Shown one piece after another: positions 1-64,000 of a stretch of 64,000 nucleotides of DNA. Location of the stretch: the NCBI RefSeq assembly GCF_036172515.1, contig NZ_JAXKVW010000007.1:1-64000 (forward strand), written 5' to 3'. The notes below the pieces were generated by a model. That model did not search any database. It was given only the letters and a program-made list of their open reading frames with translations, and was not told the DNA's origin. Made by a program: the position numbers and the translations under genes. Source of the stretch: Flexistipes sp. GTDB taxonomy: Bacteria > Chrysiogenota > Deferribacteres > Deferribacterales > Flexistipitaceae. The number at the start of each line of letters is the position of its first letter. The first letter of the stretch is position 1.

Positions 1-121
1 TAACTCAAAAAGGACTCATTCAGCTATTGAATACAATACTCCGAGAGAGAAACTGGAACTATATTATAAAGAAATGGAGCAATGTGCTTAACTTTTTGTG
101 TAGAAAAAGGTGGAAAGTCCA
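1..121 (+). mobile_element. Right end of an IS3-family insertion sequence (truncated by window)
   Basis: The window opens inside the last codons of a transposase. About 30 bases after its stop lies a segment ending TGGAAAGTCCA at 111-121. Read on the other strand it begins TGGACTTTCC, which fits the TG-starting terminal inverted repeats of IS3-type elements. The left end lies outside the window, so the boundary at 121 is an inference. The DNA beyond it (CCCCTAAG...) then falls into a repeat-rich spacer. Confidence 0.55.
2..91 (+). CDS. IS3-family transposase (integrase catalytic domain), C-terminal fragment
   Basis: Only the last 29 residues are visible, in the frame starting at base 2 and ending at TAA 89-91. 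They include KRTHSAIEYNTP, which matches the conserved end of the DDE integrase domain of IS3-type OrfB proteins (usually written as RPHSALGYxTP). The reading frame is open to the window edge, so the gene is truncated by the window rather than demonstrably broken. Its job would be cutting and joining the ends of its own element. Confidence 0.7.
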   Translation, partial: NSKRTHSAIEYNTPREKLELYYKEMEQCA

Positions 122-225
122 CCCCTAAGACCATTATCCTTATTACCTCAATAACATCAAATACCTCCGCATTACGCATTACGGCTTTTGAATGTGGAAT
201 TTTTAGGAGGGTGCCAAGAATGGTT
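122..225 (+). repeat. Composite spacer repeat, copy G
   Basis: The spacer between the IS end and elbB carries 7-base iterations (CATTACG twice at about 170-185). It then has an AT-rich stretch followed by AGGAGGGTGCC at 205-215. The same order (ACG-type heptamers, AT-rich stretch, then RGGAGGNNGCC) recurs at 17914-17998 and 50736-50768. No coding potential is seen. The remaining bases up to 291 form the elbB upstream region. Confidence 0.6.
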
Positions 226-291
226 TGTATTGTAAATGAACTTTTTTCTGTGATATAATTCTACTGAATAAAAGCTATTAGGAGGTGCAGT

Positions 292-954
292 ATGCCAAAA
301 ATAGGTGTGATTTTCAGCGGGTGCGGTGTTTTCGACGGAACGGAGATTACCGAAGCTGTTATGACATTATATTTTCTTGAGAAGAAAGGAGCTGACATTG
401 TTTGTATGGCGCCTAATATCGAACAATATCATGTTGTTAACCATCTAACGGGTGATGTAGATGAAAGTAAAAAACGGAATGTCTTGGAAGAAGCAGCCAG
501 GCTTGTCAGAGGCAATGTGAAAGATATCAGCGATGTAGACATCAATGAGCTTGATGCCCTGGTTATCCCCGGCGGTTTTGGTGCTGCTAAGAACCTTACT
601 ACTTATGCGATTGAAGGTAATGACTGCAAAGTCAATGAAGATGTGAAAAAGGCGGTTAACACCATTGTTACTTCAAAAAAGCCGATGGCGGCAATATGTA
701 TAGCCCCTGTTCTGGTGGCTAAAGCTCTTGAGGGGACAGGTATAAAATCCAAAATTACAATCGGAAGCGATGAAAATGTAGCCGGTTCGATAGAATCCTT
801 CGGAGCCACACATGTCGAGTGTCCGGTTAAAGAGGCGCTTGTTGATGAAGAAAATAAAATTATAACAACTCCTGCGTTTATGCTGGCTCAAAATACCCTT
901 GAAGTGGCTGCAGGGATTGAAAAGACGATTGAAAACCTATACAGATTTCTTTAA
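292..954 (+). CDS. elbB: ElbB-type DJ-1/PfpI superfamily protein (isoprenoid biosynthesis glyoxalase)
   Basis: A 220-residue protein of the ElbB (enhancing lycopene biosynthesis protein 2) branch of the DJ-1/PfpI superfamily. The family hallmark SGCGVFDGTEI is at residues 9-19, NHLTG at 50-54 and IPGGFGAAKNL at 92-102. The likely nucleophile elbow is Cys136 in ICIAP, and the C-terminal TTPAFMLAQN block is also present. E. coli ElbB has been reported to have glyoxalase III-like activity and to affect isoprenoid flux; the cellular role here is inferred. The length matches the family (about 217-220). The start ATG follows an AGGAGG site. It appears monocistronic, with a hairpin directly downstream. 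Confidence 0.9.
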   Translation: MPKIGVIFSGCGVFDGTEITEAVMTLYFLEKKGADIVCMAPNIEQYHVVNHLTGDVDESKKRNVLEEAARLVRGNVKDISDVDINELDALVIPGGFGAAKNLTTYAIEGNDCKVNEDVKKAVNTIVTSKKPMAAICIAPVLVAKALEGTGIKSKITIGSDENVAGSIESFGATHVECPVKEALVDEENKIITTPAFMLAQNTLEVAAGIEKTIENLYRFL

Positions 955-962
955 CTAAAAAA

Positions 963-981
963 GGGGGCTATAAGCCCCCCT
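963..981 (+). terminator. Rho-independent-type hairpin after elbB
   Basis: GGGGGCTATAAGCCCCC forms a strong GC stem nine bases after the elbB stop, preceded by an A-run. The T-tract on the plus side is weak, so in the reverse direction (A-run read as T-run) it could equally serve the convergent M16 gene. Confidence 0.65.
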
Positions 982-1059
982 GAATTCCTTCAAATATACG
1001 AGTAAATTAATGTTTGAGAGAGTATATTAACGCAGATTGCCAGGATCGGCTGTTTTTCA

Positions 1060-2349
1060 TTAATCATTTTTCGGAACAGTTTTTACAAGGATATAGTTTT
1101 CTGAAAAGATTTTGTCTGCAACATCTTTTATATCACCCAATTCAACGGCTTCTATATTTTCAACATAATCTTTGTAGTAGTCGGTTATCCCCAACGTATA
1201 AGCCATCCCGATATCATGGGCTTCATTAGACGCTTTTTCTCTCTGAAAAACTGCCTCCGCCTTTAATCTGTTTTTTGCTTTTTTCAAATCTTTTTCAGAT
1301 AAATTTCCTTTCTGCAAATTATCTATAATTTCCCGTATTTTTGAAAGTGGATCACCGTCTGTTGAGGGGTGTTTGGTGTAGAAGAAAGTAAAACTGCCCC
1401 CGTATTTTTGCCCCAGATAACCACCAAAAACCACATTTACCAGGGGGTTTTCTATATTTTTGAGCTTTTCGTTAAGGAGTGAATACTCTCCACCTGATAA
1501 AATTTCCGTCAGTATTTCCAGCTCGTATTTATCCTCACTCATTAATGAGGGAGCTCTATAAACCAAAGCGGTATAGCTTTGTGTAATATCTTTTTCAAAA
1601 TCTTTTTTTACATTTTTATTAAGCTTATCCGGAATCCCAAAGCTTTTGTTAACAGGATTGGCATCTTTTGTTTTATTAAAATACTGCATTGCCAATTCTT
1701 TTGCTTTATCCTCTGATAAATCACCAACCACTACGAGTGTCATATTTTCAGGGTGATAAAAACTGTTGTAATATTTTAAAAGTGTCTGTCTGTCAAAAGA
1801 TTTGATGTTTTCAACGCTCCCTATGACCTCTCTTGCATAAGGAGTATTTTTGAAAAGGGTTTCCGATAAATATGTCCACATATCGTGTGTCGGGCTGTCG
1901 TACTTGCGCATTATTTCCTGAATGACAACGGGTTTTTCCTTTTTTATTTCCTCTTTGGGGAATGTGGCTTCAAAAACCATTTGACTGATTACATTAAAAG
2001 CTGTTTCCACATTGAAAGTGGGTATAGTGATATAGTAAAATGTATAATCTTTACTGGTTGCCGCATTCATCTGACCGCCTTTGGCCTCAACAAGAGTATC
2101 GATTTCATCCGGTGCAAATTTTTCCGTTCCTTTAAATACCATATGTTCAAGAAAATGAGATATTCCGTTGTTTTTAGCAGTTTCGTTAACGGAACCCGTC
2201 TTCATCCAAAGCTGTACGGATGTTATTTTGTTTCCGGGGACATGTTTGTAGACAAGCTGCACGCCGTTTGGCAGCTCATGGGTTTGTAAAGCCATTGAAA
2301 ATCCCTCCAGGATAAAAAAGAATGTTAGAGCCAGAATCAGTTTTTTCAC
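1060..2349 (-). CDS. M16-family zinc metallopeptidase, exported
   Basis: A 429-residue M16 (pitrilysin/processing peptidase-like) protein. The inverted zinc motif HFLEH is at residues 65-69, where the two His bind zinc and Glu68 acts as general base, with a downstream glutamate-rich helix supplying the third ligand. The first ~20 residues (two Lys, then a hydrophobic stretch ending SMA) look like a signal peptide, so the enzyme probably works in the periplasm. The start is GTG, behind an AAGGGGA ribosome site. It lies 12 bases after the large GDH gene on the same strand and is probably cotranscribed with it. The substrate is unknown. Confidence 0.88.
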   Translation of the reverse strand: MKKLILALTFFFILEGFSMALQTHELPNGVQLVYKHVPGNKITSVQLWMKTGSVNETAKNNGISHFLEHMVFKGTEKFAPDEIDTLVEAKGGQMNAATSKDYTFYYITIPTFNVETAFNVISQMVFEATFPKEEIKKEKPVVIQEIMRKYDSPTHDMWTYLSETLFKNTPYAREVIGSVENIKSFDRQTLLKYYNSFYHPENMTLVVVGDLSEDKAKELAMQYFNKTKDANPVNKSFGIPDKLNKNVKKDFEKDITQSYTALVYRAPSLMSEDKYELEILTEILSGGEYSLLNEKLKNIENPLVNVVFGGYLGQKYGGSFTFFYTKHPSTDGDPLSKIREIIDNLQKGNLSEKDLKKAKNRLKAEAVFQREKASNEAHDIGMAYTLGITDYYKDYVENIEAVELGDIKDVADKIFSENYILVKTVPKND

Positions 2350-2361
2350 TGTTTCCCCTTT

Positions 2362-5300
2362 TTAGTATTTATTTATTATGTCAAACATGCTGTCTATTAT
2401 CACATTAAACGGTACTAAGCTTTTGATTTCATCCTTTTCAATAGATGTCAAAAACTTTTCATAGTTCATAAAAAATACCGACTCTTGTTTCATAAGATTT
2501 TTAAACCAGGATAATGAGTTTATTGTGGATTTCTTGGCTAAATGTTTTTGCAGGTTTTTGGTACGTTTTAAAAGATTTTCCCTGTTTATGCTGTCCCAGG
2601 ATGTCTTCAGCGGGATATGCTTAATACCGCCGGTAATCTTGTGGAGAGCCAGCTTGTCATCTATAATAAAATAATTCTTAATAGTTTCTTTGTAATCAAG
2701 CTCATTGTTTATACAGATTTCAAAGATATCGAATGCCGGCTTTGTGTAACGGATTTCGCAGATTATTTTTGCAACACTCTTGGTGCATTTCTCGCTGATC
2801 AGTTTTTCATTAATTCTGTTGAAATTATTTTTTAAATGTCCGGTAAGGTTTTTGGGTACGGTGTTTTTTATTTTGTCAAACAAAGCCTTATGCTCCTGAA
2901 TCATATCAAAGTTTTTATCGTTAATAAGCCACTCCAGAGCTACTTTAAGGGTTTTTTCAAGTTCAATCAGCATATAATATTGAGTTTGTGATGGTATCTT
3001 GTAATCAAGGTTTCTTATCTTTGTTCTTATATTTTCCGCCTGCATCAGCTGATCGGCAAAAATGTATCTTTTCAGCAGTTTTTTGTAGTCTGCACCTGTA
3101 TTGCTGTGAATCATCGGAAAGATAGTTGTTCCTGCCTGGTTTACAGCTTTATTGACAATCATTGTTGCCGTTATCTGATTTTTCAGACGATGATCGAAAA
3201 TATGATCCCCGTATTTACCAAGAATTGTTTTTGGGAAGTAAGATTTGTATAGATTTACCATGAGCTCGTCATCCAGCTTCACATCATCAACTATTTCGTC
3301 AAAAAGCAGTATCTTGACATAAGACAGCAGGACGGTAAGTTCCGGCCGTGTTATATTTCTGTTTTCCTTGATAAAATCGATATGTTCAATTTTGAAGTTT
3401 AAAAGTCCGGTCTCTTTAAGGTATTTTGCAGTGGTTTCAAAAGGGATGGAATTGTCCTTATTTCTCAAAATATCACATGAGATTGTTTCCGACTGCTCAT
3501 AATTATCCTCCAGCACCAGGCCGGTAACTTCTTCTGTAAGCTTATGTATCAGAGAATTTCTTTCTTTACGGCTTTTTAAAACCTTCTTTTTCAAAAGTAT
3601 GTCCAGCAGGATTTTCAGATTTACTTCATGGTCGGACATATCTACGCCGCCGGAATTGTCTATAGCATCCGTGTTTATCAAAACACCGCTTTTGGCGAGA
3701 CTTATTCTTGCTTTTTGTGTAAGTCCCAGATTAGCACCTTCTCCAATGACCCGGGCATGAATTTCCTGAGCATCCACCCTTACATTATCATTGGCTTTAT
3801 CTCCGACATCTTCATGGGTTTCACTTGAATCTTTTATGTAAGTTCCGATGCCTCCGCTCCACAAGAGTTCTGCCGGTGCTTTTAAAATATACTGTATCAG
3901 CTCTTCACCTGTCAGTGTATCTTTTACGATACCAAAAATCTCCTTCATTTGCGGCGATATTTCTATCTTCTTGGCCGATCTGTCAAATACCCCGCCTCCT
4001 TCAGATATGATATCGTGGTTGTAATCTTTCCATGTTGATTTTGGTAATTTAAAAAGACGCTGTCTTTCTAAAAAACTTGTTTCCGGGTCAGGGTCCGGAT
4101 CCACAAAAATATGAATATGATTAAATGCCCCGAGCAGTTTTATTTTACGCGATAAAAGCATGCCGTTACCGAAAACGTCCCCGCTCATGTCGCCGATACC
4201 GACAACTGTGAAATTCTCTTTTGAAATGTTTTTATCAAGCTCCCGGAAGTGTCTCTTTACACATTCCCAGGCGCCTCTGGCTGTTATTCCCACCTTTTTG
4301 TGATCGTAACCTTCACTGCCGCCTGAGGCGAATGCATCCCCAAGCCAAAAATTGTATTCCTTGGAAACGGAGTTGGCAACATCGCTGAATGTGGCGGTTC
4401 CTTTGTCTGCAGCAACAACAAGATAAGGGTCCTTATCATCATATATTACTGTGTTTTCAGGCTGAATAATCTTTTTACCCGCATAATTGTCTGTTAAGTC
4501 GAGAAGACCGCGGATGAAATTTTTATACTGCTCCACTACAAAAGCTCTGTCTTTGTCAATGTCCTGAAAGCGTTTTTTGACTATAAATCCGCCTTTTGAG
4601 CCCACCGGAACAATGATTGTATTTTTTACCATCTGTGTTTTCAAAAGCCCCATAATTTCCGTTCTGAAGTCGTCGAATCTGTCGCTGAAGCGTAAGCCGC
4701 CTCTGGCTACTTTTCCTCCTCTAAGATGAACCCCTTCCATATGCGGTCCGTGTACATATATTTCAAACATCGGTTTGGGTTCCGGTAAAATATCCAATGT
4801 ACTACTTCGAATTTTAAATGAAATATAATTTCTGACAGGTGTTTGGTAATAATTTGTTCTGCTGGCGGCGTTTATTGTTTTCAACAGATGCCTTAATATT
4901 GAATCCCCAAGAACTGAAGATATTTTGTCAATTTCTTCAAGCAGCTTTTTCTCCAAAGCTTCTGTATCCCTTTTGCTGCAGGAAGGGTTGAATTTCTCAT
5001 CAAAAAGCTGAAAAAGAAGCTTTGCAATTTTCGGATTGTTAATTAGTGTTTCATTAATAGACTGTCTGCTGAATGTGTAATTTATCTGCTCAACATAGTT
5101 TCTCAGCCCCCGCAAAACGTCTATTTCTTTGTAGCTCAGTTCGGCAAGAACCAGCAATTTGTTCAGTCTGTCGTTTTCAACCTTTTCTGTCATAGCGGCT
5201 GTCAGAATTTCAGAGAGTTTGTCTCCGTAAATGTCGGCAAATTTTTTGTTGTTATCGATTTCGGCGAGATAGATATTGCTTATGTAATACGATTTACCCT

Positions 5301-7059
5301 TTGTGGAGAGTGTATATATTTCCTCTTCGTGTACTTTTAAGCCTATGTTATTAATAACAGGCATAATATCAGTAAGAAGAATCTTTTCTTCGGAGTATAT
5401 TTTCAGTACGATTTTTTCATTTTCATGATAAATAGCCGATCTAAGACCCTTAAATTTTATAAGATATGATATGTCAAATGCGCCTTCCCGGGGGCTGAGC
5501 CTCGTTTTATAATTCTCAGAGAATGAGCTTACAAAAGAATGATAAATCTGATCGGTTTTTAAACCGGAATATCTTATTGAAAGCAGCTCATAAAGTTCGT
5601 CATCCCAGTCTTTCAGGATGCCCTGAACCATTTCTTTTAAATCACCGTCTTTCAATTTGTCCAGAATGTTTAAATCCTTCAGGTAAAAGTGAAAGTGTAT
5701 TAAATGATAACCGTGCTCATCGCTGCGGGTCGTTAAATCCAGTAAATTTGCCCTGAGTATTTCGGCGAAATTGCCGCTCAGTTCTCTGATAAGCTCATTT
5801 GAAAATTTTTCGGAAGGGATGGCAAGAAGTATGTAAAAATTTTTCAGCGGTCTGAAGTCTTTCCAGTACAGTCTGATCTGATTTTTCCCCTGCAGGGAAA
5901 GAATAGTTTCAAGAATATCAATTAGCGTGTCTCTGTCAAAATTAAATATTTCTGTTTTGGGATAGTAATTTATAATATCTCTAATCCACTTGAAATCGTG
6001 TGAGCCCTGCACAAATTTGAAATAATTGAAAACCTCTGCAATTGTTTTTCTTAAAATGCTGATTTTATAAGGCGGAGTGTTAATTGCTTCTTTGGAAAAG
6101 ACACCGATAAGTGTTATGACTGTGCAGGAGTTTTCATTAAAATCGGTAATCATTACCCGGTCGTATTTTATTCTTTTCTTGACTTTGGATTCATGTATGG
6201 CTTTATCCACCACAATGGGATAATTGTTTATATATTTTAATCTGTTTGACTGTATTGCTTTAATTATTGAGGGAATGAGTGAAAGTGTTCTGTTAAGTTT
6301 ATAAACGCCAAACTGTTCCATTGAATAATCGCCTGTTTGCAGGTTAACGTTTTTTAGAATTCTTACGCCCTGTAAAATAAAATTCTCGTTCATCAGCCAA
6401 TCGATAAATTCGGACACTTCCGGAGTGATATTTTTATATGACTCGGATAAGTTTTTCAGTAGATTACTCATGGATGGAAAGTCATCCACAGCAAGCATTA
6501 CTTCGTTGTAAATCTTTTTAATTTCCGAACGGATTTTTTTAAATTCAGGTTCTTCAACGTTTTCCAGAAAAACAACGACATAGGATTCATTTTTGGTTCC
6601 TATATCAGCGTCTTTGATATCTGTAATATCTCCTTTGTTGTTGCGTTTTACGCTGAATATCGGATGCAGAATAAACTGCTGGGAAATATTAGCCTCGAAG
6701 AAATATTCCCTGATACTGTCCACGAGAAACGGCCTGTCATCTGTGGAAAGAGTAATAAGTGAGAAATTGCCTATAAAAAAGGACGAGTTGAAAGGGGTGG
6801 TATAATTCATCCGGTATTTTTTCTTTTTTCTTTCGTTAAAATCTTCAAACAGAAATTTCAGGAATTCCAGAAGATCCGTATCCGTTAGTATCTCCAGAAA
6901 ATTCAGGGGGAGCTGCATAATGAATATTTCCGTGAAAAAATAAAAAGGGGGATTTGTTTGTCTGAATTTGCCGAAAACCTCATTATGCCTTTTTTTTACC
7001 GTTTCGATATTTTTCCTTTCTTTGATTTCGCTTCCGGTTAAAAAAGAAATATTAAACAT
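2362..7059 (-). CDS. gdhB: NAD-specific glutamate dehydrogenase, large (180 kDa) class
   Basis: A 1565-residue protein that converts glutamate to 2-oxoglutarate and ammonia with NAD. Its length fits the L180 class (about 1500-1650 residues). The N-terminal half carries the regulatory ACT-like and PAS-like segments. The catalytic part spans roughly residues 740-1230 and includes a conserved HMEGVHLRGGKVARGGLRFS block and the lysine-bearing PVGSKGGF near residue 820. A nucleotide-binding region with GIGDMSGDVFGNGM follows. The start ATG is preceded by a GGGAG site. This class is usually catabolic, which suits growth on amino acids; that link is an inference. The downstream M16 gene follows after 12 bases. 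The symbol is used loosely, since naming varies. Confidence 0.93.
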   Translation of the reverse strand: MFNISFLTGSEIKERKNIETVKKRHNEVFGKFRQTNPPFYFFTEIFIMQLPLNFLEILTDTDLLEFLKFLFEDFNERKKKKYRMNYTTPFNSSFFIGNFSLITLSTDDRPFLVDSIREYFFEANISQQFILHPIFSVKRNNKGDITDIKDADIGTKNESYVVVFLENVEEPEFKKIRSEIKKIYNEVMLAVDDFPSMSNLLKNLSESYKNITPEVSEFIDWLMNENFILQGVRILKNVNLQTGDYSMEQFGVYKLNRTLSLIPSIIKAIQSNRLKYINNYPIVVDKAIHESKVKKRIKYDRVMITDFNENSCTVITLIGVFSKEAINTPPYKISILRKTIAEVFNYFKFVQGSHDFKWIRDIINYYPKTEIFNFDRDTLIDILETILSLQGKNQIRLYWKDFRPLKNFYILLAIPSEKFSNELIRELSGNFAEILRANLLDLTTRSDEHGYHLIHFHFYLKDLNILDKLKDGDLKEMVQGILKDWDDELYELLSIRYSGLKTDQIYHSFVSSFSENYKTRLSPREGAFDISYLIKFKGLRSAIYHENEKIVLKIYSEEKILLTDIMPVINNIGLKVHEEEIYTLSTKGKSYYISNIYLAEIDNNKKFADIYGDKLSEILTAAMTEKVENDRLNKLLVLAELSYKEIDVLRGLRNYVEQINYTFSRQSINETLINNPKIAKLLFQLFDEKFNPSCSKRDTEALEKKLLEEIDKISSVLGDSILRHLLKTINAASRTNYYQTPVRNYISFKIRSSTLDILPEPKPMFEIYVHGPHMEGVHLRGGKVARGGLRFSDRFDDFRTEIMGLLKTQMVKNTIIVPVGSKGGFIVKKRFQDIDKDRAFVVEQYKNFIRGLLDLTDNYAGKKIIQPENTVIYDDKDPYLVVAADKGTATFSDVANSVSKEYNFWLGDAFASGGSEGYDHKKVGITARGAWECVKRHFRELDKNISKENFTVVGIGDMSGDVFGNGMLLSRKIKLLGAFNHIHIFVDPDPDPETSFLERQRLFKLPKSTWKDYNHDIISEGGGVFDRSAKKIEISPQMKEIFGIVKDTLTGEELIQYILKAPAELLWSGGIGTYIKDSSETHEDVGDKANDNVRVDAQEIHARVIGEGANLGLTQKARISLAKSGVLINTDAIDNSGGVDMSDHEVNLKILLDILLKKKVLKSRKERNSLIHKLTEEVTGLVLEDNYEQSETISCDILRNKDNSIPFETTAKYLKETGLLNFKIEHIDFIKENRNITRPELTVLLSYVKILLFDEIVDDVKLDDELMVNLYKSYFPKTILGKYGDHIFDHRLKNQITATMIVNKAVNQAGTTIFPMIHSNTGADYKKLLKRYIFADQLMQAENIRTKIRNLDYKIPSQTQYYMLIELEKTLKVALEWLINDKNFDMIQEHKALFDKIKNTVPKNLTGHLKNNFNRINEKLISEKCTKSVAKIICEIRYTKPAFDIFEICINNELDYKETIKNYFIIDDKLALHKITGGIKHIPLKTSWDSINRENLLKRTKNLQKHLAKKSTINSLSWFKNLMKQESVFFMNYEKFLTSIEKDEIKSLVPFNVIIDSMFDIINKY

Positions 7060-7241
7060 TTACCACTCCCTGTTATTTTACAAGCTCTGCTTGTGAACTC
7101 TTAAAATTTACAGAAGTTAAACACTTCCATTCAAGTCTTTTATTATATAAAAGTGCCTTTGACAACAATAAGTTTTTATTTTTTGAAATAGTTTGTTTTA
7201 TTTACGGAAACTGCATAAATTCATAAATAATAAACAGGGAA

Positions 7242-7883
7242 TCAGTTTTCTTCGCAGGTGTTGCAAAATTCAAGGAGTTCAATCAGATTTTTGACTACCC
7301 TTGCCGTCAGTCCCCATATGATACGGCCGTTGAAATTGTAAAAGTATACTTTGTGCGGCTGTTTGTTTCTTATCCAATTTTCATACCAGAATGTATTTTT
7401 ACGGTAAAAAAAACGCAGAGGTACCTGAAATATCTCTTCAACTTCACTTTCCTGTGGTTTCATATATGTTAAAACGTTAAGATCTGTAATCTTGGCAACG
7501 TATGGTGTGACATTTATATCGGCTACTGAAAGCTGGTCATCCAGCTTACCCAATATAGTCATGGCTTTTCTGGGGATTCCTATTTCCTCTTCAGTTTCCC
7601 TTAATGCAGTTTCCTTTTTGCCCGAATCCTGTTTTTCCCTTGAGCCGCCGGGAAAAGAGATTTCTCCGCTGTGATAGGGGAGGTGGTTTGTTCTTTTGGT
7701 GAAAATTATGTACCATTCGTTATTTAAAAAATAAAGCGGCACAAGTATAGCCGCTTGCCTTCTCGGGATATCAATTTTAAATCTGTTGTATAAGGAAAAA
7801 GTGGTATAAACGCAGTAATCCAGCTTTTCACAGCCGGCTCTTACTTTGTTTATTTCCTTAACCTGTTTTTTTGTTAAGTTCAT
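7242..7883 (-). CDS. Nudix hydrolase, CoA pyrophosphatase (NudL/YeaB) type
   Basis: A 213-residue Nudix protein. GEISFPGG at 73-80 followed by ALRETEEEIGI at 93-103 forms the Nudix box. The preceding FTKRTNHLPYHSGEISFPGG segment is characteristic of the CoA-diphosphatase subgroup (TKR..L..H.GE.SFPGG). Predicted reaction: cleavage of CoA or acyl-CoA to phosphopantetheine and 3',5'-ADP using Mg2+. The start overlaps the end of the phasin-like gene by 26 bases in another frame, with only a weak ribosome site, so translation is probably coupled. Substrate is by family analogy. Confidence 0.85.
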   Translation of the reverse strand: MNLTKKQVKEINKVRAGCEKLDYCVYTTFSLYNRFKIDIPRRQAAILVPLYFLNNEWYIIFTKRTNHLPYHSGEISFPGGSREKQDSGKKETALRETEEEIGIPRKAMTILGKLDDQLSVADINVTPYVAKITDLNVLTYMKPQESEVEEIFQVPLRFFYRKNTFWYENWIRNKQPHKVYFYNFNGRIIWGLTARVVKNLIELLEFCNTCEEN

Positions 7884-8226
7884 TCTTTAGCTTTTTTATC
7901 TCTCCGGTAAGTTTCTCTAAGTTTTCATTGTGTTCATCATTTTGTTTTTTCAGTTTATTCACACTGTTCTTTAAATCTTCAAACTCTTCTTTGGAAACTG
8001 CGCCCATTTTCTGCATAAACTCGTTTTTTAAATCATCAAAACGATCAGAAAATTCGTCAGCTGTCTTCTCTGTGGAGTCCATTATTTCCTTGAGAAATTT
8101 AGCTTCTTTGGACTGTAGGTTTTCACCTTTCTGGATCAGCTCATTAAATGCGTTCTTTGCTTTATTTTCTGTTGTTGCAGCAAGACCGAGACCGGCCAGG
8201 AAAAACTTTCTGGCAAATTCGTTCAT
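7858..8226 (-). CDS. Phasin-family coiled-coil protein
   Basis: A 122-residue protein that opens FARKFFLAGLGLAATTENKA. This resembles the N-terminus of phasin/poly(hydroxyalkanoate) granule-associated proteins. The rest is charged, with heptad-like coiled coil from about residue 60 to the end. Such proteins coat storage granules or act as small scaffolds, but no PHA synthase is visible here, so that role is only a possibility. A clear AAGGGGGA site precedes the ATG. It sits 17 bases after alaS and overlaps the Nudix gene. Confidence 0.6.
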   Translation of the reverse strand: MNEFARKFFLAGLGLAATTENKAKNAFNELIQKGENLQSKEAKFLKEIMDSTEKTADEFSDRFDDLKNEFMQKMGAVSKEEFEDLKNSVNKLKKQNDEHNENLEKLTGEIKKLKNELNKKTG

Positions 8227-8243
8227 TATTTTCCCCCTTAATT

Positions 8244-10862
8244 TTATAATATATTATAAACCGTATCGAGGGCTTCATCAATCTTATTTATATCTTTTGC
8301 TCCGGCCTGTGCCATTTCAGGCTTTCCACCACCGCTTCCTCCGCAAACGGCTGCCACTTTTTTTACAATATCACCTGCCTTGTATTTGTCTGTAAGATCC
8401 TTTGTGACGCCGCATATGAAAATGGCCTTGCCCTTGTTTTCCGATCCTATAAGGACAATACCTGATTTTAGTTTGGCTTTTGCAACATCGGTCATGTTTC
8501 GCAGAGAATTTATATCCTGTTCATCAGCTCTTAATGTGAGAACTTTTATCCCGTTTTTCTCTTTTACATTATCGAGCAATTTTTCCGTTTTTTGTGAGTT
8601 AAGTTTGTCTTTCAGTTCTTGTAACTGTTTTTCCAGCTCTTTTACTTTTTTATTCTGAGAATCCACACTTTCAAACAGTTTTGAAGGTACTGTTTTTAAT
8701 AGTCCGGCCGTATCTTCCACCATTCTGTATGTTTTGGACAGCTCTTCAAATGCTTTTATTCCTGTGAGCGCCTCTATTCTTCTTATCCCTGATGCCACAC
8801 TGGTTTCCGTTGTGATTTTGAACAGGCCGATTTCACCCGTATTATTGACATGGCAGCCTCCGCACAGCTCTTTGGAAAAATCATTTACAGAAACTACGCG
8901 GACAGTATCACCGTATTTTTCTCCAAAAATCGCCATTGCACCTTTTTGTATTGCTGTGTCTATATCCGTAATCTCCTTTTTTACAGGGAGGTTCTCCTGA
9001 ATCTTTTTGTTTACTATATTTTCTATCTCTATAATTTCTTCCCTGCTTAAAGGGGAAAAATGTGTGAAATCAAAGCGCATCTTTTCCGAATCCACAAGTG
9101 AACCGGACTGTCTCACGTGGTCACCCAATACTTCTCTGAGTGCTTTGTGAATCAAGTGAGTGGAAGTATGGTTTTTTTCAACCGCTTTACGAAATTCACT
9201 GTACACTTCTGCTGTTATAATATCCCCCACCTTTAAAGTACCGTTTAATACTTCAGCCTCATGAATTATTAGTGATTCGGCATATTTTTTTGTATTTTTT
9301 ACTTCCGCTACTGCACTGTCACTTTTTATATATCCTTTATCACCTGTCTCACCTCCGCCTTCCGGGTAGAATGGGGTTTTTGCCAGAATTATCTCTATTT
9401 TATCTCCCTGTTTTGCCTCATCTGTTTCATTACCCCCGCCAATGATTCCGAGAATCTCACTTTCTAATGAAAGTTTGTCATATCCGTCAAATCCAGTACT
9501 GAATTTTGATGCAAGTTTTTTGAACCTTTCATCTACTGCGGTATCTCCGCTGCCGCTCCAGGCTTTTTTAGCTTTTTCCTGCTGAGCGGACATTTCCTTT
9601 TTAAAACCTTCCATATCAAGACTGAATCCGTTTTCTTCCGCAATATCCTCTAAAAGATCCACGGGGAATCCGTAAGTATCATAAAGGGTGAATATTTCTT
9701 CTCCGGGTATCAGCTTGTCAGATTTGTATTTTTCTATAAGTGACTCGGTAATTTTCAGACCGGTTGTCAATGTGTTTTTAAACCTGCTTTCTTCCTGTTT
9801 AACAATCTTTGAAATGTAATTTTTCTTATCAACAAGTTCCAGATAGTGATCACTCATAAAATCCACTACGAATTCACATATTTTATAGAAAAAGTTCTCT
9901 TTAATGCCGATAAGTCTCCCGTGCCTCATGGCTCTGCGCATAATCCTTTTTAGCACATAACCGCGCCCTTCGTTTGCAGGTATAACGCCGTCTGCTATTA
10001 AAAAGGTTGTTGCTCTGGCGTGATCAGCTATTACACGAAGACTGATATCCAATTTTTCATTATCTTTATACCTGATCCCTGCAATGGATGCCGTTTCTTC
10101 AATGATGGGTCTGATAAGGTCTGTATCAAAGTTGCTTGTGACATTTTGAACAACTGCCGCTATACGCTCCAAACCCATTCCCGTGTCTATGCTGGGTTTG
10201 GGCAGAGGATGCAGAATGCCTTCAGCATCTCTGTCGTACTGCATAAATACGAGATTCCAAAGTTCCAAAAATCTGTCGCAGTCACATTCCGGATCGCATT
10301 CGCTACTGCCACATCCGATTTCAGGCCCCTGATCTATATGAATTTCCGAACACGGACCGCATGGCCCTGTGTCACCCATAGACCAGAAATTTTCTTTTTC
10401 ACCCAGTTTTGAAATTCTTTCCTCCGGTATGCCGATTTCGTTTTTCCATATGTTAAAAGCTTCATCATCCTCATGAAAAACGGATATGTATAATTTTTCC
10501 TTATCAAGCCCCAGGACCTTCGTGAGGAATTCCCATGCATAATTTATAACACCTCTTTTGAAATAATCCCCGAAAGAAAAATTTCCAAGCATTTCAAAAA
10601 ACGTATGATGTCGTGCTGTCCTGCCAACATTCTCAAGGTCATTGTGTTTGCCGCCCGCTCTGACCACCTTCTGGCATGTAGCAGCTCTGGAATAGTTCCG
10701 TTTTTCCACACCCAGAAAAGTATCCTTGAACTGATTCATTCCGGCATTTGTAAAAAGCAGTGTAGGGTCATCCTCAGGAACCAGCGATGAAGATTTTACT
10801 ATTGTATGATCTTTTTGTTCAAAAAAATCCAAAAATTTTTGTCTGATTTCTTTTCCCGTCAT
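8244..10862 (-). CDS. alaS: Alanyl-tRNA synthetase
   Basis: An 872-residue class II synthetase that charges tRNA-Ala. The catalytic domain is N-terminal. The editing-domain zinc/catalytic residues are HTSTH near residue 563 and CGGCH near residue 666, close to the E. coli numbering. The C-Ala domain lies at the end. The reading frame is open 14 codons further upstream, but the family start is the ATG of MTGKEIRQKF at 10862. It overlaps the stop of the HNH gene by one base (TAATG) and has AGGGGA upstream. The one-base overlap implies translational coupling to the HNH gene. Confidence 0.97.
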   Translation of the reverse strand: MTGKEIRQKFLDFFEQKDHTIVKSSSLVPEDDPTLLFTNAGMNQFKDTFLGVEKRNYSRAATCQKVVRAGGKHNDLENVGRTARHHTFFEMLGNFSFGDYFKRGVINYAWEFLTKVLGLDKEKLYISVFHEDDEAFNIWKNEIGIPEERISKLGEKENFWSMGDTGPCGPCSEIHIDQGPEIGCGSSECDPECDCDRFLELWNLVFMQYDRDAEGILHPLPKPSIDTGMGLERIAAVVQNVTSNFDTDLIRPIIEETASIAGIRYKDNEKLDISLRVIADHARATTFLIADGVIPANEGRGYVLKRIMRRAMRHGRLIGIKENFFYKICEFVVDFMSDHYLELVDKKNYISKIVKQEESRFKNTLTTGLKITESLIEKYKSDKLIPGEEIFTLYDTYGFPVDLLEDIAEENGFSLDMEGFKKEMSAQQEKAKKAWSGSGDTAVDERFKKLASKFSTGFDGYDKLSLESEILGIIGGGNETDEAKQGDKIEIILAKTPFYPEGGGETGDKGYIKSDSAVAEVKNTKKYAESLIIHEAEVLNGTLKVGDIITAEVYSEFRKAVEKNHTSTHLIHKALREVLGDHVRQSGSLVDSEKMRFDFTHFSPLSREEIIEIENIVNKKIQENLPVKKEITDIDTAIQKGAMAIFGEKYGDTVRVVSVNDFSKELCGGCHVNNTGEIGLFKITTETSVASGIRRIEALTGIKAFEELSKTYRMVEDTAGLLKTVPSKLFESVDSQNKKVKELEKQLQELKDKLNSQKTEKLLDNVKEKNGIKVLTLRADEQDINSLRNMTDVAKAKLKSGIVLIGSENKGKAIFICGVTKDLTDKYKAGDIVKKVAAVCGGSGGGKPEMAQAGAKDINKIDEALDTVYNIL

Positions 10863-11179
10863 TAACCGTCTTCCCCTTTCAATTTTTGTATATATTCTTC
10901 CCATTCAACGGGTGTCATGTATTTCTTTTTACTGTTGCATTCTTTGCATGCGGCAACAATATTACCCTTTGTGGATTTGCCTCCTCTGATCAACGGTACA
11001 ACATGATCCATCGTGAGGTTCTCTCTCCCCACGTTTCTCCCGCAGTAATGACATATACCAGAAGCCAATTTGTTTTTCCACCATTGCTTTTTTTTCAAAG
11101 ACCTTGCTTTTTCTTTTTCCTTTTTAATTTCTTTTTCATCGGCCTTTTCGAAAAAAATAAAATCGTGTTTACAATTCAT
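10862..11179 (-). CDS. HNH endonuclease-domain protein upstream of alaS
   Basis: A 105-residue protein with a lysine-rich N-terminus (residues 15-35) and a compact HNH domain. Cys43-x2-Cys46 and Cys78-x2-Cys81 form a zinc site, DH at 58-59 is the first motif and N73 and N82 complete the fold. The protein is probably a nuclease or nicking enzyme acting on DNA; no partner restriction or phage genes are nearby. There is no ribosome site, and a -10 box ends seven bases before the ATG, so the mRNA may be leaderless. It is the first gene of the alaS unit. Confidence 0.85.
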   Translation of the reverse strand: MNCKHDFIFFEKADEKEIKKEKEKARSLKKKQWWKNKLASGICHYCGRNVGRENLTMDHVVPLIRGGKSTKGNIVAACKECNSKKKYMTPVEWEEYIQKLKGEDG

Positions 11180-11217
11180 GTTGAAAATTATAGTTTAAAA
11201 TGTCATATATTTTCAAC
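11180..11217 (-). promoter_or_regulatory. Promoter of the HNH-alaS unit within a 9-bp inverted repeat
   Basis: On the minus strand, TTGAAA (11216-11211), an 18-base spacer and TATAAT (11192-11187) are followed after seven bases by the HNH ATG. The two boxes lie within the arms of a perfect inverted repeat, GTTGAAAAT (11180-11188) and ATTTTCAAC (11209-11217). On the plus strand the same repeat offers a TTGAAA at 11181 for pckA, so divergent promoters may overlap. Confidence 0.55.
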
Positions 11218-11241
11218 TAAAAAAACTGAGGGGTAGTTAAA

Positions 11242-12840
11242 ATGGCTAAGACGGAAATTACCGGCCTGGAATCGCTGGGACTTGATAACTTATCCAGAAT
11301 ATACTGGAACTTATCCACACCGGAATTATACGAGCAGTCAATTATGAGAAGGGAAGGGATATTGGCACATCTGGGGCCGCTTGTGGTGCGTACAGGGCAT
11401 CACACCGGCAGGTCACCTAACGATAAATTTATTGTTGAATCTAAAGGGCTGGATGATGTGAACTGGTCTAAAGATAACAAACCGATCAGTGAAGAAAATT
11501 TTGAAAAAATTTTTACCAGAATGAGATCTTATTTGCAGACAAAAGATTTGTTTGTTCAGGAATGTTATGCAGGTACAGATGAGACCAGCAGAATAAAAGT
11601 AAGGGTTATTTCCGAAACGGCGTGGCACAATCTTTTTGCGAGAAACATGTTTGTCAGGGAAGAGGACAGGAGTAAACTGAAAGGGTTCCAGCCTGATTTT
11701 ACCGTTATCGATCTTCCACGTTTCCATGCAATACCGGAGGTGGATGGAACAAACTCCGAAACCTTTATTATAATCAATTTTAACAAACGTTTGGTGTTGA
11801 TCGGCGGTACCAGCTATGCCGGTGAAATAAAAAAATCTATTTTCAGCGTTATGAACTACCTTTTACCTAAGAAGGAGATACTTTCAATGCACTGTTCTGC
11901 AAATGTCGGGAAAAATGGTGATACGTCACTTTTTTTCGGATTGTCCGGAACGGGTAAAACGACTCTTTCCACAGATCCCGGAAGGGCTTTGGTGGGAGAT
12001 GATGAGCACGGATGGAGTGAAAAAGGAATATTTAACATTGAAGGCGGATGTTATGCCAAAGTAATAAATTTGTCCGCGGAAGCCGAACCGGATATATATG
12101 AGTGTACACGCAATTTTGGAACGATTCTTGAAAATGTCACTATAGATTCCAGAACAAGATATGTCGATCTCGATGATGATTCACTTACTGAAAATACCAG
12201 GGCGTCTTATCCCATTACTCATCTGCCGAATATTGTGGAAGACGGTAAAGCTGTTGCTCCGGATAATATAATTTTTCTGACTTATGATGCTTTTGGTGTT
12301 TTGCCGCCTGTTGCAAGATTAAGCACAAGTCAGGCTATGTACCATTTTATTTCAGGGTACACGGCCAAGGTTGCAGGAACGGAAAAAGGGGTAAAAGAGC
12401 CCAAAGCAACTTTCAGCGCCTGCTTCGGTGCTCCGTTTATGATTCACCATCCGTCGGTCTATGCAAAACTCCTGGGTGAAAAAGTGGAAAAACACGATGT
12501 TAAGTGTTGGCTTGTTAACACCGGTTTGACGGGAGGTCCTTACGGAGTGGGTTCGAGATTTAAAATAAAGCACACTAGATCAATAATTAATGCAATTTTG
12601 GACGGTAAACTGGAAGATGTTGAGTATTCGGCAAATGATGTTTTTGGCTTTCTTGTTCCGCAGAAAGCTCCCAATGTGCCTGAGGACGTGCTTAATCCGT
12701 CTTTGGCATGGAATGATAAAAATGCTTATGATAAAACATTGAATCAACTGGCAGGTAAGTTTGTGGAGAATTTCAAGCGTTATGAAAATGACGTGGATAA
12801 AAGCATTATAAAGGGTGCACCTAAGATAGTGAGGGGGTGA
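11242..12840 (+). CDS. pckA: Phosphoenolpyruvate carboxykinase (ATP)
   Basis: A 532-residue ATP-type PEPCK that interconverts oxaloacetate + ATP and PEP + CO2 + ADP. The kinase-1a P-loop GLSGTGKTTLS lies near residues 233-243, and the metal-binding kinase-2 segment with GDDEHGW follows within about 20 residues. The early RTGHHTGRSPNDKF block is the family oxaloacetate-binding region, and length is normal (about 525-540). GAGGGG precedes the ATG. It is divergent from the HNH-alaS unit and convergent with the phosphohexomutase gene. Direction in vivo (gluconeogenic or anaplerotic) cannot be read from sequence. Confidence 0.96.
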   Translation: MAKTEITGLESLGLDNLSRIYWNLSTPELYEQSIMRREGILAHLGPLVVRTGHHTGRSPNDKFIVESKGLDDVNWSKDNKPISEENFEKIFTRMRSYLQTKDLFVQECYAGTDETSRIKVRVISETAWHNLFARNMFVREEDRSKLKGFQPDFTVIDLPRFHAIPEVDGTNSETFIIINFNKRLVLIGGTSYAGEIKKSIFSVMNYLLPKKEILSMHCSANVGKNGDTSLFFGLSGTGKTTLSTDPGRALVGDDEHGWSEKGIFNIEGGCYAKVINLSAEAEPDIYECTRNFGTILENVTIDSRTRYVDLDDDSLTENTRASYPITHLPNIVEDGKAVAPDNIIFLTYDAFGVLPPVARLSTSQAMYHFISGYTAKVAGTEKGVKEPKATFSACFGAPFMIHHPSVYAKLLGEKVEKHDVKCWLVNTGLTGGPYGVGSRFKIKHTRSIINAILDGKLEDVEYSANDVFGFLVPQKAPNVPEDVLNPSLAWNDKNAYDKTLNQLAGKFVENFKRYENDVDKSIIKGAPKIVRG

Positions 12841-12966
12841 GGTAGAGAGGTAGTGAGGTGGGGAAAGTGATTTGTTGAGTAATATTTGTTAATTGTGAAA
12901 ACGGTTAGTACTTTTAATACTTCTACTACCCCTACTACCCCTACTACCCCTACTACCCCCTACTAC
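12841..12966. repeat. Low-complexity spacer with 9-base CTACTACCC tandem array, copy E
   Basis: The 126-base gap between convergent pckA and the phosphohexomutase gene begins with GAGGTAGTGAGGTGG-type units. A TTTGTTGAGTA-type stretch shared with 50638-50665 comes next. It ends with about 4.7 copies of CTACTACCC at 12923-12966, directly abutting the mutase stop codon. No terminator hairpin is evident. Confidence 0.75.
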
Positions 12967-14397
12967 TTATAGATCCATCATTTCTTTCAGTTCTTTTTCT
13001 ATTATTTTGCGGTATTTCTCCATTTCGGCTTTATCCGTGGCTTCAAATCTCATAACAAGCACCGGCTGCGTATTACTTGCCCTTAAAAGCCCCCAGCCGT
13101 TTTCAAAAACCACCCTTATACCGTCAATATCGATAATTTCTTTTATTCCCAGGTTACCTTCTTTTAGATAGTTTTTAAATCTATCTGCTAATTTGTTGAC
13201 AATTTTAAACTTTTTATCATCAGGACAGTCGAATCTGATTTCAGGGGTATTATAGACTTTTGGAATATCCCCGAGCATATCAGAAACTTTCGCGATATTT
13301 TCCTCGCAAAGATTGTTGACATAAGCCTGCAGAAACCGCAGTGATGCGTAAATGGCATCGTCATAACCGTAATAGTCATCTTTAAAAAATATGTGTCCGC
13401 TCATTTCCCCGGCCAATTCGGCACCTGTCTCCTGCAGCTTGTTTTTAATCAGAGAATGGCCTGTCTTCCACATAATACCTTCTGCACCAATCTTTTCAAG
13501 AGAGTCGAACAGAACCTTCGATGCTTTGACATCCGCAATGATTTTAGGTTTTTCATATTTCTTTTTCAGTTCTTTTGCATAGATGAGCAGGAGAAGATCA
13601 CCCCATATGACATCCTGTTTTTCATCGATAATTCCTATTCTGTCTGCATCTCCGTCATAGGCTACGCCAAAATCAGCCCCGTTCTCTTTTATTTTATCTT
13701 TTAAATCTTTCAGATTATCTTCCACTGTGGGATCAGGGTGGTGGTTGGGAAAATTTCCGTCAGGCTCACAGTAGAGCTCAGTTACTTTGACGCCAAGAGC
13801 TTCGAATATTTCAGGAGCTACATGTGATGCCACGCCGTTACCGGCATCGATTACAACATTGATGTTCCGGTTTAGTGAAGCAATTTTATCTTTAAGGGGA
13901 GAAAAGTGCTCTATATTCCAGTCTATATAATATTTGTTTATGGTATCCACTCTGTGCTGCCCTCTCATGTCGGCATTAATGTAACCGTATCGGGTTATAT
14001 CTTCGTAAATGGATGTTATTTTTTCTGAATGGTATGTTGAATGTCCTATTCCCAGTTTCATTCCGTTATATTCCGGGGGATTGTGACTGCCGGTAATCAT
14101 TATAAAAGCGTCTACTTCCATAAAAAAAGAACTGAAGTAAGTTGCAGGTGTCGGACATACTCCCAGCTCCACTACATCGCAGCCGGCATCTTTTATTCCA
14201 TCGGCCACTCCGTTTAAGATATCCTTGGATGAGAGTCTTACATCTCTACCCACTGCAATTGCCGGGACTCTGTTGCCCGTTTCACTCTTAACCTGAAACG
14301 CAAAAGCATTTGCAATCTGTTGAGCAACATCCTTATTAAATGTATCCGGAACTACCCCGCGGATATCATATTGTCTGAAAATATTTGAATCCACCAT
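12967..14397 (-). CDS. Phosphomannomutase/phosphoglucomutase
   Basis: A 476-residue alpha-D-phosphohexomutase of the AlgC/ManB type. Ser104 in TGSHNPPEYNG is the phosphoserine, DGDADR at 248-253 binds Mg2+, GEMSGHIFF near residue 335 is the sugar-binding loop, and RASNTQP near the C-terminus binds phosphate. It interconverts hexose 1- and 6-phosphates for surface polysaccharide and LPS precursors. AGGAGG lies upstream of the ATG. The gene stands alone, convergent with pckA and divergent from the ATPase gene at 14455. Confidence 0.92.
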   Translation of the reverse strand: MVDSNIFRQYDIRGVVPDTFNKDVAQQIANAFAFQVKSETGNRVPAIAVGRDVRLSSKDILNGVADGIKDAGCDVVELGVCPTPATYFSSFFMEVDAFIMITGSHNPPEYNGMKLGIGHSTYHSEKITSIYEDITRYGYINADMRGQHRVDTINKYYIDWNIEHFSPLKDKIASLNRNINVVIDAGNGVASHVAPEIFEALGVKVTELYCEPDGNFPNHHPDPTVEDNLKDLKDKIKENGADFGVAYDGDADRIGIIDEKQDVIWGDLLLLIYAKELKKKYEKPKIIADVKASKVLFDSLEKIGAEGIMWKTGHSLIKNKLQETGAELAGEMSGHIFFKDDYYGYDDAIYASLRFLQAYVNNLCEENIAKVSDMLGDIPKVYNTPEIRFDCPDDKKFKIVNKLADRFKNYLKEGNLGIKEIIDIDGIRVVFENGWGLLRASNTQPVLVMRFEATDKAEMEKYRKIIEKELKEMMDL

Positions 14398-14417
14398 ATG
14401 AGCAAACCTCCTGATTT

Positions 14418-14448
14418 TTGTTCAATTTAAAGTATTTTATGATATAAT
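14418..14448 (+). promoter_or_regulatory. Promoter for a probable leaderless mRNA
   Basis: A perfect TATAAT at 14443-14448 ends six bases before the ATG at 14455. A weak -35, TTGTTC, is at 14418-14423 (19-base spacer). No ribosome-binding site lies between the -10 box and the ATG. Confidence 0.5.
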
Positions 14449-14454
14449 AAACTT

Positions 14455-15261
14455 ATGAAAAAAATAGCATGTTTTATGCAAAATATCAACTTTTACCACT
14501 CTTTATCCGCCGCAGCTGAAGAGGAAGGTTTTGCAGTTCAGAACACGAATTCCTCTCTTGAGGAATTATCGGATTATATGCTTTTTGTTACCGATGACAG
14601 CCTCGCAGCTGAAAGAACTTCGGATTCTGATCTTCCGGTAGCTTTTGCATCACATTCAGGAAAACTTCAAAATGTTTTCAATCTGAAAATTCCATTTGAT
14701 AAGATACAGTTTAAGTCACTGCTGGATCAGCTTATGCATAGGGTTACAGATGATTTATATTCCAGAATATCATGGCCTGAATTCATAAGAAAAAGTTATT
14801 TAATAGGCAATGATATTTACCAACTCGATAAAATAATTTTCTTTATAACAAGAGAATTGATTTTTTTTGCCGGTATCTCAGAAATCCAGAAGATACGCAT
14901 AGGACTATCTGAAATGCTTGCAAACGCAGTTGAGCACGGGAATCTCGGAATCAGTGCAGAAGAAAAATTTAGACATATGGAAGACGGAACCTACGAAGAT
15001 TTTCTTAAAAGCAGAGTTGAAAATTCAAAGGGCTATGATTGCAAGGTTAGACTGGAGATTTATATGGATAAAAAGACTGTTGAATTTACTATTGAGGATG
15101 AAGGCAGAGGTTTTGATGTGGAAAATGCCGAATTTCAGGCTAAAGACGATGATTTGCTGAAACTTCATGGCAGAGGTATTATGCTTACCAAAATTTATTT
15201 TGATTCTGTTGAGTATAATAAAAAGGGCAATAAAGTTGTTATAAGAAAATTTTTATCATGA
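14455..15261 (+). CDS. HATPase-fold ATP-binding protein, anti-sigma factor/RsbW-like, with unknown N-terminal domain
   Basis: A 268-residue protein whose C-terminal half (from about residue 145) is a GHKL ATPase of the RsbW/SpoIIAB kind. It has the N-box with Glu153 and Asn157 (SEMLANAVEHGN), the G1 box DEGRGF at 215-220 and the HGRGI G2 box at 238-242. No histidine-kinase phosphorylation domain is present. The first ~100 residues are unassigned and may be a degenerate receiver-like domain. It could act as a serine-kinase switch protein, but no partner anti-anti-sigma or phosphatase gene is adjacent. Translation may be leaderless. Confidence 0.75.
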   Translation: MKKIACFMQNINFYHSLSAAAEEEGFAVQNTNSSLEELSDYMLFVTDDSLAAERTSDSDLPVAFASHSGKLQNVFNLKIPFDKIQFKSLLDQLMHRVTDDLYSRISWPEFIRKSYLIGNDIYQLDKIIFFITRELIFFAGISEIQKIRIGLSEMLANAVEHGNLGISAEEKFRHMEDGTYEDFLKSRVENSKGYDCKVRLEIYMDKKTVEFTIEDEGRGFDVENAEFQAKDDDLLKLHGRGIMLTKIYFDSVEYNKKGNKVVIRKFLS

Positions 15262-15320
15262 TAGAGTTTTAAAGGAAAAGCAGAAGATATGGCACGTTGT
15301 TTTTAATATATTTGTTATAA

Positions 15321-15348
15321 AAAAAGGAGCCCGTTTCGGGCTCCTTTT
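15321..15348. terminator. Bidirectional intrinsic terminator between convergent genes
   Basis: AAAAGGAGCCC-GTTT-CGGGCTCCTTTT is a perfect stem with A- and T-runs on both sides. It sits between the stop of the ATPase gene (15261) and the stop of citrate synthase (15370). Confidence 0.92.
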
Positions 15349-15369
15349 ATGTTAAAGGTTTTCTTTGAT

Positions 15370-16677
15370 TTACTTAATGCCTGCAGACTCTTCCAACATA
15401 TCGGTTGTAACCGATTTAGGTCTTTCAATCGGATATCCGAGTGCTCTGTCCCAGGTGATGTTTGCAAGAACACCTAAAGCTCTTCCGATACCGAAAAGAA
15501 CTGTATAAAAATCGTATTCAACCAAACCGTAGTACCACTGAATAACACCGGAATGAGCATCAACATTCGGCCATGGGTTTTTGGCTTTGCCCTGCTCTCT
15601 AAGAATATCCGGAACCACTTCATAAAGCATACTAACCAGTTTAAAAAGCGGATAATCAGGCAGATGCTTCTGGCAGTACTCTCTCTGGGATGCATATCTC
15701 GGGTCAGTCTTACGAAGCACAGCATGACCATACCCGGGAATTACCTGACCGCTGTTCAGTGTATCCCAAACAGCCTTCTGAAGTTGCTCTTTTGTAGGAA
15801 CTTCACCGCCCAATTCATCCATAAAATCCTGTATCCAGCCGAGAACTTCCTGGTTTGCCAGTCCGTGCAACGGTCCGGCAAGTCCGTCGATACCTGCAGA
15901 AAGTGAATAGTAAGCATCGGAAAGTGCAGATGCTACAAGATGTGTTGTATGGGCAGATACGTTTCCACTTTCATGATCTGAGTGAAGAATGAAGTACATC
16001 CTGGCGACTTCATCGTAAGGAGGCTCCATTCCCATCATGTGAGCGAAATTACTACCCATATCCAGGCTGAAATCAGGCTCGATAGGTGTGTCACCTTTGT
16101 ATTTCATCCTGTAGATGTAAGCACCGATATGAGGAAGTTTTGCCATCAGGTTCATTGCATCTTCATACATATCTTCCCAGCATGTAAATTTGTTGAATTT
16201 ACCTTCTTTGTAATTTTTGGCAAATACCGATTCTCTCTGCATTGCAAGAATGGCAGAGGAAAACATTGTCATAGGGTGTGAATCTCTGGGCATAGCTCTG
16301 AGAATGTCTATCACGTATTGAGGGATCTGTGATCTTTTTTTAAATTCTTCGACTACTTCTTCAGCCTGCTCTTTAGTAGGGATATCCCCGGTTAAAAGAA
16401 GATAAAAGAAACCTTCCACATAGGGATAGTCTTTTCCTTCAGGCTTTGGGAGCTTTTCCATAACTTCAGGGATAGTGTAACCCCTGAATCTGATACCTTC
16501 ATAAGGATCAAGATATGAAATATCAGTTACAAGAGACTTAACGCCTCTCATCCCGCCTATAGCCTGAGAAATTGTAACGTCGCTGATTTTAACATCACCG
16601 TGCTCTTTCAGCAGCTTTACTGTTCTGGGTCTGTGCTCGTCAATTTTTTTGGCGAGTACATCTTTCAATGTTGACAT
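15370..16677 (-). CDS. gltA: Citrate synthase, eukaryote-like (Geobacter/Deferribacter) type
   Basis: A 435-residue enzyme condensing acetyl-CoA and oxaloacetate. The catalytic triad is visible as His271 (GPLHG), His318 (GYGH) and Asp373 (NVDAHSG), almost at pig enzyme numbering (274/320/375). The long N-terminus and HSDHESGNVSAHTTH at 232-246 also fit the eukaryote-like family described in Geobacter rather than the hexameric E. coli type. TATACCTCC upstream gives a strong ribosome site on the minus strand. It is transcribed alone, between a bidirectional terminator and its own promoter. The symbol follows common usage. Confidence 0.95.
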   Translation of the reverse strand: MSTLKDVLAKKIDEHRPRTVKLLKEHGDVKISDVTISQAIGGMRGVKSLVTDISYLDPYEGIRFRGYTIPEVMEKLPKPEGKDYPYVEGFFYLLLTGDIPTKEQAEEVVEEFKKRSQIPQYVIDILRAMPRDSHPMTMFSSAILAMQRESVFAKNYKEGKFNKFTCWEDMYEDAMNLMAKLPHIGAYIYRMKYKGDTPIEPDFSLDMGSNFAHMMGMEPPYDEVARMYFILHSDHESGNVSAHTTHLVASALSDAYYSLSAGIDGLAGPLHGLANQEVLGWIQDFMDELGGEVPTKEQLQKAVWDTLNSGQVIPGYGHAVLRKTDPRYASQREYCQKHLPDYPLFKLVSMLYEVVPDILREQGKAKNPWPNVDAHSGVIQWYYGLVEYDFYTVLFGIGRALGVLANITWDRALGYPIERPKSVTTDMLEESAGIK

Positions 16678-16723
16678 ATATACCTCCTTTTATTATTGTT
16701 GCCCGAATATAAACCACTGTTTA

Positions 16724-16752
16724 TTTTTATCAGCATTTATAGGAAATGTCAA
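16724..16752 (-). promoter_or_regulatory. Citrate synthase promoter
   Basis: On the minus strand, a perfect TTGACA (16752-16747), a 17-base spacer and TAAAAA (16729-16724) lie about 50 bases upstream of the gltA start. Confidence 0.55.
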
Positions 16753-16760
16753 TAAATTTG

Positions 16761-16777
16761 TTGTATACAATATACAA
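16761..16777 (-). promoter_or_regulatory. Operator-like motif TTGTATATTGTATACAA upstream of gltA
   Basis: On the minus strand this 17-base motif lies just upstream of the gltA -35 box. It contains the perfect palindrome TTGTATACAA, similar to sites bound by GntR-family (FadR/FCD-type) regulators. Its first 15 bases recur exactly upstream of the psrA-like gene at 58689-58703. Confidence 0.45.
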
Positions 16778-16945
16778 AATATTTACCGTTGATTCAGCCC
16801 GGAAATTTTGTGTTCTTTTAAGTCTCTGTTATGATTATGATTTAAATTGATTGCAATATTTATATTCTGTTGGTTAGAGAAAAATCTTCCTTTTTGTTCA
16901 CTAAAAAATTATTTGATAATTAAACTTGATTTACACGGGGAATAT

Positions 16946-16966
16946 ATGTATCAAGTTTATCTATGA
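16946..16966 (+). CDS. Six-codon leader ORF coupled to the EamA gene
   Basis: ATG at 16946 follows an ACGGGGA site by about five bases and reads MYQVYL before TGA at 16964-16966. The stop overlaps the EamA start as ATGA. The EamA ATG itself has no separate ribosome site, so translation may begin here and restart. An alternative is that this is chance in AT-rich DNA. Confidence 0.35.
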   Translation: MYQVYL

Positions 16967-17802
16967 CCGGTTTTCTTTTAATAATCTTTAGTGCACTTAT
17001 GCATTCTCTCTGGAATGTCATACTAAAGAAATCAAATAACAAGTATCTTTTTAACTACCAAATGCATTTTTTGAACTTCTGTATAATGACGTTTGCTTAT
17101 ATCGTTTTTTTCAGAGAATACATGTTTTTTGATTTACGGGCTGTGGTTCTTGCTTTTTGTGCAGCACTCTTTTTTACAGGATATCATCTTTTTTTATCAA
17201 CAAGCTACAGGTACGCAGATGCTTCCATGGTTTACCCCGTTACAACCTCCTCGCCGATATGGGTTGTATTATGGGCTGCTATATTTCTCCACGAAAAGAT
17301 TACTCTATTAGGCTTATTGGGAATCGTAATAACACTGGTGGGTGTATTGATTATTAACAGCTCAAAAACATCAGATATAAAACTTGATAAAGGAATAGTT
17401 TTTGCTTTTATATCGGCGTTTTTTTATTCTGTGGGAGCAATTGTGGATAAGGTTGGGGTGGATGTAGGTAATTTTATACTGTACGTTTATTCTTTAACTT
17501 TTTTTATGACATTTTTTATGTATATGTATTCTGCAAGGCGTTTTACCAATCATCTGGAACATTTTAAAGCTAATATCAGATATCTGCTTGCCGGGAGTAT
17601 CATTCTTTTTATGTCATTTTTTGTTTACAGGCTGGGACTTATTTTTGTTCAGGTTTCGTATGCAACGGCGCTGAGACAGGTGAATGCTCTGTTTGGCGTA
17701 CTTCTCGGAGTCTTATTTCTTAAAGAGAAATTTTCATATAAAAGGCTGGCCGGGTCAATTGTTATTATAGTAGGGATGTTGATATTAAGAGCTAATATGT
17801 AG
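16963..17802 (+). CDS. EamA/DMT-family transporter
   Basis: A 279-residue inner-membrane protein with about ten hydrophobic helices in two EamA repeats, residues ~1-135 and ~145-279. The repeats include the typical PVTTSSPIWVVLWAAIFLHEK and ATALRQVNALFGVLLGVLFLKEK ends, each closing in a short positive loop. The family exports or imports metabolites such as amino acids and sugars; the substrate cannot be told here. No ribosome site lies in front of the ATG, but a short upstream ORF overlaps it. It is divergent from gltA. Confidence 0.85.
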   Translation: MTGFLLIIFSALMHSLWNVILKKSNNKYLFNYQMHFLNFCIMTFAYIVFFREYMFFDLRAVVLAFCAALFFTGYHLFLSTSYRYADASMVYPVTTSSPIWVVLWAAIFLHEKITLLGLLGIVITLVGVLIINSSKTSDIKLDKGIVFAFISAFFYSVGAIVDKVGVDVGNFILYVYSLTFFMTFFMYMYSARRFTNHLEHFKANIRYLLAGSIILFMSFFVYRLGLIFVQVSYATALRQVNALFGVLLGVLFLKEKFSYKRLAGSIVIIVGMLILRANM

Positions 17803-18010
17803 TGAGGTGGTGGGGTGGTGAGATAGTGAGATAGGGAATTAGTGCTAAGTGTTAAGTGCTAAGTCACGCTGAACTTGAATGTAGAATTTATTTGCATTAC
17901 GTATCACGAGTTGCGCATATAAATACAAAAAAATTGGGAGGCCGCCAATTAAATAAACGTTCACTTGGTATGATTCTGTAAAAAAATGGGAGGGTGCCAA
18001 AAATAAATTG
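17803..18010 (+). repeat. Composite spacer repeat, copy A (best-preserved)
   Basis: This spacer after the EamA gene holds, in order, AGTGAGGTGG/GAGATAGT units and the block at 17830-17874 that is 44/45 identical to the reverse complement of 28471-28515. It continues with ACG-type heptamers, the 33-base block 17914-17946 that matches 50736-50768 at 27/33, and a second RGGAGGNNGCC at 17988-17998. No ORF or terminator was found. The rest of the 329-base gap up to 18131 is AT-rich and holds the lipoprotein promoter region. Confidence 0.85.
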
Positions 18011-18131
18011 GTTGAAGATTTATTATTATTTCATTATATTTTCTGAAAATTTTGAGTAGTTTTTTTCTATTAATAATAATATATTAAAATAATACAAAAT
18101 TAGGTTGTTTAAAAGTATAACGGAGGATTAT

Positions 18132-18524
18132 ATGAGAAAATACCTACTGATTCTTGTAATTTCTTGCAGTGTTTATATCAGCGGTTGTGTTGCTCCAATT
18201 GTTGTAGCCGGTGCAGCCGGTGCAGGGGTGACTTATAGTTTGGCTACCGATTCGGTTTCGGATAATGTGGATGCAAAGGTTTCCGAAGTGGTTGATGCAT
18301 TCATTAATGAGGTTAACAGCAGAAACGGCAGCGTTATGTTTGCCAGTATTTCAGAAGGTAAAGTAAAAGCGGAGATTAATGAAATAAAATACACTCTCGA
18401 TGTAGAATCACTTACCAAAAACTCTTCCAGACTTACAATTACAGCACGCAAAGGATATAATCTCTTGCCTGCCAGAGATAAAGCGGTGGAATTTTACACA
18501 AAGGTTATCCAAAGATTAAAATGA
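18132..18524 (+). CDS. DUF3568-like lipoprotein
   Basis: A 130-residue lipoprotein. The chosen ATG at 18132 follows CGGAGG and gives the signal peptide MRKYLLILVISCSVYISGC, with lipobox ISGC ending in the lipidated Cys19. The frame extends nine codons further upstream without a ribosome site. After the signal comes a small-residue segment (APIVVAGAAGAG) and a soluble alpha/beta region. This resembles DUF3568, which has no established function. The last codons overlap the GNAT gene (ATGA), starting the long collinear run to 25860. Confidence 0.75.
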   Translation: MRKYLLILVISCSVYISGCVAPIVVAGAAGAGVTYSLATDSVSDNVDAKVSEVVDAFINEVNSRNGSVMFASISEGKVKAEINEIKYTLDVESLTKNSSRLTITARKGYNLLPARDKAVEFYTKVIQRLK

Positions 18525-18985
18525 TTAGACTCGCAAATATGGGCGATGCCAAAGCCATCCAGAAATTGGTGAATTCTTATGCCAAGCAGGGTGAAATGCT
18601 CCAGCTTAGCCTTAACGAGATTTATGAAAAGATATTTGAGTTTGCTGTATGGGAAGAACATGAGCGAATAATCGGTTGTTGCGCATTACATCCTGCGTGG
18701 GAGGATCTGGCTGAAATCAGATCTTTGGCTGTTGACAGTTCTTCGCATAAAAAAGGTGTAGGTAAAGCGCTGGTGGAATACTGCTTAAATAGGGCTCTTG
18801 AATTCGGTATTACAAATATTTTTGCTCTTACTTATAAGCCGGAATTTTTCAAAAAACTCGGGTTTGATGAGATAAGCAAAGATCTGCTGCCTAAAAAAAT
18901 TTGGTCTGATTGTCTTAAGTGCCCGATGTTTCCGGACTGTGATGAAATTGCCATGATGAGAAAATTTGACGAAACTTCCAAATAA
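18521..18985 (+). CDS. GNAT N-acetyltransferase, short N-acetylglutamate synthase-like
   Basis: A 154-residue GNAT protein. Acetyl-CoA is expected to bind at HKKGVGKALV near residues 79-88 (the R/QxxGxG/A loop), with EIRSLAVD as the preceding strand. The C-terminal FFKKLGF and DCLKCPMFPDCDE features are shared with short ArgA-like N-acetylglutamate synthases of Deltaproteobacteria and related groups. The probable reaction is glutamate N-acetylation for arginine synthesis; other amino-acid acetylation is possible. The start overlaps the lipoprotein stop by four bases. Confidence 0.75.
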   Translation: MIRLANMGDAKAIQKLVNSYAKQGEMLQLSLNEIYEKIFEFAVWEEHERIIGCCALHPAWEDLAEIRSLAVDSSSHKKGVGKALVEYCLNRALEFGITNIFALTYKPEFFKKLGFDEISKDLLPKKIWSDCLKCPMFPDCDEIAMMRKFDETSK

Positions 18986-19020
18986 AGATAATATATTATT
19001 TTCAAAGAGCAATCGGGGGT

Positions 19021-20151
19021 ATGCAAAAAAATATGTTTATAGATGAAGTACATAGTAAAGTTGATGAACTTAAAAAGCGTATCGAATCGTTTTCGGAAGC
19101 CGTCAAAGCCGAGGATAAGAAGAAGAGAATAAAAGAAATTGAAAGAAGGTCAGTTGAAGAGCCTGATTTCTGGTCAAAAAGGGAGTCAAAATATCTGCTG
19201 AAAGAACAGTCCAAACTTAAAAAGTTTTTAAACCGTTATGATGAACTTTTGGAAACACTGGAAAATATAGATGTTTACCTGGAGCTTTTTGAAGAAGGGT
19301 CAGAAGAGGTGAAACAGGATATTGAAACGAGTGTTCATAATCTGGAAAATCTTGTTGATGAGTTTGAGCTGACTTTGATTTTAAACGATGAAAACGATTC
19401 CAACAATGCAATTGTTACAATACATTCCGGAGCCGGGGGTACAGAAGCAAATGACTGGGCTGCAATGTTGTACAGGATGTACAGCAGGTGGATAGAGAGA
19501 AAAAATTACAAGCAGGAGCTTCTGGATTATCTTCCCGGCGATGAAGCGGGTATAAAGTCTGTTACGTTTAATGTAATAGGTGATTACAGTTACGGTTATC
19601 TTAAAGGTGAAAACGGAATCCACAGACTTGTGAGGCAATCTCCTTTTGATTCGAATAATAAAAGGCACACTTCATTTGCTTCCGTTTTTGTGCTTCCGGA
19701 AATTGATGATGATATTGAAGTAGATTTAAATGAATCCGATTTGAGAATTGACACATACAGAGCCAGCGGTGCGGGCGGTCAGCATGTTAATACCACTGAT
19801 TCAGCTGTGAGAATTACGCACGAGCCGACAGGGATAGTGGTAAGCTGCCAGAATGAAAGGAGCCAGCACAAAAATAAAGCCCATGCCATGAAGATTCTCA
19901 AAGCAAGGTTATTTGAGCGTGAGCTTGAAAAGAAAAATGAGGAGCGGCAGGAACTGGAGGACTCCAAAACAGAGATGGGTTGGGGTAATCAGATTCGCTC
20001 TTATGTTATGCATCCATATAAAATGGTGAAAGACCTAAGGACAAGACACGAAACAGGTAATGTTGATGCAGTGATGGACGGAGATATTGATGCTTTTATC
20101 AAGTCCTACTTATTATATACAGCCGGGATATCAGATGCTGACCAGAATTAA
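19021..20151 (+). CDS. prfB: Peptide chain release factor 2
   Basis: A 376-residue class I release factor that recognises UGA/UAA. SPF near residue 206 is the RF2 recognition tripeptide, and GGQ near residue 251 (SGAGGQHVN) triggers peptide hydrolysis. Many bacteria control RF2 by an internal UGA frameshift around codon 25, but here the N-terminus is one open frame with no such signal. GGGGG lies only one base before the first ATG. The fifth codon, also ATG (19033), has better spacing and gives the usual MF start, so it may be the true start. It overlaps alr by 17 bases. Confidence 0.95.
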   Translation: MQKNMFIDEVHSKVDELKKRIESFSEAVKAEDKKKRIKEIERRSVEEPDFWSKRESKYLLKEQSKLKKFLNRYDELLETLENIDVYLELFEEGSEEVKQDIETSVHNLENLVDEFELTLILNDENDSNNAIVTIHSGAGGTEANDWAAMLYRMYSRWIERKNYKQELLDYLPGDEAGIKSVTFNVIGDYSYGYLKGENGIHRLVRQSPFDSNNKRHTSFASVFVLPEIDDDIEVDLNESDLRIDTYRASGAGGQHVNTTDSAVRITHEPTGIVVSCQNERSQHKNKAHAMKILKARLFERELEKKNEERQELEDSKTEMGWGNQIRSYVMHPYKMVKDLRTRHETGNVDAVMDGDIDAFIKSYLLYTAGISDADQN

Positions 20152-21232
20152 AACATTGAGACCCACTTATGCCGTTATTGATCTGCCGAGCTATTCTCAT
20201 AATATCAGTTTAGCACAACATCTCTCCGGTCAGGGTGAGGTAATGGCCATAGTCAAGGCCAACGGTTACGGGCATGGAGCTGACAGGCTGGCTGAGTATA
20301 TAATGAGGAAAAACGGCATAAAAAATTTCGGTGTGGCGACTATAAGTGAAGCAGTGAAACTCAGGGAAGTTTTGGGCAATGATGTCAATATTACCGTAAT
20401 GGGTTATATCGATAAAAACTTTTATCCGGAAGTTTATGCAAATAATATTATATTAACGGTATTCGATTATTATATTGCCGAGATGTATCACAAATTCCTT
20501 CAGGAAAAAGGTGCAAAGGCAAATGTTGTTATAAAATTGGAAACAGGCATGAACAGACTGGGATTTGATACAAATAGTTTTGATATTCATGCCTTTATGG
20601 ATAAATATGACCGTTTTGAGATAAGTATGTTTATGACACACCTGTCCAGTTCCGATACGGATTTTGAGTATACCAATCTGCAGATGAAAAGGTTTGACGA
20701 CTTTATGCACAAAAACCGTCTTGATTATCCCACAAGTGTTTTTAATTCGTCAGCTGTGGTAAATTTCCGTAACAAATACACATATACCAGACCAGGTATA
20801 ATGACTTACGGTTATGTATATGCAGACTATGAAGTGGACCTGAGACCTGTTATGAGAATTTATTCGAAGATAGCCCAAATCAAGCGTATAAAAAAGGGAG
20901 AATCAGTTAGTTATAACAGAACCTTCTATGCACCGCAAGATATGACAATCGGCGTTATTCCCGTAGGTTATGCGGACGGCTATTTCAGATGTTTTTCCAA
21001 TAGAGGGCACGTATATATTGACGGCTACCGTTGTCCTGTCATTGGTAATATCTGCATGGATATAATGATGGTGGATATCACGGAATTGCCTGAAAGCAGT
21101 TATTCTACTGAAGTTGAACTTATGGGAGAGCATGTCACGGCAGAAATGTGGGCTGAGTGGGCCGGCAGCATTTCTTATGAAATGCTCTGTGCTATTTCGG
21201 AAAGGATTCCGAGAGTTTATAATTCAGATTAA
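20135..21232 (+). CDS. alr: Alanine racemase
   Basis: A 365-residue PLP enzyme making D-alanine for peptidoglycan. The PLP lysine is in AIVKANGYGHGA near residue 40, and the second catalytic base is the Tyr of GESVSYNRTF. RPGIMTYG and the C-terminal GNICMD segment are also typical. The ATG at 20135 (MLTRIKTLRPTYAVID) is chosen because the barrel begins there. A frame extension to 20087 would lie wholly inside prfB. The overlap with prfB implies coupled translation. Confidence 0.95.
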   Translation: MLTRIKTLRPTYAVIDLPSYSHNISLAQHLSGQGEVMAIVKANGYGHGADRLAEYIMRKNGIKNFGVATISEAVKLREVLGNDVNITVMGYIDKNFYPEVYANNIILTVFDYYIAEMYHKFLQEKGAKANVVIKLETGMNRLGFDTNSFDIHAFMDKYDRFEISMFMTHLSSSDTDFEYTNLQMKRFDDFMHKNRLDYPTSVFNSSAVVNFRNKYTYTRPGIMTYGYVYADYEVDLRPVMRIYSKIAQIKRIKKGESVSYNRTFYAPQDMTIGVIPVGYADGYFRCFSNRGHVYIDGYRCPVIGNICMDIMMVDITELPESSYSTEVELMGEHVTAEMWAEWAGSISYEMLCAISERIPRVYNSD

Positions 21233-21254
21233 TTGATTAAAAGTCGGTGGTTAA

Positions 21255-22025
21255 ATGAACAGTTTTTTCGGTTTTATCGGCAAGCCTTTTTTGAGTTTAT
21301 CCTACGGTGCAGGAAGAATGGTTTTGTTACTTATAGATGCATTCAAATGGATGTTTATTCCCCCTTTCCGCTTTAGACAGCTTTTGAAACAGGTTGAATT
21401 TATCGGTGTGAATTCCCTTTCAGTTATTGTTCTTACGGGAACTTTTACCGGGATGGTTTTTGCATTTCAAAGCTACATAGGATTTCATAAATTTGGTGCA
21501 GAATATATGGTTGGTACAATAGTCGGTTTGGGAATGGCAAGGGAGCTGGGACCGGTTTTGAGTGCTATTATGGTTGCGGCAAGAGCCGGTTCTGCAATTA
21601 CTGCTGAAATAGGAACTATGCGCGTGAGTGAGCAGATTGATGCTCTGAATTCACTTGCAGTGGAGCCCGTTCAGTATCTTATCGTTCCGAGGATTCTTGC
21701 AGGCTTGATTGTTATGCCTCTTTTGAATATCATAGCAGTATTTTGCGGTACAATCGGCGGCTATTTTGTAGGTGTTAATATTCTTGGGATTAACAAAACA
21801 CTATACCTGGAAAATATGTATAAATATGTTGGGGCTGAAGACTTGTACAACGGTATAATCAAGGCGGTGGTTTTCGGACTGCTCCTAACCCTTGTGGGAT
21901 GCTACAAAGGTTTCTATACTCATGGAGGAGCTCAGGGAGTAGGGCGGGCTACGACAGAGTCGGTTGTACTTTCATGCGTTTTAATTCTTGTTTTTGACTA
22001 TATTCTGACCGCTTTTATGTTTTAA
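21255..22025 (+). CDS. mlaE: MlaE-family ABC transporter permease
   Basis: A 256-residue integral inner-membrane permease with about five to six hydrophobic helices. The family block GLGMARELGPVLSAIMVAARAGSAITAEIGTM lies at about residues 90-122, and EQIDALNSLAVEP follows it. In the Mla system it works with MlaF and MlaD to move phospholipids between inner and outer membranes. The adjoining mlaF and mlaD genes confirm the context. Confidence 0.94.
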   Translation: MNSFFGFIGKPFLSLSYGAGRMVLLLIDAFKWMFIPPFRFRQLLKQVEFIGVNSLSVIVLTGTFTGMVFAFQSYIGFHKFGAEYMVGTIVGLGMARELGPVLSAIMVAARAGSAITAEIGTMRVSEQIDALNSLAVEPVQYLIVPRILAGLIVMPLLNIIAVFCGTIGGYFVGVNILGINKTLYLENMYKYVGAEDLYNGIIKAVVFGLLLTLVGCYKGFYTHGGAQGVGRATTESVVLSCVLILVFDYILTAFMF

Positions 22026-22037
22026 TCGGGAGTATTG

Positions 22038-22808
22038 ATGGGTATAAAAGACAGCGATATTGTAATAGAAATGTCCGGCATATATAAGAGTTTCGGTTCC
22101 CAGAAGGTGCATGAAGGGATAAACCTTCTTATCCCAAGAAATAAGATTTCCGTGATTCTGGGGCCATCCGGAACGGGGAAAAGTGTTCTGTTAAAACAAA
22201 TGATGGGGCTTATTATGCCTGATAAGGGTAACATTTTTGTGGACGGTGAGAATCTGGTTGAAATAGACAAAAAACAGCTTCTGAAGGTGAGAAAGAAATT
22301 TGGCATGCTTTTTCAGAGTGCCGCTCTTTTTGACTCCATGAGCGTTTATGAAAATGTAGCTTTTCCTCTTAGAGAGCATACCAAATTTAAAGAGGATGAG
22401 ATAAAAAATATTGTCATGGAAAAGCTGCGGCTTGTGGGACTTGTTAATGTAGAAAATAAAATGCCATCTGAGCTTTCAGGAGGTATGCGTAAACGTGTCG
22501 GGCTTGCAAGAGCTATAGCTCTGGAACCCCAGATTATTTTATATGATGAGCCAACTACCGGCCTTGATCCTATTATGAGAGATATGGTGGACAATCTTAT
22601 TTACGAGACCCAGAAGGAATTGGACGTGACCTCTGTGGTTATTTCCCACGATATTGACAGCACCAATAAGATTGGCGATTATGTTTCGATGATTTATAAT
22701 GGTAAAACGATAATTAACGACACTATAGATAATTTCAGGACAACTGACGATCCTTATGTCAAACAGTTTTTGTCAGGGTCCATGGAAGGTCCTATAAAGG
22801 TGAATTAA
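22038..22808 (+). CDS. mlaF: MlaF-type ABC transporter ATP-binding protein
   Basis: A 256-residue ABC ATPase with Walker A GPSGTGKS near residues 42-49, the variant signature LSGGMRKR, Walker B IILYDEPTTGLDP and the switch histidine in VISHD. GMRKRVGLARAIALEP is typical of the MlaF/Ttg2A group. ATG 22038 has CGGGAG five bases upstream. A TTG three bases earlier is too close to that site. It powers lipid transport with the flanking permease and MCE protein. Confidence 0.94.
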   Translation: MGIKDSDIVIEMSGIYKSFGSQKVHEGINLLIPRNKISVILGPSGTGKSVLLKQMMGLIMPDKGNIFVDGENLVEIDKKQLLKVRKKFGMLFQSAALFDSMSVYENVAFPLREHTKFKEDEIKNIVMEKLRLVGLVNVENKMPSELSGGMRKRVGLARAIALEPQIILYDEPTTGLDPIMRDMVDNLIYETQKELDVTSVVISHDIDSTNKIGDYVSMIYNGKTIINDTIDNFRTTDDPYVKQFLSGSMEGPIKVN

Positions 22809-22824
22809 CTTCGGGAGGGGTTGT

Positions 22825-24396
22825 ATGAAGTTTGGTCTGGAAGCAAAGGTGGGGGTTTTTGTAATCGCTGTTTTTGTTATGCTGGGATATATGACTACCA
22901 AAGTGAGCGAATTTTCTTTTTACAAATCATCGGGTTATATCGTAACTTATCAAATCCCCACTGCTTCCGGTGTCACAAAAGATGCTTCTGTGAAATTCCG
23001 AGGGGTAACTGTCGGAAAGGTGGAAGATATCATCCTTAGTAACGGAAAAGTTAATGTTAAGCTGCGTATAGAATCTAAATACAAAATCCCTGATAATGTG
23101 CAGCTGGCAGTCAGATCAACCGGCTTTTTGGGAGAAAAATATATTGAACTTCAGACAACTAAAGAACCGACAAAAGGCTATCTGGCGGATGGAGAAGTTT
23201 TAAAGGGCTATAAATCCGGCACAGATATTGATGAACTGACATCACAACTGGGAGATATTGCCGGTGACGTAAAAGCAATAACTTCGGCTCTAAAGGAAGT
23301 TATTGCAACAACAGAGGGTAAAAACAGCATGAAAGCTACTCTGGAGAATGTCAGAGCCACCACAGAAATGATGAGGGAAATGATACAGAGTAATCAGCAA
23401 AGGGTAAACAATATCGTCAAAAGTGTTGAGATACTGGCAAATACGATGGAGAAAATGGCTGTATCAAATGAAAAGAGTATTAACAATCTTATAAAGAACC
23501 TTGAGGTCTTTTCAGCTGAGTTGAGAACACAGACACCTGTTATTGCTGAAAAAGTTAATCGCATAGCCGATCGTGTCAATAATATCACAGGTGATGTGGA
23601 TGAAGTTATGAGCAGCTCAAAACAGGATTTAAAAGAGACTATTAACAGTATACGTTATGTTACTTCAAGGCTTGAGAAAACAGTGGACAATGTAAATGAA
23701 ATCACAAGCAAGATAAACGAAGGAACCGGTACACTTGGTGCCCTGGTAAATGATAATGAAACAGCTGAAGATGTAAAAGAAACAATCAGAGGATTGAAAA
23801 ATATGGTGACACAATATGATAAATTTCAGCTCAATCTCGAGTTTGCCGGGGAAAAGATGGTTGATACCGGAGAGACAAAGGGATATTTTAAACTGAGAAT
23901 AGATCCGAGCGAAGAAAAATACTATCTTCTCGGACTTGCCTCAAGTGAGCAGGGCACCACCACAACCACCGTTACTTCCCATACCTTTGACAACCCGCCT
24001 AATAATGTGGGTCATGATTACACGGAAACAGAAGTTACCAGAGAAGAGAACTCACTGACATTTATAGCACAATATGCCCATCAGATGTTTTATGAGAACC
24101 TTTTTCTCAGACTCGGTCTTATGGAATCCGAGTTCGGTATAGGAGCCGATTATTCGTTTTTTGATGATAATTTTACACTGTATTTGGATGCATATGATTT
24201 TAACAGTGATTCGGTAAGAGATCCTCATTTGAAAACAAAGCTGCGCTACAGACTGGGAAAGAACTTTTTTGTTGATGCCGGTTACGATGATTTCCTAAAT
24301 GAAGAGACCAGCTCCTTTTTTGTCGGCGGGGGGATAAGTTTTACAGACAACGATTTGAAATATCTGCTGGGGAAAGTTCCGTTTCCGACGCAGTAA
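22825..24396 (+). CDS. mlaD: MlaD/MCE protein with coiled coil and C-terminal beta-rich domain
   Basis: A 523-residue protein, far longer than E. coli MlaD (183). Residues ~8-24 are a membrane anchor. Residues ~35-115 are one MCE domain (GVTKDASVKFRGVTVGKVEDI, then STGFLGEKYIELQ). Residues ~130-320 are a long helical coiled coil. The last ~190 residues alternate aromatic and polar residues (e.g. FTLYLDAYDFN, KLRYRLGKNFFVDAGYDD) and end in a phenylalanine-containing strand-like tail, resembling an outer-membrane beta-barrel or beta-sandwich. The protein may bridge inner and outer membranes as a lipid conduit. The C-terminal assignment is inference from residue pattern. Confidence 0.88.
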   Translation: MKFGLEAKVGVFVIAVFVMLGYMTTKVSEFSFYKSSGYIVTYQIPTASGVTKDASVKFRGVTVGKVEDIILSNGKVNVKLRIESKYKIPDNVQLAVRSTGFLGEKYIELQTTKEPTKGYLADGEVLKGYKSGTDIDELTSQLGDIAGDVKAITSALKEVIATTEGKNSMKATLENVRATTEMMREMIQSNQQRVNNIVKSVEILANTMEKMAVSNEKSINNLIKNLEVFSAELRTQTPVIAEKVNRIADRVNNITGDVDEVMSSSKQDLKETINSIRYVTSRLEKTVDNVNEITSKINEGTGTLGALVNDNETAEDVKETIRGLKNMVTQYDKFQLNLEFAGEKMVDTGETKGYFKLRIDPSEEKYYLLGLASSEQGTTTTTVTSHTFDNPPNNVGHDYTETEVTREENSLTFIAQYAHQMFYENLFLRLGLMESEFGIGADYSFFDDNFTLYLDAYDFNSDSVRDPHLKTKLRYRLGKNFFVDAGYDDFLNEETSSFFVGGGISFTDNDLKYLLGKVPFPTQ

Positions 24397-24421
24397 AAAT
24401 CCCGCTTTCGGCTTGGGTTTT
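24396..24421 (+). terminator. Weak intercistronic hairpin between mlaD and mqnD
   Basis: AAAATCCCGC-TTTCG-GCttGGGTTTT forms a bulged stem flanked by A- and T-runs. It may be a partial terminator that lowers expression of mqnD relative to the mla genes. Confidence 0.4.
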
Positions 24422-24435
24422 ACAGGAGGCTGTTT

Positions 24436-25227
24436 ATGGAACTTAGACTGGGGATTTCCACATGTCCAAATGACACTTTTATCTTTATGCCCATTATTCA
24501 TAATTTTGTGGATACGTCTCCTTTTACTTTCAGGGTGGTTCTGGACGATGTTGAAAAGCTTAACGGGTTTGCGGCCAGAGGGATTCTGGATGTTGTAAAG
24601 GTTTCATACGGCGTTGTCCCAAAAGTTAAGAATAAATACAACATATTAAAATCAGGCGGGGCACTTGGATACAACTGTGGTCCGGTTGTCGTTTCATCAG
24701 GCATTTTTACTGTTGATGAACTTAAGGGTGGCAAGATAGCCATTCCCGGAGAAAATACCACCGCTTTTATGATATTTAAGTATTTTTTCGGGGAGGATTT
24801 TGATTTTATTCCGATGAGATTTGATAAGATTATTCCGGCTGTTGAAGAGGGTAAAGCTGATGCAGGAATTTTAATTCATGAGGGGCGTTTCGTTTATAGT
24901 AACCATGGATTAAACTTATTGGCTGATTTGGGAGAATTGTGGGAAAAGAAGCAGAGTGCACCAATTCCGCTCGGTGCGATACTTTTGACTGATAAGTTAA
25001 AGAAAGAAGCGGAGTTGTTAAATAATATCATAAAGTCATCGATTAAATTTTCCAGAAATAATTTTGAAATTGTTAAACCTTTTGTTTACCGCTATGCCCA
25101 GCAGTTGGATAATGATGTGATAAAGAAACATATTGAACTCTTTGTAAATGAGTACAGTCTTGATGTAACCCCTGTTGCTGCAAAGATAGCTCCGTTTATT
25201 CAAGCGGATGAAAGGCTGTTTGTTTAA
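24436..25227 (+). CDS. mqnD: 1,4-dihydroxy-6-naphthoate synthase (futalosine menaquinone pathway)
   Basis: A 263-residue protein with the periplasmic-binding-protein-like fold of MqnD. The N-terminal LGISTCPNDTFIF and the GYNCGPVVVS segment are family hallmarks, and length is typical (about 265-285). MqnD converts cyclic dehypoxanthinyl futalosine to 1,4-dihydroxy-6-naphthoate. This implies that menaquinone is made by the Mqn route and not the classical Men route. That suits the quinol-linked NrfD-type subunit near the window's end. ACAGGAGG precedes the ATG, and no other mqn gene is in the window. Confidence 0.93.
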   Translation: MELRLGISTCPNDTFIFMPIIHNFVDTSPFTFRVVLDDVEKLNGFAARGILDVVKVSYGVVPKVKNKYNILKSGGALGYNCGPVVVSSGIFTVDELKGGKIAIPGENTTAFMIFKYFFGEDFDFIPMRFDKIIPAVEEGKADAGILIHEGRFVYSNHGLNLLADLGELWEKKQSAPIPLGAILLTDKLKKEAELLNNIIKSSIKFSRNNFEIVKPFVYRYAQQLDNDVIKKHIELFVNEYSLDVTPVAAKIAPFIQADERLFV

Positions 25228-25233
25228 CCTGAT

Positions 25234-25860
25234 ATGGAAAATTATCTGATATTTGCCACGTATATAGTGTTTTACTGCCTAATTCACAGCCTTCTGGCGG
25301 ATCCCTTCATATTGAAGGATATTTACGATAAATGGTGGTACAGAGCATTTTACGTTTTCCAGTCGGTGATTTTACTGTTTCCCATGGTCTTTTTTTATTT
25401 TAAACTACCCGATACGCCTTTATTCACCCCAGCCTCACCGGTAAAAGAGATACTTCTGGTGGTTTTTATTTCTGCTTTGCTTTTTGGTTTATATTCTGCC
25501 AAATCTTATGACAATATGTCATTTTTTGGTATAAAACAGATAAAAAAACACTTGGGTTCAGGGGTTGAGCATATTGAAGTGCACAGAAAGCTCACAAGTC
25601 ACGGCGCTTTGAGATATGTAAGGCATCCCTATTACTTCACCGGTATTGTTCTATTATGGTCAAGACCTCTTTTTGTGAAGGATTTGGTACTTAATGTTGT
25701 TTTTTCCCTTTATTTTATTTTAGGAAGTATCAATGAAGAAAGAAAATTGAAAATAATTTTTGGTGAACAGTATAAAAAATATGCGGAAAATGTTCCGATG
25801 CTACTGCCTAAATTTGTAAATCCCCTGTATTGGTTGAAGATCAAAAATGGTAAAAATTAA
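25234..25860 (+). CDS. ICMT/PEMT-type membrane methyltransferase
   Basis: A 208-residue protein with about five hydrophobic helices. The conserved SAM-binding end of the isoprenylcysteine/phospholipid methyltransferase fold is present: RYVRHPYYFTG near 128-138, then the NEERKL and YKKYAENVPMLLP segments. The substrate is unknown. Bacterial members act on lipids or small molecules, and NnrU-like proteins share the fold. It starts six bases after mqnD and ends the collinear run from 18132. Confidence 0.75.
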   Translation: MENYLIFATYIVFYCLIHSLLADPFILKDIYDKWWYRAFYVFQSVILLFPMVFFYFKLPDTPLFTPASPVKEILLVVFISALLFGLYSAKSYDNMSFFGIKQIKKHLGSGVEHIEVHRKLTSHGALRYVRHPYYFTGIVLLWSRPLFVKDLVLNVVFSLYFILGSINEERKLKIIFGEQYKKYAENVPMLLPKFVNPLYWLKIKNGKN

Positions 25861-26055
25861 AAGAGTGCGGTGATAAACTCGGTGACTCGTTATGCGTGAG
25901 GCGTGATGGGAAGTATTTGAGATGGTTGATGTTGTTAAGGTTGTTCCAACACTGAACGTTGAAAGATAGTTACCGGCAAGCTTCTTAATTGATTCAAAAG
26001 TATTAAAGTATTATTTGCATTGGAATAATCATAAATATTATTTAGGATAATTGAT
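25861..26055. repeat. Heptamer-rich spacer, copy D
   Basis: The first ~100 bases are runs of related 7-base units: GTTATGC-GTGAGGC-GTGATGG, then GGTTGAT-GTTGTTA-AGGTTGT, then CTGAAC-GTTGAAA. They resemble the units in the other composite spacers. The second half is AT-rich and would hold the lipid-kinase promoter. Confidence 0.6.
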
Positions 26056-26904
26056 ATGGACGTTGTCAATAAAGTGCTGATAATTGCCAACCCGAAGAGC
26101 GGTTCTTTCCGGGAGCATTTGTTAAACAGATTAATAAATAAAGTAAAAGAAAAATTCGGCAATATTGAAATAAAATATACGAAGTATGCCGGGCATGCAG
26201 AGGTTATTGCATCTGAAACCGATGCAGACTTAATTATTGCCGCCGGCGGGGACGGTTTGCTGAATGAGATTGTAAACGGGTTGTATGATCATGAATGCTT
26301 TTTGCTACCCCTTCCATTCGGCACAGCCAATGTGTTCTGCAGAGAGCTTGGACTTTCCAACGACCCCTTACATGCAGTATGTTCAATAGATTTATCTTCA
26401 GATAAAAAGCTTATTCTCGGAAAGATGGGTGGAAGATATTTTCTGCAGATGCTGGGATTCGGATTTGATGCCGCAACGGTTCGTAATATTAATTTGAATC
26501 TTAAAAAGAAAACGGGGAAATTTGCTTATATAGCAGCGGGTCTTTTAGTGTTGAAAAAGGCTAATTTTAAAAAATTAACTTTTTATTGCAATTCGAAAAC
26601 ATACACTGCATACCACATTATTGTTTCTCTCGGCAAATGTTATGCGGGTGGATTTTCACTGTTTAAAGACTTTCATTACGGTTATTTCGGTGTAAACTTT
26701 ATCGACTCATCCTCTCGTTTTTCGGTGTTGAAGTCATTTGGCCCTGTTTTCATGGGTGGTACTTTTTCAGGTAAACAGCTGTTTACAGACAAACTGAAAG
26801 TTTCCGGTGCCGAATATTGTCAGATGGACGGTGAATTATTTTTTCCTGACAGTGAAAGTAATATTATAACGCTTCATAAAACCGATATCCGTATCCCTTT
26901 ATAA
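26056..26904 (+). CDS. Diacylglycerol kinase-family lipid kinase
   Basis: A 282-residue member of the DAGK catalytic (YegS/DgkB/LCB5) family. NPKSG at 12-16 and GGDG at 64-67 form the nucleotide-binding site, and PFGTANVFCRELG near residues 92-104 is the next conserved block. The C-terminal beta-rich domain includes MDGE. Predicted to phosphorylate diacylglycerol or a related lipid at the inner face of the membrane. Convergent with the oxidoreductase gene, with a shared terminator between them. Confidence 0.88.
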   Translation: MDVVNKVLIIANPKSGSFREHLLNRLINKVKEKFGNIEIKYTKYAGHAEVIASETDADLIIAAGGDGLLNEIVNGLYDHECFLLPLPFGTANVFCRELGLSNDPLHAVCSIDLSSDKKLILGKMGGRYFLQMLGFGFDAATVRNINLNLKKKTGKFAYIAAGLLVLKKANFKKLTFYCNSKTYTAYHIIVSLGKCYAGGFSLFKDFHYGYFGVNFIDSSSRFSVLKSFGPVFMGGTFSGKQLFTDKLKVSGAEYCQMDGELFFPDSESNIITLHKTDIRIPL

Positions 26905-26934
26905 AGAAGGGTGCTGGGCAGCACCCTTCTTTAT
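26901..26934. terminator. Bidirectional intrinsic terminator
   Basis: ATAAAGAAGGGTGCT pairs perfectly with AGCACCCTTCTTTAT around a four-base loop. A- and T-rich flanks serve both convergent genes, and it overlaps the last bases of the lipid kinase gene. Confidence 0.9.
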
Positions 26935-26935
26935 G

Positions 26936-27925
26936 CTAATCGGATATTTTCATTACAATTTTGCCGAAGTGTGTATCCTCAGCCATAGTTTTATGTGCCT
27001 GGGCTACTTCGTCAACTGAAAACACTTTATGAATTTTAGGCTTAATTGAACCGTCGGCAACTTTTGGTATTACGCTATCTGTGAAACTTTTTACAATTTC
27101 GGCCTTTTCTTCAATGGGTCTTGACCTTAATACAGAACCTATAATCTGCTGTCTTTTAACCATAAGAAGTGCCAGATTCAGCTCGGCTTTAATTCCGCTG
27201 AGTACCCCTATAACTACAAGACGTCCGGTGTATGTGAGTGATTTGATGTTAGGTTCCAAATATGCTGCTCCTATACAGTCCAGAATTACATCCACACCGC
27301 GTTTATTGGTGTATTCCTTGACCATCTTGGAAAAATCGGGAGTTTCTTTGTAATTAATTACCAGCTCAACGCCCAATTCTTTGATTTTTTCCATTTTTTC
27401 AGGCGGCGAGGTAACAATAAGTTTTGTATTCGGTACCAAAGCTTTACATATTTGAATAGCGGCAGTATTAACGCCTCCTCCGCCGCCGTGGAGGATAGCA
27501 TATTGATTATCCTGCAGTTTACCGAACATGAATACATTGGAGTATGCTGTTATGTAGGATTCGCAAATGCAGGCGGCTTCTTCGAAGCTTAAATTTTCCG
27601 GTATTTTTATCAGGTGGCTTGCATACGCCACGGCATATTCTGCATAGCCGCCGCCTCCAACAAGGGTCATCACTTTGTCCCCCACATTCCAGCCTTTTAC
27701 GTTATTTCCCAGTTCTTCAATAACACCGGCTACTTCGACACCGAGCAATTCAGATTCTCCCGGAGGAGGAGGGTACTTTCCCTCTCTTTGTGCAACATCC
27801 GGTCCGTTTATTGACGTGGCTTTGACTTTTATCATGACCTGATTATCTTTTGGCGCCGGTTTTTCAGCCTCGCCAACGTATAATACATCAGGACCCCCGA
27901 AATCATCGAGTAATACAGCTTTCAT
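26936..27925 (-). CDS. Zinc-type alcohol dehydrogenase-like NADPH:quinone oxidoreductase
   Basis: A 329-residue medium-chain dehydrogenase/reductase of the quinone reductase (QOR/PIG3-like) branch. The N-terminal GroES-like domain includes KATSINGPDVAQREGKYP, and the Rossmann nucleotide loop LHGGGGGVN lies near residues 143-151. No structural-zinc cysteine cluster is present, as expected of QOR proteins. Predicted to reduce quinones or enones with NADPH. AAGGAGG upstream supports the ATG at 27925. Single gene, facing a repeat-filled spacer. Confidence 0.85.
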   Translation of the reverse strand: MKAVLLDDFGGPDVLYVGEAEKPAPKDNQVMIKVKATSINGPDVAQREGKYPPPPGESELLGVEVAGVIEELGNNVKGWNVGDKVMTLVGGGGYAEYAVAYASHLIKIPENLSFEEAACICESYITAYSNVFMFGKLQDNQYAILHGGGGGVNTAAIQICKALVPNTKLIVTSPPEKMEKIKELGVELVINYKETPDFSKMVKEYTNKRGVDVILDCIGAAYLEPNIKSLTYTGRLVVIGVLSGIKAELNLALLMVKRQQIIGSVLRSRPIEEKAEIVKSFTDSVIPKVADGSIKPKIHKVFSVDEVAQAHKTMAEDTHFGKIVMKISD

Positions 27926-28034
27926 ATTATCCTCCTTTTTATATCAACTCATGTTTTATTTTTAACATAAGCTGTATGATATGTAAACAAGGTTTAAGGT
28001 CTGACGTCACCCCATTTTTCGCAGTGCAAATATT

Positions 28035-28344
28035 TTTCAATGTAATTTGCACGCATTTCGCAACCGAAACTCGAAACTACTGCCGCTAACCGTCTACTGG
28101 CACCAGCCGTAAGGCTGGTAAATATGTGGAACACATCCCCCTCCTCTCATAATTGTTTTTATTTGCAAATATTTATCCACTTTACATTCCAACACAGGGT
28201 GTGACCGCTAACCGGCAGTACGTTTCTCTAGCACCAGCCGAAAGGCTGGTATATATGTTGTATACACAAATTTATCGGTCTTTGACCGATGCTAGTGGAA
28301 CACATTCGACATCGGCTGCTTTATTTGTGCAAATTACATTGAAA
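28035..28344. mobile_element. MITE-like element with 18-bp perfect terminal inverted repeats and two GNRA-capped hairpins
   Basis: TTTCAATGTAATTTGCAC at 28035-28052 is exactly inverted at 28327-28344, and weaker similarity extends a further ~40 bases inward on both sides. Inside are two directly repeated hairpins, CCAGCC-GTAA-GGCTGG (about 28103) and CCAGCC-GAAA-GGCTGG (about 28235). A third perfect hairpin is TCGGTC-TTT-GACCGA (about 28274-28288), and CTAGCA/TGCTAG at 28229/28289 could close a multibranch around the last two. The 10-base direct repeat GGTTTAAGGT flanks the element at 27991 and 28410. No ORF. It occupies most of the 679-base gap 27926-28604. Confidence 0.6.
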
Positions 28345-28424
28345 TCAGTGTCATGTTAGCTAAGTATATGTAAAACAATACTTTTATATAATTTTTGGGG
28401 TTATGCCAGGGTTTAAGGTGACTT

Positions 28425-28545
28425 AATACCGTGATGCGTAATGAGTAATGCGTGATGTAATAAGTTCAACGTTCAGCGTGACTTAGCACTTAACACTTAG
28501 CACCAATTCCCTATCTCACCATTTCACTATCTATCTGAAATATTT
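28425..28545 (-). repeat. Composite spacer repeat, copy B (inverted relative to copy A)
   Basis: On the minus strand, 28515-28471 reproduces the 45-base block of copy A (17830-17874) with a single mismatch. It is preceded by GATAGTGAAATGGTGAGATAG-like units and followed by ACATCACGCATTACTC-type heptamers. So the module order is the same as in copy A. No coding potential. Confidence 0.85.
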
Positions 28546-28604
28546 GACAACTTCTTTTCTTGTATTGTTCTGATATTTAGAGTAAAATTCACAAAGGAGT
28601 GAAT

Positions 28605-29690
28605 ATGAGAGATATGTTCAGGCAGTGGTATAAAAAATACTTTTCCGATCCTCAGATAATCGTTTTGATTGTAATACTCCTGCTTGGCTTATTATTTGTT
28701 GTTTTTCTGGGGGAATACCTTGCCCCTGTAATAGCAGCTGTAGTTATTGCATATCTGCTTGAAAGTTTTGTTGTTTTTTTTGAAAGAATGAAAGTTCCAC
28801 GACTTATGGCCGTTATCTTTGTCTTTATATTTTTCATGACGTGTTTTTTATTAATAATTCTGATTCTTCTCCCCAATCTTACCAGGGAAGTGATGCAGTT
28901 GATACAGCAGTTGCCTGCTATGATACGTTCAGTTCAGAGCGAAGTTACAAAATTGCTGCAGAAGTATCCTGATATTATATCCGAAGGCCAAATAGCTCAG
29001 TTAAGTGACTATCTTGTTCAGTTGGCAAGTGAATACGGACGGAAGCTGCTTTCTTATTCGCTTTCTTCTTTCAGAAGTTTTGTAGGAATTATTGTTTATA
29101 TGATTCTGGTCCCGATCCTTGTATTCTTTTTCCTCAAAGATAAAAATAAAATTATCGGATGGTTTACAAGTTACCTTCCGCATAATTCCGGATTGGCAGC
29201 CCAGGTGTGGAAAGATGTTAATGTTCAGATATCAAGATATGTGCGCGGTAAAATGATTGAAGTGGTTTTGTTATGGTTTGGTACTTATGTCGTTTTTTCA
29301 GCTATGCATCTTGATTTTGCAATGCTTTTATCTGTGTTTGTTGGTCTTTCCTGCATTATTCCGTATATTGGGGCAGCTGTTTTATATGTCCCCATTATCA
29401 TAATTGCGTTGTTTCAGTGGGGGATTACATCTCAATTTTTGTATATAATAATAGCATACTCAATTATTCAATTGATTGACGGTAATCTTCTTGCTCCTCT
29501 TCTTCTTGCAGGAGTTGTGCATATTCACCCAATTGCCATTATAGTTGCTATTCTTGTTTTCGGCGGTATATGGGGTGTATGGGGACTCTTTTTTGCTATC
29601 CCCTTAGCCACACTTATTCATGTGATTATTAAGGTTTGGATTAATCAGATTATCGAAGATGACGCTCACAAAAGTACAGTAGGCCAGTGA
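28605..29690 (+). CDS. AI-2E family transporter (PerM/YdiK-like)
   Basis: A 361-residue inner-membrane protein of the AI-2E/PerM family with about seven to eight hydrophobic helices. Helix-rich soluble segments include the ~110-145 region. The conserved C-terminal block IQLIDGNLLAPLLLAG...HPIAIIVAILVFGGIWG is present. Members have been linked to autoinducer-2 export and to Na+/H+ antiport; the substrate here is unknown. ATG 28605 is five bases after AAAGGAG. A GTG two codons upstream overlaps that site and is rejected. Confidence 0.88.
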   Translation: MRDMFRQWYKKYFSDPQIIVLIVILLLGLLFVVFLGEYLAPVIAAVVIAYLLESFVVFFERMKVPRLMAVIFVFIFFMTCFLLIILILLPNLTREVMQLIQQLPAMIRSVQSEVTKLLQKYPDIISEGQIAQLSDYLVQLASEYGRKLLSYSLSSFRSFVGIIVYMILVPILVFFFLKDKNKIIGWFTSYLPHNSGLAAQVWKDVNVQISRYVRGKMIEVVLLWFGTYVVFSAMHLDFAMLLSVFVGLSCIIPYIGAAVLYVPIIIIALFQWGITSQFLYIIIAYSIIQLIDGNLLAPLLLAGVVHIHPIAIIVAILVFGGIWGVWGLFFAIPLATLIHVIIKVWINQIIEDDAHKSTVGQ

Positions 29691-29828
29691 TTTTCTTATT
29701 GTTCTTTCCCATTTTTTAACAAATTATAAACATTGATCGTGATGTCCGTTCTCTTATCTTTTGTATGTCCACAAAATAACACCTTTTAATAATATGCTTC
29801 GTAATTTTGTTGTTGTAAATATTGCAGA

Positions 29829-29845
29829 TTAAGCTTTTTAAGCTT
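29829..29845. promoter_or_regulatory. Perfect palindrome upstream of the LIV operon
   Basis: TAAGCTT-TTT-AAGCTTA is a 7-3-7 inverted repeat about 80 bases upstream of the livJ promoter boxes. It could be a protein-binding site or the terminator-like end of the AI-2E gene transcript; it lacks a T-tract. Confidence 0.35.
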
Positions 29846-29907
29846 ATGTTATCTGACTTTGAATGCTATATAGATAGAAACTATGAGATATATCAAACAT
29901 TTTTCTA

Positions 29908-29934
29908 TTGAAATATTTTGAATTTCCTTATAAT
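29908..29934 (+). promoter_or_regulatory. Promoter of the LIV operon
   Basis: TTGAAA (29908-29913) and a perfect TATAAT (29929-29934) are separated by 15 bases, about 30 bases upstream of the livJ start. The spacing is short, so the -35 assignment is tentative. Confidence 0.45.
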
Positions 29935-29964
29935 ATTATATGAAATATGTACAGGGAGGTATGT

Positions 29965-31170
29965 ATGTTTTACAGAAAGTTATTTTTGATGCTAGCAAGT
30001 TTTTTGCTTGTTTTTGCATTCAGCTTTACCGCTTATGCGGAGAATGTTATCAAATTGGGAAGTTCAATTTCTTTTACAGGTGCAAAGAGCAGAACAGGTA
30101 AACTTTACGTGGATTCTTACAAATTTGCCGTAAACAAAGTCAATGAAATGGGTGGAGTTAATGTGAACGGCAAGAATTACAAGTTTGAATTGGTATTTTA
30201 CGATGATAAAAGTAAGCCTACGGAAAGTGCAAGATTGGTTGAAAAGCTGATAACCGTAGATAAGGTTAACTTCTTGTTAGGTCCCTACAGTAGCGGTATT
30301 ACTATTCCAAACAGCATTGTTGCCAGAAGGTACCGTATCCCTATGATTGAGGCCGGCGGTGCATCCAGTAAAATTTTTAACAAAGGCAATGAATATATTT
30401 TTGGGATGCTTCCAAGAGCGGGAGACTATTTCAGGTCAACCCTGGAATTTTTGACCAAACAAAAGCCAAAACCTGAAAAAGTTGCTATTCTTTATGCTGA
30501 TGACAAGTTTGATGTGAGTGTTGGAGAAGGTGCAAAGGCTGCTGCTGAAGAAATGGGTTTTGATTTGGTATTATATGAGAAATATTCCCAAGGGGCTTCC
30601 GATTTTACTTCGGCTATTACCAAAGCTAAAGAAGCCGGTGCTGAAGCCACACTTGTTGCAGGTCACACTGAAGAAGCGCTCAATTTTGTGCAGCAGTCAA
30701 AAGAGCTGGATTTTTCACCCAACCTTCTTGGTTTGACAGTTGGACCGTCTGAAGCTGATTTCAGAAAAGCTCTGGGCAAGGATGCAAACTATATATACGG
30801 TGTTGCTTCCTGGTCAACTGAAATGAATTTCGAAGGTTATTTGTTTGAAAATACTCAGACATTTGTGAAGAAGTTTACGGACAAATTCGGATATGACCCC
30901 GACTACCACAATGCAGCGGGTATTGCCGCTATCGGGGTTTATAAAGATGCTATTGAGAGGGCTGGTTCTTTAGATCCTCAAAAGGTAAGGGATGCAATCG
31001 CCAAGACTTCCGGCCTGAAAACGATATACGGACCGGTTGATTTTATGGACAACGGCCAGATTATAGGCTCAAGCGTTGTTTTACAGATTCTGGACGGCAA
31101 GGTTAGGCAGGTGTATCCGGCAAGCGGGTATGATGCTGTTTATCCGATGCCCGGCTGGGATGAAAGATAA
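29965..31170 (+). CDS. livJ: LIV-type amino-acid ABC transporter substrate-binding protein
   Basis: A 401-residue periplasmic binding protein of the type I (Leu/Ile/Val, amide) family. ATG 29965 follows AGGGAGG and starts a signal peptide, MFYRKLFLMLASFLLVFAF, with cleavage near AYA-EN. The mature protein opens VIKLGSSISFTGAKSRTG, a family signature, and FLLGPYSSGIT lines the ligand cleft. The frame extends six codons upstream without a ribosome site. It binds hydrophobic amino acids or related amides; exact ligand unknown. First gene of the operon, followed by a hairpin. Confidence 0.92.
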   Translation: MFYRKLFLMLASFLLVFAFSFTAYAENVIKLGSSISFTGAKSRTGKLYVDSYKFAVNKVNEMGGVNVNGKNYKFELVFYDDKSKPTESARLVEKLITVDKVNFLLGPYSSGITIPNSIVARRYRIPMIEAGGASSKIFNKGNEYIFGMLPRAGDYFRSTLEFLTKQKPKPEKVAILYADDKFDVSVGEGAKAAAEEMGFDLVLYEKYSQGASDFTSAITKAKEAGAEATLVAGHTEEALNFVQQSKELDFSPNLLGLTVGPSEADFRKALGKDANYIYGVASWSTEMNFEGYLFENTQTFVKKFTDKFGYDPDYHNAAGIAAIGVYKDAIERAGSLDPQKVRDAIAKTSGLKTIYGPVDFMDNGQIIGSSVVLQILDGKVRQVYPASGYDAVYPMPGWDER

Positions 31171-31182
31171 ACATTTATCCTG

Positions 31183-31209
31183 GATACCCCGACTTGTAAT
31201 CGGGGTATC
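31183..31209 (+). terminator. Intercistronic hairpin/attenuator after livJ
   Basis: GATACCCCGA pairs with TCGGGGTATC around a seven-base loop and is followed by a T-rich tract. It probably stops part of transcription, keeping the binding protein more abundant than the membrane and ATPase subunits downstream. Confidence 0.85.
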
Positions 31210-31237
31210 TTATTTTATTTTTTAATCGGAGAGAAAT

Positions 31238-32095
31238 ATGCTTACTCAGATACTCATAAACGGTATTCTCAAGGGTGGACTGTATGCTCTGATGGCTATG
31301 GGAATGTCGCTGATTTGGGGGGTCATGAATATAATTAACATTGCGCATGGCTCTTTTATTATGCTGGGTGCCTATACCACCTACTGGTTTTTTACACTTT
31401 ACGGAATAGATCCTTTTGTAAGTATACTGCTTTCAATGGTTTTAATATTTTTTCTCGGTTTTTTTATCCAGAAATTTATTATCAATTTTGTTATAGGTGC
31501 CAGCCTGTTTATCACCCTTTTGCTTGCGTTTGGTATAGAAATTCTTATTAACAATCTTGCCCTGCTTTTCTGGACTGCTGATGTGAAAAGTGTGCAGGTA
31601 TCATACGGCGGAGCAAATATTGAGATATTGGGTGCCGTTATCCCGACAGTCAGGCTTTTTGCCTTTTTACTGGCGATTGCTGTATCAATAATTCTTTTTA
31701 TAATTATGAACAAAACATGGCTGGGGAGGGCAATAAGGAGTACCGCACAGGACTTGGATGCTGCAAGACTCAATGGCGTTAATGTGGGAAAAATATATTC
31801 GATTACATTTGGCATTGGAACTGCAGTGGCGGCAGCGGCCGGAACATTATGGGCGGTAATTTTCCCAATAAGTCCGACAATGGGCGGCCATCTTACGTTA
31901 AAGTCCTTTGTTGTCACCATTATCGGCGGATTGGGAACAATGATGGGTCCATTGGTTGGAGGGTTGTCTCTGGGGATAGTGGAGTCACTGGGAACAAACT
32001 GGTTCGGCTCAACTTTTGAAAACCTGATCAGTTTTACAATACTGGTACTAGTTTTAATATTCAAACCAAACGGTATTCTTGGTAAAAAGGAATGA
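31238..32095 (+). CDS. livH: LIV-type ABC transporter permease LivH
   Basis: A 285-residue membrane protein with about eight helices. It shows the LivH-family opening NGILKGGLYALMAMGMSLIWGVMNIINIAHGSFIML and the cytoplasmic coupling region RAIRSTAQDLDAARLNGVNV near residue 165, which contacts the ATPases. The start ATG follows a TCGGAGAG site. It forms the transport channel with LivM. Confidence 0.93.
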   Translation: MLTQILINGILKGGLYALMAMGMSLIWGVMNIINIAHGSFIMLGAYTTYWFFTLYGIDPFVSILLSMVLIFFLGFFIQKFIINFVIGASLFITLLLAFGIEILINNLALLFWTADVKSVQVSYGGANIEILGAVIPTVRLFAFLLAIAVSIILFIIMNKTWLGRAIRSTAQDLDAARLNGVNVGKIYSITFGIGTAVAAAAGTLWAVIFPISPTMGGHLTLKSFVVTIIGGLGTMMGPLVGGLSLGIVESLGTNWFGSTFENLISFTILVLVLIFKPNGILGKKE

Positions 32096-32099
32096 TATT

Positions 32100-33059
32100 A
32101 TGAAGGGAACGTTAATCGGATTTGCTTTAATTATAATAATCGGTGTCTTTGTACCTTTTACTGCAGGCAATTTTACTATAAGGCTTGCAACGGATATAGT
32201 AATTTTTGCAATCCTTGCCAGCAGCTGGAATATTATTGGCGGTTATACAGGCTATGCATCATTCGGAAATATTGTTTTTTTCGGTGTGGGGGCATATGCT
32301 ACGGCAGTTTTAATGTCAAAAGCCGGTCTGGGATTTTATCCTGCACTTATTTTAAGCGGACTGATAGCCGGTCTTTACGGTTTTGCAATAGGCTTTCCCA
32401 TATTAAGATTAAAGGGACACTATTTTGCCATTGCAACACTTGGCCTGGCTGAAGCGACGAAAGCTCTGGTGCAGAACCTTGGTTTAACCGAAGGAAATTC
32501 CGGAATGTATCTGCCTATGCCTGAGATGGGTATAGATGCATCATATATGTTTTTTTACTTTAATGCTTTGGGAATTTTATTGCTGCTGTTGGTAATTATG
32601 TATTTTATACTTAATACGAAACTCGGATACGGATTTGTTGCTATCAGGGAAGATGAGGATGCTGCGGATTCCATAGGCATAAACACTACAATATTCAAAA
32701 GTATATCCTTTGGCTTAAGCGGGCTTTTCACCGGCATGGCTGGCAGTGTATATGCATACCAGCAGGGCTTTATCAAGCCTGAACCCGTTTTTATAGTTAC
32801 CAAAACCGTTAAAATGATTGTTATGGCTGTTTTCGGTGGTGTTGGCAGTTTGTTCGGTCCCGTTATCGGAGCTGTATCAATAGAGCTGATTGCAAACTAC
32901 CTTTCAGAGCATTTTCTGGTGATACATACGATATTTTTCGGCACTATAGTAATTCTTGCCGTTATTTTTGCTCCAAAGGGAATTATGGACATTATTACAG
33001 CAAGAAAGAAACTCGGTTTGAGTTATTTTCTCGAAAATATAAGAAAGAACAGAGTGTGA
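32100..33059 (+). CDS. livM: LIV-type ABC transporter permease LivM
   Basis: A 319-residue membrane protein with about eight to ten helices. GYTGYASFGNIVFFGVGAYATAVL and the coupling segment AIREDEDAADSIGINTT match the LivM family. ATG 32100 is chosen, with AAAAAGGA about eight bases upstream. A frame extension begins at a TTG inside livH (32079) and adds only seven polar residues. It pairs with LivH. Confidence 0.92.
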   Translation: MKGTLIGFALIIIIGVFVPFTAGNFTIRLATDIVIFAILASSWNIIGGYTGYASFGNIVFFGVGAYATAVLMSKAGLGFYPALILSGLIAGLYGFAIGFPILRLKGHYFAIATLGLAEATKALVQNLGLTEGNSGMYLPMPEMGIDASYMFFYFNALGILLLLLVIMYFILNTKLGYGFVAIREDEDAADSIGINTTIFKSISFGLSGLFTGMAGSVYAYQQGFIKPEPVFIVTKTVKMIVMAVFGGVGSLFGPVIGAVSIELIANYLSEHFLVIHTIFFGTIVILAVIFAPKGIMDIITARKKLGLSYFLENIRKNRV

Positions 33060-33062
33060 ATT

Positions 33063-33818
33063 ATGGCTGAGAGAAAAGTTGTACTTGAAGGAAAAGAGCT
33101 TACCAAAGATTTTAAAGGTTTAAGAGCTAATGAAAATGTCAGCTTCAAACTATTTGAAGGTGAAATTCTGGGTCTTATAGGCCCGAATGGAGCCGGTAAA
33201 ACAACGCTGGTTAATATGATAAGCGGAGCGTTGTCAATTTCAAGCGGTGACGTGATTTATAATGACAGATCAATCAAGGGATTGAAACCTTATCAGATAG
33301 GAAGACTCGGACTTATAAGAACCTATCAGATAGTGAAACCGTTTCCGGGCATGTCTGTACTGGAAAATATTTCCGTTGGTGCAATGTTCGGCTCCAAAGA
33401 TAAGGTTTACAGTTCCAGGGAATCGAAGGAAAAAGCGGAAGAGATTGCTGATTTTGTGGGCTTGAGTGATCTTAAGAAACAGCGTGCCGATCAACTGAAT
33501 ATCGCCTCTAAAAAGCGGCTGGAGATTGCGAAAGCGTTGGCTGCAAGACCGAAGGTCGTGCTTTTTGACGAGGTTATGGCGGGTCTTAACCCCAAAGAAA
33601 TCGATTCGGCTGTTCAACTCATAAAGAAAATCAGGGATACAGGAATATCTATTATCGTGATTGAGCATGTTATGAGAGCAATCAAAGCTATTTCGGACAG
33701 AATATTTGTTTTGCATCACGGTGTAAAGATAGCTGAAGGTGAGCCTGATGATGTTCTTAATGATGAAGAAGTTATCAAGGCTTACCTTGGTAAACGATAT
33801 AAACAGTTGGTATCTTGA
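33063..33818 (+). CDS. livG: LIV-type ABC transporter ATP-binding protein LivG
   Basis: A 251-residue ABC ATPase. Walker A GPNGAGKTT is near residues 40-48, Walker B is VVLFDEVMAGLNP and the switch His is in VIEHV. The signature motif is degenerate, NIASKKRLEIAKAL instead of LSGGQ, where many LivG proteins read LPYGxQRRLEIARAL. It begins three bases after livM. It energises uptake together with LivF. Confidence 0.93.
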   Translation: MAERKVVLEGKELTKDFKGLRANENVSFKLFEGEILGLIGPNGAGKTTLVNMISGALSISSGDVIYNDRSIKGLKPYQIGRLGLIRTYQIVKPFPGMSVLENISVGAMFGSKDKVYSSRESKEKAEEIADFVGLSDLKKQRADQLNIASKKRLEIAKALAARPKVVLFDEVMAGLNPKEIDSAVQLIKKIRDTGISIIVIEHVMRAIKAISDRIFVLHHGVKIAEGEPDDVLNDEEVIKAYLGKRYKQLVS

Positions 33819-33829
33819 GAGGTTTGTAA

Positions 33830-34537
33830 ATGTTATCAGTTAAAAATCTAAATGCCGGTTATGGAGACGTGCAGGTCTTGTGGGATTTGAGTTTTTCCAT
33901 TGACGAACCCAAAATTCTTGCAATTGTCGGATCAAATGGCGCCGGTAAAACAACGCTTTTGAGGACGATTTCCGGAGTAATAAAGCCGAAAAGTGGTGAA
34001 ATACAATTCAAAGGCGAACGCATAGATGGCTGTTCTTCTCATCATATTGTTCAGAAAGGTATTATTCACGTGCCGGAAGGCAGGCGTTTGTTTCCTGAAT
34101 TAACCGTTGATGAAAATCTTTTAATGGGGGCATACGCCAGAAGAAAGGGAAAAAATTTGCAGAAAAGTTTGGATGAAATTTACGAACTTTTCCCCCGTTT
34201 GGCTGAGCGTAAAAAACAAAAAGCCGGAAGTCTTTCCGGCGGTGAGCAGCAGATGGCAGCCATTGCCAGAGGGCTGATGGGCGATCCGGAAATACTTCTT
34301 ATCGATGAAATGTCTCTGGGGCTGGCTCCTCTTATTGTTGACAATCTCGTTGACGTTGTCAGTATGATTTATGAAAGGGGGGCTACTGTTATGCTTATTG
34401 AGCAGGATGTGCAATTGGCATTGGAAAATTCCCATTATACCTATATAATGGATACAGGACGTATTGTAAAAGAAGGGGAGTCTAAGGAGCTGCTTGATGA
34501 CCCTGAAATTAAAGATATTTATTTGGGTGTTCAATAA
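33830..34537 (+). CDS. livF: LIV-type ABC transporter ATP-binding protein LivF
   Basis: A 235-residue ABC ATPase with Walker A GSNGAGKTTLLR near residues 35-46, a canonical signature LSGGEQQMAAIARGLM, Walker B ILLIDEMSLGLAP and the LivF-typical VPEGRRLFPELTV. Eleven bases separate it from livG, and GAGAGG serves as the ribosome site. It completes the J-H-M-G-F set. Confidence 0.94.
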   Translation: MLSVKNLNAGYGDVQVLWDLSFSIDEPKILAIVGSNGAGKTTLLRTISGVIKPKSGEIQFKGERIDGCSSHHIVQKGIIHVPEGRRLFPELTVDENLLMGAYARRKGKNLQKSLDEIYELFPRLAERKKQKAGSLSGGEQQMAAIARGLMGDPEILLIDEMSLGLAPLIVDNLVDVVSMIYERGATVMLIEQDVQLALENSHYTYIMDTGRIVKEGESKELLDDPEIKDIYLGVQ

Positions 34538-34555
34538 ACATTTCGGAGGAAAAAT

Positions 34556-35200
34556 ATGTTTTTAAAAGACTGGATGTCATCCCCTGCTGTTACTGTTAAT
34601 AAAGATGAATTCCTTCCCAAAGTGATAGAACTTATGAAGGAGAATGATATAAGGCATGTGCCTGTAATGGATGGAGACAAGCTTGTTGGAATAATTTCCG
34701 ACAGGAATATAAAGGACTATCTACCTTCAAGCTCTACTACACTGGATGTTTTTGAAATTCATTATCTGATAGGCAAAGTTAAAGCCTCAAAGATAATGAA
34801 GAAAAACGTTATTACAGCTGAACCTTACACACCTATTGAGGATGCTGCAAAGCTTTTGTATGACAATAAAATAAGTGCCTTGCCCATTATAGATGACGGA
34901 CTGCTTGTGGGTATTGTTACCGACAGGGATGTTTACAGGGCATTAATCAGTATTACCGGTGTGGAATCTAAAGAAGCCGGTTATAGAGTGTACTGTGAGA
35001 TTGAAGACAGGCCGGGTACTATAAGAGAAGTTGCCGATATTATAAGATCATACGGTTTTGGTATCGAAAGTATCCTTTCATCGCATACCCTTACAGAAAG
35101 CGGGAAAAGAAAAGTTGTAATCAGAACAAGAGGCAAGGGGGATTTTGAAAAGATGGAGGATGCCGTCAAAAAAGAGCACCCGGATGCTATTATTGCTTAA
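34556..35200 (+). CDS. CBS-domain pair with C-terminal ACT domain (AcuB-like)
   Basis: A 214-residue cytosolic protein with two CBS motifs, residues ~1-60 (RHVPVMDGDKLVGIISDRNI) and ~76-135 (SALPIIDDGLLVGIVTDRDVYRAL). An ACT domain follows from about 142 (CEIEDRPGTIREVADIIR). CBS pairs bind adenine nucleotides and ACT domains bind amino acids, so it may be an energy/amino-acid sensor. Its place 18 bases after livF suggests it senses the state linked to amino-acid uptake; that link is inference. Its 3' end overlaps the convergent DUF815 gene by 11 bases. Confidence 0.85.
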   Translation: MFLKDWMSSPAVTVNKDEFLPKVIELMKENDIRHVPVMDGDKLVGIISDRNIKDYLPSSSTTLDVFEIHYLIGKVKASKIMKKNVITAEPYTPIEDAAKLLYDNKISALPIIDDGLLVGIVTDRDVYRALISITGVESKEAGYRVYCEIEDRPGTIREVADIIRSYGFGIESILSSHTLTESGKRKVVIRTRGKGDFEKMEDAVKKEHPDAIIA

Positions 35201-35954
35201 ATTCGTTTTGTATTTTGTTTAATAATAGTTTTGAGACGGCAAACTGCTTTGCTATTCTGCAGCTTCTGCCGCCTTTTTCTATTGCAAAATTTTCCGCTTC
35301 TTTCTTCCAGTCTTTGTCTAATATTACAGAATATTTTTTCAAATAGTGTTCTGCAACATTAAGATAAATTTCTTTTGAGATGGGATAAAAGCCCACGACC
35401 AATCCGAATCTTGAGTATAGCGAAATTCTCTCATTCGTTTCATCACGGGAATATATATCGTTTATATCATAAGAGTGATCGCTGATGATGTGTCTTTTGT
35501 TGGATGTCATTATATACATCACATTGGAGGGGGTTTTTTCCAACCCCCCTTCCAGTATCGATTTAAACTGTCTGTAATTCTTATCATCCCGGTCGAATGA
35601 AATATCATCGAAATAGAGGATAAATTTTAAACTATTTTCTTTTCTAAGGATTTTGTATAATTTGAAGACATCTCTTAAGCTGTCATCGGAAAATTCAATT
35701 ATCCTTAGACCTTTTTTAAAATATTTGTCCGCAAACAGCTTTACGAGTGATGATTTACCACTTCCTCTTTCACCCCACAGCAAAACATTTAAAAAGGGTT
35801 TATCCTCCAAAAACAGATTAAAGTTTGCAGCCAGCAGATTTTTTTGTTCTTCCAAATACAGAAGATCGTTATCTTCCACTTTTTCAATTTCATCGATGCT
35901 TTCCAGATTACCGTCAGACCACCTGAAGGCTGCAAATTTTTCAAAATCCGGCAT
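35190..35954 (-). CDS. DUF815-family AAA ATPase
   Basis: A 254-residue P-loop protein. GERGSGKSS at 61-69 is the Walker A, and LKFILYFDDISFD near 110-122 is the Walker B. MYIMTSNKRH is sensor-1-like, and SRFGLVVGFYPISKE follows. This matches the DUF815 family (AAA-like ATPases of unknown role, widespread near biosynthetic genes). It begins 12 bases after hemB and is probably the last gene of the haem operon. Its stop lies inside the last codons of the convergent CBS-ACT gene. Confidence 0.85.
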   Translation of the reverse strand: MPDFEKFAAFRWSDGNLESIDEIEKVEDNDLLYLEEQKNLLAANFNLFLEDKPFLNVLLWGERGSGKSSLVKLFADKYFKKGLRIIEFSDDSLRDVFKLYKILRKENSLKFILYFDDISFDRDDKNYRQFKSILEGGLEKTPSNVMYIMTSNKRHIISDHSYDINDIYSRDETNERISLYSRFGLVVGFYPISKEIYLNVAEHYLKKYSVILDKDWKKEAENFAIEKGGRSCRIAKQFAVSKLLLNKIQNEFKQ

Positions 35955-35966
35955 TTTGTTATTTTC

Positions 35967-36935
35967 CTACATCATTTCTGCATAAGTTTTGGCAAAATAC
36001 GTCAATATGAGATCAGCACCTGCCCTTTTCATTGATGTAAGTGTTTCAGGAATTACTTTTTCTTTTTCAAAATATCCCTTTTCAATAGCATTCATAATCA
36101 TGGAGTATTCGCCACTTACATTGTATGCGGCTAAAGGCATATTGTAATGCTCTTTCATATCTCTGATAATATCCAGATATGAGAGTGCAGGTTTTACCAT
36201 TATAATGTCTGCACCTTCGGCTATATCCAGTTCGGCTTCTCTTATTGCCTCCAGCCTGTTTGGGGGATCCATCTGATAAGTTCTCCTGTCACCGAATTGC
36301 GGGACACTTTCTGCTGCATCACGGAAAGGACCGTAGTATGCTGAGGCGTATTTGGCTGAATAGCTCATTATGGGAGTGTTGTGAAATCCGTTATCATCCA
36401 GTATATCCCTTATTGCCTCGACCCTTCCGTCCATCATGTCACTGGGAGCAACCATATCCACACCGGCTTTTGCGTGTGTCAGAGCTTCCATACTTAAAAC
36501 TTTCAATGTTTCGTCGTTGTCAACATCTTTGTCTTTTATTATTCCACAGTGCCCGTGGTCTGTGTACTCGCACATACAGACATCGGTTATTACATACAAA
36601 TTTGACGTATTTTCCTTAATGGCTTTGACAGCCTTTTGAATCACACCGTTTTCGTTGTATGCCTCAGATCCTTTGCTGTCCTTGTGTTCCGGAATACCGA
36701 AGAGGATAACTGCGGGCACGCCGAGTTTTTCCAGCTGGATGCATTCCTTTACGGTATTTTCTATGCACATCTGATAGATTCCCGGCATTGAGGGAATTTC
36801 TTTTTTTACATTGGGCTTTTCCACAACAAACATTGGGTATATAAGATCATCCAGACTCAATTTTGTTTCTCTCACCATTTTTCTTATCGTCTCATTTTTT
36901 CTTAATCTTCTTGGTCTGATAACGGGGAAGTTCAT
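35967..36935 (-). CDS. hemB: Porphobilinogen synthase (delta-aminolevulinate dehydratase)
   Basis: A 322-residue enzyme joining two 5-aminolevulinates to porphobilinogen. The Schiff-base lysines are in MSYSAKYAS and MVKPALSYLD. CMCEYTDHGHCG near residues 116-127 is the cysteine-rich zinc site of the zinc-dependent class. The start overlaps the hemD stop (ATGA), and the ribosome site AGGAGGA lies inside the final hemD codons. Length is normal. Confidence 0.96.
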   Translation of the reverse strand: MNFPVIRPRRLRKNETIRKMVRETKLSLDDLIYPMFVVEKPNVKKEIPSMPGIYQMCIENTVKECIQLEKLGVPAVILFGIPEHKDSKGSEAYNENGVIQKAVKAIKENTSNLYVITDVCMCEYTDHGHCGIIKDKDVDNDETLKVLSMEALTHAKAGVDMVAPSDMMDGRVEAIRDILDDNGFHNTPIMSYSAKYASAYYGPFRDAAESVPQFGDRRTYQMDPPNRLEAIREAELDIAEGADIIMVKPALSYLDIIRDMKEHYNMPLAAYNVSGEYSMIMNAIEKGYFEKEKVIPETLTSMKRAGADLILTYFAKTYAEMM

Positions 36936-37681
36936 AATGTTCCTCCTGATAGTTTATTTTTTTCATCATTAATTTTGCATATCAATTCAACCATATCATT
37001 CACAGTGTATTTATTTGGGTATACAGCATTTATACCGTTTTCCTGAAGATAACTGAATGTTGTCCTGCCGATAACCACAGTTTCCTTTACTGTATCTGGC
37101 ATTTTTGTCTGTGAAAGAAAACTTCGGGCTGCTGAAGGGGAAGCAAAAGTGATGCAGTCTATAAAATTTTCCTGAATAAAACCGGAAATAAATCCCCGGG
37201 GGTATTGTATGCCTATTGTTTCATAAACAACAGGTGTCTCAACTATTGTTTTTTTTGATATCAAAAAATTTTTCAATGTGTTACTCGTTTTTTTAGGGCC
37301 GGGGATAAGAAACTTCATTCCGTTGATTTCCCTGTTCATAAACTTTTTTGCAAGACCTTCTCCGCTGTAATCCTCCGGGATTAAATTTACATCAAAACCT
37401 TCCCTTTCTATTGCTTCGGCGGTTTTTTTGCCCACTGCAGCTATTTTACCGAATTTTACACTGTTGATATATTTCTTAAAATAGTTAAATGCGTTGGAGC
37501 TGGTGAAGATAAGGTAATCAAATGCCTTGTTTTTAATTTCACATTCAACCGGTACAGTTTCAATCATAGGCAGAATGAACGGGTACAAACCGCGGGAAGA
37601 AAGCAGATTGACGAACTCCGCGGACTGTTCCGGCTGGCGGGTTATAAGGATTCTGTTGAGGAGTTTTTCACTATTCTTCAT
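36932..37681 (-). CDS. hemD: Uroporphyrinogen-III synthase
   Basis: A 249-residue HemD-fold protein, poorly conserved as usual. Recognisable blocks are ILITRQPEQSAEF at the start, DYLIFTSSNAFNYF near residue 60, AAVGKKTAEAIE, and ITFASPSAARSF near 170. It closes and rearranges hydroxymethylbilane to uroporphyrinogen III. ATG 37681 (MKNSEKLLNRILIT) is chosen; the frame runs 12 codons further into hemC. It overlaps hemC by 11 bases and hemB by 4. Confidence 0.88.
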   Translation of the reverse strand: MKNSEKLLNRILITRQPEQSAEFVNLLSSRGLYPFILPMIETVPVECEIKNKAFDYLIFTSSNAFNYFKKYINSVKFGKIAAVGKKTAEAIEREGFDVNLIPEDYSGEGLAKKFMNREINGMKFLIPGPKKTSNTLKNFLISKKTIVETPVVYETIGIQYPRGFISGFIQENFIDCITFASPSAARSFLSQTKMPDTVKETVVIGRTTFSYLQENGINAVYPNKYTVNDMVELICKINDEKNKLSGGTL

Positions 37682-38597
37682 GGTATATGTTGGCCAAAAT
37701 TTCCCTTCCGCCTGCATTTAAAATTTCCTTTGCGAGGCTTATTCCCATAGATTCAGCATTCTCCACGCTATCTTCAACTTCTCTGTAGATATATTCTTTT
37801 GCGTCCAGAGATGAAACCATTCCCATCAGTTTGAGTTTACTGCCGTTTAAGATGGAGTAGCCGGCGATGGGAACCTGACAGCCGCCTTCCAACGTTTTTA
37901 AGAAAGCTCTTTCAGCTTTTGTCCTGATATACGTTTCCTCATCGTAAAAAAACTTCAGCAATTCCTTGGACTCCATGTCGTCCTCTCTTACTTCTATTCC
38001 GAGTGTCCCCTGGCAAACCGCCGGTATCATTATGTCTTCGGTTAAAGTCTGTTTGAGGTGCTGGAAAAAACCGACTCTTACCAATCCAGCTTTTGCCAGT
38101 ACTATTGCATCGTACATGCCGTCTTCAAGCTTTTTGATGCGTGTATTTATATTGCCGCGCAGGTTTTCTATCTGTAAATCAGGCCTGCGTTTTCTTATCT
38201 GAACCATTCTTCTCAGACTGCTTGTGCCCACAACGGCCCCATTGGGGAGTTCATCGATACTGTTATAGTTGATGGAAAGAAAAGCATCAAAAGGTGTTTC
38301 CCTTTTCGGTGTAACGTAAAGTTCCATACCTTCGGGCATTTCGCTGGGTACATCCTTCATACTGTGAACTGCTATATCTGCTTCCTTTTCGTAAAGCGCA
38401 TTTTCCACTTCTTTTACAAAAAGCCCTTTACCTCCTATCTTAGCCAGAGGTGTATCCAGGATTTTGTCCCCTTTTGTTTTTATTTTTTTAAGTTCAATGG
38501 TTACATCTGGATATTTTTTGTTAATTTCGTTTTTGATAAAATCAGCCTGCCATACGGCCAGTTGGCTGCTTCTCGTTGCAATGGTAAGTTTTTTCAT
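37671..38597 (-). CDS. hemC: Hydroxymethylbilane synthase (porphobilinogen deaminase)
   Basis: A 308-residue enzyme polymerising four porphobilinogens. Cys240 in LEGGCQVPI carries the dipyrromethane cofactor. HSMKDVPSEMPEG at 78-90, GTSSLRR at 124-130 and LRGNINTR at 146-153 are the substrate- and cofactor-binding blocks. It overlaps the hemA stop by four bases (ATGA) and hemD by eleven, so the three are translationally coupled. Confidence 0.96.
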   Translation of the reverse strand: MKKLTIATRSSQLAVWQADFIKNEINKKYPDVTIELKKIKTKGDKILDTPLAKIGGKGLFVKEVENALYEKEADIAVHSMKDVPSEMPEGMELYVTPKRETPFDAFLSINYNSIDELPNGAVVGTSSLRRMVQIRKRRPDLQIENLRGNINTRIKKLEDGMYDAIVLAKAGLVRVGFFQHLKQTLTEDIMIPAVCQGTLGIEVREDDMESKELLKFFYDEETYIRTKAERAFLKTLEGGCQVPIAGYSILNGSKLKLMGMVSSLDAKEYIYREVEDSVENAESMGISLAKEILNAGGREILANIYHEE

Positions 38598-39865
38598 TTC
38601 TTCTCCTCTAAGTTAAAGATTATATTGACTGCCTCTATCAACGTATATTTGTTTTTGCTTGTTCCGTGATTCTTGAGATTTGTGAGGGGGGTATGGAGTA
38701 CTTTGTTCATATATGAGTTGAGAATATTGTTAAGCAGTTTTTTTGTCTGCTCGTCTTCAATTTTGGATTTATTGATAAACCTCTCCAGCTCCATCTCTTT
38801 TATATCTTCAAACATTCCTCTCATTTCCTTGATTACCGGTACAATTTTAAGTGACTCAACCCATTTGTGAAAATCGTTTACAGATTGTTCCACGATTTCC
38901 ATGGCTTTTACTGCTTCTTTTTCCCGGGCTTTCTTGTTGGCTTCAACAACAGATTTTAAATCATCTATATCGTACACATAGGTGTTTTCAATATCATTAA
39001 TTTTTGGGTCAATATCCCTGGGAACGGCAATGTCTATAAAGAACATGGGCTCGTATTTTCTGCTTGCCATAGCATCTTTGACCTGATCGTGTCCCAGAAC
39101 ATAATAAGGTGCTCCGGTGGAGCTTATGACGATATCCGTTTTTTTGAGGTATTCCGTGAAGCGTTCAAAATCCACCGGGATACCGTTGATTTCCTGAGCA
39201 AGTTTTTCCGCTCTTGAATAAGTCCTGTTTGTAACAAAAATTTCCGATATATCGGCGTTTCTTAAATGTTTTGCAGCAAGTTCACACATTTCGCCGGCTC
39301 CTATTATGAGGGCACTTTTATTCTTCAGCTCTCCGAATATTTTTTTGGCCAGTTCAACAGCGGAATAACTTACTGTTATCGGATTTTCCGATATGCCGGT
39401 ATTGGTTCTTACCTTTTTTGAGGTTTTTATTGTGAACTCATCCAGTTTTTTCAGGAGTTTATCCATTCTGCCGTGGATGTTGGCAAGACGAAAAGAGTCT
39501 TTAACCTGACCGAAAATCTGTGGCTCGCCCAGTACGAGTGAATCCAGACCAGAAGCTACTTTAAAGATATGTCTTACTGCTTCTGATCCGCAGTGTATAT
39601 ACGTATGTTTTCTCAACTCAGAGTAATCCACACCGTTTTCCTCGGAAATAATCTGCAACACATTTTCAACGTTGCAGAGAAAATCATCCGTTACAATATA
39701 ATATTCCACCCTGTTACAGGTGGAAAGAATCATTACCTCATAGATACGCTCGTTCTGCAGTATCTGCTCGTAAAAATAAGGCAGTCTGTCTTCTGGGACG
39801 GCTAATTTTTCCCGCAACTCGACCGGTGCAGTGTTATGATTTAATCCCAAAACAGCTAATTGCAT
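38594..39865 (-). CDS. hemA: Glutamyl-tRNA reductase
   Basis: A 423-residue enzyme of the C5 pathway reducing Glu-tRNA to glutamate semialdehyde. Cys50 in LSTCNRVEYY is the catalytic thiol, identical in position to E. coli. SGLDSLVLGEPQIFGQVK near 105-122 and the NADPH Rossmann loop IIGAGEM near 187 follow, with a C-terminal dimerisation helix. It starts three bases after the HemX/CcsA-like gene. hemL, the next enzyme, is not in the window. Confidence 0.96.
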   Translation of the reverse strand: MQLAVLGLNHNTAPVELREKLAVPEDRLPYFYEQILQNERIYEVMILSTCNRVEYYIVTDDFLCNVENVLQIISEENGVDYSELRKHTYIHCGSEAVRHIFKVASGLDSLVLGEPQIFGQVKDSFRLANIHGRMDKLLKKLDEFTIKTSKKVRTNTGISENPITVSYSAVELAKKIFGELKNKSALIIGAGEMCELAAKHLRNADISEIFVTNRTYSRAEKLAQEINGIPVDFERFTEYLKKTDIVISSTGAPYYVLGHDQVKDAMASRKYEPMFFIDIAVPRDIDPKINDIENTYVYDIDDLKSVVEANKKAREKEAVKAMEIVEQSVNDFHKWVESLKIVPVIKEMRGMFEDIKEMELERFINKSKIEDEQTKKLLNNILNSYMNKVLHTPLTNLKNHGTSKNKYTLIEAVNIIFNLEEKK

Positions 39866-39868
39866 TGG

Positions 39869-40657
39869 TTACCCTCTTAAAAACAAAGCTACGCCGAAAT
39901 ACATAATTACAATACATATGAATCCCACGACACTCCACAGTGCCGATCCCCGCGGCGCCAATCCTTTTGTTTGTCTTATTAATATAATGATCCCGAAAAC
40001 CGCCCACGTTATTACAGCAAATATGAGCTTAGCGGAAAGTAACAGCGTACCGTTCCATTCGTAAAGCCCCCATATTATTCCTGCAATTAACCCTATAGTA
40101 AAAACGGCAAAACCTATGTTCAGTGAATTTTTATTAAGATTGTTAATTACGTTTAAAGGCGGAAACTTGGAATATATGAATCCGAAGTTTTTATTCTTAA
40201 GCTGATTTTCCTGTACAAAATACATTACGCCGGAAATTGCAGCAAACAGAAAAAAAGCTGATCCCACAACGGTGAACGGAAGGTGAATATAAAGCCAGAA
40301 GCTGGTTGCGAAATCTCTTGCGGGATTTATGTCTTTAAAGGCGAATGTAAAAAGACCGAGAATTATAACAATAGGCATGATAAAAAGGAGCATAGACGGT
40401 CTTTTATACTTAATGTATAAAAATAAGTAAACTGCAACAAGAGCTGCAGTCAAGATTATCAGCAAACCGTTCATCGAATGTGAAGGGAAAGTACCGGTTT
40501 TTATCCATTTCACAGATATATCAATAATGTTGAGGATAAATCCCGATAGTGCAAATATGTTTGCAATTCCTGCAAGTTTTTTATATTCAAGAAAGAAAAA
40601 TAAACACATATGAAGCAGTGAAAGCATATATAATAAAATAACGATATCATATATCAT
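39869..40657 (-). CDS. HemX/CcsA-like cytochrome c assembly membrane protein
   Basis: A 262-residue protein with about eight hydrophobic helices, belonging to the CcsA/CcmC/HemX superfamily. FWLYIHLPFTVVGSAFFLFAAISGVMYF, with its conserved His near residue 128, and the tryptophan-bearing GLYEWNGTLLLSAKLIFAVITW segment are characteristic. In related genomes this gene heads the hemA operon. It may handle haem for cytochrome c synthesis or modulate HemA abundance, as reported for Bacillus HemX. Which of the two applies cannot be decided here. AGGAGG-like CTCCGGAGG precedes the ATG. Confidence 0.8.
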   Translation of the reverse strand: MIYDIVILLYMLSLLHMCLFFFLEYKKLAGIANIFALSGFILNIIDISVKWIKTGTFPSHSMNGLLIILTAALVAVYLFLYIKYKRPSMLLFIMPIVIILGLFTFAFKDINPARDFATSFWLYIHLPFTVVGSAFFLFAAISGVMYFVQENQLKNKNFGFIYSKFPPLNVINNLNKNSLNIGFAVFTIGLIAGIIWGLYEWNGTLLLSAKLIFAVITWAVFGIIILIRQTKGLAPRGSALWSVVGFICIVIMYFGVALFLRG

Positions 40658-40777
40658 ACTATCCTCCGGAGTGTAGATATATTTAATGTTAAAAAGTTTT
40701 AATAAATAATAATTGCAAATTTAATCGATTTTATAGTACAGCTTAATATAATATGTAAAGTATTAAAAGGAGAAAAT

Positions 40778-42109
40778 ATTTTTAAAAGGATAAATTTCAG
40801 GGAGCTTCTCCCCCTTTTCTCCCAAAGCTGGTCAATCAGCTGGCCGATGATTCTGATTATGGTTTTTATGTTTTTCATCAGCCTCACTGATGTGTTTATT
40901 GCCGGCCGGATAAGCAAGGATGTCCAAGCCAGTGTGGGACTGGTTTCACAGGTTTATTTTATTTTTGTGGTGGTTGCCACATCATCAAATGTCGGCACCG
41001 TTTCGGTTATTTCAAGGCTTTACAGCTCAGATGACAGAGACACGTATATAAATGCTGTTTATTCAATATTGCTAACAATTTTTATTGCAGGGATAGTTCT
41101 TTCAATTCTCGGCGTTCTGCTTTCTCCTATTATTATAAGATTATTAAATGTCCCTGAAAGTATTAAAAAGATCAGCATCCCTCTGACGCAGATTTACGCA
41201 GCTGGTGTGGCGTTTCAATATGTTCTCCTTTGCACCAACGGAATTTTAAGAGCAAGCAAGATGGTCAAAAGATCGCTTTTTACAATGTCGGTGGTTTGCG
41301 TTATTAATATTTTTCTTAATTTTTATTTCGTTTTTTATACTCCGATTTACTATAACGGTATTGCCCTATCAACCGCTGTGAGTCTTTTTATCGGGGCAGT
41401 GATTAACTTCATTTTTGTTAAGAAAATTCTTAAAGGTGCGTTGAGCTACACTTTTTATTATGTAAAGAAAATTTTCAATATAGGCTGGCCTTCGGCATTG
41501 CTGCAGCTCGGCTGGCAGCTGGGCACAACAACGCTGTTTCTGATAATAGCAAAGCTGCCTGAAAAAAGTGTGGAAGTAATGGCGGCGCTGACAAACGGTA
41601 TGCGTATCGAATCGGCTATTTTCCTGCCGGCTTTTGCTTTTAATATGGCTAATGCTGTGATAGTAGGAAACTTGCTTGGTGAAGGCAAAAAGCATGAGGC
41701 TTTTAAGAACGGTATTGTAACAGCTGTTATGGGCGTTATCACGATTACTGTAATGACATTGATAGTGGTGATTTTTGCCAGAGATGTTTCCCAGATTCTA
41801 TCTAAAAACAGTGTAGTTATAAATGAAAGTGTATTATATATTTATATCAGTATGATTAGTGAGCCTTTTATGGCTTTCAGTGTTGTGCTTGGGGGAGGCT
41901 TGAACGGAGCGGGAGATACGAGAAGCGTTATGATAAGAATAGTAGCTGGTATGTGGATTGTTCGCATTCCGCTGGCATATATTATGGGGATAACGTTAGG
42001 TTTCGGAGCTCCGGGCATTTGGTGGAGTATGAACGCTTCTATTATTACCCAGATGATTTTAATTGCGCGCAGATATTTTAAAAAGGAGTGGCTGGATTAT
42101 GCAGTGTGA
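40778..42109 (+). CDS. MATE-family efflux transporter with apparent ATT start
   Basis: A MATE exporter of about 443 residues with 12 predicted helices in two related halves. It exports drugs or metabolites using a Na+ or H+ gradient. The first ATG (40847) falls inside the first membrane helix. The 23 codons before it read IFKRINFRELLPLFSQSWSI..., a normal MATE N-terminus. No ATG, GTG or TTG lies in frame between the upstream stop at 40703 and 40847. An AAAAGGAG site ends five bases before ATT at 40778, so ATT is the proposed start. A base error is the alternative. It overlaps the DUF2156 gene by 11 bases. Confidence 0.8.
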   Translation: MFKRINFRELLPLFSQSWSISWPMILIMVFMFFISLTDVFIAGRISKDVQASVGLVSQVYFIFVVVATSSNVGTVSVISRLYSSDDRDTYINAVYSILLTIFIAGIVLSILGVLLSPIIIRLLNVPESIKKISIPLTQIYAAGVAFQYVLLCTNGILRASKMVKRSLFTMSVVCVINIFLNFYFVFYTPIYYNGIALSTAVSLFIGAVINFIFVKKILKGALSYTFYYVKKIFNIGWPSALLQLGWQLGTTTLFLIIAKLPEKSVEVMAALTNGMRIESAIFLPAFAFNMANAVIVGNLLGEGKKHEAFKNGIVTAVMGVITITVMTLIVVIFARDVSQILSKNSVVINESVLYIYISMISEPFMAFSVVLGGGLNGAGDTRSVMIRIVAGMWIVRIPLAYIMGITLGFGAPGIWWSMNASIITQMILIARRYFKKEWLDYAV

Positions 42110-42947
42110 AAAACTTGAGTTTGAGCATAAAAATATGTTACATGAAAGGTTGAAGAAAATAGATACCCCTATAGCAGAATACAGTTTCGCAAATCTTTAC
42201 CTTTTCAGAAATATTCATGATTATAGAGTTGTGAAAGATGAGGATATTTTTATAAAAGGCAAAAGTGTGGACGGTTATACTTTTTTAATGCCCACCAATA
42301 ATATATCCCAAATTGATATGGAATATTTGAGAAGTATTTCCCGGGAGGTGGACTTTATTTTCCCCATAGATGAGCACTGGCTGCAGTATTTCGGGGATAA
42401 TATTATTTGCAGCAATTTTGAAGGGGAAACAGATTATATTTATACCGTTGATAAAATCAGTACGTACAAAGGAAGAAAACTTCATAAAAAAAGAAATCTG
42501 CTAAAGCAGTTTTTAAGGGATTATTCTTTCGAGTGCCATCCTCTAACCGACAAAAATGTCCATGATGCCTTTGAAATACTGGATGTATGGCAGAATGAAA
42601 TAGATCTCTCACCTGAAGAGACAGATTTTTATGCCTGCCAGGAAGCTTTGAATATGCATGACGAACTTGTTTTGTGCGGACTGATTTATTATGTGGAGGG
42701 TGAGCCGGCTGGATTCATTATGGGAGAAGAATTGAACACAGAAATCTTCGTAATACATTTTGCAAAGGGCAAAAAAAATATAAAGGGGATTTATCAGTTC
42801 ATCTACAACGATTTTGCAAAACGGCTTCCTAAAAAATATAACTATCTTAATTTTGAACAGGATTTGGGAAAAACTGCTCTCAGAATAGCAAAGTCTTCCT
42901 ATGTTCCTGATATTATGTATAAAAAATTCAGGGTGAAAATGCTGTGA
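42099..42947 (+). CDS. DUF2156 protein (MprF C-terminal domain-like acyl/aminoacyltransferase fold)
   Basis: A 282-residue soluble protein of the DUF2156 family, which shares a GNAT-like fold with the lysyl-phosphatidylglycerol synthetase C-terminal domain. Typical parts are EYSFANLYLFRN near 29-40, GRKLHKKRNLLKQF near 125-138, and the final YLNFEQDLGKTALRIAKSSYVPD block. It has no membrane segments. The function of stand-alone members is unsettled. ATG 42099 lies inside the end of the MATE gene, with GGAG upstream, so the pair is probably cotranslated. Confidence 0.82.
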   Translation: MQCEKLEFEHKNMLHERLKKIDTPIAEYSFANLYLFRNIHDYRVVKDEDIFIKGKSVDGYTFLMPTNNISQIDMEYLRSISREVDFIFPIDEHWLQYFGDNIICSNFEGETDYIYTVDKISTYKGRKLHKKRNLLKQFLRDYSFECHPLTDKNVHDAFEILDVWQNEIDLSPEETDFYACQEALNMHDELVLCGLIYYVEGEPAGFIMGEELNTEIFVIHFAKGKKNIKGIYQFIYNDFAKRLPKKYNYLNFEQDLGKTALRIAKSSYVPDIMYKKFRVKML

Positions 42948-43150
42948 CTTTTTGGGTAACGGATTTTGGTATATTGGTGTGTTAGTATTAAGCGTTAAGT
43001 GTTAAGTTTTAGATACTTTATTTCAGGGGCATAAAGCAAATAAGCACGAATAACGAAGAATAACAATAAGTAACCATTTACTTCTGCTAACGTTGAACCC
43101 TGAACTTCTAATACCTCCACCTCATGGATTACGCATCAAGGTTTTACTTT
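42948..43150. repeat. Heptamer-rich spacer, copy F
   Basis: This spacer contains TTAAGCG-TTAAGTG-TTAAGTT near 42985-43010, CGAATAA-CGAAGAA units near 43060, GAACCCTGAAC near 43095 and an ATTACGCATCA element near 43123. These are the same classes of short unit as in copies A-E, but more diverged. No terminator or ORF is seen. Confidence 0.55.
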
Positions 43151-43228
43151 TGGTAGCCAGCAATAAGACCTTGCAATGTTTTCTTATTTTGTATAAAAGT
43201 GTATCTCAAAAAGCCAAGAGAGTTATCC

Positions 43229-44302
43229 ATGATTGTAAATATTTCCGATTTAAACTTTGATGTTTCAGTCAGTGAATGCATGAAGAACATGAAGCCTCAT
43301 CCTAAGTTTCAGCATTGTACGTTTGAAAATTATATTCCGGATTCGAGATACCCTTCGCAGTCATCCATAAAGAACATACTGTCTGAAAAAGTGCTTTCAG
43401 CGGGCAAAAACAAAATCAAATACCAAATAAACAATAAAGGTTTCTTCGGTTTTTTAAAACGGAATAACAACAGTGATAAGAATACTGACAATCAGGATAT
43501 GGATTTAAACCTGTATCTTGACGGAGGATTCGGTGTGGGCAAAACCCATTTGCTCAGTGCCTGTTATAATGTGGCTGAAACAGATAAAAAGACCTTTCTG
43601 AGTTTTGGTGAGTTGACATACTTTTTTAATTTTCTCGGGATAGAAAAATCCATTAAATTCTTCAGCGATTTTGATTTAATTCTGCTCGATGAATTTGAAT
43701 TGGATGATCCTGCAACCACAAGAATGATTGCAAAATTTTTTCAAGAGCTCGGCAACGATACACTTGTAATTACCACATCCAATACACTGCCTTCTGATTT
43801 GGGAAAAGGCCAGCACTTTCAAATAGAGGAATTTGAAAGAGAAATGGGGGTTATTGCAGATTCATTCAGTACTTATGTCATTGAAGGGGAGGATTACCGC
43901 AGAAAAAGCGGGAGTCAGCTGTGGAAGAGGGTTGTTGATAAAGAATTTTTTATGGATCAATACACAAAAGCAGACACTGAGGCTGCAAGCAAAGGGCTTA
44001 TAGGTTTTGAAGATTTAATCAGTCTCCTCAAACAAAATCATCCTTTTAAATATTATATAATACCGGATAATACGGAGGCACTCTTTATTGACGGGGTAAA
44101 ACCTTTCAGTTCCCTTGATGAAGCTCTGCGTTTTGCACATCTTGTTGATAACTGCTATTACTACAATACAAAAATATTTATACGGTCTGATTATCATTTA
44201 AATGATCTTTATATTAATGAAATGTTGGAATCTTGCTTCCAAAAGAAGTTCCTGCGCTGTTTGTCCCGACTTGACGAGCTTGCCGTGTTTTATCTTAAAT
44301 AG
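43229..44302 (+). CDS. AFG1/ZapE-like ATPase
   Basis: A 357-residue P-loop protein of the AFG1/ZapE family. GGFGVGKTHLL near residues 99-109 is Walker A, LILLDEFELDDPATTRMI is Walker B and extension, VITTSN is sensor 1, and FEREMGVIADSF resembles the ZapE ring-interface region. ZapE interacts with FtsZ in E. coli; in mitochondria the family handles membrane-protein turnover. The insert around residues 60-90 is lysine- and asparagine-rich. ATG 43229 is chosen, with AGAGAG six bases upstream. A GTG at 43199 lacks a ribosome site. Confidence 0.85.
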   Translation: MIVNISDLNFDVSVSECMKNMKPHPKFQHCTFENYIPDSRYPSQSSIKNILSEKVLSAGKNKIKYQINNKGFFGFLKRNNNSDKNTDNQDMDLNLYLDGGFGVGKTHLLSACYNVAETDKKTFLSFGELTYFFNFLGIEKSIKFFSDFDLILLDEFELDDPATTRMIAKFFQELGNDTLVITTSNTLPSDLGKGQHFQIEEFEREMGVIADSFSTYVIEGEDYRRKSGSQLWKRVVDKEFFMDQYTKADTEAASKGLIGFEDLISLLKQNHPFKYYIIPDNTEALFIDGVKPFSSLDEALRFAHLVDNCYYYNTKIFIRSDYHLNDLYINEMLESCFQKKFLRCLSRLDELAVFYLK

Positions 44303-44492
44303 TTTAAATCTGCATTTCAGCTTTTCTTCTTATCTTTTATTATATTATTGCTGGATAAGATAATTTTATGTTAAAATTGTAAAAAAATTAATTTTATGCA
44401 ATATTATACAATCAAGGCTCCGTTTTTTGAAATCGGGGTTTGAGTAACTTTGCTGTTGATTCAGTTATTTTGAGGAGTGTAAAGGAGAATGG

Positions 44493-45266
44493 ATGATATC
44501 AGATTTGATTAATATATGCAAAAAGGGCGGAGAAATTATAAAAGATAACTTTGATAAAAAACTGGATGTAAACAAAAAATCAACTATAGACCTGGTTACG
44601 GATGTCGATTATTTTGTTGAGAAAGTTGTAAAAGAGGAACTTAATAAACAATTTCCATCTGTTGAAATAATAGCTGAGGAATCAGCCCTTGATAATATAG
44701 AAAAGGAAAAGCCTGTGTTTTATCTTGATCCCATAGACGGGACTACTAATTTTGTTCACGGCTTTCCTTTTGTGGCTGTTTCTCTGGCTTACTATGTAAA
44801 AAACAGCGCTGAAATCGGAATTGTTTACAATCCGATTATGGAAGAATTGTTTACTGCAGAAAAATCCAAAGGAGCTTTTCTGAACGGCAAAGCAATAAAA
44901 GTTTCATCAACTGATAAGATGATAAACAGCCTTATTGGAACAGGCTTTCCATATTCCATTGTGGAAAGAGAAGATAATGAAGTTATAATACAGCGCCTTC
45001 GCAATATTCTTGAAAACAGCCGGGGAGTCCGCAGGGCCGGTTCTGCGGCGCTGGATTTGTGCTATACGGCAAAGGGTGTTTTCGACGGATACTATGAATC
45101 CGGTCTGAATCCTTGGGATGTAGCAGCGGGTAAACTTATTCTTGAGGAAGCGGGGGGATGTGTATCCTCTATCAGCGGAGGAGAATATGATTTCAATGAC
45201 TCATGGATAGTAGGTTCCAATGGTCTGATACACGATGATTTGATAGGAAAAATAAATATTTCATGA
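44493..45266 (+). CDS. suhB: Inositol-1-monophosphatase family protein
   Basis: A 257-residue Mg2+-dependent phosphatase of the IMPase/SuhB family. The metal ligands are EE in AEESA near 63-67, DPIDGTTNFVHG near 79-90, and WDVAAGKLILEEAGG near 206-220. It hydrolyses inositol phosphate or related sugar phosphates, and SuhB also joins rRNA antitermination complexes in E. coli; the role here is open. It starts an operon with the DUF4388/J-domain gene seven bases downstream. Confidence 0.9.
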   Translation: MISDLINICKKGGEIIKDNFDKKLDVNKKSTIDLVTDVDYFVEKVVKEELNKQFPSVEIIAEESALDNIEKEKPVFYLDPIDGTTNFVHGFPFVAVSLAYYVKNSAEIGIVYNPIMEELFTAEKSKGAFLNGKAIKVSSTDKMINSLIGTGFPYSIVEREDNEVIIQRLRNILENSRGVRRAGSAALDLCYTAKGVFDGYYESGLNPWDVAAGKLILEEAGGCVSSISGGEYDFNDSWIVGSNGLIHDDLIGKINIS

Positions 45267-45273
45267 AGGAAGT

Positions 45274-47673
45274 ATGGAGAAGAATAACGAGGCAAGGGAA
45301 TTAACAGGCGATCTTAGTTCAATGCCGCTGGCTGATGTGTTCCAGTGGATATCTCTTTCAAAGAGAACAGGTGAGCTTTATCTTCAAAGTGACAATGATG
45401 AAATATCCATTTCATTTATTAAAGGTGAAATCGCACATGCCAGTACCAATCAGCCCCGTTTTTTGCTGGGGCAGCTTCTTTTGCAGTACGGGGAAATTGA
45501 TAAACAGCAGCTGATTAAAGGGCTTGGTGTTCAGAAGAAAGAACAGAAACCCCTTGGAAAAGTTTTGGCAGAGCTTTCCTATATAACCAGTGAAAATCTT
45601 GAGAAGATTATTCATATACAGGTTCGTGATGTAGTCTTTTATATTCTGACCTTAAAATCCTGTTTTTTTAATTTTGTTGACAAGGAAATTACAACCGGAA
45701 TAGATCATCTTATTCAGGTGGATGAAATTCTCATGAAATGTATGAAGAGAATTGACCTGTATAATGATATGCTTGAACATTTTAACGAAAAATCCATTCC
45801 GGAGGCTAAGGGCTACGAGGGCTGGCTTAAGCAATATATAAACTCAAAGAACAATGTATCACGTATCGTCAGACTTGCCGGCGGGGACTGGTTTGATGTT
45901 TACAAAGAGATATTCAGTGGTATAAGCAACGGCCAGATTGTGGTCAGAGAGGAGTCCGAAGAAGATGTTGAAGACCCTGTGCTGGAATTTCTCGTTGCAC
46001 TGGAATTGTTTAATAAAAATAAGATTTATGAATCCTATAAAATTGTACACGGGCTGGTACGCCACCACAGCGTGAAAGAGCAGATTAGAAAATTTTACAG
46101 CAATTTGAAACTATTTATCTCCCGTTATTTTTACAAAAATTACGGCGGTGAAAATTCATGCTTTTCTTTAAACAGAGCCAGACTTTCTGATGAGAATATA
46201 CATATTTCGGCAACAGAGGGTTTTATTTTATCCCGTATAGAAGAATATCCCTGTGTCAATATGCTTGAAAAGACTGTAAATCTGGATAAGGTTGAAATTT
46301 TTCTCATAATAGATAAGCTTTACAGGCTTAATTTGTTATCTCTTAAAAGAAAAATGAAAAACAAAACAGAGCTTATCGGGCTGGATGTGATAAGTGGTCT
46401 CCTCTCAGTATACAAAAGGGAGCTGTCCGGGGAAATGGAGATAATTACAGAAGATCTGACGGCAAGATTATTTTTCAATGGCGGCAGGCTTAAGTTTTTA
46501 TTCTCTACAACAGATAAATATGACATCAAACGTTACCTTGTAAAAAAAGGATCATACAAAATTGATGAACAGGCATATGAGCAGGATGTTGAGGGGTTTA
46601 TTCAAAAACTAATGAATGATAACGATTTATCTATTCAGGATCTGCAGCCTATATTTAAGATTTACCAGAATATGGTTTTTTATGAACTTCTGAGTCATAA
46701 GGTTATTTCGATAATTTTCTATCATGAGAAAAATTTTCCGGACGTTTTTAATATAAATATCAATCTGGTTTATCTTATTATTTTTTCTATAGTAAGCAAT
46801 AATATTGTTCTGGAAAATAAATTGGATTTCTACTATGACTACGAGCTTTTAAAAGATAAACAAAAACTTTTGGAAGAAACTGCGGATCTTAAGATAGTTA
46901 AGGAGATGCTGGAGGATTTTGAGGATAATTATATCGGTAATGACAAGCTGAGAAATTATAATAAAACACAATTGTCCATATTAAACGTATTTTTCAAGCT
47001 GGGCTATTTGAGAGAGGTTGCAAAACCGGAAGTACCTCTGGAGGATTTGCAGAATTTTCTTGCTGAAATAAAGAACAAAAACTCTTTTGAAATTTTTGGT
47101 GTTGATGAAAAATCTTTTGATTTGGACTCGATAAAAGAACAGTACATAAAATTTACAAAGAAATACCACCCTGATCTTTTTACCAATAAAGAGCATAAGA
47201 AAACGGCTCAGGAAATTTTTGAGATGATTAAATCGGCTTACGATTATCTTCTGGAGGAAGAACAACACAGGAGAAATGAGAATGATGAGGGGACCAAAGT
47301 CGATGTGAAAAGTATCTTTATGGCGGAACAGCTCATCACAAGCGGCAAAGTTTATTTAAATATGGGCAGAATGTCCGACGCAATCGATGCTTTTAAAAGG
47401 GCTTATGAAAATTATTCTGATGATGAGGAAGTTAAAGCTTATTACGGCCTGGCTAAGGTAAGAAGTGGTGAACATAAAAAGGGGTTTGAAATACTTAAAG
47501 AATGCAATATTGAAAGTTTTGATGAGCCTGAATTGTATATAGCTTACATAGAGGCTGCTATAAAACTGAAAAAGAAAAAAGAGGCTTCTGCTTTGATAGA
47601 TAAAGCTATTGCAAAATATTCCGAATATTCAAAACGCCTTAATGCTTATAAAAGCCGTTTAAAACATATGTAA
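45274..47673 (+). CDS. DUF4388 / J-domain / TPR multidomain protein
   Basis: A 799-residue cytosolic protein. The first ~130 residues are a DUF4388 (PATAN-like) domain: LTGDLSSMPLADVFQWISLSKRTGELYL, then FIKGEIAHA. A second, weaker copy of the same motif appears near residue 365 (LSGEMEIITEDLTARLFFNGGRLKFL). Residues ~605-660 form a DnaJ J-domain with HPD at 632-634. At least three TPR helices follow from about 690. The HPD implies recruitment of an Hsp70, while DUF4388 proteins often sit in signalling or motility networks. No client can be named. Follows suhB by seven bases. Confidence 0.78.
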   Translation: MEKNNEARELTGDLSSMPLADVFQWISLSKRTGELYLQSDNDEISISFIKGEIAHASTNQPRFLLGQLLLQYGEIDKQQLIKGLGVQKKEQKPLGKVLAELSYITSENLEKIIHIQVRDVVFYILTLKSCFFNFVDKEITTGIDHLIQVDEILMKCMKRIDLYNDMLEHFNEKSIPEAKGYEGWLKQYINSKNNVSRIVRLAGGDWFDVYKEIFSGISNGQIVVREESEEDVEDPVLEFLVALELFNKNKIYESYKIVHGLVRHHSVKEQIRKFYSNLKLFISRYFYKNYGGENSCFSLNRARLSDENIHISATEGFILSRIEEYPCVNMLEKTVNLDKVEIFLIIDKLYRLNLLSLKRKMKNKTELIGLDVISGLLSVYKRELSGEMEIITEDLTARLFFNGGRLKFLFSTTDKYDIKRYLVKKGSYKIDEQAYEQDVEGFIQKLMNDNDLSIQDLQPIFKIYQNMVFYELLSHKVISIIFYHEKNFPDVFNININLVYLIIFSIVSNNIVLENKLDFYYDYELLKDKQKLLEETADLKIVKEMLEDFEDNYIGNDKLRNYNKTQLSILNVFFKLGYLREVAKPEVPLEDLQNFLAEIKNKNSFEIFGVDEKSFDLDSIKEQYIKFTKKYHPDLFTNKEHKKTAQEIFEMIKSAYDYLLEEEQHRRNENDEGTKVDVKSIFMAEQLITSGKVYLNMGRMSDAIDAFKRAYENYSDDEEVKAYYGLAKVRSGEHKKGFEILKECNIESFDEPELYIAYIEAAIKLKKKKEASALIDKAIAKYSEYSKRLNAYKSRLKHM

Positions 47674-47691
47674 TTTGATTTAATATTTGCT

Positions 47692-47719
47692 TTGCAATGG
47701 GATGAGTAATTGTTATAAT
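47692..47719 (+). promoter_or_regulatory. Promoter of acnA
   Basis: TTGCAA (47692-47697), a 16-base spacer and a perfect TATAAT (47714-47719) lie about 33 bases before the aconitase ATG chosen here. Confidence 0.6.
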
Positions 47720-47752
47720 TTAAAAACAAAAAACACTATGCGAGGCTGCCCT

Positions 47753-50479
47753 ATGAACAGAGAAGATTATAGAAAAAATATCAATATTTCAGACAAAAAT
47801 TATGAATATTTCAGTATTACCCAACTTTCTGAGAAAGGTTATGATGTCTCGTCACTACCTTTTTCCATCAGAATCCTGGTGGAGAATATTCTCAGAAATA
47901 TGGGGAATGGTATAGTTGAAGAATCAGATCTGAAAAACATTTGTGAATGGAAAGGGAAATATGAAGAGCCGGTTGAAATCCCTTATTATCCAGCTCGTGT
48001 TCTGATGCAGGATTTCACAGGTGTGCCGGCTGTGGTTGATTTGGCAGCTATGAGAGATGCCATGTCTGAGATAGGCGGTGATCCCGAAAAGGTCAATCCG
48101 CTTGTTCCCGTGGATCTGATTGTTGATCATTCAGTGCAGGTGGATTATTATGGATCGCTGAATTCCCTGGATAAGAATGTGAAAAAAGAGTACGAAAGAA
48201 ACATTGAACGGTACTCAATGCTTAAATGGGCTCAGAACAGTTTTGATAATTTCAGTGTTGTTCCACCCAATTCGGGGATATGCCACCAGGTAAACCTTGA
48301 ATATCTGGGAAAGGTTGTCAGGAATGACAACGGTGTCCTTTTTCCAGATACACTTGTGGGAACAGATTCCCATACGCCGATGATAAATGGTATCGGTGTT
48401 ATGGCCTGGGGAGTGGGCGGAATAGAAGCTGAAGCCGTCATGCTCGGTCAGCCTTATTATATGCCCATCCCTGAGGTTATCGGTGTAAACCTAAAAGGTG
48501 AGCCTGCAGAAGGTGTAACCTCAACTGATATCGTTTTAAATATTACACAAATGCTTCGTAAATTTAATGTTGTAGGCAAGTTTGTGGAATATTTCGGAGA
48601 CGGCCTGAAGAATTTGAGTGTATTTGACCGTGCCACGATATCCAATATGACTCCGGAATATGGGGCTACCTTGGGTTTTTTCCCAATTGATCATCTGACT
48701 CTTGATTATCTGAGGCTTACAAACAGAAACGAAGAAGCTGAAATAGTTGAGAAATATGCTAAAGATAACGGTTTTTATAACGATTACTCCCAAAACATAA
48801 AATATACGGAAGTGCTGGATTTTGATTTGAGCAGTGTTGAACCATCGCTGGCCGGGCCTGCAAGACCTCAGGACAGAATCTCCCTTTCGGATATGAAAAA
48901 CAGTTTTTACGAAATTCTTGGATGCAATTATGAAAAGAAAGTGGATGAAAGAAATATTACGGCTTTTAACGAAGAGTCGAAAGAGTATGCAGACGTTGAT
49001 GACAGTTGTGAGCCCGCCGGGATCAAAGAGGAAACTATAACAATTAACGGTGAAAATGTGACCATAATGGACGGAAGTGTTGTCATAGCAGCACTTACTT
49101 CCTGTACAAACACATCCAATCCTTATGTAATGCTCGGTGCCGGGCTTATTGCCAAGAAAGCGGTTGAAGCCGGTCTGAAAGTGCCTGTTTATGTCAAGAC
49201 GTCTTTGGCCCCCGGTTCAAAAGTAGTGGTTGATTATCTGAAAGCTTCCGGGCTGCTTCCTTATTTAGAGGGATTGGGCTTTCATGTAACGGCGTACGGC
49301 TGTACTACATGCATAGGCAACAGCGGTCCGTTGAAACCTGAGATTGAAGAGGCCATTGATAACTCAAAGCTTAATGTTGCGTCTGTTTTATCAGGCAACA
49401 GAAATTTTGAAGCGAGAATTCATCAGAAGGTTCGCTCTAATTTCCTGGCATCTCCGATGCTTGTACTTGCCTTTGCTCTGGCCGGTCGCGTTGATATTGA
49501 TATGTATAATGAGCCGCTTGGAAGCAATGTTAACGGTGAGGATATTTATCTGAAAGATTTGTGGCCGTCAGGAAAAGAAGTCCAGGATTATGTCGGTAAA
49601 TATATAGATTCGGAATCTTTTGCCAAAGAGTATTCTGTAATTTTTGAAGGGGATGAAAACTGGAAAAAACTTGATGTTGCCAAGAGCACTATTTACAAAT
49701 GGGATGAAAATTCCACATATATCAAGAAGCCTCCTTATTTTGACAATTTTACCACTGAACCCCCAAAGCTTCAGGATATTGAAAAAGCAAAGGTTCTCCT
49801 GCTTCTCGGTGATACAGTAACCACTGATCATATCTCACCTGCCGGATCCATACCTCCTGAATATCCTGCTGGTAAATATCTTCTGGAAAACGGCGTTCAG
49901 AAGAGCGATTTTAACTCTTACGGCTCCCGAAGAGGAAATCATGAGGTTATGATAAGGGGAACGTTTGCCAATGTCAGGATAAAAAACAAACTTGTTGATC
50001 CCAAGGAAGGCGGTTATACAGTCAAATTTCCCGAAAATCAGGAAATGTATGTTTATGATGCTTCTTTGACTTATTTGAAAGAAGACACACCGCTTGTTGT
50101 ATTGGCTGGTAAAGAATATGGCACCGGCTCCTCCAGAGACTGGGCGGCAAAGGGGACACAGCTTCTGGGAGTAAGGGCTGTTATTGCCGAATCCTATGAA
50201 AGGATACATAAAAGTAATCTGGTGGGTATGGGTGTGCTGCCTTTGCAGTTTGAAGAGGGAAATTCCTGGCAATCCTTAGGACTTAAAGGTACAGAAACAT
50301 TCAGTATAGAAGGGTTGGAAGATATTGTTCCGCGTAAGCAGTTTAAAGTGACTGCTGAACAAAATGACGGAGAAACGGTGGAATTTAATGTGATATCCAG
50401 GCTGGATACAGAAGTGGAAGTACAATATTTTATCCACGGTGGTATTCTTCCATATGTTCTGCGGACGATGATTAAATGA
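47753..50479 (+). CDS. acnA: Aconitate hydratase A
   Basis: A 908-residue aconitase of the AcnA/IRP1 type interconverting citrate and isocitrate. The [4Fe-4S] ligands are the cysteine in LTSCTNTSNP near residue 451 and the pair in YGCTTCIGNSG near 517 and 520. GTDSHTPMINGIG near 203-216 and the C-terminal swivelling-domain block GKEYGTGSSRDWAAKG are present. ATG 47753 (MNREDYRKNI) is preferred because a TATAAT box lies at 47714-47719, so the upstream in-frame start at 47687 would precede the promoter. It completes the citrate arm of the TCA cycle with gltA elsewhere in the window. Confidence 0.95.
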   Translation: MNREDYRKNINISDKNYEYFSITQLSEKGYDVSSLPFSIRILVENILRNMGNGIVEESDLKNICEWKGKYEEPVEIPYYPARVLMQDFTGVPAVVDLAAMRDAMSEIGGDPEKVNPLVPVDLIVDHSVQVDYYGSLNSLDKNVKKEYERNIERYSMLKWAQNSFDNFSVVPPNSGICHQVNLEYLGKVVRNDNGVLFPDTLVGTDSHTPMINGIGVMAWGVGGIEAEAVMLGQPYYMPIPEVIGVNLKGEPAEGVTSTDIVLNITQMLRKFNVVGKFVEYFGDGLKNLSVFDRATISNMTPEYGATLGFFPIDHLTLDYLRLTNRNEEAEIVEKYAKDNGFYNDYSQNIKYTEVLDFDLSSVEPSLAGPARPQDRISLSDMKNSFYEILGCNYEKKVDERNITAFNEESKEYADVDDSCEPAGIKEETITINGENVTIMDGSVVIAALTSCTNTSNPYVMLGAGLIAKKAVEAGLKVPVYVKTSLAPGSKVVVDYLKASGLLPYLEGLGFHVTAYGCTTCIGNSGPLKPEIEEAIDNSKLNVASVLSGNRNFEARIHQKVRSNFLASPMLVLAFALAGRVDIDMYNEPLGSNVNGEDIYLKDLWPSGKEVQDYVGKYIDSESFAKEYSVIFEGDENWKKLDVAKSTIYKWDENSTYIKKPPYFDNFTTEPPKLQDIEKAKVLLLLGDTVTTDHISPAGSIPPEYPAGKYLLENGVQKSDFNSYGSRRGNHEVMIRGTFANVRIKNKLVDPKEGGYTVKFPENQEMYVYDASLTYLKEDTPLVVLAGKEYGTGSSRDWAAKGTQLLGVRAVIAESYERIHKSNLVGMGVLPLQFEEGNSWQSLGLKGTETFSIEGLEDIVPRKQFKVTAEQNDGETVEFNVISRLDTEVEVQYFIHGGILPYVLRTMIK

Positions 50480-50543
50480 TTTTATCTGTAAGAAGTTACC
50501 GTTTTTATATAAAGGTTGATACTTTTTTTGGTGAATTGTAGAG

Positions 50544-50594
50544 AGGTAAAGGTAAAGGTAAAGGTAAAGGTAAAGGTAAAGGTAAAGGTAAAGG
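50544..50594. repeat. Hexanucleotide AGGTAA tandem array
   Basis: Eight perfect copies of AGGTAA plus a partial ninth lie 65 bases after acnA. The array reads without stops in some frames but belongs to no ORF with a start. Perfect short-unit arrays like this are prone to length change by slippage. Confidence 0.95.
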
Positions 50595-50775
50595 AAGAGA
50601 GAGTTAGGTAGTGAAGTGGTGAGATAGAGAAATGCTAATTTGTTGAGTAGTATATTTGTGTATTGGTTGATTGGGCATTTACGTTAAACCTTGAACTTTA
50701 AACATATCACATCACCCGTAACCCATAATGCATCACGCATATAAATGCGAAAATTTTGGGAGGATGCCTGCAGTG
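50595..50775 (+). repeat. Composite spacer repeat, copy C
   Basis: Modules run in the same order as in copy A: TAGTGAAGTGGTGAGATAG, a TTTGTTGAGTA stretch shared with copy E, AACCTTGAACTTTAAAC, CATCACGCAT heptamers, and the 33-base block 50736-50768 ending GGGAGGATGCC. No ORF. It fills the middle of the 473-base gap 50480-50952. Confidence 0.8.
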
Positions 50776-50840
50776 AAAGTATTTGACTATTTATTGTGAA
50801 TTGTATTATTTTCATTCTTAATTGTGTTATACACCACATA

Positions 50841-50932
50841 AGAGAAAGCTCTGAATAATATCTTGTCCCAAATTTAGGAATAGGGACTTAATGTGTCAGC
50901 CCGTACTTCATGAATTTTTCAGAGCTCTTTTT
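50841..50932 (+). promoter_or_regulatory. Attenuator-like structured leader upstream of smc
   Basis: AGCTCTGAA (50847-50855) pairs perfectly with TTCAGAGCT (50918-50926), extended inward by AAT/ATT after one mismatch, and is followed by T5 at 50928-50932. Between the arms GTCCC/GGGAC (about 50865 and 50883) forms a second short stem. The T-run ends 20 bases before the smc ATG. It could be the terminator of a small upstream transcript or a conditional terminator in the smc leader. Confidence 0.5.
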
Positions 50933-50952
50933 AAAAATTACAATGGATTACT

Positions 50953-53900
50953 ATGATATTTAAACGCATCACCCTGCAGGGGTTTAAATCTTTTGTTGAA
51001 AAGACCAATATGGACTTTCCGTCCGGTGTGACCTGCGTTGTTGGTCCCAACGGCAGCGGTAAAAGTAATATTCTGGATGCCATCAGGTGGGTTTTTGGTG
51101 AACAGAGTGCCAGGGAATTAAGAGGCTCTGAGATGGAAGATATTGTCTTTGCCGGTTCGGAAAACAGAAAACCTTCCGGTTTTGCCCAGGTTTCATTAAC
51201 ACTCGGTGATTTGGATGATGAAACTACCGCTAAATGGGGCACATTATCCGAGATTACCGTTTCACGAAAATATTACAAGACGGGCGAAAGGGAATATCTG
51301 ATAAATAACAGAAAGTGCAAACTGAAAGATATAAAAGAAATATTTTATGATACCGGAATAGGTGCCAGAAGCATTTCCATTATTGAGCAGGGGAAAGTTG
51401 AAAAAATTATACAGTCTTCTCCGGAAGAACTGAGGCTTTTTTTTGAAGAGACTGCCGGCGTTGTAAAGTTTAAAGAAAGAAAAAAAGAGGCAGAAAAGCG
51501 TCTTTCTCAGACTAAGGATAATCTGGGAAGGGTTAATGACATTATAGCCGAAGTAAGGCAGAATGCTTCAGCCCTTTATGAGCAGCTGCAAAAATTGAAT
51601 AGCTACAAAGAATTAAAGGACAGTAAAAAACATCTGGATTTTTCATATCTTTTTAACAGCTATAATGAACTTAAAGAAAAGTTATCTGTACTGAACAAAA
51701 AACATGACGATAGTCTTCTAAGGATTAATGAAAAAAATAAAACCCTTGATAAACTAAGAGGTGACTTGAATAAAAGAAAAGCGGAACTTGGTGAAAAGCA
51801 AAAAGAGTATCAAAGATGTAATGAGACACTTATAGATTTGATTGAAAAAATTAATAAATGTGAAGCTGATATTAAGGTTCTGCAGAGCAATATTGAAAGC
51901 TCGGAGCATACAAAAGTGCAGCTGAAAGAAGAAATTGAAGCGGATAACAGTAAATTGCGGGAGCTTACAGATGAAAGCCAGCGTCTCAAGCATTCACTGG
52001 AGGAGCTTGAAGAGAGAAAAGGAAGCATTCAGGAAAAAATCGATGAAATAAACGATATACTGGCTGATCTTCAGTTGCAGAAAGAAGATAATGACGATGA
52101 GTTGGCAGAGTGCAGGGAAATATATCTCGATTTTACCCAAAAGGTTACCGAGCTTCGTAATGAAATTTACAAAAATGAAACGGAATATGAAAATACTGAA
52201 AAAAATATTAAAAAATTGAAGGCGGAACAAAAAGAAATTGATGACAATACAGAAGAATTAGGTGCAGAAAAAGAGCGCCTGAATAGTCTTATTGAAGATA
52301 AAAAGAGTGACCGCCGTATATATGCGGATAAACTGGAAGAGTTTGATGTAAAGCTTCAGGAGACAGAAGAGAAACTTAATGTAAAAGCAAAAGAGATGGA
52401 AGATATACGTATTGAACATTCCACCACGAAACGAACACTTGAACTTTTGCAGACCCAGCTGAAAACGGAGACTTTTGCAGATGAGGGGGATGAAAAATTT
52501 TTTCATGAAATCGGAGCTAAGTTTCTTGTTGATTTTCTGCCGGGGCACGATACCGAGGTTTTAAAAGAATTCGGTGATGTGCTTGTTTTGAAAGGAAATG
52601 ATTCAAACAGCCGCAAAGAGCTGCTGTATAATATTGACAGGCTTAAGGGCTCCTACCGTTTTGTATTTGAAAATGAGCTGGATTCTTTTGAGAAATTTCT
52701 TCTGGAGACAAGTTTTGAGTCTGTTTCGGCAAATATAATAAAATTTGAACATATTTTTCATAAGTTCGGCGAAAAAGATAAAAATGCACTGGTGCTCAAG
52801 TTGAAAAACGATATAAAAACTGCCGAATCTGATATTTCCAGAGCAGGTATTTTATTGGAAGAAAAGGGCTCAGAATATGACAATCTGAAAGAGAAAAAAG
52901 ACACTATTGCCTCAGAAATAGAAAAATTGAAAAAAACTAAGGAATCGCTGGATCAGGAAATCAATAAGTATGAGAACGAACTAAACACGGTTCTTAGTGA
53001 TATATCTCGTGATAGAAGACGGACAGATGTCCTGAAAAAAGAGCTCAACGTGAACTCCGAAGAACTCGGAAGAATTAGAAGTGAAAACAAAAATCTGACT
53101 GCCCGACTTGAGGAAATTTCCGAGAAACAGGAAAACTATAATGAACAAATGGAAGAGCTGGAAGAGAAATCTGAGTTTCTAAGCAATAAGATAGATGAAT
53201 ATAAAGATCAGCTTTCAGAACTGAAAATTGAAATCAGAGGATATTCCGAGCAAATAAGCGGTATCAACAAACAGAAACATTACGTGGATAAGGATATTTC
53301 AACAACATCAAATAAAATTGCCGATTTAAAAAACAGGCTCAAAAAGCTTATGACTGTGGATGTAAGTAACTGGCAAACCGGTTTACAGTCAAAACAGGAA
53401 TATTTGAAGAAATACAAGCGTGAGAAGATTCAGAATGAAGATTTAAAGAAATTTCTTGAGACGGAGTCAGAGGAGCTCAGAAACGGGGCGGAGGAGCTTG
53501 AAAACAGTATCAATGAACAGAAAGATGTAATAAATAAAGAGGAAAGGGAGTATGAAAGACTCCACTATTCCATAATGCAGACAAAAAGTGAACTTAAAGA
53601 TTTGCAGGAGCGGTATGAAGAAAAGTACCAGGGTTCTGATATATACAATGACCTTAAAAGCTATGAAACCAAAGATTTCAAACCGAGGGTTATAAAGAAT
53701 AAAATCGCTGATATTGAAAAAAAGATTGAAGAGCTGGGGCCGTTGAATATGGCTGCTGACAATGAATATTATGAAGCTCAGGAGCGTCTGGATTTTCTGC
53801 TGAAGCAGAGAGAGGATCTGGAGAACGCTATAGGCACGATATACGAACTGATCAGAGAAATTGATGACAGTACCGTAAAGCAGTTTAAGCATACTTTTGA

Positions 53901-54366
53901 GTCGGTAAGAAAACACTTCCTGGATATTTTTAAGATTCTTTTCGGGGAAGGTAAGGCAGAATTAAAACTGACTGATGAAAATAACCTTTTGACAACGGGT
54001 GTGGAGATATTTGTCCAGCCGCCGGGGAAACGGCTGCAGAATATGAATCTTCTTTCCGGCGGCGAGAAGGCTATGACTGCATGTACACTGCTTTTTGCAA
54101 TGTTTCTGCATAAACCCACACCCTTTTGTTTCCTTGATGAGATTGATGCGCCCCTTGATGATGCAAATGTTAACCGTTTTGTTAAGATTGTCAAAGAACT
54201 GTCTAAGAAATCTCAGTTTGTGATTATTTCACATAATCAAAAAACTATTGAAAATGCTGATTCCCTGTACGGGGTGACTATGCAGGAACCCGGTGTCTCA
54301 AAAATACTTTCGGTGACATTGGATAAACAGGATTTGAAAAATACTAACGCCGCAAATCTAAAATAA
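50953..54366 (+). CDS. smc: Chromosome segregation protein Smc
   Basis: A 1137-residue SMC ATPase that compacts and segregates the chromosome with ScpA/ScpB (not in the window). Walker A GPNGSGKSN is at 31-39, and the N-terminal head ends near 165. Long coiled coils run ~170-505 and ~615-980. The C-terminal head carries signature LLSGGEKAM and Walker B CFLDEIDAPLDD. The central domain at ~508-612 is only about 105 residues and lacks the glycine-rich hinge motifs familiar from B. subtilis Smc, so the hinge is short or diverged. It is followed after 23 bases by ftsY. Confidence 0.93.
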   Translation: MIFKRITLQGFKSFVEKTNMDFPSGVTCVVGPNGSGKSNILDAIRWVFGEQSARELRGSEMEDIVFAGSENRKPSGFAQVSLTLGDLDDETTAKWGTLSEITVSRKYYKTGEREYLINNRKCKLKDIKEIFYDTGIGARSISIIEQGKVEKIIQSSPEELRLFFEETAGVVKFKERKKEAEKRLSQTKDNLGRVNDIIAEVRQNASALYEQLQKLNSYKELKDSKKHLDFSYLFNSYNELKEKLSVLNKKHDDSLLRINEKNKTLDKLRGDLNKRKAELGEKQKEYQRCNETLIDLIEKINKCEADIKVLQSNIESSEHTKVQLKEEIEADNSKLRELTDESQRLKHSLEELEERKGSIQEKIDEINDILADLQLQKEDNDDELAECREIYLDFTQKVTELRNEIYKNETEYENTEKNIKKLKAEQKEIDDNTEELGAEKERLNSLIEDKKSDRRIYADKLEEFDVKLQETEEKLNVKAKEMEDIRIEHSTTKRTLELLQTQLKTETFADEGDEKFFHEIGAKFLVDFLPGHDTEVLKEFGDVLVLKGNDSNSRKELLYNIDRLKGSYRFVFENELDSFEKFLLETSFESVSANIIKFEHIFHKFGEKDKNALVLKLKNDIKTAESDISRAGILLEEKGSEYDNLKEKKDTIASEIEKLKKTKESLDQEINKYENELNTVLSDISRDRRRTDVLKKELNVNSEELGRIRSENKNLTARLEEISEKQENYNEQMEELEEKSEFLSNKIDEYKDQLSELKIEIRGYSEQISGINKQKHYVDKDISTTSNKIADLKNRLKKLMTVDVSNWQTGLQSKQEYLKKYKREKIQNEDLKKFLETESEELRNGAEELENSINEQKDVINKEEREYERLHYSIMQTKSELKDLQERYEEKYQGSDIYNDLKSYETKDFKPRVIKNKIADIEKKIEELGPLNMAADNEYYEAQERLDFLLKQREDLENAIGTIYELIREIDDSTVKQFKHTFESVRKHFLDIFKILFGEGKAELKLTDENNLLTTGVEIFVQPPGKRLQNMNLLSGGEKAMTACTLLFAMFLHKPTPFCFLDEIDAPLDDANVNRFVKIVKELSKKSQFVIISHNQKTIENADSLYGVTMQEPGVSKILSVTLDKQDLKNTNAANLK

Positions 54367-54389
54367 AAAATAAGACGAGGTGAAGATAT

Positions 54390-55580
54390 ATGGGCTTTTT
54401 TGATGTTTTCAAAAGAAAAAAGCGTGAAGAAAAAGATAAGGAAAACATTCGGGATGATGACGAAGAAGTAATAGAGGAAGAAGAACAGGAAGAAACTGGT
54501 GAGAGTGAGAGTGTGAGTGACAGTGAGAGTGACAGTGAGAGTGAGAGTGAGAGTGAGAGTGGAAGTGAAAAGGAAGGTCAAATAGAAGAATCTGCTGGAG
54601 ATGAGAAGGACGACAAAAGCGGCAGGAAAGAAGATAAGGAAAAAAAATCAGGTGTTTTCGGAAGGCTGAAAAAGGGGATATCCAAAACTTCGGGAAGAAT
54701 AATCGGTGGAATGGAAACGATTTTTCTCGGCAAGAAAGAAATCGATGAAGAACTTTTGGATGAGCTGGAGGAGCTTTTTGTCACTTCAGATATCGGTGTT
54801 TCCACTACGATGAAAATAATAGATGACCTCAGAAGCGATGTGAGCAGAAAAATTCTAAAAAATCCCCAGGAATTGAAAAACGCCTTAAAAAAGAAACTTA
54901 CAGAAATACTGGATATAGATAATGAGCTTGTGAAAACGGATGATAAGCCTTATGTCATACTTGTAACCGGAGTTAACGGGGCCGGAAAAACGACGAGTAT
55001 TGCAAAACTGGCAAAAATGTTTAAAGAAAACGGTATGAGCGTTATGCTCGCCGCGGGGGATACATTTAGGGCTGCAGCAATTGAGCAGCTTGAAATATGG
55101 GGTGAGCGTGCAGGCGTTCCTGTGGTAAAACAGAAAGCAGGAAGTGATTCGGCAGCTGTAGTTTATGATGCGGTTCTTTCGGCCAAATCCAAAAAAATTG
55201 ACGTGGTAATAGCCGATACTGCGGGAAGACTACACACTAAAGATAATCTTATGAATGAATTGAAAAAAATCAGCAGAGTTGTAAAAAAAGAGATGCCTGA
55301 TGCACCCCATGAGGTTCTGCTGGTTTTGGATGCCACAAGTGGTCAGAATGCCGTTGCCCAGGCCAAAACCTTTGGCACAGAAATCGGTGTTACCGGAGTG
55401 ATACTTACGAAACTTGACGGAACAGCCAAAGGAGGGGTTATCGTAGGTATCGTTGATGAAATGCAGCTTCCGGTAAAATTTATAGGTTTCGGTGAAAGCA
55501 TGGATGATTTGAAACCTTTTGATGCCGGAGAATTTGTTGAAGCTTTATTTGAGTCCGCTGATGAAACTGATTACAGCTGA
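54390..55580 (+). CDS. ftsY: Signal recognition particle receptor FtsY
   Basis: A 396-residue SRP receptor GTPase that docks ribosomes making membrane proteins. The first ~90 residues are extremely acidic: Asp/Glu runs and then a Ser-Glu/Ser-Asp repeat coded by an AGTGAG-type hexamer array. The NG domain follows. G1 is TGVNGAGKTT near 192-201, G3 is DTAGR, G4 is TKLDG, and the conserved GDTFRAAAIEQL segment is present. FtsY commonly has an acidic A-domain, but this repeat is unusual. It is preceded by smc and overlaps the next gene by 20 bases. Confidence 0.95.
   Translation: MGFFDVFKRKKREEKDKENIRDDDEEVIEEEEQEETGESESVSDSESDSESESESESGSEKEGQIEESAGDEKDDKSGRKEDKEKKSGVFGRLKKGISKTSGRIIGGMETIFLGKKEIDEELLDELEELFVTSDIGVSTTMKIIDDLRSDVSRKILKNPQELKNALKKKLTEILDIDNELVKTDDKPYVILVTGVNGAGKTTSIAKLAKMFKENGMSVMLAAGDTFRAAAIEQLEIWGERAGVPVVKQKAGSDSAAVVYDAVLSAKSKKIDVVIADTAGRLHTKDNLMNELKKISRVVKKEMPDAPHEVLLVLDATSGQNAVAQAKTFGTEIGVTGVILTKLDGTAKGGVIVGIVDEMQLPVKFIGFGESMDDLKPFDAGEFVEALFESADETDYS
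54499..54562 (+). repeat. In-frame GAGAGT/GACAGT hexamer array inside ftsY
   Basis: About ten to eleven near-perfect six-base units (GTGAGA, with GTGTGA and GTGACA variants) encode alternating Ser-Glu/Ser-Asp at about residues 37-57. Because the unit is six bases, gain or loss of units keeps the frame. Confidence 0.9.
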
Positions 55581-56403
55581 TAAGATTCCAAATATCCAGC
55601 GTCTTACATTTAACTGGATTTTTCCGGGTGAAAATGAAGGAAGAGATGTTGAAAATTTAACGTATCCGCCTGCTCTTTGGGAAAAAGACGGCATTTATTA
55701 TCAGCTGAATTATTTCAGCCGCTGTGCTGATGAATATTTTCTGCTGGAAAACTGTGATTTTCCCGGCGCATTGACTTTCAGTACCGATTTTTACGGCTCT
55801 CGGAACCTTAATATTATCGAACTTTCCAACATTCTATTTTTAACAAAAAATTTTGGCTATGATGTTTCGGATTTTGTCCTGTTTGAAAAATATGGGATTA
55901 CAGGTGACAGAAAGATCACAACGCTGAGAGTTTTAAGAGATTTGTCCGAAGCTATTAAGAAATATCTTGCTCTTAAAAACCTTTCTTTTAAAACGTTGAA
56001 TCTTTTAATCAGGTTACCGGATAATGTGATAAGCATCGTGGAATCTTATATTTTGAAGGAAAATCCGTCGGTTTCCGATTTTAAAAAAATGATTACAAAA
56101 TTGTTTGATATGAAAGAGGAAATACCTCAGAATCTCACAATTTATGATAAAGATAAGCTGGAGAGGGTGTTTTTGTCTAAAAACATAGTCCAGGAAAATT
56201 TCCTTGGTGAGCTGAAAGAGCTTGTAGGAGAAATGAAACCGGTGGAAATTAAAAATTCAAATAATTTTGAAACTGATACTCTTGATCTGTGTTTTAAAAT
56301 AAACTCACCGGAAGATTTTGAAAAAATATTGAGCAAAATGTTTGAAAGAAAAAACGTTGTAAAAAATATTTACAGGGTAATGGAAAAATATGATTTACAT
56401 TGA
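55561..56403 (+). CDS. Unrecognised protein between ftsY and an SPL-like gene
   Basis: A 280-residue soluble, charged protein with no motif recognised. The start ATG at 55561 (MKLITADKIPNIQRLTFNW) is chosen because the 14 upstream codons lie wholly inside ftsY. It is rich in Phe, Leu and Lys, with predicted alternating helices, and has no transmembrane segment, P-loop or cysteine cluster. It overlaps ftsY by 20 bases and the radical SAM gene by 14 bases, so all three are likely translated together and this protein may be a partner of the radical SAM enzyme. Confidence 0.8.
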   Translation: MKLITADKIPNIQRLTFNWIFPGENEGRDVENLTYPPALWEKDGIYYQLNYFSRCADEYFLLENCDFPGALTFSTDFYGSRNLNIIELSNILFLTKNFGYDVSDFVLFEKYGITGDRKITTLRVLRDLSEAIKKYLALKNLSFKTLNLLIRLPDNVISIVESYILKENPSVSDFKKMITKLFDMKEEIPQNLTIYDKDKLERVFLSKNIVQENFLGELKELVGEMKPVEIKNSNNFETDTLDLCFKINSPEDFEKILSKMFERKNVVKNIYRVMEKYDLH

Positions 56404-57418
56404 TAAAAGTGGATTTGACAGCCCATTTGTAAATATTTTTGAAAGAGAGGGAAGAAAGTTTACTTTTGTAAACAGCATGGAGGAAGTGGAGGATTCCAAG
56501 AATAATATTTACATAACTTCCGGTTATAACACTTTTGTCCACAGGTGCCCGGCTACAAGAAATTACAGGTGCTGCAATTATTATGTTGTGGACTTGGTCG
56601 AGGGCTGTCCTTTTGACTGCACATACTGTATTCTGCAGGAGTATCTTAATCATAATTTTATCAAAGTTTACTCAAACCTGGGTAGAGTGGAAGAAGAAAT
56701 TATCAGTCTTTCAAAGAAAGGTGTTTTCAGACTGGGCACCGGCGAACTTTCCGACAGTCTGGCGTATGATCATATTTTAAAACTTTCGGATTTTTTTATA
56801 CCTATTATCAACAAGCTTGAAAACATTCAGTTTGAATTTAAAACAAAATCTGCGAATGTGGGAAGGCTGTTTAATCATAATCCGGAAAATATACTTGTCT
56901 CATGGAGTTTGAATCCGCAGGAAATTATCGCTGCCGAAGAGCACTATACTGCAGATTTGGATGAGCGTATAGATGCGGCTGCAAAGTGCGCGGAATATGG
57001 ATATAAAGTGGGTTTTCATTTTGATCCCCTCATTTATTATAATGACTTTGAAAAAGGCTATTCAGATGTAGCCAAAAAACTTTTTGAAAAGATTCCGGAA
57101 CAATCGGTTGAGTATATAAGTATTTCAACGTTCAGATTTATCCCCGGTCTTCTGGATACTGTGAGGGAAAAGTTTGAGAGCTCACAGCTGCTGAAAAGTG
57201 ATTATGTCAAAACACTGGATGGGAAAATGCGGTATTTTAAATCTCTGAGACATTACATGTTGGGATATATGGTAAGCAGGATAAGAGAGTACTGGCCGAA
57301 TGTTTTTCTTTATTTTTGCATGGAACATGAAACTGTTTGGAAACAGCTGCTTGGATTTGATCCCGGTGAAAGGGAAAAATTTGAAAGTAATTTTCCCTTT
57401 TATCGCAAATCTCTGTAA
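56390..57418 (+). CDS. Spore photoproduct lyase-family radical SAM protein
   Basis: A 342-residue radical SAM protein. Cys73, Cys77 and Cys80 in EGCPFDCTYC bind the [4Fe-4S] cluster that cleaves SAM. FRLGTGELSDSL near 115-126, FEFKTKSANV and SWSLNPQEI are typical of the SplB family. True spore photoproduct lyase repairs UV-linked thymines in spores. This genome shows no sporulation genes in view, so the substrate may be a different DNA lesion or unrelated. It overlaps the unknown protein gene. Confidence 0.8.
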   Translation: MIYIDKSGFDSPFVNIFEREGRKFTFVNSMEEVEDSKNNIYITSGYNTFVHRCPATRNYRCCNYYVVDLVEGCPFDCTYCILQEYLNHNFIKVYSNLGRVEEEIISLSKKGVFRLGTGELSDSLAYDHILKLSDFFIPIINKLENIQFEFKTKSANVGRLFNHNPENILVSWSLNPQEIIAAEEHYTADLDERIDAAAKCAEYGYKVGFHFDPLIYYNDFEKGYSDVAKKLFEKIPEQSVEYISISTFRFIPGLLDTVREKFESSQLLKSDYVKTLDGKMRYFKSLRHYMLGYMVSRIREYWPNVFLYFCMEHETVWKQLLGFDPGEREKFESNFPFYRKSL

Positions 57419-57463
57419 AGTCATTGAAAGTTTTCTCTTTCAACATAACTTACTATTATATAT

Positions 57464-57654
57464 CAAGTTTCGCACTTCGTTTGGTTATTGCGAACCCCTG
57501 TGTAAACAGGGTTGTGGCAATCTCAAAACAAGAAAAGCAGAGAGACTGCTTCGTCGTTTTCACTCCCTACCCTGTTAAATGCCACAGGCAATCAGCGAAG
57601 ATGATATTTAACAGGGTGTGCAAAGACGTGAAAACAGTGAAAGCGCGAGACTTG
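57464..57654. repeat. Nested palindromic interspersed element upstream of tpx
   Basis: Outer arms CAAGTTTCGC (57464-57473) and GCGAGACTTG (57645-57654) match at 9/10. Inside are a hairpin ATTGC...CCCTGT-gtaa-ACAGGG...GCAAT (57487-57521), an arm pair GTTTTCAC/GTGAAAAC (57556-57563 and 57628-57635), and a perfect 12-bp stem ACCCTGTTAAAT/ATTTAACAGGGT (57569-57580 and 57606-57617). The ATTGCGA...GTGGCAATCTC portion resembles an interspersed repeat seen in many unrelated bacterial genomes. No transposase. Confidence 0.7.
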
Positions 57655-57687
57655 AATTATATTAAACTAAAAATAAGGAGGTACTTT

Positions 57688-58194
57688 ATGTCGAATGTTA
57701 CAATGAAAGGAAACCCGCTTACTCTGGCTGGAAATAAGTTGAGTGAAGGCGACAATGCTCCGGATTTTAAGGTTGTGGATCAAAATTTGCAGCCAGAGTC
57801 ACTCAAAGATTACTCCGGCAAAGTAAAGCTTATAAGTGTTACTCCTTCACTGGATACGCCGGTTTGTGATATGCAGGCCAGAAAATTTAATGAAGAAGCT
57901 GCTAAATTGGGTGATAACGTTGCTGTGCTGAACATCAGTGTTGACCTTCCTTTTGCCATTAAACGGTTTTGTAATGCCGCCGGAATAGACAAGGTGGAGA
58001 CATTATCCGATTATAAGGATGTTTCTTTCGGAGAAAACTACGGGGTGCTTATAAAAGAACTCAGACTTCTTGCACGGGCTGTTTTTGTTGTTGATGATAA
58101 AGATATTGTCAGATACATGGAAGTGGTTCCGGAAGTTACAGATGAGCCTGATTATGAAACGGCTTTGTCTGAGTTACGCAAAGTGACTCAATAA
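57688..58194 (+). CDS. tpx: Thiol peroxidase (Tpx, atypical 2-Cys peroxiredoxin)
   Basis: A 168-residue peroxiredoxin that reduces H2O2 and alkyl peroxides using thioredoxin. Cys60 in TPSLDTPVCDMQ is the peroxidatic residue and Cys95 the resolving one, the same spacing as E. coli Tpx (61 and 95). ATG 57688 follows AGGAGG. The open frame runs 88 codons further upstream, but that part translates the palindromic repeat 57464-57654 and is not protein-like, so a start at 57424 is wrong. Confidence 0.96.
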   Translation: MSNVTMKGNPLTLAGNKLSEGDNAPDFKVVDQNLQPESLKDYSGKVKLISVTPSLDTPVCDMQARKFNEEAAKLGDNVAVLNISVDLPFAIKRFCNAAGIDKVETLSDYKDVSFGENYGVLIKELRLLARAVFVVDDKDIVRYMEVVPEVTDEPDYETALSELRKVTQ

Positions 58195-58247
58195 CTATTG
58201 TCTAAGTAATATTTGCAATATTGCGTTGAGAATCTGAATATTAATCT

Positions 58248-58279
58248 GACCTGTTCATAGTTTTAGCTTTGGACAGGTC
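58248..58279 (+). terminator. tpx terminator
   Basis: GACCTGT pairs with ACAGGTC across an 18-base loop and is followed by ATTTTATTTAT, 54 bases after the tpx stop. On the minus strand the A/T flanks are weaker. Confidence 0.7.
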
Positions 58280-58688
58280 ATTTTATTTATAAACAGTAAA
58301 CTGTAACAATAAATCCATTCATTCTCCTCCTTTTTAGATATCTTCATATGACCCGGTCTTACAAGATTTACCAATTCTAATTTTTTTAAATTATAAGGTG
58401 ATTCACAGCGTCGGTATATTTCGAAAAAAAATGCATTCTGCATAACTAAAAACAGGCGTATTAATCTGAACTTTGGTTAATAAAGCAAAATCGCAATAAT
58501 GGTCATATGTTCATAATAATCAAGTGACAAAATTTTGAAAAGCTAAATGTATAAATTTTTTTTATAAACCTTACTGATTGTGTAGGAATTGTAACTAATT
58601 GATTTAACACTATAATGTAAATAAGACCTATATAGTCCTAATAAAAAAGAATTTTTTTGTAAATTTTTTATTGCATATATATCTATAG

Positions 58689-58707
58689 TTGTATATTGTA
58701 TACACAA
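58689..58707 (+). promoter_or_regulatory. Operator-like motif upstream of psrA, shared with gltA
   Basis: TTGTATATTGTATACACAA lies 165 bases before the psrA start. Its first 15 bases are identical to the minus-strand motif upstream of gltA (16777-16763). The 12-base core TTGTATACACAA also occurs at 28258-28269. A common regulator is possible. Confidence 0.45.
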
Positions 58708-58871
58708 TAAAGAGCATATGACAATATTAAGCAGTTGTTTGTTGTTATGTGTTGAAGTTTTTACATACTGAGCGTGTTTTTAAAGCTTTGAGTATTGAAA
58801 TGACCAATAATTGGAAAAAGAGTTATTTATGGCATGTGCTATAAATTGCTAAAATAGTTGGAGGCTAAAAA

Positions 58872-61202
58872 ATGGGAAAAGGGCAGTTAGGTTTATCCAG
58901 GAGAAAGTTTCTTCAGGTATCAGGTGCTGCTGCATCTTCTATTGCAGCAGGAGGGTTGTTTAACACTGTAAAAGCGAGCTCAAGTGAACATTCAACCCTC
59001 AACTCTTCAAAGGGCAATGAAAAGTTTATACCGTCTGCATGCGGAATGTGTGTTAACAAATGCGGTCTTGTTGCACATGTGGTGGACGGCAGAATTGAAA
59101 AACTAAACCCAAATCATAAGTTTTTCAAATCCCGCTCAATGCTTTGTGCTAGAGGAAATGCCGGGGCTGCTGAGCCTTATAATCCTGACAGATTAAAAAA
59201 ACCGCTTTTGCGTGTTGGTAAACGCGGTGAAGGAAAATGGAAAGAAATAAGCTGGAAAGAGGCTTATAAGCTGGCTGCTGAAAAGCTGGCAGAATTAAAA
59301 CAAAAATATCAAAACAGATCTTCTGTAGCCTTTGTTTCAACCGAAGGTTTTCAGGAAGAGTTTTTCAATATGCTCTCAACTTCTTACGGGTCCACTAATA
59401 CAGTAAGACATCCCACTTTGTGTTTGGCATCAGTTATTCAGGGATGGTCATCTGTTTTTGGCACATATCCCGATGCTGACTTAACGGAAGCTGATTTTGT
59501 TTTGATGCTCGGAGCTAACAGAGCCGAATCTTTTGTAACACCGGACACAATTGATTTTCAAAAATCCATGCCCAAAAAGCAAACGCTCGTTTATGTGGAT
59601 CCCCGTTTTACATCCACAGCCGCAAAAGCAGACAAGTGGTATGCCATCAGGCCCGGGACTGACCTTGCTTTTGTATTGGCTGTAATTCATGTTATTGTAA
59701 ATGAAAATCTGTATGATGAAAATTTCGTCAATAAATACACATACGGTTTTGAAGACCTTGTAAAACTTGTAAAACAGTATACACCGGAATGGGCTGAAAA
59801 AGAGTGTGAAATCCAGGCTGATGAGATTAGATGGGTAGCTCGTGAATATGCCAAATATGCCCCCAGAAGTGTTGTTTATCCGGGCAGAAGAACATCCTGG
59901 TATGTGAATGATGTATACTTCAGACGTGCCTGTGCCATTTTGACAGCAATTACAGGTAGTTGGGATGAGCCGGGCGGTATCGTTCCAAAATCATCAATAC
60001 CTCTTAATAAGCATGATGGCGCTTTATATCCCTTTTATGAAATGGTTAAGCCGCGCATAGACGTTAGCAGAAAATCATCTATCAAAAATTTAATACCTAA
60101 TGATGAGAGGGCCAAAGAAGGCCTCCCTCAGGACAGATGCGCATATTTAAGTGAAAAGGACGGCAGCTGGATTGTTTTCAGAGATTCAATACTTAAATCC
60201 GATCCGTATCCTGTAAAAGGTATGTTTGTTTTTAAACAGAACCCGGTTGAAGCAGTTCCTAACAGAGAAAGGACGTTAGAAATGATGAAGCAGATGGAGT
60301 TTATCTGCACGATAGATATTCAGATGTCTGATACTGCATGGTATTCTGATCTTGTACTTCCTGAATCCACATACCTGGAAAGATGGGATCCCTGCCATTC
60401 TCTTTCAGGGATATGGCCTATTGTAGTTGCAAGACAACCTGTTATTGAACCTATATTTGATACAAAATCCATGAAAGAGATAACTGCCGGAATTGTCAAT
60501 GAAATGCTTAAGATCCCTTCATTATGGGATGACTGCTGGGAGTCAGATGTTAAAACTTTTAAAGAAACTGTTGTTGAGCCTATACTAAATCAGCCTACAG
60601 AGAAATTTATAGAACATCAACTTTCCAAATACCCCGGAGCTTATGAAATGATGCTTAAAGAAGGGGTGTTTTATCTTGATGATAAAGCAAAATATGGAAA
60701 AACAAAAAAGAAAGATTTCAGATATAAAACAAAGACGGGAAAGATAGAAATTTACAATGTTCGATACGAAAATGACGGATTAAACCCACTCCCCGTTTAT
60801 GCATCACCTCCTCAGCCCAAACCCAACGAATTCAGAATGATTTTAGGCAGACACGCATGGAATACCCATTCCGGGACACAAAATAACGAATATCTGCACG
60901 AAATTGAGCCTGAAAATGCTGTATGGATAAACGATAAAAGAGCACTTGAGTTAGGAGTTATGGATGGTGACTACGTTTATGTCAAAAGTCCTGTAGGAGA
61001 ACAAAAGATTAAGGCAAAAGTCACCAGGAAAATCAGACCGGATTGTATCTTTTATACACACGGCTTCGGACGTTTGTCTAAAGGATTGTCTTTGGTTTAC
61101 AAAACCGGTGCTTCACAGGCCGCTATCCTGGAAGATTATGTTGACTCAATTTCCGGTAATGCGGCTATGCATGAAACGTTTGTTGAAATAAGAAAAGCTT
61201 AA
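58872..61202 (+). CDS. psrA: Tat-exported molybdopterin oxidoreductase, polysulfide/thiosulfate reductase catalytic subunit type
   Basis: A 776-residue molybdo-bis-MGD enzyme. A Tat signal with LSRRKFLQ (Arg10-Arg11) directs export. Cys57, 60, 64 and 92 (C-x2-C-x3-C-x27-C) bind the FS0 [4Fe-4S] cluster. Cys184 in HPTLCLAS is the likely Mo ligand. The order catalytic subunit, four-cluster ferredoxin and NrfD-type anchor is that of PsrABC/PhsABC. It would reduce polysulfide, thiosulfate or sulfur in the periplasm with menaquinol. Arsenate and tetrathionate reductases share the fold, so the substrate is not certain. GGAGG precedes the ATG. Confidence 0.85.
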   Translation: MGKGQLGLSRRKFLQVSGAAASSIAAGGLFNTVKASSSEHSTLNSSKGNEKFIPSACGMCVNKCGLVAHVVDGRIEKLNPNHKFFKSRSMLCARGNAGAAEPYNPDRLKKPLLRVGKRGEGKWKEISWKEAYKLAAEKLAELKQKYQNRSSVAFVSTEGFQEEFFNMLSTSYGSTNTVRHPTLCLASVIQGWSSVFGTYPDADLTEADFVLMLGANRAESFVTPDTIDFQKSMPKKQTLVYVDPRFTSTAAKADKWYAIRPGTDLAFVLAVIHVIVNENLYDENFVNKYTYGFEDLVKLVKQYTPEWAEKECEIQADEIRWVAREYAKYAPRSVVYPGRRTSWYVNDVYFRRACAILTAITGSWDEPGGIVPKSSIPLNKHDGALYPFYEMVKPRIDVSRKSSIKNLIPNDERAKEGLPQDRCAYLSEKDGSWIVFRDSILKSDPYPVKGMFVFKQNPVEAVPNRERTLEMMKQMEFICTIDIQMSDTAWYSDLVLPESTYLERWDPCHSLSGIWPIVVARQPVIEPIFDTKSMKEITAGIVNEMLKIPSLWDDCWESDVKTFKETVVEPILNQPTEKFIEHQLSKYPGAYEMMLKEGVFYLDDKAKYGKTKKKDFRYKTKTGKIEIYNVRYENDGLNPLPVYASPPQPKPNEFRMILGRHAWNTHSGTQNNEYLHEIEPENAVWINDKRALELGVMDGDYVYVKSPVGEQKIKAKVTRKIRPDCIFYTHGFGRLSKGLSLVYKTGASQAAILEDYVDSISGNAAMHETFVEIRKA

Positions 61203-61213
61203 GAGGTGCACAA

Positions 61214-61765
61214 ATGGCGAAAAAAAAATATGCAATAGTATTGGATGCAAGTAAGTGCTTAAACTGCAAAGCTTGCACTGTAGCCTGTAAGTTTGAAAAT
61301 AATGTCCCTGTGGGTCAGGAAACTTATAGAATCTGGGTAACAGAAAACAGGGTGCATGGGAATTTTCCTGATTTAACTCAAACTTTCCAGCCTTCCCAGT
61401 GCCAGCATTGTGAAAACACCCCCTGTGCAAGTGTATGCCCCACCAATGCCACTTATAAAACAGAAGAAGGTGTTGTGCTGGTTGATTATGATAAATGTGT
61501 TTTGTGCAAAGCGTGCATGACTGCCTGCCCTTATGATGCCAGGTTTGTTGATGAGCATCTGGAAGTAGTGGAGAAATGCACCATGTGTTACCACAGACTT
61601 CCTGACAGGGATCCGGCCTGTGTAGAAACGTGCCCGACAAAGGTCAGAGTGTTTGGTGACATAAATGATCCGAAAAGTAAAGCAAGTAAGCTTTTGGCAA
61701 AGAATTCATATTACAGACTGAAGCCTAGTGTTAATACAAGGCCTCGTTTGTTCTATGTAGATTAA
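61214..61765 (+). CDS. psrB: Four-cluster [4Fe-4S] electron-transfer subunit
   Basis: A 183-residue ferredoxin-like subunit with four cysteine clusters: CLNCKACTVAC near 17-27, CQHCENTPCASVCP near 66-79, CVLCKACMTACP near 99-110, and CTMCYHRLPDRDPACVETCP near 126-145. It wires the membrane anchor to the molybdenum subunit. It has no signal peptide and would be exported piggyback with the Tat-bearing subunit, as known for this family. It lies 11 bases after psrA with GAGGTG as ribosome site. Confidence 0.92.
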   Translation: MAKKKYAIVLDASKCLNCKACTVACKFENNVPVGQETYRIWVTENRVHGNFPDLTQTFQPSQCQHCENTPCASVCPTNATYKTEEGVVLVDYDKCVLCKACMTACPYDARFVDEHLEVVEKCTMCYHRLPDRDPACVETCPTKVRVFGDINDPKSKASKLLAKNSYYRLKPSVNTRPRLFYVD

Positions 61766-61780
61766 TAAAGGAGGTTTGCC

Positions 61781-62968
61781 ATGACCACTCACACAGAAAA
61801 AGTATCAAATGTAGCAGGTAAGACCTTAACCACTTCTTTGATTGTTTTAGGGTTGATCTTGCTTGGTATCGGGGGATATGCTTCATTGCAGGTATTTTTG
61901 CAGGGTCATGAAGCTGTGTATGCTGTAAACAGAGAAGTACCTTGGGGATTATTGATAGCCACTTATGCATATTTTGTAATTACATCAACAGGTCTGGCTT
62001 TTATAGGCGGACTGGGACATGCTTTTGGCTTTGAGAAATACTCAAAAATGAGCAAGCGTATTGTAGTAATGGCCTTTGTGATTTTATTAGCTGGTTTTAC
62101 ACAGATAGGAATGGAAATAGGCCACCCCATAAGACTAATGATATATCTCATCCTTTCTCCAAATTTGAGCGCTCCAATTGTTTGGATGGGTGTATTTTAC
62201 GGGATTGAACTTGTTATACTTGCAGTGGAACTGTATATAATATTTAAACCTAATAAGAAAGAGTCGGATCATAATACGGCTAAAATTGTCGGATTCTTTG
62301 CACTTCTTGTTGGAGTTCTTGCAACCAGTAACCTTGGGTATGTTTTCGGTTCTTTAAATGCAAGACCATTCTATCATGGAGTATATTTTTCAATATTTCT
62401 GGTGATTTCAGGTATAACAGCCGGTGCTGCCCTTTTGCTGGCAATTCATAATATAATTTACAAATTTAAAGTTCCCGAGAGTCTTCACAGCAGTATGAAA
62501 GCTCTTGGCAAACTTATGGGAGCCGGAATCGGAGTAATGATATTTTTATATCTGTGGAAAATACTTTCATCTCTGTATACTCAGCCCGGGGATAGTTATC
62601 TTGCGGCAAAAGCGCTGCTCACCGGTCCGTTAAGTATTAATTTTTGGGTTGGGGAATTGCTGCTCGCCGTAGTTTTACCGCTTGCAATAATAGTGTTTTC
62701 AAAGGCGTCCAATATGAAGGCATTAGGCATCGCCGGTATAATTTTTATGGTCGGCTTATTCTTTACCCGGTATGATTTTATTGTTGCCGGTCAGCTTCCT
62801 CCAATGAGGGAAGGACTCGCCGGTTCTGGTGTTCATACAGTAAATGGATTAGCTCAATATTCTCCCTCAGCTACTGAATGGATGATATTTGCTCTGGGAT
62901 GGGGGGTATTCCTGGTTTTGTATTTTCTTGCAGAACGTTTCCTCATCTTGGATACAAAGGAACATTAA
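61781..62968 (+). CDS. psrC: NrfD/PsrC-family quinol-oxidising membrane subunit
   Basis: A 395-residue integral membrane protein with about ten hydrophobic helices, longer than the 8-helix T. thermophilus PsrC and closer to the 10-helix NrfD members. GLAFIGGLGHAFG and the helix-loop GMEIGHPIRLMIYLILSPNLSAPIVWMG are family features near the quinol site. It oxidises menaquinol and passes electrons to the four-cluster subunit. AAAGGAGG precedes the ATG, 15 bases after psrB. A terminator hairpin follows. Confidence 0.9.
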   Translation: MTTHTEKVSNVAGKTLTTSLIVLGLILLGIGGYASLQVFLQGHEAVYAVNREVPWGLLIATYAYFVITSTGLAFIGGLGHAFGFEKYSKMSKRIVVMAFVILLAGFTQIGMEIGHPIRLMIYLILSPNLSAPIVWMGVFYGIELVILAVELYIIFKPNKKESDHNTAKIVGFFALLVGVLATSNLGYVFGSLNARPFYHGVYFSIFLVISGITAGAALLLAIHNIIYKFKVPESLHSSMKALGKLMGAGIGVMIFLYLWKILSSLYTQPGDSYLAAKALLTGPLSINFWVGELLLAVVLPLAIIVFSKASNMKALGIAGIIFMVGLFFTRYDFIVAGQLPPMREGLAGSGVHTVNGLAQYSPSATEWMIFALGWGVFLVLYFLAERFLILDTKEH

Positions 62969-62975
62969 CAGTTTT

Positions 62976-63001
62976 GCTGACCCGTTAACTGGCGGGTCGG
63001 C
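62976..63001 (+). terminator. Intrinsic terminator after psrC
   Basis: GCTGACCCG-ttaactgg-CGGGTCGGC is a nine-base stem with one mismatch followed by TTTAT. It closes the psrABC transcription unit; the T-tract is short, so some read-through to the DUF134 gene is possible. Confidence 0.75.
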
Positions 63002-63061
63002 TTTATCTCAAAAATTAGAGTTGCAGGCAAGTGTGATTTTTTTGTTCATAAGGAGTTTGAA

Positions 63062-63430
63062 GTGCCCAGACAAGATAAAATAAGATTTGTTGGTTATGAT
63101 CCGGAAGTAAAAAATTTTAAACCGAGTGGCTTACCATCTGTCAAACTTGATAAAGTAGATTTAACAATTGATGAGTTCGAAGCAATCAGACTTGCTGATT
63201 ATTTGGGATATGATCATGAAAATGCCGCTCTCCTGATGAATATTTCAAGACCGACATTTTCACGTCTTATTGTAAGAGCCAGACACAAAGTAGCTGATTT
63301 TCTGGTGGGAGCAAAGGAGCTCATTATCAAAGGCGGTAATATAGAATTTGTGACCAGGCAGCAGTGTGATAAATGCGGACTTGAAGTGCTAAATGGCAAT
63401 AATAATAAATTCAAACATAAGTGTAAATAG
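63062..63430 (+). CDS. DUF134 (UPF0251) helix-turn-helix protein
   Basis: A 122-residue protein of the DUF134 family. The central part (LTIDEFEAIRLADYLGYDHENAALLMNISRPTFSRLIVRARHKVADFL) is a sigma-70 region 4-like helix-turn-helix. Four C-terminal cysteines occur in CDKCGLE and HKC, which could bind metal. It starts with GTG, with AAGGAG six bases before. It is probably a metal- or redox-sensing DNA-binding protein; the target is unknown. It is often found beside NifX-like and DUF5320 genes, as here. Confidence 0.88.
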   Translation: MPRQDKIRFVGYDPEVKNFKPSGLPSVKLDKVDLTIDEFEAIRLADYLGYDHENAALLMNISRPTFSRLIVRARHKVADFLVGAKELIIKGGNIEFVTRQQCDKCGLEVLNGNNNKFKHKCK

Positions 63431-63440
63431 GGGGTGAGAT

Positions 63441-63623
63441 ATGCCCGGGTTAGACAGAAGAGGCCCTTTTGGAAACGGCCCTAAAACGGGTAGGGGTTTA
63501 GGAAAATGCAGTGACAACAGTGAATTTGCCAGACTTGAAAGAGACAGACCGCGCTATGGAAGATGCAGACACAAAACTTGTAGAGGCAGACATGGAAATA
63601 AAACAGACGTAAGGGAGAATTAA
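63441..63623 (+). CDS. DUF5320-like small protein
   Basis: A 60-residue, glycine- and arginine-rich peptide opening MPGLDRRGPFGNGPKTGRGLGKC. This matches the small DUF5320 proteins that accompany NifX-like and P-loop ATPase genes in anaerobes. It has three cysteines and no hydrophobic segment. GGGGGTGA precedes the ATG. Function unknown. Confidence 0.75.
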   Translation: MPGLDRRGPFGNGPKTGRGLGKCSDNSEFARLERDRPRYGRCRHKTCRGRHGNKTDVREN

Positions 63624-63625
63624 CC

Positions 63626-63982
63626 ATGAGGATTTCAATACCGCTTATTAATAATGAAGTTAGTGATCATTTCGGAGGAGCAGATTCGTTTTTTGTTGCT
63701 GATATTGCTGATGATGGCGAGATTGTTCGTGAATTTACACAAACACCGCCTGAACATGCTCCCGGGGTTTATCCGAAGTGGTTAAAAAGTGAAAATGTGG
63801 ACATTCTGCTGACTAAAAGCATTGGAGGCAGGGCGAAAGTTTTTTTAAATGATTACGGAATAAAAGTGATCACAGGTATAAACAATGATAAACCGGAGAA
63901 AATAGTATCAGAATATTTAAAAGGAAATGTAAATTCCTCAAATGAATTTTGTGCGGGTTCAGGTAATTGTTCAGAGCATTAA
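63626..63982 (+). CDS. NifX/NifB C-terminal-like (dinitrogenase iron-molybdenum cofactor) protein
   Basis: A 118-residue protein of the family that binds Fe-S or FeMo-cofactor-like clusters in nitrogenase assembly (NifX, NafY). MRISIPLIN...VSDHFGGADSFFV and LLTKSIGGRAKVFLNDYGIKVI are the family blocks. Here no nif genes are near, so the member more likely carries Fe-S or Mo clusters for other enzymes, perhaps the adjacent molybdoenzyme; that is inference. The tail CAGSGNC-SEH could bind metal. Two bases separate it from the DUF5320 gene. Confidence 0.87.
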   Translation: MRISIPLINNEVSDHFGGADSFFVADIADDGEIVREFTQTPPEHAPGVYPKWLKSENVDILLTKSIGGRAKVFLNDYGIKVITGINNDKPEKIVSEYLKGNVNSSNEFCAGSGNCSEH

Positions 63983-64000
63983 TGAAAGGCAGGCCCCATA
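63982..64000 (+). CDS. Possible start of a next gene (partial)
   Basis: ATG overlaps the NifX-like stop (TAATG) and reads MKGRPH to the window edge. Only six codons are visible, so identity cannot be given. Confidence 0.25.

Follow-up and report, generated by a model that had tools for sequence, protein, structure and literature searches.

The BOX elements of Streptococcus pneumoniae are composed of modules in the order boxA-boxB(n)-boxC (PMC3049150). The BrickBuilt MITE of Porphyromonas gingivalis is a tandem minisatellite within a MITE, possesses leader and tail ends, and is always intergenic (PMC4596501). Arrays of heptamers are represented by the STRR repeats of cyanobacteria, the GGGAATC and GGGGAYT arrays of Xanthomonas and Nostoc, and the TAACTGA arrays of Beggiatoaceae (PMC4692102, PMC4679880).

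The repeat family described here was recognized in a window of 64,000 nucleotides from Flexistipes sp. (contig NZ_JAXKVW010000007.1, positions 1 to 64,000). It resembles BOX in being an intergenic composite of modules in fixed order, with distinct ends and a tandem middle whose copy number varies, and also in its inferred mobilization in trans and apparent dormancy. The middle of the Flexistipes element, however, consists of several words of 6-9 bp, whereas that of BOX is one module of ~45 bp; the Flexistipes element has no stable RNA fold, and the ends and the host differ. The comparison is one of architecture only: the family works like BOX but is not classed as BOX. With BrickBuilt it shares a MITE-like design, in which a tandem array is combined with leader and tail ends in intergenic position. 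BrickBuilt has one 23-nt unit and is represented by 19 copies, while Flexistipes has many ordered short words in an estimated ~170 array spacers per genome (extrapolated from 562 kb), most of them, unlike BrickBuilt, without recognizable ends. The features shared with STRR and other heptamer arrays are degenerate 7-bp tandem units, a dispersed intergenic distribution, 7-nt steps between relatives, proximity to the 5' neighbouring gene on the G-rich strand, and a patchy occurrence across phyla. Unlike STRR, Flexistipes also employs units of 6, 8, and 9 bp. The published arrays are mostly single words, generally without mobile elements, whereas the Flexistipes words are concatenated and have TIR-like ends. 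The preliminary description of the window called the family uncharacterized, and the searched literature indeed gave no published description; the repeat-related passages of the F. sinusarabici genome paper (PMC3236037) do not describe the arrays. As far as this literature shows, elements with IS ends in which many short words are strictly concatenated seem to be new.

The repeated block and its family

The 45-bp block at 17830-17874 (plus strand) and its inverted counterpart at 28515-28471 (minus strand) differ at exactly one base (44/45), as first reported. A match of this length with one mismatch is far above chance expectation in 64 kb, and the likeness extends into the flanks to 63 bp at 94% identity. 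Both blocks lie within intergenic spacers (17803-18104 for copy 1 and 27926-28604 for copy 2), and no other copies in the genome resemble each other as closely. Copy 1 is preceded by an EamA-type transporter gene (16963-17802) and followed by a DUF3568 gene; copy 2 is flanked by genes for a zinc-binding dehydrogenase and an AI-2E transporter.

Copy 1 opens with an octamer array (GTGARRTR)n at 17803-17834 on the plus strand, which starts at the stop codon of the EamA-type gene and exceeds its F. sinusarabici counterpart by two units (16 bp). The same strand carries the heptamer array (GTGYTAA)3 at 17842-17863, CATTACG-type heptamers at 17895-17908 (sequence, module scan), and the TIR-like right end of the element, AAAAAAATTGGGAGGCCGCCAA, at 17908-17948 (profile match of 29.2 bits). 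Adjacent to it, at 17949-18000 on the minus strand, is a 52-bp end remnant of a 1.43-kb IS, which matches the IS left end GGCACCCTCCCATTTTTT...CATACCAAGTGAACGTTTATTTAA and is multi-copy in F. sinusarabici. In copy 2 (28430-28535, minus strand), octamers, (GTGYTAA)3, NTTGAAC, and CATYACG follow each other in the order of copy 1; its right end was not recognized.

Further copies are located on the plus strand of the window. These include CATTACG heptamers with a right end (168-217); octamers with a GTAATTTGTTGA-like module and (CTACTACCC)n (12841-12966); a copy with an AATAAC-rich core (42970-43160); and a copy composed of (AGGTAA)8.5, octamers, a GTAATTTGTTGA-like module, NTTGAAC, CATCACG, and a right end (50540-50768). 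A separate multi-copy repeat of ~415 bp adjoins copy 2 at 28008-28422. It has the ends CTGACGTCACCCC...GGGGTTATGCCAG and a likely target duplication, GGTTTAAGGT. Dozens of full or partial matches to this repeat occur in F. sinusarabici, which lacks it at the copy 2 site, where a short CTGACGTAATG footprint remains, and has a relative of it at the copy 1 site.

Genome-wide, GTGYTAAGTGYTAAG occurs 89 times in 2.47 Mb with at most one mismatch, while the reversed control gave 0 matches. For CATTACG, the reversed control carried no information, since reversing the motif gives the same array shifted by one base. The arrays are degenerate tandem repeats of 6-9-base words: GTGARRTR (8), GTGYTAA, NTTGAAC, and CATYACG (7 each), GTTGARNNN (9), AGGTAA (6), and CTACTACCC and GGGTATTAT (9). 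Nearly all of them are intergenic; this was the case for the octamer, GTGYTAA, NTTGAAC, and CATYACG arrays at 23/23, 28/28, 9/9, and 12/12 sampled sites, respectively. Looser patterns gave a few matches inside genes, mostly to the GTTGARNNN pattern. One GTGAGA-type hexamer array, at 54499-54561, lies in a coding gene and encodes a segment rich in Ser/Glu/Asp close to the N-terminus of a putative FtsY protein. Arrays were present in 39 of 204 spacers of at least 60 bp within 562 kb sampled, i.e., ~69 per Mb.

The preliminary description was also correct about the common order of short modules, which extends through the genome. In 27 spacers with at least two modules, these follow one another along one strand in a nearly constant order, with words picked by eye, spacers oriented by majority strand, and words on both strands in 8 spacers. 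For example, CATYACG follows NTTGAAC in 7:0 cases and NTTGAAC follows octamers in 7:0; both orders were found only for octamers relative to GTGYTAA and to AGGTAA. Seven to eight copies also have in common a longer core around ACGAATAACNAAGAATAACAATAAATAAC. The elements are ~150-450 bp in size and non-coding. The suggested interspersed intergenic family with internal order is confirmed by dozens of copies. There was no Rfam match at the gathering score in the window, and RNA folding gave no signal (mean z -0.23); accordingly, an RNA element was rejected.

Element ends and a candidate carrier

Some array copies carry the left end CCTCCCATTTTTTTAATARCTATGCC and some the right end TATAAATGTGTAAATTTTGGGAGGNTGCCAA. 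On the word strand, 8 of 63 array spacers contained a right end, compared with 0 of 99 other spacers. In profile searches, array-type left ends were followed by octamers in 13/13 cases and array-type right ends stood after the expected words in 14/14; 3 and 6 seeds, respectively, and several orthologous pairs are among these. A recognizable end is present in only about one-fifth of the array spacers. The left end is an imperfect inverted repeat of the right end. The sole copy in which both were found, C1:107875-108158, has degenerate ends, and a clear target duplication was not seen there.

The full plan of the element would comprise, in its 5' part, the left end CCTCCCATTTTTTTAATARCTATGCC, (GTGARRTR)n, a GTAATTTGTTGA/GTGTATTG module, (GTGYTAA)n, and an optional core. 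In the 3' part, (GTTGARNNN)n or (AGGTAA)n would be followed by (NTTGAAC)n, CTACTACCC/AATTACCTC, (CATYACG)n, and the right end TATAAATGTGTAAATTTTGGGAGGNTGCCAA. In many copies, one or more of these modules are missing.

About 20 terminal bases, TTGGCANCCTCCCAWWWTTT, are common to the array ends, a MITE, and the 1.43-kb IS. Clear target site duplications (TSDs) of 8-10 bp accompany the MITE, TAAAAGACTG and CAAGAGCA among them, and likewise flank the IS in five of seven F. sinusarabici copies. The IS encodes a DDE protein of 421 aa, which matched no Pfam family and gave weak matches, under the curated cut-off, to IS4-family models. The earlier remark that the family has no visible transposase holds for the genome of the window, in whose draft sequence this IS was not found save for end remnants such as that of 52 bp beside copy 1. 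The ends of the element, however, match the terminal repeats of this IS, of which the sister species F. sinusarabici possesses seven intact copies.

Comparison of array spacers with those of the sister genome revealed no array copy that combined two intact ends with a TSD and an empty site. A 399-bp block at C2 205140 that is missing in F. sinusarabici is bordered by microhomology, with no TSD. The array family is MITE-like, not a proven MITE.

An IS110-family element was also considered as the mobilizer and rejected, as one copy simply sits within a MITE. Seven intact IS110-family copies are present in F. sinusarabici; the six that were compared share the downstream boundary TTTAACACGGAACAT, unlike the ends of the array elements. 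This boundary adjoins palindromic repeats of the GAGCGAAGC type.

Comparison with the sister species

Matched stretches of the window's genome and that of F. sinusarabici are mostly 91-96% identical and colinear over the compared blocks; the source of the window is a sister species of F. sinusarabici. Both window copies are present at orthologous sites in F. sinusarabici, and the pair therefore predates the split of the two species, contrary to the recent copying initially proposed. The 10.6 kb separating the copies are colinear in F. sinusarabici, which rules out an inversion between them.

At the same spacers, the sisters often differ by whole units: by 16 bp (two octamers) at copy 1 and, elsewhere, by 7, 8, 9, 14, and 21 bp. 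One 42-bp (7 x 6) expansion involves AGAGGC units that changed to AGAGGT. Under a strict tandem criterion, 6 of the 92 spacer indels of at least 5 bp qualify; whole-unit indels beyond these were judged by eye, and the remaining indels are unrelated. Gains and losses of larger blocks occurred between direct repeats of the words themselves (C2 197510), and blocks were swapped between the sisters at C1 96395 and 114765. Array change between the sisters is slippage, not strong selection.

Selection had been the second explanation offered for the conserved blocks, but excess conservation of the words was not seen. Substitutions amount to 6.8% in words vs 4.6% in array-free spacers, and gaps are commoner in array spacers than in array-free ones. 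Since the words are not better conserved and no RNA fold was found, sequence-specific selection is not needed.

Origin of the arrays

We favour, with a probability of about 0.58, the explanation that the 45-bp block forms the central part of modular, non-autonomous elements of a MITE-like family, whose copies spread in trans and now change by slippage and deletion. A DDE (IS4-like) transposase would have recognized the ~20-bp terminal repeat TTGGCANCCTCCCAWWWTTT and spread the copies in trans; we infer transposition of the array elements from the ends that they share with the IS. The copies are probably immobile in the window's genome because the source IS was not found there except for end remnants. 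Such copies would change only as 6-9-nt units slip during replication, as stretches between direct repeats are deleted, and as the ends decay. Loops formed by units of 6-9 nt are too large for MutS-type repair. No host function would be needed, and the position just 3' of stop codons would reflect where insertion and expansion are tolerated. Several observations count against this proposal: recognizable ends are scarce, the one copy with both ends is degenerate there and has no clear target duplication, no array copy with a TSD and an empty site was seen in the compared spacers, the 13/13 and 14/14 counts contain seeds and orthologous pairs, the match of the transposase to IS4 models is weak, below the cut-off, and the heptamer arrays of other phyla have no such ends.

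A possible, though doubtful, alternative is that STRR-type arrays arose in place by slippage and that recombination or gene conversion between short arrays then carried them from spacer to spacer, the ends being coincidental neighbours of a minority. It is consistent with the lack of a recognizable end in most array spacers, with the whole-unit changes, block swaps, and direct-repeat deletions at fixed sites, and with the fact that published heptamer arrays are generally not tied to mobile elements (PMC4692102). The GTGYTAA word itself also occurs in unrelated phyla with the same polarity. Among the matches listed, the 5' side of the array is the one nearer to a gene at 64 of 84 loci of other bacteria (p about 2e-6), as it is for 23 of 26 arrays in the genome of the window; the 84 loci were obtained in a single scan of a GTDB collection, several of them from the same genomes, and are not all independent. 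The same 5'-side polarity has been reported for the GGGAATC and GGGGAYT heptamers of Xanthomonas and Nostoc (PMC4692102). What points instead to copying of whole elements is the fixed order of multiple modules, together with the common longer core and the ends that stand strictly next to the expected words.

Tentatively, and with rather low confidence, the recurrence of this word with the same polarity in unrelated phyla may be taken to mean a general process that seeds or extends 7-bp arrays directionally from gene ends, with Flexistipes as its extreme multi-word form. A word list common across phyla was rejected: NTTGAAC, as a second word, turned up in no more than 3 of the 13 genomes with arrays, a Deferribacteraceae relative included. 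Desulfonema magnum has no NTTGAAC arrays and Desulfobacterales HSG2 has a few; the reversed heptamer CAAGTTN occurs in hundreds in the former and in dozens in the latter. Each genome therefore has its own vocabulary. The reversed control CAAGTTNCAAGTTNCAAGTT, with 589 matches in D. magnum and 79 in HSG2, represents another heptamer array family. In one Chloroflexi genome, Anaerolineae AQU-02, many spacers contain GTGCTAAG arrays with the reverse complement a short distance behind; these are hairpin-like, unlike the unstructured Flexistipes arrays.

Maintenance by selection as host-functional 3' elements, for example as unstructured G-rich transcript tails with a C-rich antisense that serves as a Rho-type site, or as stops in all frames after genes, is improbable. 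The composite does read in gene direction in 30 of 40 spacers between co-directional genes, the sense strand of array spacers is G-rich after gene ends (skew +0.32 vs 0.00), and the arrays start at a median of ~20 nt after the stop codon. On the other hand, divergence of the words equals or exceeds that of the remaining spacer DNA, gaps are commoner, an RNA fold is lacking, the arrays are absent from most genomes of the order, and the genes around array spacers are functionally unrelated to one another. Finally, the idea that one spacer block was duplicated just once, recently or by chance, which the uniquely close likeness of the pair might suggest, can be dismissed as extremely improbable in view of the 89 GTGYTAAGTGYTAAG matches, the dozens of related copies in the same order, the common ends, and the occurrence of the pair at orthologous positions in F. 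sinusarabici.

The 44/45 identity between the two spacers is, in this case, the sign of an old, widespread family and not of a recent event. The family joins two topics that are usually kept apart, dispersed heptamer repeats of unexplained origin and MITE-like composites. The two Flexistipes species offer a tractable case, one sister having an intact candidate IS and the other apparently none, and pose the question of whether short tandem arrays may be carried by transposition and then reshaped by slippage.
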